Source of the DNA: Thiotrichales bacterium
Lineage (GTDB): Bacteria > Pseudomonadota > Gammaproteobacteria > Thiomicrospirales > Thiomicrospiraceae
Length of the DNA stretch: 48,700 nucleotides
Direction of reading: 5' to 3'
Assembly: GCA_022759035.1 (NCBI GenBank)
Contig: JAEMQD010000059.1
Span: 1-48,700 of the forward strand
The notes under the pieces: generated by a model
Seen by the model: only the letters and a program-made list of their open reading frames with translations
Told to the model about the DNA's origin: nothing
The model's database searches: none
Shown: one piece after another, positions 1-48,700 of the stretch
Layout: each line of letters starts with the position of its first letter
Numbering within the stretch: the first letter of the stretch is position 1
Program-made: the position numbers and the translations under genes

Positions 1-17
1 TTGCCAAGGAGGTTGTG

Positions 18-230
18 GTGTTTATAAAGTGGGTTTTATTGTTTAGTGTTGGTTTCGCTCTGTCGGGCTGCGCTTTTGTGGATCGCCACGCTAGTGGTTT
101 ACTTGAGCAAGCGACTAAGCCGAATAGTTGTCGCTCGGAAACACAACGTGAAGAGCCAGACTATACAACAACTGGCAGTTATCGTTGTTCTGGTGGTAAA
201 TGTCACGACTATGGTTGCCGAAGCTATTAG
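18..230 (+). CDS. small lipoprotein of unknown function
   Basis: This encodes a secreted lipoprotein of about 70 residues. The N-terminus is a hydrophobic stretch ending in the lipobox LSGC, so signal peptidase II processing and lipid attachment at that Cys are expected. The mature part is short, polar and carries four further Cys residues, including a CSGGKCHDYGC segment that could form disulfides. A strong Shine-Dalgarno AAGGAGG lies at 6-12. GTG at 18 has better spacing than GTG at 15, so I chose it. The 3' end overlaps the convergent regulator gene by 4 bp. The family is not recognised, and the upstream context is outside the window. Confidence 0.6.
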   Translation: MFIKWVLLFSVGFALSGCAFVDRHASGLLEQATKPNSCRSETQREEPDYTTTGSYRCSGGKCHDYGCRSY

Positions 231-871
231 CTTTGTGATGCTTCAAACTCAGCAATGCCATCTTGCCATTGTGAGGCATTGAATCCTTGTTCGCGTAGAA
301 AAAGAACAGCATCTCTAGCATAGAGGCAGAATGGGCCTCTGCAATAAGCAACAATGGGCGTTTCTTTGTCGAGATGTTGTGTCATTTCTGCTAGTTTCTC
401 AATTGGAAATGATTGTGCAGAAGGCAGATGTTTATGGTTATATTCAGACTCTGGCCGAACATCGATAAGTTGTATTTTTTGCGCTTTACTGAGTGCAATC
501 AGCGAGTTTGTATCTTTAATGTTTGATTTTTTTGGTGTTGCTTCTTCAAACAATAAGGGTAATTCAGGGAATTGATAAGCAGCTAATTGATGTAGTAATA
601 CCCACAACTTACTCACTTTTTCGTCTACTAATTGGTAACGACGATGTTTCCCTTCCGTTTCGCTTGTCACAAGTTTAGCATTTTTGAGTGCTTTTAGATG
701 TGCACTAGTGAGGGCAATACTTAAGTCTGCTTCTTGGGCAAGTTGCTCTACTGTTTTTGGTGCTTGTGCAAGCAGCTCAATTAATTCGAGTCGTTTCGGG
801 CTAGATACGGCTTTTGTTAGACGAGCGACTTGTTCAAATAATTGGTCTTTAAGATGTCTGTTTACTGTCAT
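227..871 (-). CDS. ArsR-family regulator fused to a rhodanese domain
   Basis: This is a two-domain protein of 214 residues. Residues about 1-100 form an ArsR winged helix-turn-helix (SPKRLELIELL, then SIALTSAHLKALKNAKLV). Residues about 120-214 form a rhodanese domain with the LIDVRP motif and an active-site loop YCRGPFC, the probable catalytic Cys being residue 177. The recognition helix lacks the ELCVCDL cysteine motif of metal-sensing ArsR proteins. Known ArsR-rhodanese fusions are usually linked to sulfur or persulfide chemistry; that role is inferred here. A degraded persulfide-dioxygenase-like gene about 1.2 kb away on the same strand fits the idea. A 7-bp inverted repeat lies about 50 bp upstream of the start. 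Confidence 0.85.
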   Translation of the reverse strand: MTVNRHLKDQLFEQVARLTKAVSSPKRLELIELLAQAPKTVEQLAQEADLSIALTSAHLKALKNAKLVTSETEGKHRRYQLVDEKVSKLWVLLHQLAAYQFPELPLLFEEATPKKSNIKDTNSLIALSKAQKIQLIDVRPESEYNHKHLPSAQSFPIEKLAEMTQHLDKETPIVAYCRGPFCLYARDAVLFLREQGFNASQWQDGIAEFEASQS

Positions 872-918
872 AGCTGCGCGTTTTTTTAAGGTTACTATTG
901 ATGATGTTAGAAAGTGTA

Positions 919-941
919 TAACAATCGGTTAAACATTGTTA
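919..941. promoter_or_regulatory. inverted repeat, candidate ArsR-type operator
   Basis: TAACAAT (919-925) and ATTGTTA (935-941) form a perfect 7-bp inverted repeat with a 9-nt AT-rich spacer. It lies 48 bp upstream of the ArsR-rhodanese start, where autoregulatory sites of this family commonly sit. The assignment rests only on symmetry and position. Confidence 0.35.
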
Positions 942-985
942 ACGCATTGCCTAAAACTTAAGCTATAAGGCGAGGATAAGGAAAG

Positions 986-1027
986 CGTAAAATAAGAAAT
1001 AGGATTAGCCATAGCGAGCTAATCCTA
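986..1027 (-). terminator. intrinsic terminator of the alpha/beta hydrolase gene
   Basis: A perfect 10-bp stem (TAGGATTAGC at 1000-1009, GCTAATCCTA at 1018-1027) with an 8-nt loop is followed, reading the minus strand, by a T-rich run (TTTCTTATTTTA). It lies just after the stop codon of the hydrolase gene. Confidence 0.75.
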
Positions 1028-1050
1028 CTGTAAATTGTTTTTAGTATCGT

Positions 1051-1947
1051 TTATTGCAGGAATTTAGCAATTGAAGCAGCGACGTCTTCATTTGCTAAAT
1101 CCATAAAGAAGTGATCAGCACCGTCAATTGTTTCGATTGTCAGGTTTTTTGTGCCTTTTAAAGGTTCCATTCTTGCTGCTAGTTCAGGTACAAATTGATC
1201 TTCTGAAGCAATGAAAACCAAAGTTGGCTTTTTAACGGACTTCAATAGGCTTGGTGTATCAAATTGCGGTTTTACTGTGTAGTAGTCAGCAAATGCTGCT
1301 GCGGTAACTTGCGCTTTTTCACAATAGATGAAGTCGACATCTTTCATCATTTCTTGACCTTTGCCAGCTTTTACCAAGTCTTGTGCTTTTTTCAAAATAG
1401 GTGCTAGCGGTTTGCCATATTTTTCTTGGTAGTCTTTTGCAGATTGCTGCTCGCCTGTTGCTGGAGCAAGTAATACTACTTTATTAATCATGGCGTTATC
1501 TTTTTCATGGGCAAACCATTCAATTTGATTGCCGCCACGAGAGTGGCCAATAAGCGTAACTTGTTTTACGCCTTGTTGTTTTAACCAATTTAACCAGAAA
1601 CCAATTTCAGCCAAGGCATCAGTATGTTTGTGTGTATGTGGCGTAGCACAATCATACTCACCATGTCGGTCGTTTAATCCCAAAGAAAGATTCATAGAGA
1701 GGGTGCTAATACCCAATTTTGCTAAATTTTCTTGTAATGCAATGTAGTTAGAGCGTCCGTTATGGGTTAATGTTCCATGCAGCAGCAAAGCAACTTTGTC
1801 GCCAAAACTTTTGCCATCGGCGAATACTAAGTTGGCATTTACGGTTTGACCATTAAACGTTTGTTTAATTTCTTCTGCTTGCGTAGCCATGCTAAATAGG
1901 CCTAATACAGCAAATATTATGGCAAATAAAGATCCTTTAAGTCCCAT
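1051..1947 (-). CDS. secreted alpha/beta hydrolase
   Basis: This encodes a 298-residue alpha/beta-hydrolase-fold protein with an N-terminal signal peptide (hydrophobic residues 8-22, ending ATQAEE), so it is probably periplasmic or secreted. The nucleophile elbow is GHSRGG (Ser near residue 135). Candidate partners are the Asp in the VFIASEDQFVPE segment and the His in GADHFF near the C-terminus, which completes a Ser-Asp-His triad. The early LLHGTLTHNGRSNY segment is the usual oxyanion-side HG motif. The substrate cannot be told from sequence. It resembles proteins annotated as DUF3530 or generic hydrolases. The Shine-Dalgarno TGAGGAAA precedes the ATG. The gene appears to be a single-gene unit ending at the hairpin at 1000-1027. 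Confidence 0.8.
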   Translation of the reverse strand: MGLKGSLFAIIFAVLGLFSMATQAEEIKQTFNGQTVNANLVFADGKSFGDKVALLLHGTLTHNGRSNYIALQENLAKLGISTLSMNLSLGLNDRHGEYDCATPHTHKHTDALAEIGFWLNWLKQQGVKQVTLIGHSRGGNQIEWFAHEKDNAMINKVVLLAPATGEQQSAKDYQEKYGKPLAPILKKAQDLVKAGKGQEMMKDVDFIYCEKAQVTAAAFADYYTVKPQFDTPSLLKSVKKPTLVFIASEDQFVPELAARMEPLKGTKNLTIETIDGADHFFMDLANEDVAASIAKFLQ

Positions 1948-2055
1948 TTTAATTTCCTCAGGATTGTGTTTTTATTGACGCGACAGCGATAAGTTTAATG
2001 GCCGCTATTGCATTGCTTTTATTGTGAACGACATTAGGATAATCTTTTTTCTATA

Positions 2056-2463
2056 TTAAGTGCAAGGTAGGCGCCACTGGCGATGTAAATTAACAAAAGA
2101 TCCTATTGCTAATGTTGCAATGTCATGAATCATACATAGACGCCATTGTTGAATGTGATGAAGTTCTTTGCTTTCTGGTGCTTGTAACGCAATCGACGTG
2201 ACCTTGTCGATAAATTGTGCTTTGTTGCGAATGAGATTAGGGTTGTGGCGTTTCTCAAAACCGATGGTGGACGAGGGTTTGCCGCTAATACCACCACCGC
2301 AGACGTTCCAGTTTTTTCTGCTAATTCGCGACCGCCAGAGTAATGATCTGCGTGAAGATGTGTGTCAATGACATAAATTATATTGACGCCTTTTTACGTT
2401 ACCATTTGCATAAAGCCATTGACGTCTTCAGTTAGGACACCAACAGCAATTGCGTATCGTTAA
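2056..2463 (-). pseudogene. decayed metallo-beta-lactamase-fold gene (persulfide-dioxygenase-like)
   Basis: The 633 bases between the hydrolase and the DUF3147 gene hold no intact gene, but the minus strand keeps pieces of a metallo-beta-lactamase-fold enzyme. One frame reads [20 protein letters not shown], which carries the HxHxDH metal-binding motif. An in-frame TAA lies a few codons before it and no start is visible. The other half is in a different frame: [13 protein letters not shown] followed by an AQFIDKV segment, which resembles the C-terminal part of ETHE1-like persulfide dioxygenases. The middle of the enzyme is missing, so there has been an internal deletion plus frameshift. Identification is by motif recognition only. 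The rest of 1948-2580 shows nothing else I can support. Confidence 0.7.
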
Positions 2464-2580
2464 AACAATTATTTTAATGATAGTCAATTACATTAAAATA
2501 AATATTTAAATGTTGGTTGTTTGTGGTGTTGTTCTAGTGATAGAATGGATACAAGTAAACGATGCGCACTGGGGTGTTGG

Positions 2581-2931
2581 ATGACATGGATTGTGGCCAA
2601 GTATTTACTTACGGCGGGTATGGTTGTGCTGATTTCTGAAATAGCAAAACGTAGTGATAAAGCAGGCGGATTGATTGCGGCTTTACCCTTAATTACAATC
2701 ATGACGCTCGTTTGGTTGTACCTAGAAGGGCAGACGCAAGAAAAAATTGCCAACCATGCGTGGTATACCTTTTGGTATGTCGTGCCAACCTTGCCGATGT
2801 TTTTACTCTTTCCGCATTTGTTATCACGCGTTGGTTTTTGGAGTGCGTTGGCTATCAGTGCTGTGGTAACAATGGTTTTATTTGTCCTTTTTGTGTGGCT
2901 TGTCCGTCAATTTGGTATCGAGTTGCTGTAA
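2581..2931 (+). CDS. DUF3147-type membrane protein
   Basis: This is an integral membrane protein of about 116 residues with four predicted hydrophobic segments. The N-terminal pattern (VLISEIAKRSDKAGGLIAALP) followed by a TLVWLY segment and a WYVVPTLPMFLLFP segment matches small gammaproteobacterial DUF3147 proteins. An upstream in-frame start at 2521 exists, but the extra residues are polar and Cys-rich and break the family pattern, so I used ATG 2581. It ends 29 bp before the MoxR gene and could be its first co-transcribed partner. No function is known for the family. Confidence 0.65.
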   Translation: MTWIVAKYLLTAGMVVLISEIAKRSDKAGGLIAALPLITIMTLVWLYLEGQTQEKIANHAWYTFWYVVPTLPMFLLFPHLLSRVGFWSALAISAVVTMVLFVLFVWLVRQFGIELL

Positions 2932-2960
2932 GGCGTAGTTAACATAGCAGGTAGTTAAAT

Positions 2961-3920
2961 ATGGAACAAAAAAATAACTGGCTAACCTTAAAAGAACAAC
3001 TTGCTAGCGTTATCGTCGGTCAAGAGGTATTGATTGAACGTTTGATGATTGCTTTGTTGGCAGGCGGTCATGTGTTATTGGAAGGTGCGCCAGGATTAGC
3101 CAAAACAACGGCGGTTAAGGTCTTGTCTCAGGCGGTTAATTTAGATTTTGTTCGTATTCAGTTTACACCCGATTTAATGCCTTCAGATATTACAGGCTCC
3201 GAGGTGTTAGACAGAGATTCTGGGCAAATGCGTTTTGTTAAGGGACCGTTGTTTCACCAATTGACTTTGGCAGATGAGATTAATCGAGCGCCACCTAAAG
3301 TGCAATCGGCTTTGTTAGAGGCGATGGCGGAAGGTCAAGTGTCTGTGGGTGGACAAACCTATGCGTTAGACCCCTTATTTTTTGTCGTTGCCACACAAAA
3401 CCCATTAGAGCATAGTGGCACTTATCCTTTGCCAGAAGCGCAGATGGATCGTTTTATGTTGCACGTTAAGCTAGATTTTCCGAGCGCTGATGAGGAATTG
3501 ATTATTTTACAACGTGTACGATCTGGTGCGTTTAGTCAGAAAGCAACCTTATCTTCTTTTGATTTGGCGACATTGACGTCGGCAAGAGCACAAGTTGCTA
3601 ACATGCATATTGATTTAAGCTTGCAACAGTATTTAGTTCGATTAATTGCTGCAACACGTCAACCAGAGTTGGTAGCGGAATCGTTACGCGATACGATAGC
3701 TGTTCCTGCCAGTCCTCGAGCAACGTTAGCCTTGGCGCAGGCAGCAAGCGCAAGAGCATTAATGACGGGGCGTGACTACGTGACACCTGAAGACATCGTT
3801 GTTTTATTGCCAGATGTGCTACGCCATCGTATTCATTTATCAGCTAAAGCAAGAACGCAAAAACTAACGGTAGACGATTGGGTACAACAGGTGTTGGATC
3901 GTGTCACCTTGGCCATTTAA
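2961..3920 (+). CDS. MoxR-family AAA+ ATPase
   Basis: This is a 319-residue MoxR ATPase. Walker A is GAPGLAKT (residues 42-49) and Walker B with the following motif is LADEINRAPPKVQSALLEAM. A sensor-1 segment VVATQNPLEHSGTYPLPEAQ and the conserved DRFML follow. The C-terminal lid carries SPRATLALAQAASA. MoxR proteins are chaperone-like ATPases that typically act with VWA proteins encoded next to them, as here with two downstream VWA genes. The length is normal for the family. It is the first clear gene of a five-gene overlapping operon; the next reading frame starts 20 bp before this stop. Confidence 0.93.
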   Translation: MEQKNNWLTLKEQLASVIVGQEVLIERLMIALLAGGHVLLEGAPGLAKTTAVKVLSQAVNLDFVRIQFTPDLMPSDITGSEVLDRDSGQMRFVKGPLFHQLTLADEINRAPPKVQSALLEAMAEGQVSVGGQTYALDPLFFVVATQNPLEHSGTYPLPEAQMDRFMLHVKLDFPSADEELIILQRVRSGAFSQKATLSSFDLATLTSARAQVANMHIDLSLQQYLVRLIAATRQPELVAESLRDTIAVPASPRATLALAQAASARALMTGRDYVTPEDIVVLLPDVLRHRIHLSAKARTQKLTVDDWVQQVLDRVTLAI

Positions 3921-4782
3921 CAATTGGTTGTCATCGCTAGATGATGCTGTATCTGCTTTGCCAGAGGCTTTGTGCTGCTTTTATGGGCAAGGAGAAGGGT
4001 TGCGTCACGGAGAATTTTCTGGCGCTTTATTGGAGCCGGGCGTTGATGTGGAAGAAAGTCGCATTTACCAACTAGGTGATTCGGTAAGACATATCAACTG
4101 GCGCTTAACAGCACGATCAGATCAGGTTTTTGTTAAATATCAAACGAAACCAACTGAAGTGCGAGCACGTTTGCTCATTGATTTACGTGATTCTGCGTGG
4201 CAAGGTACTAGGTTGCGATTGAAAGCTGAGCAAATCGTGCGTGTTGCTTTTTATGTGGCACGAACTTTGGCAAAAGTGATGGTTGTTGATAGTCAAATTT
4301 GGTCCAGCGATGCGCCTAATCTACCAGTATTGCGTGGGCTTTCGCGCTGGCATAGTTGGTGTGAGGCGTGGCCTCCTTTGCTGGCGAAAATGGCAACGGA
4401 TCCTTCTAATCCAGCATTGCCTTTGGCTGATGCCCTATTAAATACAAACGCACAAAATTGTGTCGTAGTTTCGGATTTATTAGATTGGGATGATGCCCTT
4501 GAAACGCGTTTTCTAGAAACGCGGCAGCGCGGGCAGGTAATTTTGATTCATGTGTTAGATAGCGCAGACGTTAGTTTGCCGCAAATAACGGGCATTCAAT
4601 TGGGTGAAAAGGCATTATCTTTATCCGCCCAAGATCAAATACTGGCCTATGAGCAACAGATGCGAGCTTACTGTGACAAAATTCGTGACTGGTGTGCCGT
4701 AATGGATATCGACTATCATCCTTTGTGGGCAGATGCCGAGCTGACGCAATTAGCCGTTCAAAGCAGTTGGTCGCAAATATGA
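3901..4782 (+). CDS. DUF58 domain protein
   Basis: This 293-residue protein carries the DUF58 signature: GEFSGALLEPGVDVEESRIYQ-type residues early, then DSVRHINWRLTARSDQVFVK. The remainder has a VWA-like fold (LLIDLRDSAWQG; later VVVSDLLDWDD). DUF58 proteins are encoded almost invariably between MoxR and BatA-type VWA genes and are thought to take part in MoxR-dependent assembly or maturation; the specific client here is unknown. The start is GTG 3901, inside the end of the MoxR gene (20-bp overlap). The stop TGA overlaps the ATG of the next gene (ATGA), so translational coupling is likely. Confidence 0.88.
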   Translation: MSPWPFNNWLSSLDDAVSALPEALCCFYGQGEGLRHGEFSGALLEPGVDVEESRIYQLGDSVRHINWRLTARSDQVFVKYQTKPTEVRARLLIDLRDSAWQGTRLRLKAEQIVRVAFYVARTLAKVMVVDSQIWSSDAPNLPVLRGLSRWHSWCEAWPPLLAKMATDPSNPALPLADALLNTNAQNCVVVSDLLDWDDALETRFLETRQRGQVILIHVLDSADVSLPQITGIQLGEKALSLSAQDQILAYEQQMRAYCDKIRDWCAVMDIDYHPLWADAELTQLAVQSSWSQI

Positions 4783-5771
4783 ATGGTAAGCTCGTACTAT
4801 TAATGCCGCACATGTTGTGGTTGTTTGTACCGATGTTCGTGTGGTTTGTGATGAGTCGATTTCATTGGCAATTTCTGCCTACGATTCGTTTAAAACACGC
4901 CTTTGTTGATCGTTTCTTTGTGCCAGAGCACATAAAGTCATCTATAAACCTACCAAAATTTAGCTGGCTAACAGTAGCAATATTGCTTATTTTTTTACTT
5001 GCTCAACCTGTGTGGCAAACCAATTCATCGCAGCGCGTGCTGCCACTTTCTCAAGCAGATGGTAATTTAGTCGTTGAAACGTCTGTTAGTTTGCTCTTAA
5101 AGGAACAATCGGGAAAAACACGTCTTGCACAGGTGCAAGACTTTGTAGACCAACTAGCACAACAACGTGCTAAAAATGCGCGCACTGGTCTTGTTGTATT
5201 TGCCGACGATGTTTATCCCGTATTACCGCTAACGGAAGATATGACACTAGTGTCCGCAATGGTTAAAAGATTAGATGCTGCTTTTGCAGGTCGAGAGGAT
5301 TCGGCAATACTCGAAGCGTTGCAATTTGCTGGTTGGCAACTGGCGGAAAGTGGCGCCAATAAAACAACTTCTTGGTTGTTGTTGGTAACCGATGGTGCGC
5401 ATGCGCCAACAAGAGGCCAGTTGCAAGAGGTAATGCCTTGGTTACAACAGCATCATATTGCTGTACATGTTTTATTGTTGGGAAGCGATGTAACTTTGCA
5501 AACAACAGATGCTTCTGGACTGCTTTACATGGCGCGCAACAGAGAGATGGGTGAAGCAATGGCCGCTTATGGTGCCTCTGTTACTGATGTTGAAGATAAC
5601 GTTGCAGTAAAAAACTTAATTGAGCAGTTAACGAAAAAAGTACAGCAAACAGCGACAGAGATCGATCAACAGACTAAAAACAATACCGATTTGTCTACTT
5701 ACTTGTTACTTCTTGCTTTAGGTGTCTGGCTACTGTCATGGTTGGGCGAGGTCGCTCGTGCTCTTCGCTAG
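4779..5771 (+). CDS. BatA-like VWA-domain membrane protein
   Basis: This is a 330-residue protein with two N-terminal membrane segments (about 10-25 and 62-76), a central von Willebrand factor A domain and a C-terminal membrane helix (LLLLALGVWLLSWLG), the architecture of BatA/BatB proteins. The metal-ion-dependent adhesion site is altered: the first motif reads E100-T-S102-V-S104 where DxSxS is usual, although LLLVTDGAH provides a later Asp. The start is ATG 4779, in the ATGA overlap with the DUF58 stop. A longer in-frame extension to 4692 lies inside the preceding gene and adds only non-membrane residues, so I rejected it. Confidence 0.85.
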   Translation: MNGKLVLLMPHMLWLFVPMFVWFVMSRFHWQFLPTIRLKHAFVDRFFVPEHIKSSINLPKFSWLTVAILLIFLLAQPVWQTNSSQRVLPLSQADGNLVVETSVSLLLKEQSGKTRLAQVQDFVDQLAQQRAKNARTGLVVFADDVYPVLPLTEDMTLVSAMVKRLDAAFAGREDSAILEALQFAGWQLAESGANKTTSWLLLVTDGAHAPTRGQLQEVMPWLQQHHIAVHVLLLGSDVTLQTTDASGLLYMARNREMGEAMAAYGASVTDVEDNVAVKNLIEQLTKKVQQTATEIDQQTKNNTDLSTYLLLLALGVWLLSWLGEVARALR

Positions 5772-7416
5772 TTTTTATTTTCAATCTCCCTCGTGGCTAC
5801 TGCTGGTTGTTTTACCATTGTTGCTTGGCTGGGGCTATTGGTTATGGTCGAATCGGCAATTGAAGCGCTATTGCGCACCAATATTGCAAAAACAGATGCT
5901 ATTATCATCATGGTCGTGGCGATCACTGCCTTGGCGCTGGTTTATGATCTGGCTATTGATGGTGATTGCTTTAGCACAACCTATGTGGTTATCGGCAAAG
6001 GCCAAGTATGGCCATCAGCCCGTTCAATGGGTGGCGGTTGTTGATGTCTCACGTTCTATGCGCGGCAACGATTTGCCGCCCTCTCGTTTGCAACAAGTAC
6101 GTTGGGCGCTAGAGTCTTTGGCGCAGGAATGGCAACCAGGAGATCAGGCAGGGCTAGTCGTGTTTTCTGGAAGTCACCATTGGCTCGTACCACTGACTTA
6201 TGACAAAGCGCTTTGGTTGTCTGGGGTTTCATTAATTGAACCAGATATGTTGCCGTTACAAGGCAGCTTACTTGTGCCAACAGTTCAAGCTGTGGCACAA
6301 CAAATCGATCAGCATACGCATCTCGTTATTTTTACTGATGGCGGTGATTCAACTACGTTATCAGCGAGTGGGTTAACGCCATTGAAACACGCGGGTGCCT
6401 TAATTGGTGTCGGTACGTTGTTAGGGGTTATGCAACAGACGATCGATGCCGTCGATATGGGAAAAACCGTTTTACCCGAGCAAGCCCTTAAGCTTATGGC
6501 CAATAATTGGCAATTGTCTTATCTTAATTTGGCAGATGCTGGGACAAATAGTGTTGCGGACTTGTTAACTACTTGGCGTCAGCAACAGCCGTTGATTAGT
6601 GATGCGGGATTAACGGGGCAATCGTTACAGACATTATTTATATTTTTAACTTTGTTTGTTTGGTTCAGTTTTGGTTCAGTTAGGTTGGATCGTAATCGTA
6701 CTAGTATTATGTTACTTCCTTTGCTGTTAGTGTTTTGTACGACTCAACCGAATAATGCGATGGCAGGTTCTGAAAATAAAGAAATTAAATTCAATCAGTT
6801 ATATCAAACGGCAGAAATCGCCTTGACAGCAAAACACTATGAACAAGCTGCGCAATTGGCGAATGCGGCATTTAGTGCGGCGTTTTCTGCTCAAGATCAA
6901 GCCAAGGCATTGGTTCTGCTTGGCGATAGTTTAATGGCTCAATCACAATGGTTTACAGCAGGCCAAGCACTGCGTGGCGCGATTGCGCACGATGCAACCT
7001 TGACCGAAAGCTTAACTCCTAAAATACGTTTTATTTTAACCAAGTTACCCAAGCCGTTAGAAAAAAGTGATACACCAAGTAAAGCAGGTAATCGATTTGA
7101 AGGAATCGTTTCTGATTGGAATGAAGCGAGTCTGGCTTGGGAAACCAAAGATGTTTTGCGTGAAGATACAACAAACAACAATCCAGTCATTTCCCAGTCA
7201 TCAGAGCCTAATCCGCTTTCTTCTGCTGTTCGTTTGCCTATTGATGCGATACAACAAGCAGCGGAGCAAAAGCGCCAAGCATGGATATTGTCGGGTGAAA
7301 TGCGCAAAACACAACAAGAAAAACAGCTGTTTTATCGTCGTCTATTTAGTTTAGAAGCCGGTTTGGCTGCGGTACAAGATAAGCCAATACCAATAGATGG
7401 GGTTAACCCATGGTGA
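5758..7416 (+). CDS. VWA plus TPR protein (BatB/BatC-type fusion)
   Basis: This protein of about 552 residues begins with two membrane segments (about 11-30 and 60-78). A VWA domain with an intact MIDAS motif follows (D96-V-S98-R-S100, later VIFTDGGDS). A third membrane helix near residue 300 is followed by a soluble region with TPR-like helices (YEQAAQLANAAFSAAF; AKALVLLGDSLMAQSQW). Elsewhere these parts are often separate BatB and BatC genes. The C-terminal 100 residues are polar and low in complexity. GTG 5758 overlaps the previous stop by 14 bp and has a GCGAGG ribosome site; GTG 5722 is possible but extends further into the upstream gene. It probably works with MoxR at the inner membrane, with domains exposed to the periplasm. 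Confidence 0.85.
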   Translation: MLFASFYFQSPSWLLLVVLPLLLGWGYWLWSNRQLKRYCAPILQKQMLLSSWSWRSLPWRWFMIWLLMVIALAQPMWLSAKAKYGHQPVQWVAVVDVSRSMRGNDLPPSRLQQVRWALESLAQEWQPGDQAGLVVFSGSHHWLVPLTYDKALWLSGVSLIEPDMLPLQGSLLVPTVQAVAQQIDQHTHLVIFTDGGDSTTLSASGLTPLKHAGALIGVGTLLGVMQQTIDAVDMGKTVLPEQALKLMANNWQLSYLNLADAGTNSVADLLTTWRQQQPLISDAGLTGQSLQTLFIFLTLFVWFSFGSVRLDRNRTSIMLLPLLLVFCTTQPNNAMAGSENKEIKFNQLYQTAEIALTAKHYEQAAQLANAAFSAAFSAQDQAKALVLLGDSLMAQSQWFTAGQALRGAIAHDATLTESLTPKIRFILTKLPKPLEKSDTPSKAGNRFEGIVSDWNEASLAWETKDVLREDTTNNNPVISQSSEPNPLSSAVRLPIDAIQQAAEQKRQAWILSGEMRKTQQEKQLFYRRLFSLEAGLAAVQDKPIPIDGVNPW

Positions 7417-8618
7417 TCAAGTCGCTCATCCAATTTTTATTGTTATCTGTGTGTGTGACTTCACTTAACGCACAAGAAGTTGCGCCAGAATCAGCTTCTG
7501 AAAGGATGTTATTGGAACAAAATATTATTATTTCTCGACATCCTGTTGCCGTGCATGTTTGGCTAGAGGCTAGACAATTTTTTCAACAACAAGCCGTGCG
7601 CGTTCATGTTCGAGCAGACTATCCTAGTGTCATGCGTTATTTATCTTTGCAAGCACTGTCAACAGCAGATAAACATTGGACGACAGCGCAAGTTACGCCA
7701 GAGCCTGAGGTTAAACAGATGGCTAATGTCGTGCAAGCAGAGTGGTGTGTGGTGCTGTTTCCGAAAACGGTTGGTATTTATAGTTTACCAAGGCTGCAAC
7801 TGCTTGTTGAAGGTGAAGGGATGTCGCGTCAGTTATTGGCATTGCCAGAGATGACATTGCGTATTATGCCATTGCCCGTATATGTACCTACCGAGGCGAT
7901 TGTTGGCGAATTGTTAGATGAGCATGTTGAATCAACAAATTCATTGTTTGGTGTGGTCGGTTCTATCTTTCAGCGTCAAATTAATTTAACTTTAAAAGAT
8001 GTGATGCCAGATGATTTAATGTTGTCCAGCATTGAAGGCGAGGCAATTGCTGAAATTTCGCCATTAATACAAATGAACCAAGTAACATGGCAAGCACAAC
8101 ACCTTGTTTCGAGTTGGTCTATTTGGCAACCTTGGCGGTTACAGCTCGCGGGTAGTTGGTCTTTGCTTCCACAAGACGTGTGGGTGTTTAATCCAGAAAC
8201 TTGGCAAGTGCAACATGTTCAATGGTCAGCATTAAATGGCTATGCCATACCTGTTTGGTTAAAAAACTTGCTATTGGGCATAGCAATGATGGTTGTGTTG
8301 CTAGCGGTGTTATGGCTGTTAATCAAGTTGCGCTGTTATATCAATAGACGACACTATATTGTAGGCATCAAAAAAACAGCCGACGCACTGCAATTACGAG
8401 ATTTTTTAATTCAACAATGGCAACTATCTGAAGCGATCCCTTTAGCGCATCAGACACAAAACTTACCTATTTTTTCAGAGAGCATTGCGCTCGAATCACT
8501 TATTTTTTCTGGTGATTTGCTTTATGGCGAAGCGTTTGACGTGAATAAGCGCGCTTTTATAGAAAAATCACAATTATTTCATGATTGCAATCTTTCTTTT
8601 GGGCGATTTTTCGGATAG
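7410..8618 (+). CDS. BatD-like membrane protein
   Basis: This 402-residue protein has an N-terminal signal peptide (LIQFLLLSVCVTSLNAQ). A beta-rich periplasmic region of about 260 residues includes ARQFFQQQAVRVHVRADY, typical of BatD beginnings. One transmembrane helix (LLLGIAMMVVLLAVLWLLIKL) and a cytoplasmic tail of about 100 residues follow. BatD proteins accompany BatA/BatB/MoxR sets. The match is by architecture and position rather than a strict motif. The start overlaps the preceding stop by 7 bp. It closes the operon; 31 bp separate it from the efflux operon, so read-through is possible and no terminator hairpin is evident. Confidence 0.75.
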   Translation: MVIKSLIQFLLLSVCVTSLNAQEVAPESASERMLLEQNIIISRHPVAVHVWLEARQFFQQQAVRVHVRADYPSVMRYLSLQALSTADKHWTTAQVTPEPEVKQMANVVQAEWCVVLFPKTVGIYSLPRLQLLVEGEGMSRQLLALPEMTLRIMPLPVYVPTEAIVGELLDEHVESTNSLFGVVGSIFQRQINLTLKDVMPDDLMLSSIEGEAIAEISPLIQMNQVTWQAQHLVSSWSIWQPWRLQLAGSWSLLPQDVWVFNPETWQVQHVQWSALNGYAIPVWLKNLLLGIAMMVVLLAVLWLLIKLRCYINRRHYIVGIKKTADALQLRDFLIQQWQLSEAIPLAHQTQNLPIFSESIALESLIFSGDLLYGEAFDVNKRAFIEKSQLFHDCNLSFGRFFG

Positions 8619-8649
8619 GATTGCTTGTCGATAAAATGCGTCTAGGCTG

Positions 8650-9927
8650 GTGGGGTGTTGTTTGCGTATTAAGTTTATTCTGTGCTGTTTGTTCGGACTG
8701 CTGTGGTTGCCTAAAACTGTTTTTTCGGAAGACCTAACAGAACAGTCTGTGGTGGATTTGTTCTTGCAAAATAATTTACCTCTGTTGGCAGGTAAAATGC
8801 AAATTGCGCTTTCTCAGGCACAGGTATTAGTGGCTAAGCAATGGACCAATCCTTCACTTTCTTTGTCTGTATCAGGCTTGGGCGATACTAAAAGCTGGGA
8901 TGGTGGTAATAGCTATTGGGATCGACCTTACAATAATAATTTAAGCATTAGTCAGCTCATTGAAACTGCTGGCAAGCGCCAACTTCGTATTGAAGGTGCC
9001 GAAATAGGTGAACAAGCACAAAATTTATTGTTTGTTGATTTGTTGCGTTCGCTTAAGCGAGATTTGCTGACTGCTTATTATTTGGTGGTGATGAATCAGC
9101 AACGTGTAGCGATTTATGACGAAATATTGCAGCAATTAAATGAAGTATCATCTGCTAATTTTTTGCGATTTAAAGCAGGTGATATTTCTCAGACCGAGTT
9201 TAGCAGAATTGAACTTGCTGTTTTGAAAGCAAAAACAGATGTAGAACAAGCACACTTAGATTTAGATGTTTCTCGCCAACAACTTGCAGAAATTCTGGCC
9301 TATCGTTTGTCGCCAGATCACCTTAAGGTGCTAAGTAAATTTCCAAGTTATCATCTGCCACAAAGTCCTGCGCCAAAGTTAATCAGTAAAGCATTAGATG
9401 ATCGTCCAGACATTCAAGCAGCACGTTTAACCATTGAACAGCAACAGAAACAACTTGATTATGCTCAGGTGCAGAAAATTCCGGATGTTGTTGTCGGTGT
9501 TCAGTATGTGCATGACCCATCAGCAACCTTGCGAGATAGTGCAGGTGTTGGTATTGGTATGACCATTCCGTTGTGGCATCAATACCAAGGAGAGGTTGAG
9601 CAAGCACGTGTTAATAAGCGGTTAAGTGAAGTCGCTTTAAACCAGCTAGAACAACAAATTAAAACGCAGGTTAATCAGGCTTATAGTCAGTTTCAGCAAA
9701 AAGATAGAGTGCTAGCACGTTTTAATAAAGAAGTGATTGGCCGTGCAAAACAAGTTCGTGAATCTTCTGTGTTTGCCTATCAGCAAGGCGCTATTTCATT
9801 GTTAGAACTGCTCGACGCAGAGGGTAATTACCGTAATACGATGTTAGATTATACGCAGGCACTTTATGATCAAACAATCGCTAGACTTAACTTAAATTAC
9901 GCCATTGGCGAAGAAGGAAATAATTAA
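8650..9927 (+). CDS. TolC-family outer-membrane channel of a heavy-metal efflux system
   Basis: This 425-residue protein has an N-terminal signal peptide and two outer-membrane-efflux (OEP) repeats. Family features are the SLSVSGLGD-type strand segment, ISQLIETAGKRQLRIEGA after it, DDRPDIQAARLTIEQQQ at the start of the second repeat, and the GAISLLELLDAEGNYRNT helix near the end. It resembles CzcC/CusC-type channels that carry metal across the outer membrane in a tripartite RND pump. GTG 8650 and TTG 8662 are both possible starts; neither has a strong ribosome site. The adaptor gene begins 1 bp after its stop. Confidence 0.88.
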   Translation: MGCCLRIKFILCCLFGLLWLPKTVFSEDLTEQSVVDLFLQNNLPLLAGKMQIALSQAQVLVAKQWTNPSLSLSVSGLGDTKSWDGGNSYWDRPYNNNLSISQLIETAGKRQLRIEGAEIGEQAQNLLFVDLLRSLKRDLLTAYYLVVMNQQRVAIYDEILQQLNEVSSANFLRFKAGDISQTEFSRIELAVLKAKTDVEQAHLDLDVSRQQLAEILAYRLSPDHLKVLSKFPSYHLPQSPAPKLISKALDDRPDIQAARLTIEQQQKQLDYAQVQKIPDVVVGVQYVHDPSATLRDSAGVGIGMTIPLWHQYQGEVEQARVNKRLSEVALNQLEQQIKTQVNQAYSQFQQKDRVLARFNKEVIGRAKQVRESSVFAYQQGAISLLELLDAEGNYRNTMLDYTQALYDQTIARLNLNYAIGEEGNN

Positions 9928-9928
9928 C

Positions 9929-11104
9929 ATGGATCGCTTTTTACTTGTTACTTTAGCAAGTTTATGGATATTGTCTGGTTGCCAGCAAAAAGCAACCGAG
10001 CAAAATGTAACGAGCGATAAATCGGCAGATGCACCAGCTACCTTCTTCGTTGACGGTAGTGATGTCGTTGTGATGGCAGATGATCATCGTGCCAAAATGA
10101 TTGAACTGCATACAATGGTTTATGACGACGCGCCAGTATTGCCACCAGCAAGTGCAACACTTGCCTATGACGAGTCTAAAACAGTTAGAGTGAGTTCACC
10201 AATAAGTGGGCGTATCTTATCTGATCCTTTAGATTTGGGAACAAAAATTAATAAAGGCGATGTGCTATTAAAATTGGATAGTCCTGATTTTAATGATGCT
10301 TTATCGGCACTTGAAAAAGCAGAGGCAAATTTGAACTTAACCAAAGAAGCCTTTTCGCGTGCTAAACGTTTGTTTGATGCCAAGGTAATGTCACGCAAAG
10401 ATTTTGAACAGGCTCAAGATGATGTAACCAATGCGCAATCAGAATATGATCGTGCGCGTAAGTTTTTGGAAAAGCTCGGGGTTCAATCTGGCGGTATTAG
10501 TGCTAAAACAGGTGCATTTCACTTGAGATCGCCTATTGCAGGTACAATTACCGAGGTGAATGCTAATCCAGGGATGGAAGTGCGTCCAGACTTACCTAGT
10601 CCGCTCTATGTATTATCCGATTTATCCCGCTTATGGTTGTGGGTAGATGTCTTTGAAAAGGATATCGCTAAAGTTCAAGTCGGTCAACCAATTCGCGTTA
10701 AGGTATCTTCTTGGGCGGATTATGAGTTTTATGGTCATGTTGATTACATCAGCCAAATCGTGAACGATGCAACACGCTCAATTCGTGTGCGATGCAGTAT
10801 CGATAATCCGGACTATAAATTATTGCCTTCAATGCACGCACAGGTTTCTATTCGCAATGTAAAAAATGAACAATCTTTATTGGTACCATTGAGTGCAGTT
10901 ATTACGGAAGGGGATCGTAATTTCGTTTTTGTTAGAATGAGCGATGACCGTTACCATTGGCAAGAAGTGACCTTGGGTATTCGCTTTGAGCAAAATGCGA
11001 TTGTGAAAACAGGCTTAAATAAGGGCGATCAAGTTATTACTAAAGGCGCTTTAGCGTTGCGACAAGACATGTTACTTGCTAATAGCGCGCAGACTGGTAA
11101 TTAA
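9929..11104 (+). CDS. periplasmic adaptor lipoprotein of a heavy-metal RND efflux system (CzcB-like)
   Basis: This 391-residue membrane-fusion protein has a lipoprotein signal (LWILSGCQQK), so it is probably anchored by lipid in the inner membrane. In order it shows a beta-barrel start, the first lipoyl half (VSSPISGRILSDPLDLGTKI), an alpha-hairpin rich in Ala/Lys/Asp (about 130-180), the second lipoyl half (LRSPIAGTITEVNANPGMEV), a barrel segment (LWLWVDVFEKDIAKVQVGQP) and a membrane-proximal domain. This is the normal CzcB/CusB layout. The start is ATG 9929 with AAGGAAA upstream; an in-frame start at 9905 lies inside the channel gene and adds residues before the signal peptide. No His-rich metal-binding N-terminus is seen. 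Confidence 0.9.
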   Translation: MDRFLLVTLASLWILSGCQQKATEQNVTSDKSADAPATFFVDGSDVVVMADDHRAKMIELHTMVYDDAPVLPPASATLAYDESKTVRVSSPISGRILSDPLDLGTKINKGDVLLKLDSPDFNDALSALEKAEANLNLTKEAFSRAKRLFDAKVMSRKDFEQAQDDVTNAQSEYDRARKFLEKLGVQSGGISAKTGAFHLRSPIAGTITEVNANPGMEVRPDLPSPLYVLSDLSRLWLWVDVFEKDIAKVQVGQPIRVKVSSWADYEFYGHVDYISQIVNDATRSIRVRCSIDNPDYKLLPSMHAQVSIRNVKNEQSLLVPLSAVITEGDRNFVFVRMSDDRYHWQEVTLGIRFEQNAIVKTGLNKGDQVITKGALALRQDMLLANSAQTGN

Positions 11105-11142
11105 GCTTTGTTCGCGCCCAAGCATATTAACAAAGGCATCGC

Positions 11143-14100
11143 ATGATTCGGAATATTCTTGTTTTTGCGCTACAACAGCGTTGGATGATTATCATTCTAA
11201 CGACGTTGATGGCGATTTATGGCGCAGTGCTTTATGAACGTCTTCCTGTGCAAGCCTTTCCAGATGTGCAAAATGTCTATGTCGTTGTTATCACACAGTT
11301 CCCCAATCAATCTCCTGAGGAAGTAGAAAAGCTCGTTAGTATGCCGATTGAGCGGGCAATTAATGGTGCGCCGCATTTAATGAATGTGCGCTCTATTTCT
11401 ACTTTTGGTTTATCTGTTGTGACTGCTACGTTTGATGATGCAGCGGAAGATTATTTTTCACGACAACAAGTATTGGAACGGTTGCAACAAGCAAGTTTAC
11501 CAGCCAATGTACAACCTGTACTTGGGCCTTTGTCTACTGGTATTGGTGAAATTTATCGTTATGTTGTGCGTAGTGATAATTTGCCATTGACAGAGTTACG
11601 CGCCCTGCAAGATTGGGTCATTACGCCGCATCTTAAAACAGCCCCGGGTGTTGCTGATGTATCCAGCTTTGGTGGACTTGTTAAACAGTATCAGGTCAAT
11701 TTGGATCCTGAACGACTACGCTCTTTTGGTTTGGATGCTGGCCAGGTAATGGATGCCTTAGCAGCGAATAACAATAACACAGGCGGTGGTTTCTTACTAA
11801 GCGGCGAACAAGCGATGGTGATTCGCGGCATAGGATTATTGCGTAGTTTAGATGATATTGGTCAGGTGGTCGTTACTAATTTAAACAATGCAACCCCCGT
11901 GCGAGTGCGTGATTTAGGTACGGTAGAAATTGGTCATCAACAGCGTACAGGGATCGTTGGCTATAACACAGAGGATGATGTCGCCCTAGGTGTTGTGATG
12001 ATGACTAAGGGTGGCGATGCAGTCAAAGTGTTGGATGGCGTCAAACAGCGAATAGATGAATTAAATAATGTAATTTTACCTGCTGGTACCCATATTGATA
12101 TGGTCTATGACCGTACCCAATTAGTCGTTAAAACAATTCATACTGTAAGTGAAAACTTGCTGCATGGTGCACTGTTAGTAATTACTATTTTATTAGTCTT
12201 TTTAATGCGCCCTATTGCAGCTCTAATTGTGGCAATTGTTATCCCGTTATCGTTACTCTTTGCTTTTATTTTGATTAGCATTAATAAAGTATCAGCAAAT
12301 TTGATTTCCCTCGGTGCGGTTGATTTTGGCATTATTGTCGATTCCGCAGTTGTGCTTGTTGAAGCTGTTATGGTGAAACTAAGTGCAGATATGTTGCATA
12401 ACGCTTCCATGTTACATATGCGACAAACGTTGGTAACAACGGGAAGTCAGATGATTCGTCCTATTCTCTTTTCTAAGCTGATACTCATTGCCGCTTTTTT
12501 ACCTGTATTAACCTTTCAGCAAGTGGAAGAAAAGATTTTTTCGCCAATGGCGTTAACACTTACCTTTGCACTCATTGGTTCTGTGTTATTGACGTTATTG
12601 TTAGTGCCGGCATTAATGAGTTTTTTCTTAAATAAACGATTGAGCGAACGCCATAATCCGATTGTTGAATGGATGCAGCGTACTTATCGTCATGGTCTCA
12701 CGATTGTTTTAAAAATACCTAAAGCTTTTGTTAGCATGATGCTCGTTTTCTTGGTTGCTACTTTGTTTCTAGCAAAACAACTCGGCACCGAATTTATGCC
12801 AAAACTTGATGAAGGTAATATTTGGCTAACGGTAACAATGCCGACCGCAATTTCCTTACAAGAAGCAAAACAAAATGAGATTGCTGTACGTAATATTTTA
12901 ATGGGATTTCCAGAGGTAAAAATTGTATTAAGTCACCTCGGACGACCAGAAGATGGTACAGACTCTAAGGGCTTTAATAGTATGGAGCTTTTGGTTGATT
13001 TAGAGCCAAAGGAAACTTGGCATCATAAAAACAAGGTAAGTTTAATTGAGGCGATGAAGAAAGAGTTGAAGACTTTGCCTGGGTTACAGTTTAACTTTTC
13101 ACAGTTAATTCAGGACAGCGTAGAAGAAGCGATTTCTGGCTCTAAGGGCGAAATTGTCATTAAGCTATACGGATTAGAATTGCCCGTTATGCAAGAAAAA
13201 GCGGACCAAATCGTCAGCATTTTGAAGCAAATTAAAGGTTCGGCAGATGTCGGTGCAGAGCAACAGATGGGATTGGGCGAAGCGCAGTTGGTTATTAACA
13301 GAACAAAAGCAGCTGTTTACGGTATTAACGTCGCAGATATTAATAGGCAAATCGAAATTGCCTTAGGTGGCGGTATTGCGACGCAGGTATTGGAAGGTGA
13401 GAAACGCTTTGATCTGCAAGTTCGTCTTGCTAAAGAAGGTAGAAACTCGGCAGCAGCATTGGGTGATTTATTAATTCATTCTCCGAGTGGTGCCATGATT
13501 CCCCTAGCAGAAATGGCGGATATTAAAATTAGAACGGGTGCCAATCGTATTTCAAGGGAAAGCAATTATCGCCGCATTGCGATTAAGTGTAATTTAGTAG
13601 AGCGAGATCAAGGTAGTTTTGTGAGTGAGGCAATGAAAGCGGTGAAAACTAAAGTGGATTTACCGCCAGGCTATCGCGTTGTTTGGTCAGGGCAGTTTGA
13701 AAATCAGCAGCGGGCAATGAAACGACTATACGTTATTGTGCCTATATCCTTGTTGCTTATCTTTTCATTGTTGTTTTGGGCTTTCAAGTCTGCGCCGCAA
13801 GCCTTATTAATTATGCTCAATGTCCCATTTGCTATGGCAGGTGGTATTTTAGCCTTGTGGTTACTGGGTGTAAATTTGAGCATTTCTGCCGCCGTAGGCT
13901 TTATTGTGCTTTTTGGTATCGCTGTTCAAAATGGTGTTATTTTACTTGAACAAATTAACTTCCTACGTGCAGAAGGTGAAGCACTATTGGCGGCGGTTAT
14001 TGATGGTGCAGCGGCGAGATTGCGTCCCGTATTAATGACCGCTTTAATGGCAATGCTTGGTTTATTGCCTGCAGCTTTGTCTACAGGGGTAGGTGCAGAG

Positions 14101-14244
14101 GCGACAAAACCTTTTGCAATTGCAATTATTGGTGGTTTGTTAACGGCAACCTTAGCGACCCTAACCTTGTTGCCGGTATTGTACTTGTTAATGATGCGTA
14201 AGATAGAACGCAATGCCTTGGCTAGGGGGCCTGTAAATGATTAA
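11143..14244 (+). CDS. CzcA-type heavy-metal RND efflux pump, copy 1
   Basis: This is a full-length (1033 residues) inner-membrane proton-driven pump of the HME-RND family. It shows the N-terminal LPVQAFPDVQNVYV motif and twelve predicted membrane helices with two large periplasmic loops. The TM4 proton-relay motif is DFGIIVDSAVVLVEAV, with the Asp-Asp-Glu pattern of CzcA-type divalent-cation pumps rather than the CusA pattern. LGTEFMPKLDEGNIWL and AVGFIVLFGIAVQNGVILLEQ are further family signatures. The metal (for example zinc, cobalt, cadmium or nickel) cannot be fixed from sequence. The gene is 38 bp after the adaptor and overlaps copy 2 by 8 bp. Confidence 0.93.
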   Translation: MIRNILVFALQQRWMIIILTTLMAIYGAVLYERLPVQAFPDVQNVYVVVITQFPNQSPEEVEKLVSMPIERAINGAPHLMNVRSISTFGLSVVTATFDDAAEDYFSRQQVLERLQQASLPANVQPVLGPLSTGIGEIYRYVVRSDNLPLTELRALQDWVITPHLKTAPGVADVSSFGGLVKQYQVNLDPERLRSFGLDAGQVMDALAANNNNTGGGFLLSGEQAMVIRGIGLLRSLDDIGQVVVTNLNNATPVRVRDLGTVEIGHQQRTGIVGYNTEDDVALGVVMMTKGGDAVKVLDGVKQRIDELNNVILPAGTHIDMVYDRTQLVVKTIHTVSENLLHGALLVITILLVFLMRPIAALIVAIVIPLSLLFAFILISINKVSANLISLGAVDFGIIVDSAVVLVEAVMVKLSADMLHNASMLHMRQTLVTTGSQMIRPILFSKLILIAAFLPVLTFQQVEEKIFSPMALTLTFALIGSVLLTLLLVPALMSFFLNKRLSERHNPIVEWMQRTYRHGLTIVLKIPKAFVSMMLVFLVATLFLAKQLGTEFMPKLDEGNIWLTVTMPTAISLQEAKQNEIAVRNILMGFPEVKIVLSHLGRPEDGTDSKGFNSMELLVDLEPKETWHHKNKVSLIEAMKKELKTLPGLQFNFSQLIQDSVEEAISGSKGEIVIKLYGLELPVMQEKADQIVSILKQIKGSADVGAEQQMGLGEAQLVINRTKAAVYGINVADINRQIEIALGGGIATQVLEGEKRFDLQVRLAKEGRNSAAALGDLLIHSPSGAMIPLAEMADIKIRTGANRISRESNYRRIAIKCNLVERDQGSFVSEAMKAVKTKVDLPPGYRVVWSGQFENQQRAMKRLYVIVPISLLLIFSLLFWAFKSAPQALLIMLNVPFAMAGGILALWLLGVNLSISAAVGFIVLFGIAVQNGVILLEQINFLRAEGEALLAAVIDGAAARLRPVLMTALMAMLGLLPAALSTGVGAEATKPFAIAIIGGLLTATLATLTLLPVLYLLMMRKIERNALARGPVND

Positions 14245-17200
14245 GCGCATTTTTGTTCTAGCGCTTCAACAGCGTTGGATGATTGTTATTTTAACCCTGC
14301 TGATGGCTATTTACGGGGTGTTTGTTTTTGAGCGCTTACCCGTACAAGCTTTTCCAGATGTGCAGAATGTCTATGTTAATGTTATTACACAATATCCTAA
14401 TCAATCGCCAGAAGAAGTAGAAAAATTGGTCACCATGCCAATTGAGCGCGCCATTAATGGTGCACCGCATTTAATGAATGTACGTTCGATTTCTATGTTT
14501 GGCTTATCTGTGGTGACAGCAACGTTTGATGATAGTGCAGAAGACTATTTTTCGCGCCAACAAGTGTTGGAGCGTTTGCAGCAAGCAAGTTTGCCAGCCA
14601 ATGTACAACCTGTTTTAGGGCCATTAGCAACGGGTATTAGTGAAATTTACCGTTATATTGTGCATAGCGATAATTTGCCATTGACCGAGATTCGCGCCCT
14701 GCAAGACTGGGTGATTACCCCATACTTAAAAACTGCACCAGGTGTCGCTGATGTTAACACCTTTGGTGGCATGGTTAAACAATATCAGGTTAACTTAGAT
14801 CCCGAGCGATTACGTGCCTTTTCTCTTACCTCGGTAGATGTGAGCAATGCCATTAGTGCCAATAATTCGAACACTGGTGGCGGCTTTTTGCTTAGTGGCG
14901 AACAGGCTATGGTAATTCGCGGCGTTGGTTTATTGCGAAATTTGGACGATATTGGCAAGGTTGTTGTTGCTGTTCGTGGCGAGACGCCTGTGCGTGTGCG
15001 CGATTTAGGTGAGTTGACAATTGGTCATCAAACGCGTACCGGTATCGTCGGTTTTAATACGAATAACGATGCTGTAGAAGGGATTGTGTTGATGACCAAG
15101 GGCGGCGATGCCGTTAGTGTATTACAAGGGGTAAAAAAACGTATTGATGAGCTGAATAACGTGATTCTGCCTGTTGGTACACATGTTGATATGATTTATG
15201 ATCGCACGCAACTGGTCGAACATGCTGTTCACACAGTAAGCGATAATTTATTACACGGCGCGCTGCTCATTCTTGTTATTTTACTTGCTTTCCTTTTACG
15301 TCCTATCGCTGCTTTGGTTGTGGTTGTTGTTATACCGCTTTCATTGCTGTTTGCGTTTATCTTAATTAATGCAAACAAGGTTTCCGCTAACCTGATTTCA
15401 TTGGGCGCGGTTGACTTTGGTATTATCGTTGACTCAGCTGTGGTGCTTGTCGAAGCAGTGATGGTTAAATTGAGCATTGACCTAGCTAATAATGCATCAT
15501 CTATGCATATGCGCCAAACAGTCGTTAGTACAGGGAGTCAGATGATTCGTCCCATTCTCTTTTCTAAAGCTATTCTCATCGCTGCGTTTTTGCCAATTTT
15601 GACTTTTCAACAAGTGGAAGGAAAAATCTTTTCTCCCATGGCGTTAACATTAAGTTTTGCTTTATTAGGTTCTGTTTTGTTGACGTTGTTTTTAGTTCCA
15701 GCATTGATGAGCTTCTTTTTAGATAAACGGTTAAGTGAGCGTCATAATCCTGTTATGGAGAAGTTGCAGTTAGCTTACCGCTCAATATTAAGTAAGATAT
15801 TGGCTATTCCACGTACTTTTGTATCTATTATGGTTGTTATTTTATTGTTTAGTCTCTTGCTGGTTAAGCAGTTGGGTACTGAGTTTATGCCAAAGTTGGA
15901 TGAGGGCAATATTTGGTTGAGCGTCACTTTGCCTACGGCGATATCTATTCAAGAAAGCAAAAGTGTTGAAATAAAAATTCGTGATATTTTAATGGGTTAT
16001 CCAGAAGTTAAAATGGTCGTTGGTCAGTTGGGGCGACCAGAAGATGGCACCGATACGAAGGGATTTAATAACGTTGAATTTTTGGTTGATTTAGAACCGA
16101 AAGTGCATTGGCATCATGCTAACAAAGAAGCGCTTATTGCTGACATGAAGCATGCGCTAAGTGTTATTCCTGGCGTGCAAACAAACTTCTCACAAGTCAT
16201 TCAAGATAACGTAGAAGAGGCAATTTCTGGTTCTAAAGGTGAAATTGTTGTCAAATTATATGGGCTGGATTTGTTTGCTATGCAAGAAAAAGCGGATCAA
16301 ATTGTGCATATTCTTAGTGGCATTCAAGGCGCTGTTGATGTTGGTGCTGAGCAACAACTTGGTTTGGGTGAAGTTTCGTTGATTGTTGACCGTGAAAAGG
16401 CTGCTGTCTATGGCATTAATGTCGCGGACATTAACCAGCAGATAGAAACAGCGTTCGGTGGTAGTGTTGCTAGTCAATTGTTGGAAGGAGAAAAACGTTT
16501 TGATATTCAGGTGCGCTTGCTTGCCCCTGGTCGCAATTCAGTATCAGCATTGACCGATTTGCTCATTCCAACGCCAACAGGAAAACTCATTCCTTTAGGC
16601 GAGTTAGTACAAGTGCATATTGGTACTGGTGCTAATCGAATTTCACGCGAAGATAATGGTCGGCGCATTGCAATTAAATGTAATTTGGTTGATAGAGATC
16701 AAGGGTCTTTTGTGCAAGAAGCAATGGAAAAAGTGAAGCAGCAAGTTGAGTTGCCAGAAGGTTACCATGTTTTTTGGTCTGGTCAATTTGAGAATCAACA
16801 ACGTGCAATGAAACGCCTTTATGTGATTGTGCCGATTTCGTTGTTACTTATTTTTGCTTTGTTGTTTTGGGCGTTTCGTTCGGCACCACAGGCCTTATTA
16901 GTGATGTTAAATGTGCCGTTTGCTGTGGCTGGTGGGGTGTTGCTACTGTGGTTACTTGGCGTAAATTTAAGTATTTCGGCGGCTGTTGGCTTCATTGTAT
17001 TGTTTGGTATTGTCGTACAGAATGGCGTGATTCTATTAGAACAAGTTAACTATTTACGTGCCGAAGGTCGTGGTTTGATTGAAGCGGTTAAAGAGGGGGC
17101 ATCTTCTCGATTGCGTCCTGTATTGATGACAGCATTGATGGCGATGTTGGGTTTGTTACCCGCGGCGATGTCTACTGGTGTGGGTGCTGAAGCAACGAGG

Positions 17201-17317
17201 CCTTTTGCTTTAGCAATTATTGGTGGCTTAATGACAGCGACCTTTGCAACAATGACCTTTTTGCCAGCATTGTATCTGTTATTTATTAGCCGATTTGAAA
17301 AAGCGGGAGATGCATAA
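14237..17317 (+). CDS. CzcA-type heavy-metal RND efflux pump, copy 2
   Basis: This second pump of 1026 residues is closely related to copy 1 along its whole length; long segments such as the N-terminal domain, the TM4 region and the C-terminal helices are nearly the same. It keeps the same DFGIIVDSAVVLVEAV relay motif. Differences cluster in the periplasmic loops, for example the stretches after GGDAVSVLQGV and around the docking-domain tips. This suggests tandem duplication with divergence in substrate handling or partnership. Both pumps share one adaptor and one channel gene, so they could form mixed trimers or alternative pumps. The start overlaps the end of copy 1 by 8 bp, indicating coupled translation. 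Confidence 0.93.
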   Translation: MIKRIFVLALQQRWMIVILTLLMAIYGVFVFERLPVQAFPDVQNVYVNVITQYPNQSPEEVEKLVTMPIERAINGAPHLMNVRSISMFGLSVVTATFDDSAEDYFSRQQVLERLQQASLPANVQPVLGPLATGISEIYRYIVHSDNLPLTEIRALQDWVITPYLKTAPGVADVNTFGGMVKQYQVNLDPERLRAFSLTSVDVSNAISANNSNTGGGFLLSGEQAMVIRGVGLLRNLDDIGKVVVAVRGETPVRVRDLGELTIGHQTRTGIVGFNTNNDAVEGIVLMTKGGDAVSVLQGVKKRIDELNNVILPVGTHVDMIYDRTQLVEHAVHTVSDNLLHGALLILVILLAFLLRPIAALVVVVVIPLSLLFAFILINANKVSANLISLGAVDFGIIVDSAVVLVEAVMVKLSIDLANNASSMHMRQTVVSTGSQMIRPILFSKAILIAAFLPILTFQQVEGKIFSPMALTLSFALLGSVLLTLFLVPALMSFFLDKRLSERHNPVMEKLQLAYRSILSKILAIPRTFVSIMVVILLFSLLLVKQLGTEFMPKLDEGNIWLSVTLPTAISIQESKSVEIKIRDILMGYPEVKMVVGQLGRPEDGTDTKGFNNVEFLVDLEPKVHWHHANKEALIADMKHALSVIPGVQTNFSQVIQDNVEEAISGSKGEIVVKLYGLDLFAMQEKADQIVHILSGIQGAVDVGAEQQLGLGEVSLIVDREKAAVYGINVADINQQIETAFGGSVASQLLEGEKRFDIQVRLLAPGRNSVSALTDLLIPTPTGKLIPLGELVQVHIGTGANRISREDNGRRIAIKCNLVDRDQGSFVQEAMEKVKQQVELPEGYHVFWSGQFENQQRAMKRLYVIVPISLLLIFALLFWAFRSAPQALLVMLNVPFAVAGGVLLLWLLGVNLSISAAVGFIVLFGIVVQNGVILLEQVNYLRAEGRGLIEAVKEGASSRLRPVLMTALMAMLGLLPAAMSTGVGAEATRPFALAIIGGLMTATFATMTFLPALYLLFISRFEKAGDA

Positions 17318-17318
17318 T

Positions 17319-17639
17319 ATGCAAGAAATTCGAGCTTATATTAAGCCATTTATGCTAGAAAGATTAGCATTAACACTGATGGAGCTTCCTGGTTTTCCTG
17401 GTATGTCGGCCATGACTGTTAAAGGCTTTGGTAAAGAACGTATTAATGGTAATCAGGAATACGATCCGTTTATTGATAAGGTGCGTATTGAAACCATTGT
17501 GCCTGATGATATGGTCGATAATATTGTACAGATCATCCTGACTGTCGCCCATTCAGGGCGAGCAGGGGATGGCAAGGTTTATGTGGCACCGATTAACAGA
17601 GAGTTTAGTATTCGATCTCAATCGGAAGTGTTGAATTAA
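17319..17639 (+). CDS. PII-like signal protein linked to metal efflux genes
   Basis: This 106-residue protein has the ferredoxin-like PII pattern: IRAYIKPFMLERLALTLMEL at the start, MTVKGFGKER, VRIETIVPDDMVDNIVQII, and the nucleotide-binding segment HSGRAGDGKVYVAPI, followed by a short IRSQSE tail like the IRTGE of GlnB. The T-loop is shorter than in GlnB/GlnK and lacks the uridylylated Tyr in its YRGAEY motif, so it is not a classical nitrogen sensor. PII-like proteins of this sort are known from heavy-metal efflux operons. ATG 17319 follows the pump stop by 1 bp with GGGAG upstream. It probably binds a nucleotide or metal and modulates the pumps; that is inference. Its end overlaps clpA tail to tail. 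Confidence 0.8.
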   Translation: MQEIRAYIKPFMLERLALTLMELPGFPGMSAMTVKGFGKERINGNQEYDPFIDKVRIETIVPDDMVDNIVQIILTVAHSGRAGDGKVYVAPINREFSIRSQSEVLN

Positions 17640-19917
17640 TATTTGGTGCATGCTGTGCTGTTAAACTAGGCGCATATGCTACGTTTAATGACTGTTGATC
17701 ATCACTAACGCTGACTTTAATGCAGCAGCCCTTTGCCATGTCGCCAAAGAGAATGGCATCTGCCAAAGGGCGCTTTAAATAAGTTTCAATGACGCGTTCT
17801 AAGGGTCTTGCTCCCATTTTGCTATCGAAGCCTTTTTTGGCTAGCCAATTTCTTGCCGCCTGATCTAACTGTAGTTGGAAGCCTTTCGTTGCGATTAAGG
17901 ATTCCAACGCAAAAATAGCCTTATCGACTACTTTTGGCATAATTGCTTGGGACAGGGCACTGAAGTTGATAATCGCATCTAAACGATTTCTAAATTCTGG
18001 TTTAAAGGTTGTATCCAGTGCTTTTTGCGCAGCATGCTGTTGTTGATCGTTTTCTACAAAGCCTAAGTTGTTGCGTTGTTGCTGTTCAACGCCAACATTA
18101 GAGGTCATGATGATGATCAGATTACGGCAGTCGGCAATTCGGCCATTATTGTCTGTTAGTCGACCGTCATCCATAACTTGTAGCAAAATATTAAAAATAT
18201 CAGGATGCGCTTTTTCAATTTCATCTAACAGTAACACTGCATGAGATTGCTTTAACACGGCTTCTGTGAGTAAACCGCCGCGTTCGAATCCAACGTAACC
18301 AGGCGGTGCACCAATTAACCTCGCAACGCTATGACTTTCCATATATTCTGACATGTCAAAGCGAATTAATGGGATAGCAAGGTGGCTAGCGAGTTGTTTT
18401 GCTAGCTCTGTTTTGCCAACGCCCGTAGGGCCTGTAAATAAAAAACTTCCCCATGGTTTATTGCTGGCGCGTAATCCAGCACGTGCTAGTTTAATGGCAT
18501 TAACAACTTGCTCAATAGCATTTTCTTGACCAAATACGACATGTTTTAGACTACTGTCTAGTGCTTTAAGTTGCGATTTTTCATCGTGGCTTGCATCACT
18601 AATAGGAATGTTGGTTTGTTTACTGAGGAGTTGACGAATATCGGCAGCGGTAATACGTGTTTTACGTTTGTTAGCTGGCTTTGCACGTTCATGCGCGCCA
18701 ACTTCATCGACTAAATCAATCGCTTTATCCGGAAGATGTCTGTCAGTTAAATAACGTGCCGACAGTTCAACGGCAGCAGTTAACGCACCGAGGGTATAGT
18801 GAACTTGATGGTGCTGCTCAAATTTGCTCTTTAGCCCTTTTAAAATACTGATCGCATCAGGAATGCTCGGCTCTACAATATCTACTTTTTGAAATCGTCG
18901 ATTGAGTGCCTTGTCCTTAGAAAAACTTTGGCGATATTCTTCAAATGTGGTTGCGCCAATACATTTTAATGTACCTTTTGCTAATGCAGGTTTAAGTAGG
19001 TTGGCAGCGTCCATTGCACCTCCTTGAACACTACCTGCACCAACAATAGTATGAATTTCGTCAATAAAGATGACCGCGTTTTTGATACGTTCAAGCTGCG
19101 TTAAAATCGTTTTAAAGCGCTTTTCAAAGTCACCACGATAACGCGTTCCAGCCAACAGTGCTCCAAGGTCAATACTGTATATTTGCGCTTGTGCTAATCC
19201 ATCAGGCAATAAATTATTTTCCGCGGCAATTGCTAATCCTTCCGCAATCGCTGTTTTGCCGACGCCAGGTTCTCCGACAAGAAGCGGATTGTTTTTGCGG
19301 CGTCTCAGTAGTATTTCGCTAACACGTTGTACTTCCTGATCACGGCCAATGACAGGATCTATTTTTCCTTGTCGCGCTAGACTGTTTAAGTGCACGGCAT
19401 AAAGGGATAGTGCGTCCTCGTTTTCTTCTTTTTCGCTTTTTTGTTGGCCACTTTGTGATTTGTGGTGTCCCATGCTGATCGTTTCATCTTTACGCAATCC
19501 GTGAGCAATGAAGCTGAGCATGCTTGCTTTATCTGCGCCTTGCTTTTCTAACAATTCAATAACTTGGCTATCGCGTTCGCTGTAAAGTGAAATCAAAATG
19601 CCTAATGCGCTAACTTTTTGGTGAGGAGTATGTTGCTGCGCATTAAAAATGGCGCGCTCAATAACGCGTTGTAATGCAATCGTAGGTTGTGGTTCTTCTT
19701 CATCAAGTAATTTTTCTTGCTGTTCGAGCAGGCGAACTAAGCGAGAAGACAATTGGCTTACATCGACTAGACAAGCGGTTAATGCTTCTTGAACAAGGGT
19801 ATGATCAAGCAATGAAAATAATAAGTGTTCGAGCGTAACATAGGCATGGTGCTGCTCTTGGGCGTAGCTAAAAGAATAAGAGAGTAATTGCTGCACCTCT
19901 TTATCGAGCATAGACAT
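17605..19917 (-). CDS. clpA: ATP-dependent Clp protease ATP-binding subunit ClpA
   Basis: This 770-residue class I Clp ATPase unfolds substrates for ClpP. It has an N-terminal double-repeat domain (residues about 1-140, LDKEVQQLLSYSFSYAQEQH), AAA module 1 with Walker A GEPGVGKT (near 217) and FIDEIHTIVGAG, and AAA module 2 with GPTGVGKT (near 497), LLLDEIEKAHPDIFNILLQ and MTSNVG. There is no long middle coiled coil, so it is ClpA rather than ClpB. The length matches ClpA. The ClpP-binding IGL-type loop region appears as NLGFVEND and is not certain. It starts 2 bp after clpS and follows it in the same unit; the last 35 bp overlap the convergent PII-like gene. Confidence 0.95.
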   Translation of the reverse strand: MSMLDKEVQQLLSYSFSYAQEQHHAYVTLEHLLFSLLDHTLVQEALTACLVDVSQLSSRLVRLLEQQEKLLDEEEPQPTIALQRVIERAIFNAQQHTPHQKVSALGILISLYSERDSQVIELLEKQGADKASMLSFIAHGLRKDETISMGHHKSQSGQQKSEKEENEDALSLYAVHLNSLARQGKIDPVIGRDQEVQRVSEILLRRRKNNPLLVGEPGVGKTAIAEGLAIAAENNLLPDGLAQAQIYSIDLGALLAGTRYRGDFEKRFKTILTQLERIKNAVIFIDEIHTIVGAGSVQGGAMDAANLLKPALAKGTLKCIGATTFEEYRQSFSKDKALNRRFQKVDIVEPSIPDAISILKGLKSKFEQHHQVHYTLGALTAAVELSARYLTDRHLPDKAIDLVDEVGAHERAKPANKRKTRITAADIRQLLSKQTNIPISDASHDEKSQLKALDSSLKHVVFGQENAIEQVVNAIKLARAGLRASNKPWGSFLFTGPTGVGKTELAKQLASHLAIPLIRFDMSEYMESHSVARLIGAPPGYVGFERGGLLTEAVLKQSHAVLLLDEIEKAHPDIFNILLQVMDDGRLTDNNGRIADCRNLIIIMTSNVGVEQQQRNNLGFVENDQQQHAAQKALDTTFKPEFRNRLDAIINFSALSQAIMPKVVDKAIFALESLIATKGFQLQLDQAARNWLAKKGFDSKMGARPLERVIETYLKRPLADAILFGDMAKGCCIKVSVSDDQQSLNVAYAPSLTAQHAPNINSTLPIEIEY

Positions 19918-19919
19918 AA

Positions 19920-20228
19920 TTATTTTCTCTCTGGTTGGAGGGTTGCTAGCAGCGGATAGCCATTGTTACGTGCATGCTGTTGCACTTGTGTAACTTTGGT
20001 TTCGGCAATTTCTTTGTAGTAAGTACCACAAATAGCACTCCCTTCGTGGTGAATGGTCAGCATGATTTGTGTCGCGGCGTCCATAGGTTGTCTAAAATAA
20101 CGCATTAATAAATCAATGACAAAGTCCATGGGTGTAAAATCGTCATTGTGTAAAATAACATCGTAGCGACGAGGTGGCTGATATTGTGTTTGTTCTAGTA
20201 GTTCTGGATCGAGTTGCGTTAGCGACAT
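19920..20228 (-). CDS. clpS: ClpS adaptor for N-degron substrates
   Basis: This 102-residue adaptor binds proteins with N-terminal bulky hydrophobic residues and delivers them to ClpAP. The family core is plain: YDVILHNDDFTPMDFVIDLL, then IMLTIHHEGSAICGTYYKEIAETK. The Asn-Asp-Asp/His residues that line the N-degron pocket are present, as is a flexible N-terminal extension that reaches into ClpA. It lies between the co-chaperone gene (6 bp upstream) and clpA (2 bp downstream), so the three are very likely co-transcribed. Confidence 0.95.
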   Translation of the reverse strand: MSLTQLDPELLEQTQYQPPRRYDVILHNDDFTPMDFVIDLLMRYFRQPMDAATQIMLTIHHEGSAICGTYYKEIAETKVTQVQQHARNNGYPLLATLQPERK

Positions 20229-20234
20229 AGTACT

Positions 20235-21020
20235 TTACTCGACAGTAACTTTTGCGTAGAGATGCCCGCCAGTTTGATGGCGATCACTAGGAAGTCCTTT
20301 AAATGGAAAACGAATGTAGCTGCCAATTTTGGTCTCTTTAGGAATCGTAACTTTAAATAAGCCTGTAGGTGCATCGTAATACATTTCTCCACCTTTAAGC
20401 CATAGGCTATGTGGTATTTTTATTAGCATGTATAAATCGCCACCGCGAATTTTGAAAGGCGCATGGTGTGTTAGTTTGAAGGAGACAATATAATCGCCAG
20501 CGCGACCACCAAATAATCCCGGGAAGCCTTTTCCTGGAAAGCGAAATTGTTTGCCAGAAAGCGCGCTAGAGTCAAAAGGGACTTTTGTATTTAGGCTAGG
20601 GATTAAAAAACTCCCTTCTTTTAATAATCTAAAAGCATATTTTAGGGTAAGTGGGTAGACCATATTGCGATCACGACCATGAATGGTGTCAGGTTCCCAT
20701 GACCCAAAAGCGGGATTGCTTCGTGTTTTAGTAAAAGGTTGTGCGTTACCATTCGATTGACGACGGTGGCTTGCGGCCTGTTGTGCGGCGATGGTGATGG
20801 ATTGCACAGCAGCATCATATGCTTGGCGATGACGGCTTAACACTTCATAAGCTTCGGAGACTTCTTGAAAGCGACTTTTAGCAAGCGGATGATCACTGAC
20901 ATCTGGATGATACTTTCTCGCTAGCTTTCTAAAGGCTGCCTTAATAACAGCAAGTTCGCAGGCTTGTGTTACACCGAGTACCGAGTAATAATCTTTTTGT
21001 GCATCGAATAAGTCCATCAT
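20235..21020 (-). CDS. DnaJ-class co-chaperone (CbpA-like)
   Basis: This 261-residue protein has an N-terminal J domain with the HPD motif (38-40, within RKYHPDVSDHP), which stimulates DnaK ATPase. A short linker and a C-terminal beta-domain region follow (GKGFPGLFGGRAGDYIVSF, RGGDLYMLIKIPHSLWLKGG). There is no zinc-finger CxxCxGxG repeat and no long Gly/Phe-rich stretch, so it is a type II/CbpA-like protein. It is shorter than E. coli CbpA (about 306). It begins the clpS-clpA unit, an unusual position that may tie DnaK delivery to ClpAP unfolding. Met1 and Met2 are both possible starts. Confidence 0.85.
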   Translation of the reverse strand: MMDLFDAQKDYYSVLGVTQACELAVIKAAFRKLARKYHPDVSDHPLAKSRFQEVSEAYEVLSRHRQAYDAAVQSITIAAQQAASHRRQSNGNAQPFTKTRSNPAFGSWEPDTIHGRDRNMVYPLTLKYAFRLLKEGSFLIPSLNTKVPFDSSALSGKQFRFPGKGFPGLFGGRAGDYIVSFKLTHHAPFKIRGGDLYMLIKIPHSLWLKGGEMYYDAPTGLFKVTIPKETKIGSYIRFPFKGLPSDRHQTGGHLYAKVTVE

Positions 21021-21060
21021 GACATTCGCTTAACCCATTGATGATCATTATAAAACGATA

Positions 21061-21101
21061 TTTAAAATACACACTAAACCGCTATATGTAGCGGTTTAGT
21101 G
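21061..21101 (-). terminator. strong hairpin after icd (possibly bidirectional)
   Basis: A 13-bp perfect stem (CACTAAACCGCTA at 21072-21084 with TAGCGGTTTAGTG at 21089-21101, 4-nt loop) is followed by TGTATTTTAAAT on the minus strand and by ATAATTTTAA on the plus strand. It sits 53 bp after the icd stop and before the DnaJ-like gene, so it probably separates those two minus-strand units. Confidence 0.7.
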
Positions 21102-21153
21102 ATAATTTTAACACAAAGTTTAGTGATTGTGGCGAATGGAATAACCGAGTGTT

Positions 21154-23391
<2,238 letters not shown>

Positions 23392-23415
23392 TTACCTAAC
23401 TATTTCATTATTAAT

Positions 23416-23856
23416 TTATTTTAAATCGCGCGTTAATGCCATTAAGCAACGCAGATATGCTTGCTCATCGGGCATGGTGTTATTGCGTTGCGCATGCCAT
23501 ATTGCTTCACCAAGACACGGCATCATTTGATGTTCTGCCTCTAACGTTGCTTGACTAGATTGACACAATAAATGATAGCAACGGGCAATCCCAACAGGAC
23601 GATCCGTTGCAATTTGTTCACGCAATGCTAAATGCATACCCATGTGCAAAAAAGGGTTGGTATCGCCAGATTCGACAGCCCAATCACGTTGTGTTGCATT
23701 ATTAGCTTCGATTTGCTGATGATACTCTGGGTGTTCTTTAATGACTTGTGCTACTTGTTGTTCTAGTGTGGTTAGTGGCAGGCCTTGTTTGAATTTTTGC
23801 CAACTATCTTGATAAAACTTGCGTAAGCTGTTGCGATCAGAGCCAAACATGCGCAT
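23416..23856 (-). CDS. DUF1841 family protein
   Basis: This 146-residue soluble protein matches DUF1841: a RKFYQDSWQKFKQGLPLTTLE start, IKEHPEYH, SGDTNPFLHMGMHLALREQI, then PVGIARCYHLL and a CLGEAIWHAQRNNTMPD end. The conserved His and Glu residues could bind a metal, but no function is established. It follows the small membrane-protein gene by 7 bp and could be co-transcribed with it and with icd. Confidence 0.85.
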   Translation of the reverse strand: MRMFGSDRNSLRKFYQDSWQKFKQGLPLTTLEQQVAQVIKEHPEYHQQIEANNATQRDWAVESGDTNPFLHMGMHLALREQIATDRPVGIARCYHLLCQSSQATLEAEHQMMPCLGEAIWHAQRNNTMPDEQAYLRCLMALTRDLK

Positions 23857-23863
23857 TGCTCAT

Positions 23864-24142
23864 TTATAAACCACCCATGCTCGTATTCCAAAAGCTACCA
23901 AACAGAAGGCTAAAAAATAATCCGATCGCAAATAAGCCATACCATTGCTTTTTTTGCTCTTTGGTTAAATGATTAATTTTCTTGCCTAATGACGCTTCTT
24001 GTACTTCTGGATTGCGGAAGTAGAAAATAAGTAGTCCGGTGATGGATGCAAGACCAACAAGATTGGCAAGAATGTGCGTGCCAAGCCATTGTCCAAGTGC
24101 GATTGTTGCGAGCATACTTAAAAAAAGAGAGAAAACAAGCAT
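23864..24142 (-). CDS. small membrane protein, unknown
   Basis: This 92-residue protein has two N-terminal hydrophobic segments (about 2-18 and 24-42), a basic cytoplasmic loop (GKKINHLTKEQKKQWYG) and a third helix (LFAIGLFFSLLFGSFW). The Shine-Dalgarno TAGGAAT precedes the ATG. I do not recognise the family. Its placement directly before DUF1841 (7 bp) suggests a shared transcript. Confidence 0.65.
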   Translation of the reverse strand: MLVFSLFLSMLATIALGQWLGTHILANLVGLASITGLLIFYFRNPEVQEASLGKKINHLTKEQKKQWYGLFAIGLFFSLLFGSFWNTSMGGL

Positions 24143-24193
24143 AATGTTAAATTCCTAGCCGAGTTTCATTGTACGAATGCCATTGTAATACTT

Positions 24194-24787
24194 TTATTCA
24201 GGATTCGCTTTACTTTCTGTGGGCAAGCTACGTTGCAGTTCTGCTAAATGTAACCACGATTCCAACCAATATTGGTTGACAAGTAAGCCGGTTGTGTCGA
24301 GCGCTTGTAATAACCCAGGGTTTTTTTGGCTGTTTTGAATGTCGAGTCGATAGCGTTGCCATGTTTCTCGCCATAATTTAGTTAGTTTTTCGATGACTAA
24401 CGTCACTTCTTGTCCTTGTTGATGCCATAGAAAGCCACTATAGCTTAGCGCTAATGCATTAATTGCCTTTGCTGTTGCTTCTGGATGCCATTGTGGCGGT
24501 AGCAAAGCTTGCTTTTGGTGCGTGTTGGGTAGTTCGAAGGCTTGATGTAAGGCTTGACTAAACTCTAAATAGAGTCGCTGTAGCCACGGCGTGTAGTCGA
24601 CACTAGTGTGTAGTGTTATCTGTTGATTTTGCGCTTTTTCTTGCGGCGCTTCATCAATGTGTCGAATGGGGCTTGTTGGTTCTGTTTGTTGAATGGGGGG
24701 TAGCAGGGTGGGGAGATGCTGTTGTATTTGATGCGCCAGCTGCTGATAGTTGCCAACAGGGTTAATAGCAAGTTGATTAATCATCAT
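24194..24787 (-). CDS. hypothetical soluble protein
   Basis: This 197-residue protein has a Gln/Pro-rich, probably disordered N-terminal third and a helical, Trp- and Leu-rich remainder (YTPWLQRLYLEFSQALHQAF, NQYWLESWLHLAELQRSLP). No signal peptide or membrane segment is seen. Gln content is high but codon use looks like the neighbours. I do not recognise it. GGAAGGAAAA precedes the start; two consecutive Met codons are possible. It lies 50 bp downstream of the phoH-like gene and may be transcribed with it. Confidence 0.6.
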   Translation of the reverse strand: MMINQLAINPVGNYQQLAHQIQQHLPTLLPPIQQTEPTSPIRHIDEAPQEKAQNQQITLHTSVDYTPWLQRLYLEFSQALHQAFELPNTHQKQALLPPQWHPEATAKAINALALSYSGFLWHQQGQEVTLVIEKLTKLWRETWQRYRLDIQNSQKNPGLLQALDTTGLLVNQYWLESWLHLAELQRSLPTESKANPE

Positions 24788-24837
24788 GCATTTTCCTTCC
24801 TGCGCGAAATAAAAGTAGCTGGCGTTGTTTGGTTAAG

Positions 24838-26286
24838 TTACATCACCTGTTGAGCAAAGTCTGCCAAACGCGAGCGTTCGCCACGCTGTAGCGTGATGTG
24901 CGCATTATGCTGCCAGCCTTTGAAGTGATCGACCACGAAGGTTAAACCTGAAGTTGTTTCACTTAAATAAGGTGAATCGATTTGCGCGATGTTGCCGATA
25001 CAAACCATTTTTGTACCTGGGCCTGCACGCGTAATTAGGGTTTTCATTTGTTTTGGTGTTAAGTTTTGTGCTTCGTCGATAATAATAAACTTGTTTAAAA
25101 AGGTGCGACCACGCATAAAGTTCATCGATTTGATTTTAATACGTTGCTTGACAATTTCTTGCGTTGTGTTCGTTTGCCATTTTGCAGAACCCTCTTCAGG
25201 TTGCGTTAGAACTTCTAGGTTGTCCATTAATGCGCCCATCCAAGGTGCCATTTTTTCCTCTTCTGTACCAGGTAGAAAACCAATATCTTCACCAATGGGT
25301 ATGGTTGCACGTGTCATAATAATTTCGTTATAGCGTTTATCATCAATGGTTTGAGCTAACCCAGCGGCTAGTGCGAGTAAGGTTTTTCCTGTGCCAGCAG
25401 GGCCGAGCAAGGTCACGATATCAATTGCTGGGTCCATTAAGAAATTAAGTGCAAAGTTTTGCTCACGATTGCGCGCATGCACCCCCCATACGCCATGACT
25501 TGTATTGCGATAGTCTCTTGGAAAGCGCAAGACACTACTGTTGCCATCTAGGTGGTCAACGATAGCAGAGAAACCATTTTCGTCTTTTGTGTGTAAGCAT
25601 TCATTTGCTACCCAAGGGTTATCTTCTGGGGTTTCTATACGATAGTAAGTGTGGCTACCTTCTTGCCATGAAGTTAGGGCGGCACCATTATTGTCGAAAT
25701 AGTCGTCTGGGATTTCGCGCATGCCTGTATATAGCAGATCGCTATCTTCAATGACACTATCGTTATAATAATCTTCCGCATGTAAGCCGACAGCAGAAGC
25801 TTTGATGCGCATATTAATGTCTTTTGTGACCAAGGTGACGTGAATGCGAGAGTCTAGGTGCATTAACGCGAGGCCACATTTAAGAATGGTATTGTCGGCT
25901 TTATGGTTAGGTAATAGATCGTTGATATTGAAATCGAGCGGACGTGTTTCAAAGTAGAGTTTACCTGCTGTTCCTTTGCGTCCCTTACCAACTGGTTTGT
26001 TTTTACTCATCCCTTTAGCAATGATATTTTCTAAAGGAAGTCCTTTTTCAATTTCGGCAGAGGTGGCGTTGCCAATTAATTGATCAAGCAATCGGTTGGT
26101 TTCTCGAACATTGCGTGCAATCTCGGAAATGCCTTTTTTATTAGCATCTAGCTCTTCCAGTACAATCATTGGGATAAATATGTCATGTTCATCGAAAGCA
26201 AAAAGTGCCATTGGGTCATGCATTAGCACGTTGGTGTCTAGTACAAAAAGTCTTTTTCCAGGAACGTGTGCTCGATTCGTAATCAT
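24838..26286 (-). CDS. PhoH-like ATPase with N-terminal PIN domain
   Basis: This 482-residue protein joins a PIN ribonuclease domain (residues about 10-160; RLFVLDTNVLMHDP with the first catalytic Asp, LVTKDINMRIKA later) to a PhoH helicase-type ATPase (Walker A GPAGTGKT near 297, Walker B FIIIDEAQNLTP). This is the PhoH2/YlaK arrangement, for which RNA unwinding and sequence-specific cleavage have been described in other bacteria. The length is typical. It is 20 bp downstream of bcp on the same strand. Confidence 0.92.
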   Translation of the reverse strand: MITNRAHVPGKRLFVLDTNVLMHDPMALFAFDEHDIFIPMIVLEELDANKKGISEIARNVRETNRLLDQLIGNATSAEIEKGLPLENIIAKGMSKNKPVGKGRKGTAGKLYFETRPLDFNINDLLPNHKADNTILKCGLALMHLDSRIHVTLVTKDINMRIKASAVGLHAEDYYNDSVIEDSDLLYTGMREIPDDYFDNNGAALTSWQEGSHTYYRIETPEDNPWVANECLHTKDENGFSAIVDHLDGNSSVLRFPRDYRNTSHGVWGVHARNREQNFALNFLMDPAIDIVTLLGPAGTGKTLLALAAGLAQTIDDKRYNEIIMTRATIPIGEDIGFLPGTEEEKMAPWMGALMDNLEVLTQPEEGSAKWQTNTTQEIVKQRIKIKSMNFMRGRTFLNKFIIIDEAQNLTPKQMKTLITRAGPGTKMVCIGNIAQIDSPYLSETTSGLTFVVDHFKGWQHNAHITLQRGERSRLADFAQQVM

Positions 26287-26306
26287 CGTATTTATCCTAT
26301 GCTTTG

Positions 26307-26777
26307 TTAACTGTTTTGCGCTTTGAGGCTGCTCAGTACGGTTTCTACATGGTCTTTAACACTCACTTTTCTCCATTCTTTTCGAATCGTGGCGCTAGGG
26401 TCAATTAAGAAAGTGCTTCTTTCTATACCAATATATTTTTTTCCATAATTCATTTTTTCTTTAAGTACATCGAACAAATTACAGAGTTCAGATTCAGTAT
26501 CACAAATTAATGGAAAGGTTAAGTTAAATTTTTGAGAAAACTTGTGATGCGATGCTAAGTTATCACGCGAGACACCAATCACTTGGGCGCCTAATGCTTG
26601 AAAGGCGCTTAGTTGCTCTTGAAATGCAATACCTTCTTGTGTGCAGCCAGGCGTATCGTCTTTAGGATAAAAGTAAAGTACGGTCCATTGCCCAATAAAA
26701 TTTGCGCGTGTTATGGTTTGTTCTGGGTAAGCAACAAGACTAAATTCAGGTAAGCTTTGATTGCAGGTTAATGACAT
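26307..26777 (-). CDS. bcp: Bcp/PrxQ-type peroxiredoxin
   Basis: This 156-residue thiol peroxidase reduces hydrogen peroxide and organic peroxides. The peroxidatic Cys45 sits in YFYPKDDTPGCTQEG. E. coli Bcp has a resolving Cys five residues later (position 50); here that residue is Ile, so this is a variant that must use another thiol (Cys5, or Cys in LICDTESELC) or an external one. SRDNLASHHKFSQKF is the usual following segment. The gene begins 36 bp from repeat copy A, which therefore occupies its upstream region. Confidence 0.9.
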   Translation of the reverse strand: MSLTCNQSLPEFSLVAYPEQTITRANFIGQWTVLYFYPKDDTPGCTQEGIAFQEQLSAFQALGAQVIGVSRDNLASHHKFSQKFNLTFPLICDTESELCNLFDVLKEKMNYGKKYIGIERSTFLIDPSATIRKEWRKVSVKDHVETVLSSLKAQNS

Positions 26778-26812
26778 GGTATTTCTCTTTTAATCGTTAA
26801 CGGTTATGAATA

Positions 26813-26960
26813 GGGAACTTCTAAAAACCTCGCTTCGCTTGTTTTTAGACTTCCCAAGTTTGTTTTTAGCTGAAAGAAGGGGGTTTATCGCTGTGTTACA
26901 TGCTATTTTTAGCAACCCCTTCCTTCAGACTTCCTACCCATTGGGTTTTTATAGGTGCCC
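26813..26960 (-). repeat. MITE-like palindromic repeat, copy A
   Basis: This is a 148-bp element, inverted relative to copies B and C. The ends are inverted repeats (GGGAACTTCTAAAAACC at the left; the right end reads GGGCACCTATAAAAACCC on the other strand). It is flanked on both sides by AATA (26809-26812 and 26961-26964), as expected for a 4-bp target duplication. Inside are a long hairpin (CTGAAGGAAGGGGTT with its partner) and a second hairpin made from CTAAAAAC and GTTTTTAG. It has no coding capacity and lies between the divergent bcp and yciO-like genes. Confidence 0.85.
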
Positions 26961-27009
26961 AATAGGTAACAATATGTCAGTAATGCACGCATCACGTCAA
27001 GCTTCACGT

Positions 27010-27015
27010 TATAAT
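27010..27015 (+). promoter_or_regulatory. -10 element (TATAAT) for the yciO-like gene
   Basis: A perfect TATAAT lies 42 bp upstream of the ATG of the yciO-like gene and 50 bp after repeat A. No good -35 hexamer is found at 16-18 bp spacing, so activity may be weak or need an activator. Confidence 0.45.
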
Positions 27016-27057
27016 GATGGCAATAAAAAACAAAATAGATAAGGTACAAGTCGTTAT

Positions 27058-27666
27058 ATGACGCAACGTTGGTCCGTTCATCCAGATAATCCACAGCAAC
27101 GACTGTTAATACAAGCGGTTGCGTGTTTGCAAAAAGAGGGCGTTATTGCCTATCCCACAGACTCTGGTTATGCCTTAGGTTGCTGTTTGGATAGTAAAGA
27201 GGCGATTGAGCGTATCAGACAAATTCGTCAATTGCCAGAAACGCATCACTTCACTTTAGTATGTAAGGATTTATCGCACTTAAGTAGTTATGCTCAGGTA
27301 GATAACCGTGTCTTTCGAACGCTAAAGCATTTAACACCAGGGGCGTTTACGATTATTTTGCAGGCGACTAAAGAAGTGCCAAAGCGCTTGTGGCATCCTA
27401 AAAGAAATACAATTGGCTTGCGCGTTCCTGATCATGCGGTTGTGCAAGCGCTTTTGTCTGAGTTGGCAGGACCATTACTCAGTGTTAGTTTAATTATGCC
27501 TGGTGATGAGTGGCCTTTAGTTGATGCAGATACTGTTATGGACATGATAGGTGGTCGAATTGATGGCATTATTGATTCGGGTTGGGTTGGACATGAGCCA
27601 ACAACGGTGATTGACATGACCAGTGGCGAAATAGAAGTGATCCGACAGGGTGCGGGCAAGTTATAA
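27058..27666 (+). CDS. Sua5/YciO/YrdC-family protein (YciO-like)
   Basis: This 202-residue protein has the YrdC fold: EGVIAYPTDSGYALGC for substrate and ATP contacts, then IRQIRQLPETHHFTLVC and LTPGAFTIILQAT, and the distal NTIGLRVPDH and PTTVIDMTSGEIEVIRQGAG motifs. YrdC/TsaC make threonylcarbamoyl-AMP for tRNA t6A, but this sequence has the length and the HHFTLVCKD variation of the YciO group, whose role is less settled. It is 13 bp upstream of rluB, a common pairing of YciO with a pseudouridine synthase in gammaproteobacteria. Confidence 0.85.
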   Translation: MTQRWSVHPDNPQQRLLIQAVACLQKEGVIAYPTDSGYALGCCLDSKEAIERIRQIRQLPETHHFTLVCKDLSHLSSYAQVDNRVFRTLKHLTPGAFTIILQATKEVPKRLWHPKRNTIGLRVPDHAVVQALLSELAGPLLSVSLIMPGDEWPLVDADTVMDMIGGRIDGIIDSGWVGHEPTTVIDMTSGEIEVIRQGAGKL

Positions 27667-27679
27667 GGAAAGTTGAGTG

Positions 27680-28735
27680 ATGGATGAGAAACTACAAAAA
27701 GTATTAGCTCGTGCAGGACTAGGGTCACGTCGAGAGATTGAAGCATGGATTAGTGCTGGTTTGGTTAAAGTTAATGGGCAACCTGCAAAGCTTGGCGATC
27801 GTGTAACAGAGCGAGATCAACTACAAGTGAGAGGCAGAAAGCTATCACAAGTTGAATTGGCAAACCCAGCAACGGAAGTTATTTTGTATCATAAACAAGA
27901 AAGCGAATTGGTAACTCGTTCTGATGAGCAGGGACGCGATACCATATTTGTTAATTTGCCTAAGCCTAAAGCAGGACGTTGGATTGCGGTTGGTCGCTTG
28001 GATGTTAACACCACAGGTTTGTTACTGTTAACGAATAATGGTGAGTTGGCTAATCGGTTAATGCATCCTGCACAGGCAATTGAACGTGCGTATTTGGTAC
28101 GTGTTTTTGGTGAAGTATCGCCAGAAATTTTGACCAAGTTGGTTAAAGGTGTGCCGCTTGATGATGGTATGGCAAACTTTGATAAAGTGGAGCCACTAAA
28201 ATCTTTTGAACCGACGGATAGTATTAATCGCTGGTACAAAGTTACTTTGCTTGAAGGGCGTAATAGAGAAGTGCGCCGATTGTGGGAAAGCCAAGGGGTG
28301 CAGGTAAGTCGTTTAAAACGCATTGCTTTTGGTAATATTACCTTGCCGAAAACCCTTCGCCAAGGTAAGTCTCAGGCAGCGAGTTTAGAGCAAGTGAATG
28401 GTCTATTGGCGTTGGTTGGCATGCCCTTGATGGCGGTTGAAGATACGCGTAATACGTCGCGTTTATATTCACGCGAGCAGCATAAAACACAACTGACAGT
28501 ACGTAATATAAATACTGCTACAGACGAATCTAGAAAAAAGACAGGATCACGCCAAGATAATCCACGTGCAGCAGGTAGTACGAGGGGCAAGTTACCTACG
28601 CCACGTGCGCCTTTACCCATGCCACGCACAAGCTTTAGTGTTCGTGATGGTAAGGTTCAGAAACCAAATAGTCGCACATCACAAGTATTAAAGCGTAAAA
28701 CTTGGCGCGATAGTGATGACGACTATATTGAGTGA
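27680..28735 (+). CDS. rluB: 23S rRNA pseudouridine synthase RluB
   Basis: This 351-residue protein has an N-terminal S4 RNA-binding domain (KLQKVLARAGLGSRREIEAW, LVKVNGQPAKLGD) and a RsuA/RluB catalytic domain with the active Asp in GRLDVNTTGLLLLTNNGELA, plus EGRNREVRRLWESQG. E. coli RluB makes pseudouridine 2605 in 23S rRNA. The C-terminal 80 residues are basic, Pro/Arg/Thr-rich and likely disordered, which is usual for RluB. ATG 27680 is used; an overlapping GTG at 27677 is possible. AAGGAAA lies upstream. Confidence 0.88.
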   Translation: MDEKLQKVLARAGLGSRREIEAWISAGLVKVNGQPAKLGDRVTERDQLQVRGRKLSQVELANPATEVILYHKQESELVTRSDEQGRDTIFVNLPKPKAGRWIAVGRLDVNTTGLLLLTNNGELANRLMHPAQAIERAYLVRVFGEVSPEILTKLVKGVPLDDGMANFDKVEPLKSFEPTDSINRWYKVTLLEGRNREVRRLWESQGVQVSRLKRIAFGNITLPKTLRQGKSQAASLEQVNGLLALVGMPLMAVEDTRNTSRLYSREQHKTQLTVRNINTATDESRKKTGSRQDNPRAAGSTRGKLPTPRAPLPMPRTSFSVRDGKVQKPNSRTSQVLKRKTWRDSDDDYIE

Positions 28736-28759
28736 ATTGAATACACCACGTTTTGGTTT

Positions 28760-29038
28760 TTATTGCTTTTTGAATTTATAGTAGGTTTGGTTGAGGTATT
28801 GCACAACCGCATCGACATCTTCTGGAAACCAACCAGTAGCAAGTTGCGTGTTGCAGTTTTCTACCGCTGTGGAAAGCCCGGTTAAGCTTGTTACTTTTCG
28901 GTTAGCACGCTTATAAATATCTGCTTGGTGACAACCGATACAGTTGTTTTGTAGTAAGGTTTTTGCATGATCCGTGTTTGCAAAAACAGGCGTCATGAAA
29001 CCGATTAGGCTGGCGCCAATAAGGAGTTTGTTTAACAT
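28760..29038 (-). CDS. small periplasmic c-type cytochrome
   Basis: This 92-residue protein has a signal peptide (LLIGASLIGFMTPVFA) and one haem-binding motif CIGCH (Cys33, Cys36, His37). No Met follows the mature start in the position expected of a sixth ligand; the ligand might be another residue or absent. A Cys in VENCNTQLATGWFPEDVD is unusual. The pattern of an initial ACLLQNNC-type haem helix and the C-terminal VDAVVQYLNQTYYKF helix resembles small class I cytochromes. It is transcribed away from ycaO and converges on rluB. Confidence 0.8.
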   Translation of the reverse strand: MLNKLLIGASLIGFMTPVFANTDHAKTLLQNNCIGCHQADIYKRANRKVTSLTGLSTAVENCNTQLATGWFPEDVDAVVQYLNQTYYKFKKQ

Positions 29039-29118
29039 GATTGTGGCCTTTTACATTGTTTTTGGAATCGAGTCACTTGCATCATAAAGCAAGGTTGCAT
29101 GATTGGGAAGAGGGTGAG

Positions 29119-30822
29119 ATGTTAGAAAAAACTTATTTGGTCGGAAAAACAGACTACTTAGAATCAAGTATTGACCGCATGACGAAAGTGCTAGCGGCTT
29201 ATGGTTTTGCATTAGACTTTTCTCAATGGTTAAATCCTGCACCTTATATTCACTCTGTCCACGTAAAATCGGCAGACTGCCCCGCGTTATTCGCCAATGG
29301 TAAAGGTATTAGTGCAAAAGCGGCGCAAGCAAGTGCTATGGGTGAGTTTGTGGAACGTTTGGGGACACATTACTTGTTTGCCGATTATTTTTTGGGGCAA
29401 AAACCCTCTGGGTTTTTAATGCATCCGCAAGAAATTAATATTCCCGTTACACACTTTTCTAAAGAAAAGGTACTAACACCAGAATTATGGGCCTTATACG
29501 ATGCGCATGATCAGGTTGATGGCGCACATCTTGTCGCTTTGCAAGATGGCGATGACACCATTACGGCTATTCCTTTATTGTCTGTAGCAGATAATACTCA
29601 GGTGTTTTTCCCTATTAATCTATTAAACTCTTTGTACGCCAGTAATGGGTTAGCAGCAGGAAACAGTTTGCTTGAAGCGAGTATTCAAGGTTTGTCTGAA
29701 GTGTTGGAGCGTTGGGTACGTATTCAAATATTGCGTAATAATTGGTGTTTGCCTAAGATGCCAGAAGAAGTGTGGCGTGCCTTCACGACTGTAGTTGAGG
29801 CTGTAGAAAAACTGGCGTTACAAGGCATTGAGTGTGATATTCGAGATGCTTCGCTTGGCGGTAACTATCCTGTTGTTGCCATTATTTTGCGTGACATTAT
29901 GACTGGCAAAGTATTTGTTTCTTTTGGTGCGCATCCTATTTATGAGGTGGCTTTAGAGCGCACTTTAACAGAGTCATTGCAAGGTAGGCTCCTGAGTTCT
30001 AGAGATGGATTTGATTATCCTTCCGTTGATAAGGACTTTGTCGCAAGTGATGAGAACTTAGAAATGCATTTTATTGATGCAAGTGGTCGCTGGCATTTAT
30101 CTTTTTTTGGCAATCAGCCAAACTTTAGCGCAGTAGCTTGGTCGTTAACAGGTGATGTTGAAGCACAATGGCAGACGTTGCTCGCTTCGGTAAATCAAGC
30201 AGGGTTTCAGGTGTATTGGCAGCATCATCAGCAGTTGGCACTTCATGTAGTGCGTTTGGTTGTGCCTGGTATGTCAGAAATATATCCTATGTCTGACTTG
30301 CTGGATGGCAATGCCAATCGTGGACTGGTTTTGCGGCATCAACTCAATTATCTCGATTGGAATAAAGATCGCAGTTTTGAACAATTGCTGGCGTTGTTAG
30401 ACGAGCAGGCCTATCCTGCACATACGCGTGTAGCAAGCTTAATCGGTTTATTGGCAGACCCTGGGACGCCCTGGTCTTGGTTAACAATCGCTGAATTAAA
30501 ATTGGGTTGTTTTTTATTCTTGGGTGACTTTGAAGCAGCGTTGCAGGCATTGGCAGAGGTATTCGCTATTGGTCGAAATGAGCCTGCATACCATGCTTTG
30601 GAAATGGCTTTGGGTTTGTTGTTAATTGATGAATTAGAGACACAAGCAGAAGCCTTGCTTTCATTGTTTGGTGAAACCTTGTGGCAGCAAATCGTCGAAT
30701 GGATTGATGGCGAAACCTTTTTATGGGACATTGAATTGAGCCACAGTGAGCGCTATTCAGCCCGTCATCAGGCTTTGTTGCGTGCCCATGAGCGCATTAA
30801 TGCAGCTTTGTCTGCTGTATGA
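29119..30822 (+). CDS. ycaO: YcaO-family protein (ATP-dependent cyclodehydratase fold)
   Basis: This is a 567-residue homologue of E. coli YcaO (586 residues). The N-terminus LVGKTDYLESSIDRMTKVL aligns with the E. coli start, and NPAPYIHSVHVKSADCPALF, GKGISAKAAQASAMGEFVER (ATP-binding region) and QGLSEVLERWVR are family features. E. coli YcaO works with RimO in beta-methylthiolation of ribosomal protein S12. A C-terminal helical, TPR-like region (LNYLDWNKDRSFEQLL, AALQALAEVFAIG) is present as in YcaO itself. The extension back to 29041 does not match the family and ATG 29119 has AGGGTGAG in front, so that start is used. No natural-product neighbours are seen. Confidence 0.9.
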   Translation: MLEKTYLVGKTDYLESSIDRMTKVLAAYGFALDFSQWLNPAPYIHSVHVKSADCPALFANGKGISAKAAQASAMGEFVERLGTHYLFADYFLGQKPSGFLMHPQEINIPVTHFSKEKVLTPELWALYDAHDQVDGAHLVALQDGDDTITAIPLLSVADNTQVFFPINLLNSLYASNGLAAGNSLLEASIQGLSEVLERWVRIQILRNNWCLPKMPEEVWRAFTTVVEAVEKLALQGIECDIRDASLGGNYPVVAIILRDIMTGKVFVSFGAHPIYEVALERTLTESLQGRLLSSRDGFDYPSVDKDFVASDENLEMHFIDASGRWHLSFFGNQPNFSAVAWSLTGDVEAQWQTLLASVNQAGFQVYWQHHQQLALHVVRLVVPGMSEIYPMSDLLDGNANRGLVLRHQLNYLDWNKDRSFEQLLALLDEQAYPAHTRVASLIGLLADPGTPWSWLTIAELKLGCFLFLGDFEAALQALAEVFAIGRNEPAYHALEMALGLLLIDELETQAEALLSLFGETLWQQIVEWIDGETFLWDIELSHSERYSARHQALLRAHERINAALSAV

Positions 30823-30855
30823 TCTACTCGGGACGACGGTATTTTGGTAATTTTC

Positions 30856-30864
30856 TGTTAAAAT
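30856..30864 (+). promoter_or_regulatory. extended -10 promoter element for accA
   Basis: TGTTAAAAT provides a TGn extension and a TAAAAT -10 hexamer about 28 bp upstream of the accA start. No convincing -35 is present, as is allowed for extended -10 promoters. Confidence 0.4.
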
Positions 30865-30892
30865 AGCACAAAAATAGCACTAGGCGAGAAGC

Positions 30893-31852
30893 ATGAACTT
30901 AAACTTTTTGGATTTTGAGCAACCAATTGCAGAGTTAGAAGCAAAAATTGAGCAATTACGTCACAGTGTTAGTGACAATGGGTTGGATCTTAATGAAGAA
31001 ATTCATCAATTGCGTGATAAAAGCCGTCAATTAACGCAACAAGTTTTTAGTAAATTAACGGATTGGCAAGTTGTTCAGTTATCACGCCATCCACAACGTC
31101 CTTATACTTTAGACTACGTTAATCATGTTTGTGATGAGTTTCATGAGTTGCATGGTGATCGTGCGTTCGCTGATGACGAGGCGATTGTTGGTGGTTTAGC
31201 ACGCATTGATGGTATGCCAGTTATGGTTATTGGCCATGAAAAAGGTCGAGATACGAACGAAAAGATTCGTAGGAACTTCGGTATGCCTAAGCCTGAAGGT
31301 TATCGTAAAGCATTACGATTGATGAAAATGGCTGAGCGCTTTAAATTGCCAGTTTTAACTTTTATTGATACGCCTGGTGCTTATCCAGGTATTAATGCTG
31401 AAGAGCGTGGTCAGAGTGAAGCGATTGCCCGTAACCTAATCGAAATGGCAGAACTTAGTGTGCCTGTTATTGTGACCGTTATTGGCGAAGGTGGTTCTGG
31501 TGGTGCATTGGCTATTGGTGTGGGCGATGTAACGATGATGATGCAGTATAGCGTTTATTCGGTTATTTCCCCTGAGGGTTGTGCGTCTATTTTATGGAAA
31601 AGTGCCGACAAAGCCTCTGAAGCAGCAAAAGCACTAGGGATGACAGCACAAAGATTGCTAGAACTTGGTTTGATCGATGAGATTGTTGGCGAACCACTAG
31701 GGGGCGCACACCGTTCACATGCTCAAGCTGCCGAAAACTTGAAGCAAAAGTTGGTATCGCATTTGAAGAGCCTACAAAAAATTCCAACAGATGAGTTGTT
31801 AAAGCGTCGTTATGATCGTTATATGCGTTATGGTCATTTCTCTGTAGCCTAA
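30893..31852 (+). CDS. accA: acetyl-CoA carboxylase carboxyltransferase subunit alpha
   Basis: This 319-residue subunit of acetyl-CoA carboxyltransferase works with AccD to transfer CO2 from biotin to acetyl-CoA, the first step of fatty-acid synthesis. It begins [20 protein letters not shown] like E. coli AccA and contains [40 protein letters not shown] and [15 protein letters not shown], the carboxyltransferase core. The length equals that of E. coli AccA. tilS follows by 18 bp, the same pair order as in E. coli. Confidence 0.97.
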
Positions 31853-31870
31853 TCGCTGAATAGTCATTGT

Positions 31871-33184
31871 ATGACAACACCTAATATAGCGTCAGCCTGC
31901 CCAATTGAGCAGGCTGTTTCTTTTCTATTAGCCGAGTATCCTAGCCAACTATTCGTTGTTGGCTATAGTGGTGGTATGGACTCAACCGTGCTATTACACG
32001 CTTTGCGAAAGCGTACCGATCGTTTGCTTGCTGTTCATGTGCATCATGGCTTACAAAAAGCAGCAGATGCTTGGGTTGAGCATTGTTTTGCTCAAGCTAA
32101 AAAAATGGTCATTCCTTTTATTGCAGAACGTGTTAGCTTGTCGAATCAAACAAGACGAGGCGTAGAAGATAAAGCGCGCGAAGCGCGTTATAGCGCGTTG
32201 TGGCAACATGTAAAAGATGATGCGATATTATTAACCGCACATCACCAGCGAGATCAGGCAGAAACCCTGTTAATGCGCTTAATTCGCGGAGCAGGTGTTA
32301 AGGGGCTGGGCGCGATGAAATTTTCCCAAGTCTCTTCCCAAGGGTGTCATGTTCGCCCTTTTTTATCCATTGCTTATGCAGATATTCAGGCTTACGCATT
32401 ACGAGAGGGGCTTGAATGGGTGGAGGATCCGACAAATCATACCCTCGTCGCATTAAGAAACCGCGTACGAAATGAATTGTTGCCCTTGCTGGCTAGTTGG
32501 CAGCCAGCGATTGCGAGAACCTTGGCGCAAACAGCTTTGCACGCGCAAGAAGCACAGCAATTATTGATGATACTTGGAAAAGAAGATTGGTGTCGTTTAG
32601 CAAAAGGAAACATGTCTTGGGATATTTTGGCTTGGCGCGCATTGCCGTGGATTAGAGCAAAAAATGCCTTGATGTACTATTTGGCAGAGCAAGCACAGTT
32701 AGAGTTGAATTTGGTTCAATGGTTGGAAATTGAAAAGCAGTTTTATCGTAATCATGCATTGGATGTTCACCCTAAGTTATGTTTACAGCAATGGTGTTTG
32801 TTAGTAAGTGGGCAGCGTGGCTATTTGTTGTCAGAAGCAGCGATGGCTATACCACAGCCTGTTGTTTGGTCTTTGAATAAACAACATAATGAAATTGTAT
32901 GGGGACTCGCAGGGTTATGTTGTGACACGCCTGATGGGATAGATAAGCAATTGCGTATTGTTTGTCGTCAAGGTGGAGAAACGATTAAAGTGAATGGCGA
33001 GACAAAAACATTAAAGAAATGGTTACAAGAACAAGATGGTGTGCCTGCTTGGCAGAAAGCGCGCTGGCCAGTTTTTTATGACAACGAAGATAATACACTA
33101 CTCGGTTGGGCTGGTATGCCGCCACATTGGTGGCCATTATCTTATAAAACGCCACTAGCAATTTGCATTGAATGGTATTGCTAG
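31871..33184 (+). CDS. tilS: tRNA(Ile)-lysidine synthase TilS
   Basis: This 437-residue enzyme changes the wobble cytidine of tRNA-Ile(CAU) to lysidine, using ATP and lysine. The PP-loop is SGGMDS (33-38) in VVGYSGGMDSTVLLHAL. LLTAHHQRDQAETLLMRLIRGAG and LEWVEDPTNHTLVALRNRVRNELLP are characteristic. The C-terminal TilS domain has RIVCRQGGETIKVNGETKTLKK and ends with a short Trp-rich motif. It is preceded by accA and ends 25 bp before the convergent LysR gene. Confidence 0.95.
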   Translation: MTTPNIASACPIEQAVSFLLAEYPSQLFVVGYSGGMDSTVLLHALRKRTDRLLAVHVHHGLQKAADAWVEHCFAQAKKMVIPFIAERVSLSNQTRRGVEDKAREARYSALWQHVKDDAILLTAHHQRDQAETLLMRLIRGAGVKGLGAMKFSQVSSQGCHVRPFLSIAYADIQAYALREGLEWVEDPTNHTLVALRNRVRNELLPLLASWQPAIARTLAQTALHAQEAQQLLMILGKEDWCRLAKGNMSWDILAWRALPWIRAKNALMYYLAEQAQLELNLVQWLEIEKQFYRNHALDVHPKLCLQQWCLLVSGQRGYLLSEAAMAIPQPVVWSLNKQHNEIVWGLAGLCCDTPDGIDKQLRIVCRQGGETIKVNGETKTLKKWLQEQDGVPAWQKARWPVFYDNEDNTLLGWAGMPPHWWPLSYKTPLAICIEWYC

Positions 33185-33209
33185 TGTTGAACGATTACTA
33201 GGGTAGGTG

Positions 33210-34163
33210 TTAATAAATGGTTAGCAAGTTTTCTGCTTCATTAGGAATAATAAACCCTTCAGCGCGTGCTTGTTCTTTACAGTATTCTTCTGCAAACTCT
33301 AGAAGCTGCCCTACGGCGCGGTGACGGAATTTATGACGTTGTCGGACGTGTGAAAAAGGGCGCATTAACGGTGGATTAAGTGGAATAGAAACTAGGGTAT
33401 TGAGCTTGATTTCTTTGCTAAGCGTTGTTCTTGAGGTAATTGCAACACCCACCTCCGCTTCTACCGCCATTTTAATCGATTCAGGGCTACCCAGCTCCAT
33501 GACAATATTGAAGTCGATAAAGTTCATACCCGCATTACGCATATACTCATCGATAACAGCACGAGAACCAGAGCCTTCTTCACGTAGAATAAAGGGATAC
33601 TGCGTTAATTGTTCAGGGCGAATAGATTCAAAAGCGGCTAATGGGTGATTTGGTGGCACAATAACAACCATTTCATCTAAACGACAAGTGCGGACTTCTA
33701 AGTTTTTGTTGTAAACAGGTGCTTCAACAATGCCTAGATCAAGCATATTGTTTTCGACCATAGACACAATCGCATCGGTATTGGCGACTTGTAATCTTAG
33801 AGAAACATCTGGAAATTGTTTTTTGAATCCACCAAGTAGTTTAGGTAGCATATACTCGGCAATGGTTGTGCTTGCACCAATGACAAGAGCACCAGTGACA
33901 TCGCCAGTTAAATCTTTAACGTCATTTGCCATTTTGGCATAGGATTCAAGAATTTGCTCTGCGTAATCATAAACAACACGCCCAGCTTCTGTCAGAGTGA
34001 TTTTATTGTGTGTACGATCAAATAAGCGGGTATTAAAGGCGTCTTCTAGCTGCTTAATTTGGAAGGTTACGGCTGGTTGTGTCATATGCAGAATTTCTGC
34101 AGCTTTGGTAAAGCTCATGACTCGGGCGACGGTATGAAACACTTGCAGTCTACGATCTGCCAT
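33210..34163 (-). CDS. LysR-family transcriptional regulator (CysL/CbbR-like)
   Basis: This 317-residue regulator has an N-terminal helix-turn-helix (residues about 4-63, FHTVARVMSFTKAAEILHMTQPAVTFQIKQLE) and a periplasmic-binding-like effector domain (GALVIGASTTIAEYMLPKLL; LREEGSGSRAVIDEYM). The sequence looks like the CysL/CbbR branch, which includes regulators of sulfur or carbon fixation genes. No divergent target lies next to it; gcvH upstream is on the same strand, so the target is unclear. The C-terminal tail (QARAEGFIIPNEAENLLTIY) is longer than average. Confidence 0.88.
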   Translation of the reverse strand: MADRRLQVFHTVARVMSFTKAAEILHMTQPAVTFQIKQLEDAFNTRLFDRTHNKITLTEAGRVVYDYAEQILESYAKMANDVKDLTGDVTGALVIGASTTIAEYMLPKLLGGFKKQFPDVSLRLQVANTDAIVSMVENNMLDLGIVEAPVYNKNLEVRTCRLDEMVVIVPPNHPLAAFESIRPEQLTQYPFILREEGSGSRAVIDEYMRNAGMNFIDFNIVMELGSPESIKMAVEAEVGVAITSRTTLSKEIKLNTLVSIPLNPPLMRPFSHVRQRHKFRHRAVGQLLEFAEEYCKEQARAEGFIIPNEAENLLTIY

Positions 34164-34276
34164 TCAGTAAATCCTTTCGTTCCACACAACACAATGTTGC
34201 GTATTTTTCTTTGATTTGTAATTAAAAATACTTTGCCTGTAATATAAAAAACTTGGGCAGCAATGTAAAGCTTTTA

Positions 34277-34657
34277 TTACAAATTCGCTGTATATTGTTC
34301 GCCAGTCATGAGTTGTGTTAATGCACTTTCGTCGTGTGATTGAATACGAAATAACCAGCCTGTTTTATAGGGATCATCATTAATTTGTTCTGGGTTGGCA
34401 GCTAAGTCAGGATTGATGGCGATGATTGTGCCAGAAATAGGGGCATGTACATCGGATGCCGCTTTTACTGATTCAAGTACGCAGCAAGCTTCCCCTGTAC
34501 TAACTTGTTGGCCAATGTTGGGTAAAGTAGCATGAACGACATCGCCTAAGGCTTGTTGTGCATAATCACTAATACCAACGGTATAGGTTGCTGTTGCTGC
34601 ATCAGCAATTATCCATTCATGTGTTGCTGCATACTTGCGATCATTCGGATGGTTCAT
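34277..34657 (-). CDS. gcvH: glycine cleavage system H protein
   Basis: This 126-residue lipoyl carrier shuttles the methylamine group between the P, T and L proteins of the glycine cleavage system. The lipoylated lysine is K65 in CVLESVKAASDVHAP. HEWIIADAATATYTVGISDYAQQALGDVV is the usual start. The length is typical (E. coli 129). It overlaps the channel gene by 17 bp and has GAGG upstream. gcvT and gcvP, which flank it in E. coli, are not next to it. In E. coli the order is ubiI, gcvT, gcvH, gcvP, so this gene keeps part of that order. Confidence 0.95.
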   Translation of the reverse strand: MNHPNDRKYAATHEWIIADAATATYTVGISDYAQQALGDVVHATLPNIGQQVSTGEACCVLESVKAASDVHAPISGTIIAINPDLAANPEQINDDPYKTGWLFRIQSHDESALTQLMTGEQYTANL

Positions 34658-35534
34658 TTTGTTTATCCTCGTTTTTATTTGGTTCGTGCGCGATATAGTG
34701 TGTTAATAAGTTTTCTAAGGTCGCTATGCGTGTTTGTAGTTGTAATAGGGCTTGTTCAATATGTGCATCATCTTTTGTTTGAATAGCCAGTAAGGTTTTT
34801 TGATTTTCACGAACGACATTTAGAATGTCTCGTTCACGCATGAGCTCATCTTCGCCCACCAAGTAAGCAGCTAACTGTGCGGTAAGTAATGAGAAAAATA
34901 CTGCACCCAAGATAATGATTAAGGCGCCAAATGCTCGTCCTTCGGTGCTTTTTGGCACTACATCGCCATAACCTACCGTTGCCATAGTGGAAAGTGCCCA
35001 CCACCAGCCATCCTCTACACTAGCAATGCTTGGATCTATTGAGTGTATAAGGATGCCACCTAGCAACACAATAGAAAAAAAACCGAGCATAATGGCACCC
35101 AGTTGACTTACCTTAAATAGACGTTGCAACACGTGCTGCATTTCTGATAGATAGCGGGCAAAGAGCATAAATTGCACGATGCGCAACACAATGGCATATG
35201 GAATGATACTTAAAACTAATGGAAAGGTAAGAATAACAATGGGAATATTGAGCCAATTACTTTTTAGGTAGCGCCAGCGATCACGAACAAAAATCATCAT
35301 CAGGGTGATTTCGAACATTAAAACAAGCCAGATTAACCAGCTGGCAAATGCAACCCAATCTTTAACAACGTGCGCGGACTGGTTTTCGTGTAGAAACCAG
35401 AGAATTGGGATAAGCAAAATAAAGCCAGCAACAGCGACATTGAAAATTTGGCCAAGTTTGATGGCTATTGGGCTTTCATCAGTGGCGAGTCCAGCTAGCC
35501 CAATTTTATGAAAAATTTTTGGTTTTTTATGCAT
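34641..35534 (-). CDS. potassium-channel-like membrane protein
   Basis: This 297-residue protein has six predicted membrane segments: four N-terminal helices with Arg spaced in a voltage-sensor-like region (IFVRDRWRYLKSNW; VLRIVQFMLFARYL), then a pore domain with helix, selectivity filter TVGYGDV (near 187) and a final helix. It resembles bacterial voltage-gated-type K+ channels. A C-terminal cytoplasmic coiled coil (ALLQLQTRIATLENLLTHYI) probably drives tetramer assembly. Its start overlaps the ubiI-like stop by 8 bp and its end overlaps gcvH by 17 bp, which points to co-translation in this operon. Confidence 0.88.
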   Translation of the reverse strand: MHKKPKIFHKIGLAGLATDESPIAIKLGQIFNVAVAGFILLIPILWFLHENQSAHVVKDWVAFASWLIWLVLMFEITLMMIFVRDRWRYLKSNWLNIPIVILTFPLVLSIIPYAIVLRIVQFMLFARYLSEMQHVLQRLFKVSQLGAIMLGFFSIVLLGGILIHSIDPSIASVEDGWWWALSTMATVGYGDVVPKSTEGRAFGALIIILGAVFFSLLTAQLAAYLVGEDELMRERDILNVVRENQKTLLAIQTKDDAHIEQALLQLQTRIATLENLLTHYIAHEPNKNEDKQNEPSE

Positions 35535-36732
35535 TGTTTTTTAGACTCCCTGTCAGTCTGCCATAGCGTCCCACAGCGGCCAAGAGTGTCTTGAAAGGGG
35601 TTATGTGCAACAATGGTGATGTTAATTTTCTTAATTGCATTGGCAATGGTTTGTCTGAGAATAGCCAGTTTAAGCCTTCCATGCCCCGTTGAACCAGCGT
35701 GGCGTCGTGGTGACGTGCTTGCTCGAATTTGATTAGGACGCGCGCATCATAGAGAGGTTGATGGTGTGCTAATGCATGCCTGAAAATACTTTCTAAGGCA
35801 ATGATATCCAGCATGCCTAAGTTGACGCCTTGACCTGCTTGTGGATGTACTGTATGGGCAGCGTCACCTATGAGTAAGCTATTTTCTTGTATATAGTGTT
35901 TTGTTTGACGTCGCACCAGCGGGAAGGCGGCGAGTGGTTCCATTGCTGTGAGTGTGCCGAGCATATGTGCTGAAGCTTCAGTCATTGCCTGATTTCTTGC
36001 TGTTGGTGCTGCGTTTAACCATTGTTGCGCTGCTTCTTTTGGTAAGTACCACGCAATTGAGCAACATTTTTCGGCGAGCGGCAACAGCGCAAAAGGACCT
36101 TCTGGTCGGTAGTGTTGCCAGCAGGTATGTTGATGATCTTTTTCAGTTGTAACCGTGCCAACAATGCAATGCTGGTGGTAGTCATTTTGGTCCTGTTCAA
36201 GCTCAAGCCAAGCACGCACTTGGCTTTGCGCGCCATCTGCACCAATAAGTAAACTGGTTGTTAATTGTGCACCATTGTGTAAGTTGACACACCAATTGCC
36301 TTGATCGTTACGGAAGATGCTTTGTGGTGTTGTTTGGCTGATGGTACAACGCGTCTGTTTTCTGAGTTGATCGAATACTGCTGCGGTAATGACATCATTT
36401 TCGATCAAATATCCTAAGACTGGCTCATGTAGATCATGTGCGTTTAATTGCGTTTGCAAGCCTGTCCAATCCTGAATGTGCATGGCATGAAATGGACACA
36501 ATCTTCTTTGCAAAATGCCATCCCATACACCAAGCGATTTTAGCAGGCTTTCCGTGCTATGCTGAATGGCGCTCACTCTTAGGTCGTATGGGCGCGTATT
36601 ATCGCGCTTATCATCAATTAGGTCGGCTTCAATGAGGTGTACATCTAATCCTAGTTGACAGAGCATGAGTGCACAAGTTGCACCTATCATGCCGCCACCG
36701 ATAATAACAATGGGTTCTTTAGTCTGTATCAT
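35527..36732 (-). CDS. ubiI: FAD-dependent ubiquinone hydroxylase (UbiI/VisC-like)
   Basis: This 401-residue flavoprotein monooxygenase belongs to the UbiH/UbiI/UbiF family of ubiquinone ring hydroxylases. It has the N-terminal dinucleotide fold IVIIGGGMIGATCALMLCQL, GADGAQSQVRAWL in the middle and the FAD-ribityl motif GDAAHTVHPQAGQGVNLGML. It follows ubiH, as ubiI does in E. coli, and is named on that basis; UbiF remains possible from sequence. ATG 36732 is 2 bp after the ubiH stop. An upstream in-frame start at 36783 lies inside ubiH and adds residues before the FAD motif, so I rejected it. The next gene (channel) overlaps its stop by 8 bp. Confidence 0.85.
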   Translation of the reverse strand: MIQTKEPIVIIGGGMIGATCALMLCQLGLDVHLIEADLIDDKRDNTRPYDLRVSAIQHSTESLLKSLGVWDGILQRRLCPFHAMHIQDWTGLQTQLNAHDLHEPVLGYLIENDVITAAVFDQLRKQTRCTISQTTPQSIFRNDQGNWCVNLHNGAQLTTSLLIGADGAQSQVRAWLELEQDQNDYHQHCIVGTVTTEKDHQHTCWQHYRPEGPFALLPLAEKCCSIAWYLPKEAAQQWLNAAPTARNQAMTEASAHMLGTLTAMEPLAAFPLVRRQTKHYIQENSLLIGDAAHTVHPQAGQGVNLGMLDIIALESIFRHALAHHQPLYDARVLIKFEQARHHDATLVQRGMEGLNWLFSDKPLPMQLRKLTSPLLHITPFKTLLAAVGRYGRLTGSLKNNA

Positions 36733-36734
36733 GA

Positions 36735-37916
36735 TTAGTAGCCCATTGCCATACGCGTAATTCTCTTTTTTAGTGGAGGGCATAACTCGATGAGTTGAAC
36801 GCCCGCCGTTGCTATTGAACGTACCGTTGCTGAGGGGTGACTAAATAAGGTTACCAAGCCATGTGTTGCTTTCATGGTTTGTTGATGATCTTTTTTTCGG
36901 CTAATCGCTAGTGGTTGCCATAGCGTTGCGTCAGCGGTTTTTGCCCATGTAGCAATTGCCTGTACATCGCGTATCCCTAGGTTTAGACCTTGTCCTGCAA
37001 CAGGGTGTTGTGTGTGTGCCGCATTACCAACAAGCATAATGTTGCCTTGTTGAATTCGCTCAGGTTTAATTTCGACGAGTGAATAATGCTGAATGTCATC
37101 AATTTGTATCACCTTGCCTAATTGATGGCCGAGCTGATGATTAATACGCGTTATCAAGTCGTGTGCTTGGAGCGAAAGAATAAGTTGCTCGTCTTGCTGA
37201 CGATAACAATATACCAGCTTCACTTGATTGGGTGCTGTCATCGGTAATATTGCTGTAGGGCCTGTTGGTGTAAAGCGTTCTACTGCGGTATGGTGATGCG
37301 GTTGAGAGAGGGTCGCAACGGCAGTTAACAGATGGTGATCGTAGTGTCGGGTTTGTGCTGTAATCGCTAGCGCGTTTCTGACCCAAGAGTGTGCACCATC
37401 AGCGGCAAAGAGGTAGTTTGCACTGAGAGAGAGGCGCTCATGGTTTGTATTTTCTAGTATTAGTTCTACGCTTTGGTTATTTTGTTGCAATGCGCAGAGC
37501 GTTACACCAGAAATCAACGTGATATTCGGCAGATGGGCTAATGCTCGAAAAAAATAGTTGCCAAGCGTATTTTGTGACACAGTATAACCAAGCGCAGGCA
37601 ACCCCATCTCTTGCGCGTGCATAGATAGGCTGCCGAAGCAGTCTTTGCTCGAGGTGTGGATATGATGAATTTCTGTCAAGGCATTGTGCAGGGTAGGGAA
37701 TAACGTTTGTTGCGTTAACCAGTCGACACTTTGCGGTGTTAAGGCGAGTTGACGCTTGTCATAGCTACTGGGCAATACATTATCGTTGAGTGCTTGTTTC
37801 TCTAACAAAGTCACCTGCCAGCCTTGTTTTGCTAGCGTAATGGCTAATAGTGCGCCGATAGGCCCAGCGCCTACGACAATAGCGCTATTACTGTTGTTTA
37901 GCGGTTTTGCATCCAT
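36735..37916 (-). CDS. ubiH: 2-octaprenyl-6-methoxyphenol hydroxylase UbiH
   Basis: This 393-residue FAD monooxygenase hydroxylates the ubiquinone precursor ring. It has an N-terminal FAD fold (AIVVGAGPIGALLAITLAKQ), the AADGAHSWVRNAL motif and GNAAHTQHPVAGQGLNLGIRD. It lies between pepP and the ubiI-like gene, as in E. coli, which supports the UbiH name. The start overlaps the 3' end of pepP by 19 bp. Sequence alone does not tell UbiH from its paralogues. Confidence 0.88.
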   Translation of the reverse strand: MDAKPLNNSNSAIVVGAGPIGALLAITLAKQGWQVTLLEKQALNDNVLPSSYDKRQLALTPQSVDWLTQQTLFPTLHNALTEIHHIHTSSKDCFGSLSMHAQEMGLPALGYTVSQNTLGNYFFRALAHLPNITLISGVTLCALQQNNQSVELILENTNHERLSLSANYLFAADGAHSWVRNALAITAQTRHYDHHLLTAVATLSQPHHHTAVERFTPTGPTAILPMTAPNQVKLVYCYRQQDEQLILSLQAHDLITRINHQLGHQLGKVIQIDDIQHYSLVEIKPERIQQGNIMLVGNAAHTQHPVAGQGLNLGIRDVQAIATWAKTADATLWQPLAISRKKDHQQTMKATHGLVTLFSHPSATVRSIATAGVQLIELCPPLKKRITRMAMGY

Positions 37917-39202
37917 GACTCAATCTCGTCGCGCGTTCTAGGTAGTCCAATGGTTAAGCATTCGTATCCTGTTTCTGTAACTAAGACACTATCTTCAATA
38001 CGAATACCAATACCACGCCATTTTACATCGACTTGTTGCATGTCTGGTGCGATATAAATGCCAGGTTCAACGGTAAGTGCCATGCCTTCAACTAATGGAC
38101 GCCAACTGCCATTAATTTTATATTCACCCACGTCGTGAACATCACAACCAAGCCAATGGCCTGTTTGATGCATATAGAAAGGTTTGTAAAGTTCGTTATT
38201 GATGATTTCATCTAGGCTAGTTGCGTTAATTAGTCCTAATGACCATAAGCCTTGCGCAATGACTTTCACCGCCGCTTTGTGCGGCACATCGTAGTTCACA
38301 CCTGGTTTTATTGTGGCTAGTGCTGCCTGCTGTGCAGCTAATACGAGATCATAAATAATGCCTTGCTCATTTGAAAAGCGACCACTAATGGGAAAGGTAT
38401 TTGTGCAGTCACCAGCATATCCGTCGATCTCAGCACCGGCGTCAATCAGCACTAAGTCGGCATTGCATAGCAATTGATTGTTTTCGGTATAGTGTAAAAT
38501 ACACGCATTTTTCCCACCAGCAACAATAGTGCTGAATGCCTGATGTGTTGAACCCAATTGTTTATAGGTTTGTTCTAAGCTTGCTTGCAGTTCGTATTCA
38601 TAAATGCCGCTACGCGCTGTGCGCATGGCAGCAAGATGTCCTGAAACAGTTACTTTAGCCGCTTTACGTAATCCTGCTTGGGCGGCTTCATCTTTTATGA
38701 GGCGTTGTTCGTGTAGTAATTTATCTAGGTCTGAAAATTGGTGTGGTGCGCTAATACCTTGTCGTACTCTACGTTTTAGCTGTTGTATGATAGGTAGTAG
38801 TCTAGGTATCCAGGTTGTAGACTCGTCAAAGCTGATAAAAACATACGCTTTGTTGGCGAGCCATTCGCTAAGCAAACTTTGTAGGTCGTTGATGTCGTGC
38901 GCGCTATCCATCTCTAGTGCATCGGGCGCTGCTTCAATGCCTAATCGCAGCCCATCCCATATTTCACGCTCTTTATCTTTAGGGCGTAGGCATAAATGAC
39001 AGGTCATTGTATTTGTTTTGATGAGTGCAAGGACAGCATCTGGCTCATTGAAGCCCGTTAAATACTGAAAATCGCTGTGTGGACGAAACGGATAGTGTGT
39101 ATCACGGTTACGGATTTGTTCGTGACCTGAAGCAATTAAGGCGATGCTGTTATCTGGTAATGCCGACAGTAGTTTTTGGCGTCGTAAGGTAAACGGTTGC
39201 AT
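37898..39202 (-). CDS. pepP: Xaa-Pro aminopeptidase PepP
   Basis: This 434-residue metallopeptidase releases N-terminal residues that precede proline. The N-terminal creatinase-like domain starts FTLRRQKLLSALPDNSIALI. The pita-bread catalytic domain carries the metal ligands: two Asp in LVLIDAGAEIDGYAGDCTNTFP, His in MHQTGHWLGCDVHDVG, and Glu in LTVEPGIYI and RIEDSVLV. ATG 39202 has AAGAG upstream, leaves 13 bp after ygfB, and fits the family; the 29-residue extension to 39289 lies inside the ygfB gene and lacks homology. Confidence 0.94.
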   Translation of the reverse strand: MQPFTLRRQKLLSALPDNSIALIASGHEQIRNRDTHYPFRPHSDFQYLTGFNEPDAVLALIKTNTMTCHLCLRPKDKEREIWDGLRLGIEAAPDALEMDSAHDINDLQSLLSEWLANKAYVFISFDESTTWIPRLLPIIQQLKRRVRQGISAPHQFSDLDKLLHEQRLIKDEAAQAGLRKAAKVTVSGHLAAMRTARSGIYEYELQASLEQTYKQLGSTHQAFSTIVAGGKNACILHYTENNQLLCNADLVLIDAGAEIDGYAGDCTNTFPISGRFSNEQGIIYDLVLAAQQAALATIKPGVNYDVPHKAAVKVIAQGLWSLGLINATSLDEIINNELYKPFYMHQTGHWLGCDVHDVGEYKINGSWRPLVEGMALTVEPGIYIAPDMQQVDVKWRGIGIRIEDSVLVTETGYECLTIGLPRTRDEIESWMQNR

Positions 39203-39215
39203 TGCGACAGCTCTT

Positions 39216-39755
39216 TTAGTGTAGTGTTGGTTTTGTTGTGGGCGTGAGATGTTCGGCAATGTGTCCCACCGCCAAACGGACATACTCACTTAGATCAAAG
39301 AAATCGCTTTCTTCTTCATTGGTGTCTTGAATCGCTGTTTCATCAAGTTGACTAATGTGCGTAATATCTTCAATCCATTCACGAAATTCGTTGGGAAGTG
39401 TTTTCCAATTGGTGATGCGATTACCTAGTCCTAATCCATATAAATATCCCTGGCACCATTGTTGCAATGCATAGGCGCGCAACGATAAGCTATCATCATC
39501 GCTAGGTAGAAGTAAGCTGATGCTCAGTGGATCTTCGGCAAGTTGCTCGCTACTGGTAACATGAATATCTTGGAAGGCTTTCAAAAGCTGTGCGGGCATG
39601 CTACTAATTGCAAACTCTGCAACAAGAGCATCTAACCACGCCTTTAAATCCCAACTGTCATTACCTGCATTTAGTCCGTGCCAAAAGCCATGCAAGAAAG
39701 AAGCATCTTCACGTAAAGAAGCTTTTAATGTGGCGTCAATTTGTGCATAATCCAT
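39216..39755 (-). CDS. ygfB: UPF0149 family protein YgfB
   Basis: This 179-residue YgfB/YecA-type protein has the helical pattern LHGFWHGLNAGND, then LAEDPLSISLLLPSDDD, LQQWCQGYLYGLG and the acidic DISHLDEESD-type end. No SEC-C metal tail is present, so it is YgfB rather than YecA. Homologues have been linked to stress responses, but the function is unsettled. It is divergent from zapA, which is the arrangement seen in E. coli (ygfB / zapA). Confidence 0.9.
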   Translation of the reverse strand: MDYAQIDATLKASLREDASFLHGFWHGLNAGNDSWDLKAWLDALVAEFAISSMPAQLLKAFQDIHVTSSEQLAEDPLSISLLLPSDDDSLSLRAYALQQWCQGYLYGLGLGNRITNWKTLPNEFREWIEDITHISQLDETAIQDTNEEESDFFDLSEYVRLAVGHIAEHLTPTTKPTLH

Positions 39756-39821
39756 AGGGTTGTATTCTTATATTCAATTTATTGCTACTATTACGCACAT
39801 TATCGCACCAGGAAAGATGGG

Positions 39822-40115
39822 ATGCAAAAAAATACCGTATCTTTGCAATTGGCAGGAAAAAAATTTCAAGTACCTTGTGCGCCAAGCGATGCTGCTGATT
39901 TAATGTTGGCTTCGCAGGCAGTCAATGATGCCTTATTAAAAAGTAGCGCAAATTTGCCGCTCGAAACGAAATTGTTAATGCTTGCTTTGAATTTAAGCTA
40001 CGAGTTATTGCAAGCAGACCGCTTTACTAAATCGTTAGAAAGCGATGTTTCGATGGCTTTACGTCAAGTTCAGCGTATGTTGGAAGAGCAAAAAACTACG
40101 GATAATGCGAATTAA
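39822..40115 (+). CDS. zapA: cell division protein ZapA
   Basis: This 97-residue FtsZ-associated protein promotes Z-ring bundling. The start QKNTVSLQLAGKKFQVPCA, NLPLETKLLMLALNLSYELLQA and the C-terminal coiled coil match ZapA. ATG 39822 has AGGAAAG upstream. The longer reading frame from 39741 would overlap the ygfB start and is unlikely. zapA, 6S RNA and the 5-FCL gene follow one another as in many gammaproteobacteria. Confidence 0.92.
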   Translation: MQKNTVSLQLAGKKFQVPCAPSDAADLMLASQAVNDALLKSSANLPLETKLLMLALNLSYELLQADRFTKSLESDVSMALRQVQRMLEEQKTTDNAN

Positions 40116-40141
40116 TAGATGCAAGTCAAGGCGCTTTTCGT

Positions 40142-40147
40142 TAGAAT
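40142..40147 (+). promoter_or_regulatory. -10 element of the 6S RNA promoter
   Basis: TAGAAT lies 11 bp upstream of the inferred 6S RNA 5' end. The -35 region (around 40119) matches the consensus poorly (ATGCAA), so only the -10 is listed. Confidence 0.4.
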
Positions 40148-40157
40148 GAAACCATGG

Positions 40158-40336
40158 CGTGTTCTGGGTGTTCGGTGATTTGCTGACGTGCCCGGAGCCG
40201 ATAAACTTGCTTTTGGGGCTGAATTTCTGTCGGGGTGTGCGTCTTGCTTGTCCAAGATACCTAGCCGACAGCTCTAGCCGCCACCTCTAAACTTAGGGTT
40301 TAGGGACCAATACGCAACACCAGCATTTGGAACACG
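40158..40336 (+). ncRNA. ssrS: 6S RNA (SsrS)
   Basis: 6S RNA binds the sigma-70 RNA polymerase holoenzyme and imitates an open promoter. About 179 nt are defined by the terminal stem CGTGTTC (40158-40164) pairing with GAACACG (40330-40336). Conserved parts include GTGCCCGGAGCCGATA in the 5' half and ACCTCTAAACTTAGGGTTT with the 3' segment, which align by eye to E. coli GAGCCGATA and ACCTTGAACCAAGGGTT. The length (E. coli 184 nt) and position between zapA and the 5-FCL gene (ygfA) agree. Ends are estimated to within a few bases. Confidence 0.9.
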
Positions 40337-40354
40337 TCTTATTTATTTTCTTGG

Positions 40355-40960
40355 ATGAAATTCATGGCGAGCGATTCCGTCATTGCTTCCGACTTAAAAC
40401 AACTTCGCCTGCAATTGCGACAAGCAAGGCGTAGCTTATCTAATGAACAACAAAAACAGCACGCGCTTCAGGCCGCTAACTATTTATTAGCGATGCCGAT
40501 ATGGCAGCAATCGAACTTATCAGTTGGTGTTACCGCTTCGTTTGATGGCGAGTTAGACTTAACACCGATTATTTCAGTGCTTAAACATGCGCATAGGTTA
40601 TTTCTACCGTGTTTGTGTGCCGATTTCACGCTAGCATTTGCGCCGTGGCAGGATGAAACGGAAATGTCCGCGAATGTTTTAGGTATTCCCGAGCCGACTA
40701 CGAATCAGCGAATTACAATTGATCAGCTAGATGTTGTGCTTGTGCCTTTAGTTGGTGTTGATGCGCAAGGTAATCGGTTGGGGATGGGCGCAGGTTATTA
40801 TGATCGTAGTTTGGGTAAAGCGCGTCAACGCCCTTATTTAATTGGTGTTGCGCATCAGTGCCAGCAAGTTGAGCGCTTGCCTGTGCAGCCTTGGGATATT
40901 CCACTCGATGCTTTAGTCACAGAAAGTGGGTTAACCATATGGCATATTCATCATTCATGA
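40355..40960 (+). CDS. ygfA: 5-formyltetrahydrofolate cyclo-ligase
   Basis: This 201-residue 5-FCL converts 5-formyl-THF to 5,10-methenyl-THF with ATP. The N-terminus has SDLKQLRLQLRQARRSLS, and the active-site loop GMGAGYYDRSLG follows LVPLVGVDAQGNRL. The end (PWDIPLDALVTE) matches the family. Alternative starts are ATG 40355 and ATG 40364. It follows 6S RNA, and in other bacteria it is processed from the same transcript; 10 bp separate it from the alcohol dehydrogenase gene. Confidence 0.93.
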   Translation: MKFMASDSVIASDLKQLRLQLRQARRSLSNEQQKQHALQAANYLLAMPIWQQSNLSVGVTASFDGELDLTPIISVLKHAHRLFLPCLCADFTLAFAPWQDETEMSANVLGIPEPTTNQRITIDQLDVVLVPLVGVDAQGNRLGMGAGYYDRSLGKARQRPYLIGVAHQCQQVERLPVQPWDIPLDALVTESGLTIWHIHHS

Positions 40961-40970
40961 GGGGGTTAAG

Positions 40971-42152
40971 ATGACGCAATGGCAAGTTGCGCGATTGCCG
41001 CAAATTTTGTTTGGGGCAGGGGTGAGTAGTCAATTACTTGAGCATCTTTTGCATTTTGGAAAGCGCGTATTGTTGGTTACGGGCGCCCATTCTTTTGATA
41101 AACAGGCAAAGGCAGCGGAATTGTTGCAGTCATGGCGAGAAGCTGGCTGTGTTGTGTTTCATGAGCGTGTATCTGGAGAACCTTCGCCTCGGTGGGTTGA
41201 TGATTGTGTGTTACGTCATGCGGCTAGTCAAATAGAGGTTGTTGTTGCTATTGGTGGCGGTAGTGCGTTAGATGCTGCTAAGGCGGTAGCTGGTTTGTTG
41301 CCGATAAAACATTCGGTTATGGATTACTTAGAAGGTGTCGGTCCGCAGCTAGCTTATGCGGGCGCAGCTTTGCCCTTTATCGCAATGCCAACCACAGCGG
41401 GAACAGGAAGTGAGGCTACTAAAAATGCGGTATTAAGTCAGTCAGGTGAGGGCGGGTTTAAAAAATCCTTTCGTCATGACAGCTTAATGCCTGTTTGGGC
41501 GGTTATTGATCCAACATGGATGTTATCGTTACCAGCGCAGCAGATTGCCTTTAATGGCTTGGATGCGATTACGCAGTTGATCGAAGGCTACACGTCGTTA
41601 AATGCGAACCCTTTTACAGATGGCTTAGCGCTTGCTGGGTTGGAGAAGGCTTTTCTTGCGTTGCCGCGCTGGTTTGTTAATCCGAATGATCTTTCGGCGG
41701 CGTCAGATATGGCCTACGCGGCTTTACTGTCTGGTATGGTGTTGGCGCATGCTGGTTTGGGGGCAGTGCATGGATTAGCGGCTCCCTTGGGTGCATTTTT
41801 CCCAGCGCCGCATGGTGCAGTTTGTGGTATTCTGCTCGCTGAGTGTACGGCAACAAATATCGCGCAGTTGCAGGTAACAGCACAAAACTCGCCAGCTTTA
41901 TCGCGTTATGTACGCATTGGTAGGTTGTTGATGGATGATCCGACGTTAAGCGATGCTAGTGCGTTATTATTGCTTGTCGAGCAATTACGTCAATGGCATC
42001 AGCAATTTGCTTTACCAAGCTTGTCCGCGTTTGGTATGTGTGATGCGGACATTCCGCTTGTCGTTGCTAATGCTCGTGGTAATAGCATGAAAACGAATCC
42101 GATTGAATTGAATGATGCGCAGCTTGCTACGATTTTAGCAGCCTGTTTGTAA
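40971..42152 (+). CDS. iron-containing alcohol dehydrogenase family protein
   Basis: This 393-residue protein belongs to the Fe-ADH/dehydroquinate-synthase-like fold. It has the NAD-binding GGGSALDAAKAVAG, the MPTTAGTGSEATKNAV segment and the metal-binding C-domain. The usual DALTHxIE motif reads GLDAITQLIEG, so the His ligand (FucO His200 position) is Gln. AVHGLAAPLGAFFPAPHGAVCG keeps two other His ligands (the HGLA and PHGA positions). This Gln variant is seen in a subgroup of the family, so function is uncertain and substrate is unknown. GGGGG upstream of the ATG is a good ribosome site. Confidence 0.85.
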   Translation: MTQWQVARLPQILFGAGVSSQLLEHLLHFGKRVLLVTGAHSFDKQAKAAELLQSWREAGCVVFHERVSGEPSPRWVDDCVLRHAASQIEVVVAIGGGSALDAAKAVAGLLPIKHSVMDYLEGVGPQLAYAGAALPFIAMPTTAGTGSEATKNAVLSQSGEGGFKKSFRHDSLMPVWAVIDPTWMLSLPAQQIAFNGLDAITQLIEGYTSLNANPFTDGLALAGLEKAFLALPRWFVNPNDLSAASDMAYAALLSGMVLAHAGLGAVHGLAAPLGAFFPAPHGAVCGILLAECTATNIAQLQVTAQNSPALSRYVRIGRLLMDDPTLSDASALLLLVEQLRQWHQQFALPSLSAFGMCDADIPLVVANARGNSMKTNPIELNDAQLATILAACL

Positions 42153-42170
42153 GTTGCTAAAATCGGCTTG

Positions 42171-42755
42171 TTAGCCGTCTTGATTGATGCGACTGGCAAC
42201 AGCACCTGTTTGGTTTTTATATTTCGCATCAGCACGTTTATGGTAAGGTCTTGCTGCGGGGCTAGACATCGTCTCAAAGTTAATTGCACAAATATCCATA
42301 CCTGGGCGTAACCCTAATGGAAGCTTGCCCATATTATGCATTTCCAATACGATTTGCCCAGCCCAGCCTGGATCGATACGGTGTGCGGTAACATGCACCA
42401 TTAAGCCTAAGCGTGCAAGACTAGAACGACCATCTAGCCAGCCAACTAAGTCGTCTGGCAGGGTAACGCTTTCTAGTGTTGAGGCAAGCGCTAACTCACC
42501 AGGATGCAGATAAAAAATTTCATTCTCTGTGAGTTGGATTTCTGCGCCCATGATGCGATCAACCGTGCCAGCTAGGTCAGTACTTTTTCCTGAAAGATCA
42601 ATAAAGCCAGCAGTATGATCAGTAAAGACTCGAAACGAGTGTCCTAACCGTAAATCGACACTAATGCCTTTGATTTTGCTGCTATCGGGTTGAGGGGTAA
42701 TACCAATATAACCCGTAGCAAGTGCTGCCTCGATATCTGAATCGGATAAACGCAT
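42171..42755 (-). CDS. dcd: dCTP deaminase
   Basis: This 194-residue trimeric enzyme deaminates dCTP to dUTP for dTTP synthesis. The start [19 protein letters not shown], the dUTPase-like [16 protein letters not shown] and [20 protein letters not shown] (catalytic Glu) are all present. The length matches E. coli Dcd (193). The ATG overlaps the purN stop by 1 bp. It is the last gene of the purM-purN-dcd unit. Confidence 0.94.
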
Positions 42756-43396
42756 TATGCTGCTACCTTGTTTAGTAATTGTGGAAGCGTCATGGGCGGT
42801 GTCGGGGTGTTTTCAGGGGTGACGAGTCCGCGCGCAATGGCTGCAACAACAGCAGGATAAAGTTGATGCTCTACAACTAATACACGCTTTGCAAGCAACT
42901 CGGGTGTATCTTCTTTCATTACAGGAACGCTCGCTTGTGCAATAACCTGTCCACTGTCTAATTCGGGCGTTACCCAGTGTACACTGGCGCCATGCACGAC
43001 TTCTCCAGCAGCAATTGCTTGTGCATGGGTATGCGTTCCTTTAAATTTAGGCAGCAGAGAAGGGTGAATGTTAACCAACCTGTTTGTATAGTGTTCAATA
43101 AAAAGCGGCGTTAAAATGCGCATAAAACCAGCAAGGACAATGAGCTTTGGTTGGACAGCGTCTAATGCCTGAATCATCGCTTGCTCAAAAGCTTCTCGTG
43201 TGGTGAAGTCTTTGTGGTTAATGGTACATGTTGCAATACCTGCTTGTTGCGCACGCACTAAACCATAGGCATCGGCGTTATTTGATAAAACGAGGGTAAT
43301 ACGGAATCCCAATGCTGCCTGTTGATCAATCAATGCCTGTAAGTTTGAACCAGACCCTGAAATGAGCACAGCGATATCAAATGAAGGTAAAGACAC
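42755..43396 (-). CDS. purN: phosphoribosylglycinamide formyltransferase PurN
   Basis: This 213-residue enzyme transfers a formyl group from 10-formyl-THF to GAR in purine synthesis. The phosphate-binding loop is [47 protein letters not shown] holds the Asn-His catalytic pair; [16 protein letters not shown] follows. The length and order after purM match E. coli. The gap to purM is 14 bp. Confidence 0.94.
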
Positions 43397-43410
43397 CCCT
43401 GATCACCTTA

Positions 43411-44445
43411 TTAGCTTAGTGCAACTTGTGCTTCGTTACCAACGCGCGCACGAATGCTGCCGATGGTAAACACGGTTTCGCCTTGCGCTTGTAGGTGCGC
43501 TTTGGCCGCTTCTGCATCAGTAGCATTAACGACAACAATCATGCCGATACCGCAGTTGAATGTGCGATGCATTTCTTTAAATTCTACATTGCCCTGTGCT
43601 TGCAACCAATCAAAAATTGCTGGACGTTGCCAAGTCGTGTGATCAATATCGGCAACAACATTGTGCGGCAACACGCGAGGTATATTTTCAATAAGACCGC
43701 CACCAGTAATATGTACCAACCCTTTCACGTTAACCGTTTTAATTAAAGACAACAAAGGTTTGATATAAATTTTAGTAGGCGCAAGTAGCGCATCTTTAAA
43801 GGTTGCACCGTCAAATGCATCATTAAGGTTAATGCCGCTACGCTCAATAATTTTGCGCACTAATGAGTAGCCATTTGAATGCACGCCAGAAGACTGAATA
43901 CCTAAAATAACATCACCAGGTTGAATGGTTGTTCCGTCGATCAGTTCATCACGTTCAGCAATGCCAACGGCGAAACCTGCCAAGTCGTAGTCACCTTTGT
44001 GATACATGCCAGGCATTTCTGCAGTTTCTCCACCGATTAGCGCGCAGCCAGCTTGGCGACAGCCTTCACCGATGCCAGCAATAACATCGCGAGCAATCGG
44101 TACTTCTAACTTACCTGTTGCATAATAATCTAAAAAGAATAAGGGCTCAGCACCTTGTACAATTAAATCGTTAACGCACATGGCAACAAGATCAATACCA
44201 ACTGTATCATGCTTTTCTGCATCAATCGCTAAACGTAACTTTGTGCCTACGCCATCGGTACCAGAAACCAGCACAGGGTTTTTGTATTTTTTCATATCTA
44301 AAGCGAACAACGCCCCAAAGCCACCTAGGCCGCCAACAACTTCTGGTCGAAGTGTGCTTTTTGCAATGGGTTTAATCGCATCAACCAAGGCTTCGCCCGC
44401 ATCAATGTCCACACCAGCATCTTTATAACTTAACGACGTTGCCAT
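43411..44445 (-). CDS. purM: phosphoribosylformylglycinamidine cyclo-ligase PurM (AIR synthetase)
   Basis: This 344-residue enzyme closes the AIR ring in purine synthesis. [47 protein letters not shown] and [13 protein letters not shown] are the family motifs. The length equals E. coli PurM (345). It is the first gene of purM-purN-dcd on the minus strand, divergent from hda. A hairpin lies in its leader at 44469-44494. Confidence 0.96.
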
Positions 44446-44468
44446 ACAAATTCCCTTTCTACTGAAGA

Positions 44469-44494
44469 GGGATAAAACACGGTTGTGTTATCCC
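44469..44494. promoter_or_regulatory. stem-loop in the purM leader / hda upstream region
   Basis: GGGATAAAACAC and GTGTTATCCC pair around a GGTT loop, with a bulge of two A residues. It lies 24 bp upstream of the purM ATG on the minus strand and 60 bp upstream of hda. It does not resemble the E. coli PurR operator. It could be a leader hairpin or a regulatory palindrome; this is a weak call. Confidence 0.3.
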
Positions 44495-44553
44495 TTTTGT
44501 TGCTTATCCTTGCTATTATATTCTTTTTTAGTAGTGAATTGTTAGGGTGAGCG

Positions 44554-45246
44554 ATGGCTGAGCGGCATAATACGCCCATCCAATTGGTGCAAGGGGTGTT
44601 AACTTTATCTGCGCCACTATGGCCAACGATCGAAAGTTTTGTGTTGAATGGGCAGCCAACACTATCTCAATTGCAGCAATGGCTAGCGGCAGCAACACCA
44701 ACGGTGGCTTATTTAACAGGGGCATCCGCTTCGGGTAAAACGCATTTGGCTCAGGCGTTTCTGGCGCAACAGAGTCAACAGGGTCTGAGCTGTGTTTATG
44801 TGTCGGCAAAGGAAACCTTAGCGCTTAGCCCAGAACGTATTCAAGGACTTGAACAGTTGGCGTTAGTTTGTATTGATGATGCTGACCTGCTACTTAAACA
44901 AGACAACTGGTTAGCAGCTTTGCAAGCACTAGCAAAGCGCATGCGTGATACGGGAAGTTGTTTGTTGCTGGTACAACGTGCTACGCAACAGGCGACACAA
45001 TTAGAAGGTGCTGCTTTTTCGTTAGCGGCTATTGAAGATGATACCATGAAGCGAGCACTGCTCGTAGCGCGTGCACAATTGCGTGATGTTGTGTTGCCAC
45101 CTAGCGTCATCAATTGGTTAATGAAAAATTTCGCTGATGACTTAGGCCAATTAATGCATGTTTTAGAGTATCTCATTCATGGTGCGTTGACACTGAAGCA
45201 CCCCATTACTTTGCCTTTTGCGAAGAAGATACTGCTTCAGGGATAA
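44554..45246 (+). CDS. hda: Hda, DnaA regulatory inactivator
   Basis: This 230-residue DnaA-like AAA+ protein, with the sliding clamp, triggers ATP hydrolysis by DnaA. Walker A is GASASGKT (56-63), Walker B is ALVCIDDADLL, and a sensor-2 region with an Arg finger follows. The length fits Hda (E. coli 233). The clamp-binding QLSLPLxL of the E. coli N-terminus reads QLVQGVLTL here, so the motif is degenerate. No DNA-binding domain IV is present, excluding DnaA itself. Placement next to purM, divergent, matches gammaproteobacteria in which hda and purM are adjacent. Confidence 0.88.
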   Translation: MAERHNTPIQLVQGVLTLSAPLWPTIESFVLNGQPTLSQLQQWLAAATPTVAYLTGASASGKTHLAQAFLAQQSQQGLSCVYVSAKETLALSPERIQGLEQLALVCIDDADLLLKQDNWLAALQALAKRMRDTGSCLLLVQRATQQATQLEGAAFSLAAIEDDTMKRALLVARAQLRDVVLPPSVINWLMKNFADDLGQLMHVLEYLIHGALTLKHPITLPFAKKILLQG

Positions 45247-45269
45247 AAACAGGGAGTCATTAAAATATT

Positions 45270-45418
45270 GGATGCCTCTAAAAACCCAATGGGTAGGCGG
45301 TCTGGAGGAAGGGGTTGCTAGAAACAGCATGTAACCCATTGATTAAACCCCTTCCTCCAGCTAATAAATAAACTGGGAAAGTCTAAAAACAAGCAACGCG
45401 CAGTTTTTAGAGGTTCCC
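45270..45418 (+). repeat. MITE-like palindromic repeat, copy B
   Basis: This 149-bp element lies between hda and the TlpA-like gene. The ends are GGATGCCTCTAAAAACCC (left) and GGGAACCTCTAAAAACTG read from the right end on the other strand. TATT flanks both sides (45266-45269 and 45419-45422). The main hairpin is a perfect 15-bp stem: CTGGAGGAAGGGGTT (45302-45316) with AACCCCTTCCTCCAG (45346-45360). CTAAAAAC and GTTTTTAG form a second stem at the right. No open reading frame of note. Confidence 0.88.
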
Positions 45419-45477
45419 TATTGAATAACAGGATGCGCTTATTTCTTATAGAATAGGGCAAATTTTAAGGAGAAGTT

Positions 45478-45948
45478 ATGTTGTTGCGTTATGTTGTGGG
45501 GTTGTTCGCCTTGTGTGTTGCGCTGCCAGTAATGGCAATGGATGCCGAATTTGTCGATCTTTCAGGTAAAAAAGTAAAACTGTCAGATTATCGTGGTAAA
45601 TGGGTGGTGGTAAATTATTGGGCGACATGGTGTCCGCCTTGTGTTAAAGAAATTCCTGAACTCGCCACTTTTCACGAAGCGCACCGCAATAAAGATGCGG
45701 TTGTTTTGGGGGTTAATCATCAAGACAATGATCCTGACGAGGTGAAAAAATTTATGGATGGTTATTTAGCTACTTATCCTATTCTACGCACTGAAGGAAG
45801 CTTAAGTAATCGCACCCCATTCGGTACGTTAAAAGGATTGCCAACGACTTTTATGATTACACCAGACGGCGAGTTGATCGCGGCACGTACGGGCATTGTT
45901 GACCAAGCAACGCTCGAGAAGTTTATTAAAGACAATAGCCAAAAATAG
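45478..45948 (+). CDS. TlpA/ResA-like periplasmic thioredoxin
   Basis: This 156-residue protein has a signal peptide (residues 1-20, ending PVMAMDAE) and a thioredoxin-fold domain with a CPPC active site (Cys52, Cys55) in NYWATWCPPCVKEIPEL. The cis-Pro loop GLPTTFMITPDGE is present. TlpA/ResA proteins are membrane-anchored or periplasmic dithiol reductants, for example in cytochrome c maturation. Here it starts a gene group that continues with a second thioredoxin-fold protein, a TolC-type channel and an adaptor. The start has a strong AAGGAG ribosome site, which decides the ATG. Confidence 0.85.
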   Translation: MLLRYVVGLFALCVALPVMAMDAEFVDLSGKKVKLSDYRGKWVVVNYWATWCPPCVKEIPELATFHEAHRNKDAVVLGVNHQDNDPDEVKKFMDGYLATYPILRTEGSLSNRTPFGTLKGLPTTFMITPDGELIAARTGIVDQATLEKFIKDNSQK

Positions 45949-45992
45949 TAATACAATCCTGAGCGAACGTATTCAAAATAAGAGGAAATGAT

Positions 45993-46505
45993 ATGAAACG
46001 TCTCATTGCATTGTGCTTAACAACTTTTTTAGCAGTTTCTGTTGCTTATGCGGATAAATCAAAAGGCTTCTTTCAAGAAAGTTTTGGTAATTATCAAGAT
46101 GAATTGAAAACAGCGAAACAAGACGGAAAAGACGGTGTTTTTGTCTTCTTTATGATGGACGAATGCCCTTTTTGCGACAAAATGGAAAAGACAATTCTGT
46201 CACAACCAGATGTACAAGCCTATTTTAAACAGCATTTTTCAAACTTTATTTTTGATATTGAAGGTGATGTTGAAGTCACCGACTTTATGGGTAAAGTGAA
46301 AAAGCAAAAAGAGATTGCAGAAAAAGATTTTCGAGTACGGGCAACGCCTGTGATGATCTTTTTTGATTTAACAGGTAAGCCAGTAGCGCGTTATACAGGT
46401 GCAACACGTAATAAAGAAGAAATGTTATTACTTGGTAAATTTGTGGTTGAGAAACAATATGAAAAAATGACATTTGAGCAATACAAGCGTCAAGCTAAGG
46501 AGTAA
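45993..46505 (+). CDS. thioredoxin-fold periplasmic protein (SoxW-like)
   Basis: This 170-residue protein has a signal peptide (residues 1-20, VSVAYADK) and a thioredoxin-like domain with a CPFC active site (Cys58, Cys61) in FFMMDECPFCDKMEKTIL. VRATPVMIFFDLTGKPVARY carries the cis-Pro. The pattern (EEMLLLGKFV end) matches SoxW/DUF255-related thioredoxins. It is 44 bp after the TlpA-like gene and 5 bp before the TolC-type gene, so it is probably co-transcribed. It may keep Cys residues of an exported partner reduced; that is inference. Confidence 0.82.
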   Translation: MKRLIALCLTTFLAVSVAYADKSKGFFQESFGNYQDELKTAKQDGKDGVFVFFMMDECPFCDKMEKTILSQPDVQAYFKQHFSNFIFDIEGDVEVTDFMGKVKKQKEIAEKDFRVRATPVMIFFDLTGKPVARYTGATRNKEEMLLLGKFVVEKQYEKMTFEQYKRQAKE

Positions 46506-46510
46506 TCAAA

Positions 46511-47785
46511 ATGGCTAAGTCCGTTTTTTTTCCTGGGCTTCTATTTGCCTCATTTTTGTCTTTTTTTGCCCCTGTAGAAAGTGCTGAAGCACCGAAGCGC
46601 TTACCAGAGCCGCTGACACTGTCTGCGGCTTTAGCTATTGCTGCAGAGCAAGATCCTAATGTCATGTTGGCACAAGCACGCACAGCTTCAGCGCTTGCTG
46701 ATCAAGCAAGTGCGGATTCTGAAGATCGTTTTAAAATGCGTTTTGACGGTGGGTTAGTTCGTCGAGAGTTTAATGGTCGAGAAGAAGATTACAATAATGC
46801 CTACCTTACATTGCAGAAACAACTTTATGATTTTGATCGGACGCAGTTAGCGCAATCTGCATCAGAAACACAGGTATTGGCGAATCAAGCATTAGAAAAA
46901 TATGCCGTGCGCCAATACCGACAAGCGGTTATTGATGCTTTTTATGCTGTGTTACTCGCTGATGCTAACTATGCGGTTGAAAATGAGCAGCTGGCGATTG
47001 AATATGTCAATTTGGATAATGCGCGTGATGAAGCAGCCGTAGGCAAAGTTTCTGCATTAGATTTATTGGCATTAGAGGCACCTTATCAACGCACAGTTTT
47101 GCGTCGAACGATTGCCGAAAATAATCAGAGAAATACACGAGCCGCGCTTGCAGAGTTGTTGGGTTATCCTAATTTGCTACCCGAAACATTGGAAGCACCA
47201 GATAATGCATCGTTGAAAAAACGTAAGCTTGAAGAAATTAACCTGTTGCAAGAAAAAGCCTTGACCAACAACTTAGAGCTTAAAGCGGCGAATTTGCAGG
47301 TTCAGGCCGCTGAGTTAAAAGTGCAAGCGGCAGATAAGTTAAATATGCCACGTATTGATGCGATTGGTAGAGCGGGTTGGCATAACAATGTAGAAACTTT
47401 GTATGAAGGACGTTGGCGTGCTGATTTGGCGTTATCTATGCCTATTTTTGATGGTGGCTACAAAGATGCACAAGTAGATAAAGCTAAAGCGGAGCTTATT
47501 AAAGCAAGGGCGCAACGCTCGGCTTTAGAAAGACAAATTCGCCAGGCTGTGTTAGAAACCGCACTTCAAATTGAAACCCTGAAAACTCGGAGTACACAAG
47601 TAAAAGTAGCGGGCGATTATGCAGATAGTTACTTAGATAAAAGTCGTACTGAGTATCAGTTTGAACGAAAAACCGATTTAGGTGATTCTATGGTGCGCGC
47701 AACGAAGGTGGAATTTGAAGCGCTACAGTTAGAGCGTGATCGTATTCTGTTGTGGGAACAACTACATAAATTATTAGGGGAATAA
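46511..47785 (+). CDS. TolC-family outer-membrane channel protein
   Basis: This 424-residue protein has a signal peptide (residues about 1-25) and two OEP repeats. Features are LTLSAALAIAAEQDPNVMLAQA near the start, LQKQLYDFDRTQLAQSASE, GKVSALDLLALEAPYQRTVLR, and NNLELKAANLQVQAAELKVQ beginning repeat two. The C-terminal repeat ends DLGDSMVRATKVEFEALQLE. It differs from the metal-efflux channel at 8650 and belongs to the same broad family. It lies 1 bp before the mini-adaptor gene. Confidence 0.85.
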   Translation: MAKSVFFPGLLFASFLSFFAPVESAEAPKRLPEPLTLSAALAIAAEQDPNVMLAQARTASALADQASADSEDRFKMRFDGGLVRREFNGREEDYNNAYLTLQKQLYDFDRTQLAQSASETQVLANQALEKYAVRQYRQAVIDAFYAVLLADANYAVENEQLAIEYVNLDNARDEAAVGKVSALDLLALEAPYQRTVLRRTIAENNQRNTRAALAELLGYPNLLPETLEAPDNASLKKRKLEEINLLQEKALTNNLELKAANLQVQAAELKVQAADKLNMPRIDAIGRAGWHNNVETLYEGRWRADLALSMPIFDGGYKDAQVDKAKAELIKARAQRSALERQIRQAVLETALQIETLKTRSTQVKVAGDYADSYLDKSRTEYQFERKTDLGDSMVRATKVEFEALQLERDRILLWEQLHKLLGE

Positions 47786-47786
47786 T

Positions 47787-48287
47787 ATGCTTCGTATGCC
47801 AAATATTTTATTGACATTATTTATCTTATTGGTGGCGTCAACAAATAGCTTCGCGGCAACAATTGGTGCACTTGTTGATGGTCAGATTGTATTACTGCAA
47901 GTGAAAGAAGGTGACCAAGTTAAGAAAGGACAGCCTTTGCTTGAAATTGATAGCCGAGCGATTCGTGCGCATATTGCCCAGCTTAAGGCCAAGCTGCATT
48001 TTGCCGAACTCGAGTTGAAAGATGCTAAAACAGACTTTGATGCCGAAAAGGCGTTGTTTGATCAAACAACGACAGCAAAGCGTCGCTTTGATGCAGCGAT
48101 TTTAGTGAAAGACAGAGCGTCGGCGAAGGTAGATGTGTTACGTAATGAACTGAACGAGGCGCAAAGCAAATTAGATTATTATGTTATTGTTTCGCCTATT
48201 GATGGCGTCGTGCGCAAGCTTTGGGTTGCCTTGGGTGATACCGTTTTTCATGAAAATCAGAAAATGATCGAGCTTGAGGCGAAATGA
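47787..48287 (+). CDS. miniature HlyD-type periplasmic adaptor
   Basis: This 166-residue protein has a signal peptide and only two parts of a membrane-fusion protein: lipoyl halves (ATIGALVDGQIVLLQVKEGD at residues 24-43 and YYVIVSPIDGVVRKLWVALG near 130-150) and a helical hairpin (about 60-130, Lys/Ala/Glu-rich). The beta-barrel and membrane-proximal domains of normal adaptors are missing, although the sequence is intact at both ends. It follows the TolC-type gene by 1 bp and its stop overlaps the next ATG. No inner-membrane transporter lies between here and the window end, so the inner-membrane partner must be elsewhere. Confidence 0.75.
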   Translation: MLRMPNILLTLFILLVASTNSFAATIGALVDGQIVLLQVKEGDQVKKGQPLLEIDSRAIRAHIAQLKAKLHFAELELKDAKTDFDAEKALFDQTTTAKRRFDAAILVKDRASAKVDVLRNELNEAQSKLDYYVIVSPIDGVVRKLWVALGDTVFHENQKMIELEAK

Positions 48288-48580
48288 ACAATATGACTAA
48301 ATTGCGCGTAAAAATTGCCTTTATGCGCCAATATTGGCGATTGGCGATTCACTTAATCCTAAAAACAAAGCACTTTGGTGTCAATAATCAGTGGTGGTCA
48401 AGCCATCCATCTCCAGTAGGTTGGTCTTGTGGGCAGCGCCTGTGGGGTATCGTTACCTTATTGCCGATTTGGCGTAATTATCAGTCAATGATGGTGCGTA
48501 GTTGTTTGGGTTGGATTCCTGGCGATGATGCTGATGCGTTGGGTTTTAGTGAATCTATTTTAGGTAGAAAGCATGTCTAA
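48284..48580 (+). CDS. 98-residue Trp-rich protein, unknown
   Basis: This 98-residue protein is basic at the N-terminus (MTKLRVKIAFMRQYWRLAIHLI) and rich in Trp (seven residues), with two Cys in GWSCGQRL and VRSCLGW. No signal peptide or clear membrane helix is present. The start shares an ATGA with the mini-adaptor stop, which argues for a real co-translated gene. ATG 48293 is an alternative start. Repeat copy C begins 6 bp after the stop, so an insertion may have cut or replaced the original 3' end. I do not recognise it. Confidence 0.55.
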   Translation: MNNMTKLRVKIAFMRQYWRLAIHLILKTKHFGVNNQWWSSHPSPVGWSCGQRLWGIVTLLPIWRNYQSMMVRSCLGWIPGDDADALGFSESILGRKHV

Positions 48581-48586
48581 TCATTT

Positions 48587-48700
48587 GGGCATCTCTAAAA
48601 ACCCAATGGGTAGGAAGTCTGAAGGAAGGGGTTGCTAAAAATAGCATGTAACACAGTGATAAACCCCCTTCTTTCAGCTAAAAAATAAACTTGAGAAGTC
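48587..48700 (+). repeat. MITE-like palindromic repeat, copy C (cut by window end)
   Basis: This 114-bp part of the same repeat is in the orientation of copy B. The left end GGGCATCTCTAAAAACCC and the hairpin CTGAAGGAAGGGGTT (48619-48633) with AACCCCCTTCTTTCAG (48662-48677) are present. The flank to the left is ATTT. The right end and target duplication are outside the window. Confidence 0.85.

Follow-up and report, generated by a model that had tools for sequence, protein, structure and literature searches.

A TolC-family outer-membrane channel, two thioredoxins and a minimal periplasmic adaptor are encoded together in an ancient gene cluster, which is neither a chance neighbourhood nor a one-off, and which is almost confined to sulfur-oxidising Gammaproteobacteria. 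The parts are of known kinds; what is new is their combination and the repeated loss of adaptor domains. The cluster is tentatively read as a transporter-less conduit from the periplasm to the outside of the cell, with DsbD-fed thioredoxins, for sulfur or thiol handling. We give this reading a probability of roughly 0.35.

The window (48,700 nucleotides from a Thiotrichales bacterium) is one entire contig from a draft genome of 2.25 Mb. Five open reading frames at 45478-48580 all lie on the forward strand; 44, 5 and 1 bp separate the first four, and the final two overlap by 4 bp, which matches exactly the layout given by an earlier sequence-only reading. They encode two thioredoxin-like proteins (TrxA, 45478..45948; TrxB, 45993..46505), the channel (46511..47785), the adaptor (47787..48287) and a small Trp-rich protein, W98 (48284..48580). 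A sequence scan found signal-peptide-like N-termini, without a lipobox, on TrxA, TrxB, the channel and the adaptor. Copies of a dispersed, MITE-like repeat of about 145 bp lie on both sides of the five genes. The upstream copy (45275..45421) has terminal inverted repeats (CTCTAAAAAC...GTTTTTAGAG) and an internal hairpin; the downstream copy (48592..48700) is cut at the contig end, which it causes. A further copy is located at 26848-26962, and about 25 matches were found genome-wide. The window ORFs include no transporter ahead of the window end, as had been stated. Since the contig breaks inside the repeat, the absence of a downstream transporter could not be judged from the window, and relatives were used.

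The five genes had been proposed to form a unit, and the comparison with relatives agrees. The order TrxA-TrxB-TolC-mini-adaptor-W98 recurs in most genera of the window's family, most likely the Thiomicrospiraceae; the cluster usually follows an hda-like gene, has purM/purN/dcd nearby, and is often followed by a PilZ protein. Some family loci are incomplete: L032 and L036 run into a contig end, and in L038 and L048 overlapping ORFs hide genes in the ORF filter. Genus g6 carries the set in two parts, with TrxA and W98 at the hda locus (L041, L042, L044, L050) and TrxB-TolC-adaptor at L216-L218. The core order is also present in other families: among 31 loci with a strong TrxB relative sampled outside the family, from about 20 gammaproteobacterial families, 27 have the TrxB, TolC and adaptor genes in the same order and strand, and contig ends cut 2 of the remaining 4 loci. 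TrxA is kept in place in the window's family and in front of 18 of the 27 outside clusters. TrxB thus stays with the channel and the adaptor in all complete family arrangements and in most outside loci, a pattern that points to a functional link.

Recurrent neighbours outside the family are acylphosphatase, GspE/PilB-like ATPases, CutA and DsbD. The acylphosphatase-like gene is directly 3' of the adaptor gene in about 15 loci (L185, L186, L188, L189, L192, L195, L196 and L198, and further L200, L203, L204, L206-L208 and L215). The GspE/PilB-like ATPase is encoded downstream of the unit in L192, L197, L207 and L209, which represent several families, and an MshEN domain was found in the one that was scanned. 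In a locus of the window's own genus (L033), the next gene past the unit (9262-9612) encodes an ABM-domain protein and no transporter.

The link to sulfur oxidation was assessed in 369 genomes of the class, with the TrxB profile as a proxy for the cluster and an E-value below 1e-30 as the threshold for a strong relative. A strong match was found in 97 genomes; one TrxB match (L210) stands beside a YeeE-like gene and no channel. SoxB is present in 153/369 genomes, namely in 91/97 with a strong TrxB and in 62/272 without (Fisher p 6.5e-37), so that the proxy gene is missing from 62/153 SoxB genomes. The association was also found by family (50/51 TrxB families vs 30/130 others; Fisher p 2.5e-22), for which 181 families were taken as the class total and the independence of families is approximate. 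SoxB was found in all sampled genomes of the window's family, which indicates that its members are sulfur oxidisers. Among the SoxB genomes, neither DsrA (34/47 vs 21/33, p 0.47) nor SoxC (8/47 vs 8/33, p 0.57) tracked the unit. A tie to one particular downstream sulfur pathway was therefore rejected, and the unit is a feature of sulfur oxidisers in general.

TrxA (156 aa) is a TlpA/ResA-like periplasmic thiol-disulfide oxidoreductase. It matches AhpC-TSA/Redoxin in Pfam (6.7e-23), its best PDB matches are ResA (7.7e-20) and TlpA (8e-18), and it has both the WCPPC motif (WCxxC) and the N-terminal signal-like segment of this type; no cut-off of the NCBIfam subfamily models was reached. TrxB (170 aa) matches Thioredoxin_2 (4.9e-21), and its PDB relatives are DsbC-like proteins and thioredoxins. 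Its CPFC motif (CPxC type), which is SoxW/SoxS-like, is invariant in 16 relatives; together with the co-occurrence of SoxB it makes TrxB a candidate for a thioredoxin acting on Sox proteins. The proposal that periplasmic thiol reductants stand beside a channel was thus borne out, as two periplasmic-type thioredoxins adjoin the TolC gene. DsbD is the electron donor of periplasmic thioredoxins. It is encoded in the window's own genome, and it also adjoins the cluster in two families, directly downstream in L214 and after CutA in L213.

The channel protein (424 aa, no Cys) matches the OEP family (Pfam, 2.4e-32), of which the genome has eight frames, this one included; its match to TIGR01844 (1.1e-26) is below the model cut-off. 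The adaptor (166 aa, likewise no Cys) matches Biotin_lipoyl_2/HlyD_D23 in Pfam at about 1e-8. The AlphaFold model, computed from an alignment of relatives from the related-locus search, has a pLDDT of 86.8 and contains a complete barrel-sandwich (lipoyl) domain and two helices of about 35 residues, with no further domain. A Foldseek search with this model retrieved AcrA, MacA and MexA. The sequence-only reading had held that the lipoyl and hairpin parts are kept while the barrel and membrane-proximal domains are lacking, and the model confirms this; a lipid anchor is also absent according to the model and the sequence. Likewise, the match to the RND_mfp model TIGR01730 (91.9 bits; cut-off 94.9) covers only model positions 26-164 of 322. 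The adaptor is thus predicted to be a soluble periplasmic protein, with a signal peptide, composed of a lipoyl domain and an α-hairpin. A single scan of genome contigs with the adaptor as query revealed only ordinary full-length adaptors, and a plasmid search gave only matches below 60% identity.

The possibility that this adaptor is a truncated version of a longer gene had been named as a refutation. No gene is broken: the length is 164-185 aa in the 20 family members examined and the C-terminus is conserved, which rules out a truncation or pseudogene. In the evolutionary sense the suspicion was right, since the adaptors outside the window's family are usually 248-290 aa long, and the window's adaptor is a lineage-wide shortened form. 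The C-terminal part of the one longer adaptor scanned matches HlyD_3, consistent with a retained β-barrel; the adaptors of about 250 aa in other families appear to keep the barrel, and seem to lack the membrane-proximal domain. A second mini-adaptor lineage is represented by L211 (158 aa). In the FastTree phylogeny of TrxB and TolC, the window's family forms a single clade (support 1.0), and L211 groups with adaptors of 251-261 aa (0.80, 0.98). This placement makes at least two independent losses of the barrel probable. Most adaptors of other families carry R-L-S at the hairpin tip (R 22/28, L 25/28, S 23/28), whereas the window's family has Q/A-L-A there (R 0/20, S 1/20) and so departs from the TolC-docking R-L-S motif. 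Docking of the adaptor on the channel therefore remains a prediction in that family.

Of the components of tripartite pumps and type I systems, the TolC channel and the lipoyl-plus-hairpin adaptor were found in the cluster, and a clustered inner-membrane ABC, RND or MFS transporter was not. In 45 loci, a motif and transmembrane scan detected no ABC or RND genes at a distance of up to 5 kb from the channel gene. The closest transporter-like frames encode, in g2, a MacB-like ATPase on the other strand at 5.6 kb and, in L186, an RND-like protein at 6.7 kb; DsbD accounts for the polytopic frames that adjoin the unit in L213 and L214. A transporter hidden past the contig end was considered and rejected, as the same-genus and same-family loci could be read through and none was there. 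An adjacent transporter or peptidase, expected along with a conserved order, appeared in no relative. In genus g2 (L035, L037, L038, L043), a MacA-ATPase-permease cluster is located about 4-5.6 kb away on the opposite strand, and this might be a partner pump in that genus only.

W98 (98 aa) had no relative in Pfam, NCBIfam or the PDB, and no signal peptide or, by hydropathy, transmembrane segment was found. No fold was assigned, as the AlphaFold model made without an alignment (pLDDT 54) was uninformative. The W98 family is present in 60/63 genomes of the order; in the class sample, only two further families have relatives, one with the TolC and adaptor genes (L139) and one without (L138). In the distant L138 family, the W98 relative (9236-9478) is located beside TatD- and dGTPase-like genes, with no channel or adaptor. 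In genus g6, W98 stays with TrxA. W98 is thus separable from the TrxB-TolC-adaptor core, as g6 and L138 show. Its two Cys residues were confirmed, but apart from one distant relative only the window's own genus has Cys49, and at the position of Cys74 some relatives carry Arg while others lack the residue. The idea of a Cys-containing substrate kept reduced therefore fails for W98, and its role as an exported substrate was ruled out by the missing signal peptide and the non-conserved Cys. Judged from these features, W98 is a putative cytoplasm-type, loosely attached protein, a co-transcribed extra in the window's family and not part of the core.

Several explanations other than a pump-less conduit were weighed. 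The cluster might serve conventional tripartite export, with an unlinked RND or ABC pump and perhaps a second, full-length adaptor, while the thioredoxins independently keep the envelope reduced. The window's genome encodes other adaptors (about 350-430 aa) adjoining RND genes as well as eight OEP frames, g2 has its MacA/MacB-like cluster on the opposite strand at a distance of about 5.6 kb, and outer-membrane factors can serve several adaptors according to reviews (PMC4446572). However, no adjacent transporter was found in the 45 loci from about 20 families, and the adaptor has neither a lipid anchor nor the regions, barrel and membrane-proximal, through which adaptors touch pumps of the inner membrane; an unlinked pump is possible but somewhat unlikely. 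Export of a folded or Cys-containing protein that the thioredoxins hold in the reduced state, as the sequence-only reading suggested, would fit the reductants beside the channel. Type I systems use TolC channels, which also speaks for it. Such export is nevertheless highly improbable, because the neighbourhood holds no conserved candidate substrate and W98, with its variable Cys, lacks a signal peptide.

Another explanation is that TrxA and TrxB are SoxW/SoxS-type proteins which repair SoxYZ, and that the channel and adaptor provide a general route for detoxification (e.g. of copper or organics), neighbours by history. The TlpA/ResA and DsbC-like homology, the co-occurrence with SoxB and the CutA neighbour in L213 agree with such maintenance, and the thioredoxins are separable, as in g6 TrxA is at the hda locus and TrxB is with the channel and adaptor genes. 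Against mere hitchhiking, no complete family arrangement parts TrxB from the channel and adaptor genes, and 27/31 loci outside keep the three together; we regard this explanation as unlikely.

Comparison with known systems also showed some similarities. The cluster resembles AcrAB-TolC, MacAB-TolC and HlyBD-TolC in its TolC-family channel and lipoyl/hairpin adaptor; whereas it has thioredoxins, and lacks an inner-membrane transporter gene as well as the barrel and membrane-proximal domain of the adaptor. BesA, the atypical adaptor from Borrelia, also misses a standard domain; however, BesA has no hairpin and works with an RND partner (PMC3807786), and the window's adaptor keeps the hairpin and has lost the barrel. 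EmrA-type adaptors similarly have no membrane-proximal domain, but they possess a β-barrel, a long hairpin and an MFS partner (PMC4158417). The SoxS/SoxW/SoxV system of thiosulfate oxidisers (cited in PMC10451225) shares the sulfur-linked periplasmic thioredoxins and a CcdA/DsbD-type feed; unlike the cluster, it is described without a TolC channel or adaptor in the parts of the literature consulted. The claim that no described system has this exact set stood, since no similar gene set was found in the literature searched, which did not extend to subscription papers.

In the pump-less conduit, cytoplasmic electrons would pass via DsbD to TrxA and TrxB, which may reduce periplasmic disulfides, persulfides or polysulfides, e.g. 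on Sox carrier proteins. The adaptor would attach to the TolC-family channel through its hairpins and open it, and a sulfur or thiol species would pass from the periplasm to the outside along its gradient, with no inner-membrane pump powered by ATP or protons. Published work fits this general setting. SoxS is a periplasmic thiol-disulfide oxidoreductase that protects SoxYZ (PMC10451225), and in work cited there SoxV reduces the periplasmic thioredoxin SoxW. In Hydrogenovibrio, extracellular sulfur globules are excreted by a trafficking process that is unknown (PMC5733100). We infer the sulfur or thiol nature of the substrate only from the co-occurrence. A more specific form, which is quite improbable as it stands, is a pump-less exit for zero-valent sulfur or polysulfide, in which the DsbD-fed thioredoxins would mobilise periplasmic sulfane sulfur and the minimal adaptor would open its own TolC-type channel. 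If true, the exit of zero-valent sulfur would explain the deposition of sulfur outside the cell by Thiomicrospira-type bacteria.

In the textbook view, TolC channels form the outer part of pumps that the inner membrane drives. A long-conserved channel with a lipoyl/hairpin adaptor and no linked pump would show that TolC channels can serve the periplasm alone. The cluster also supplies candidate genes for the exit of zero-valent sulfur from the envelope of sulfur oxidisers, or for its mobilisation there.
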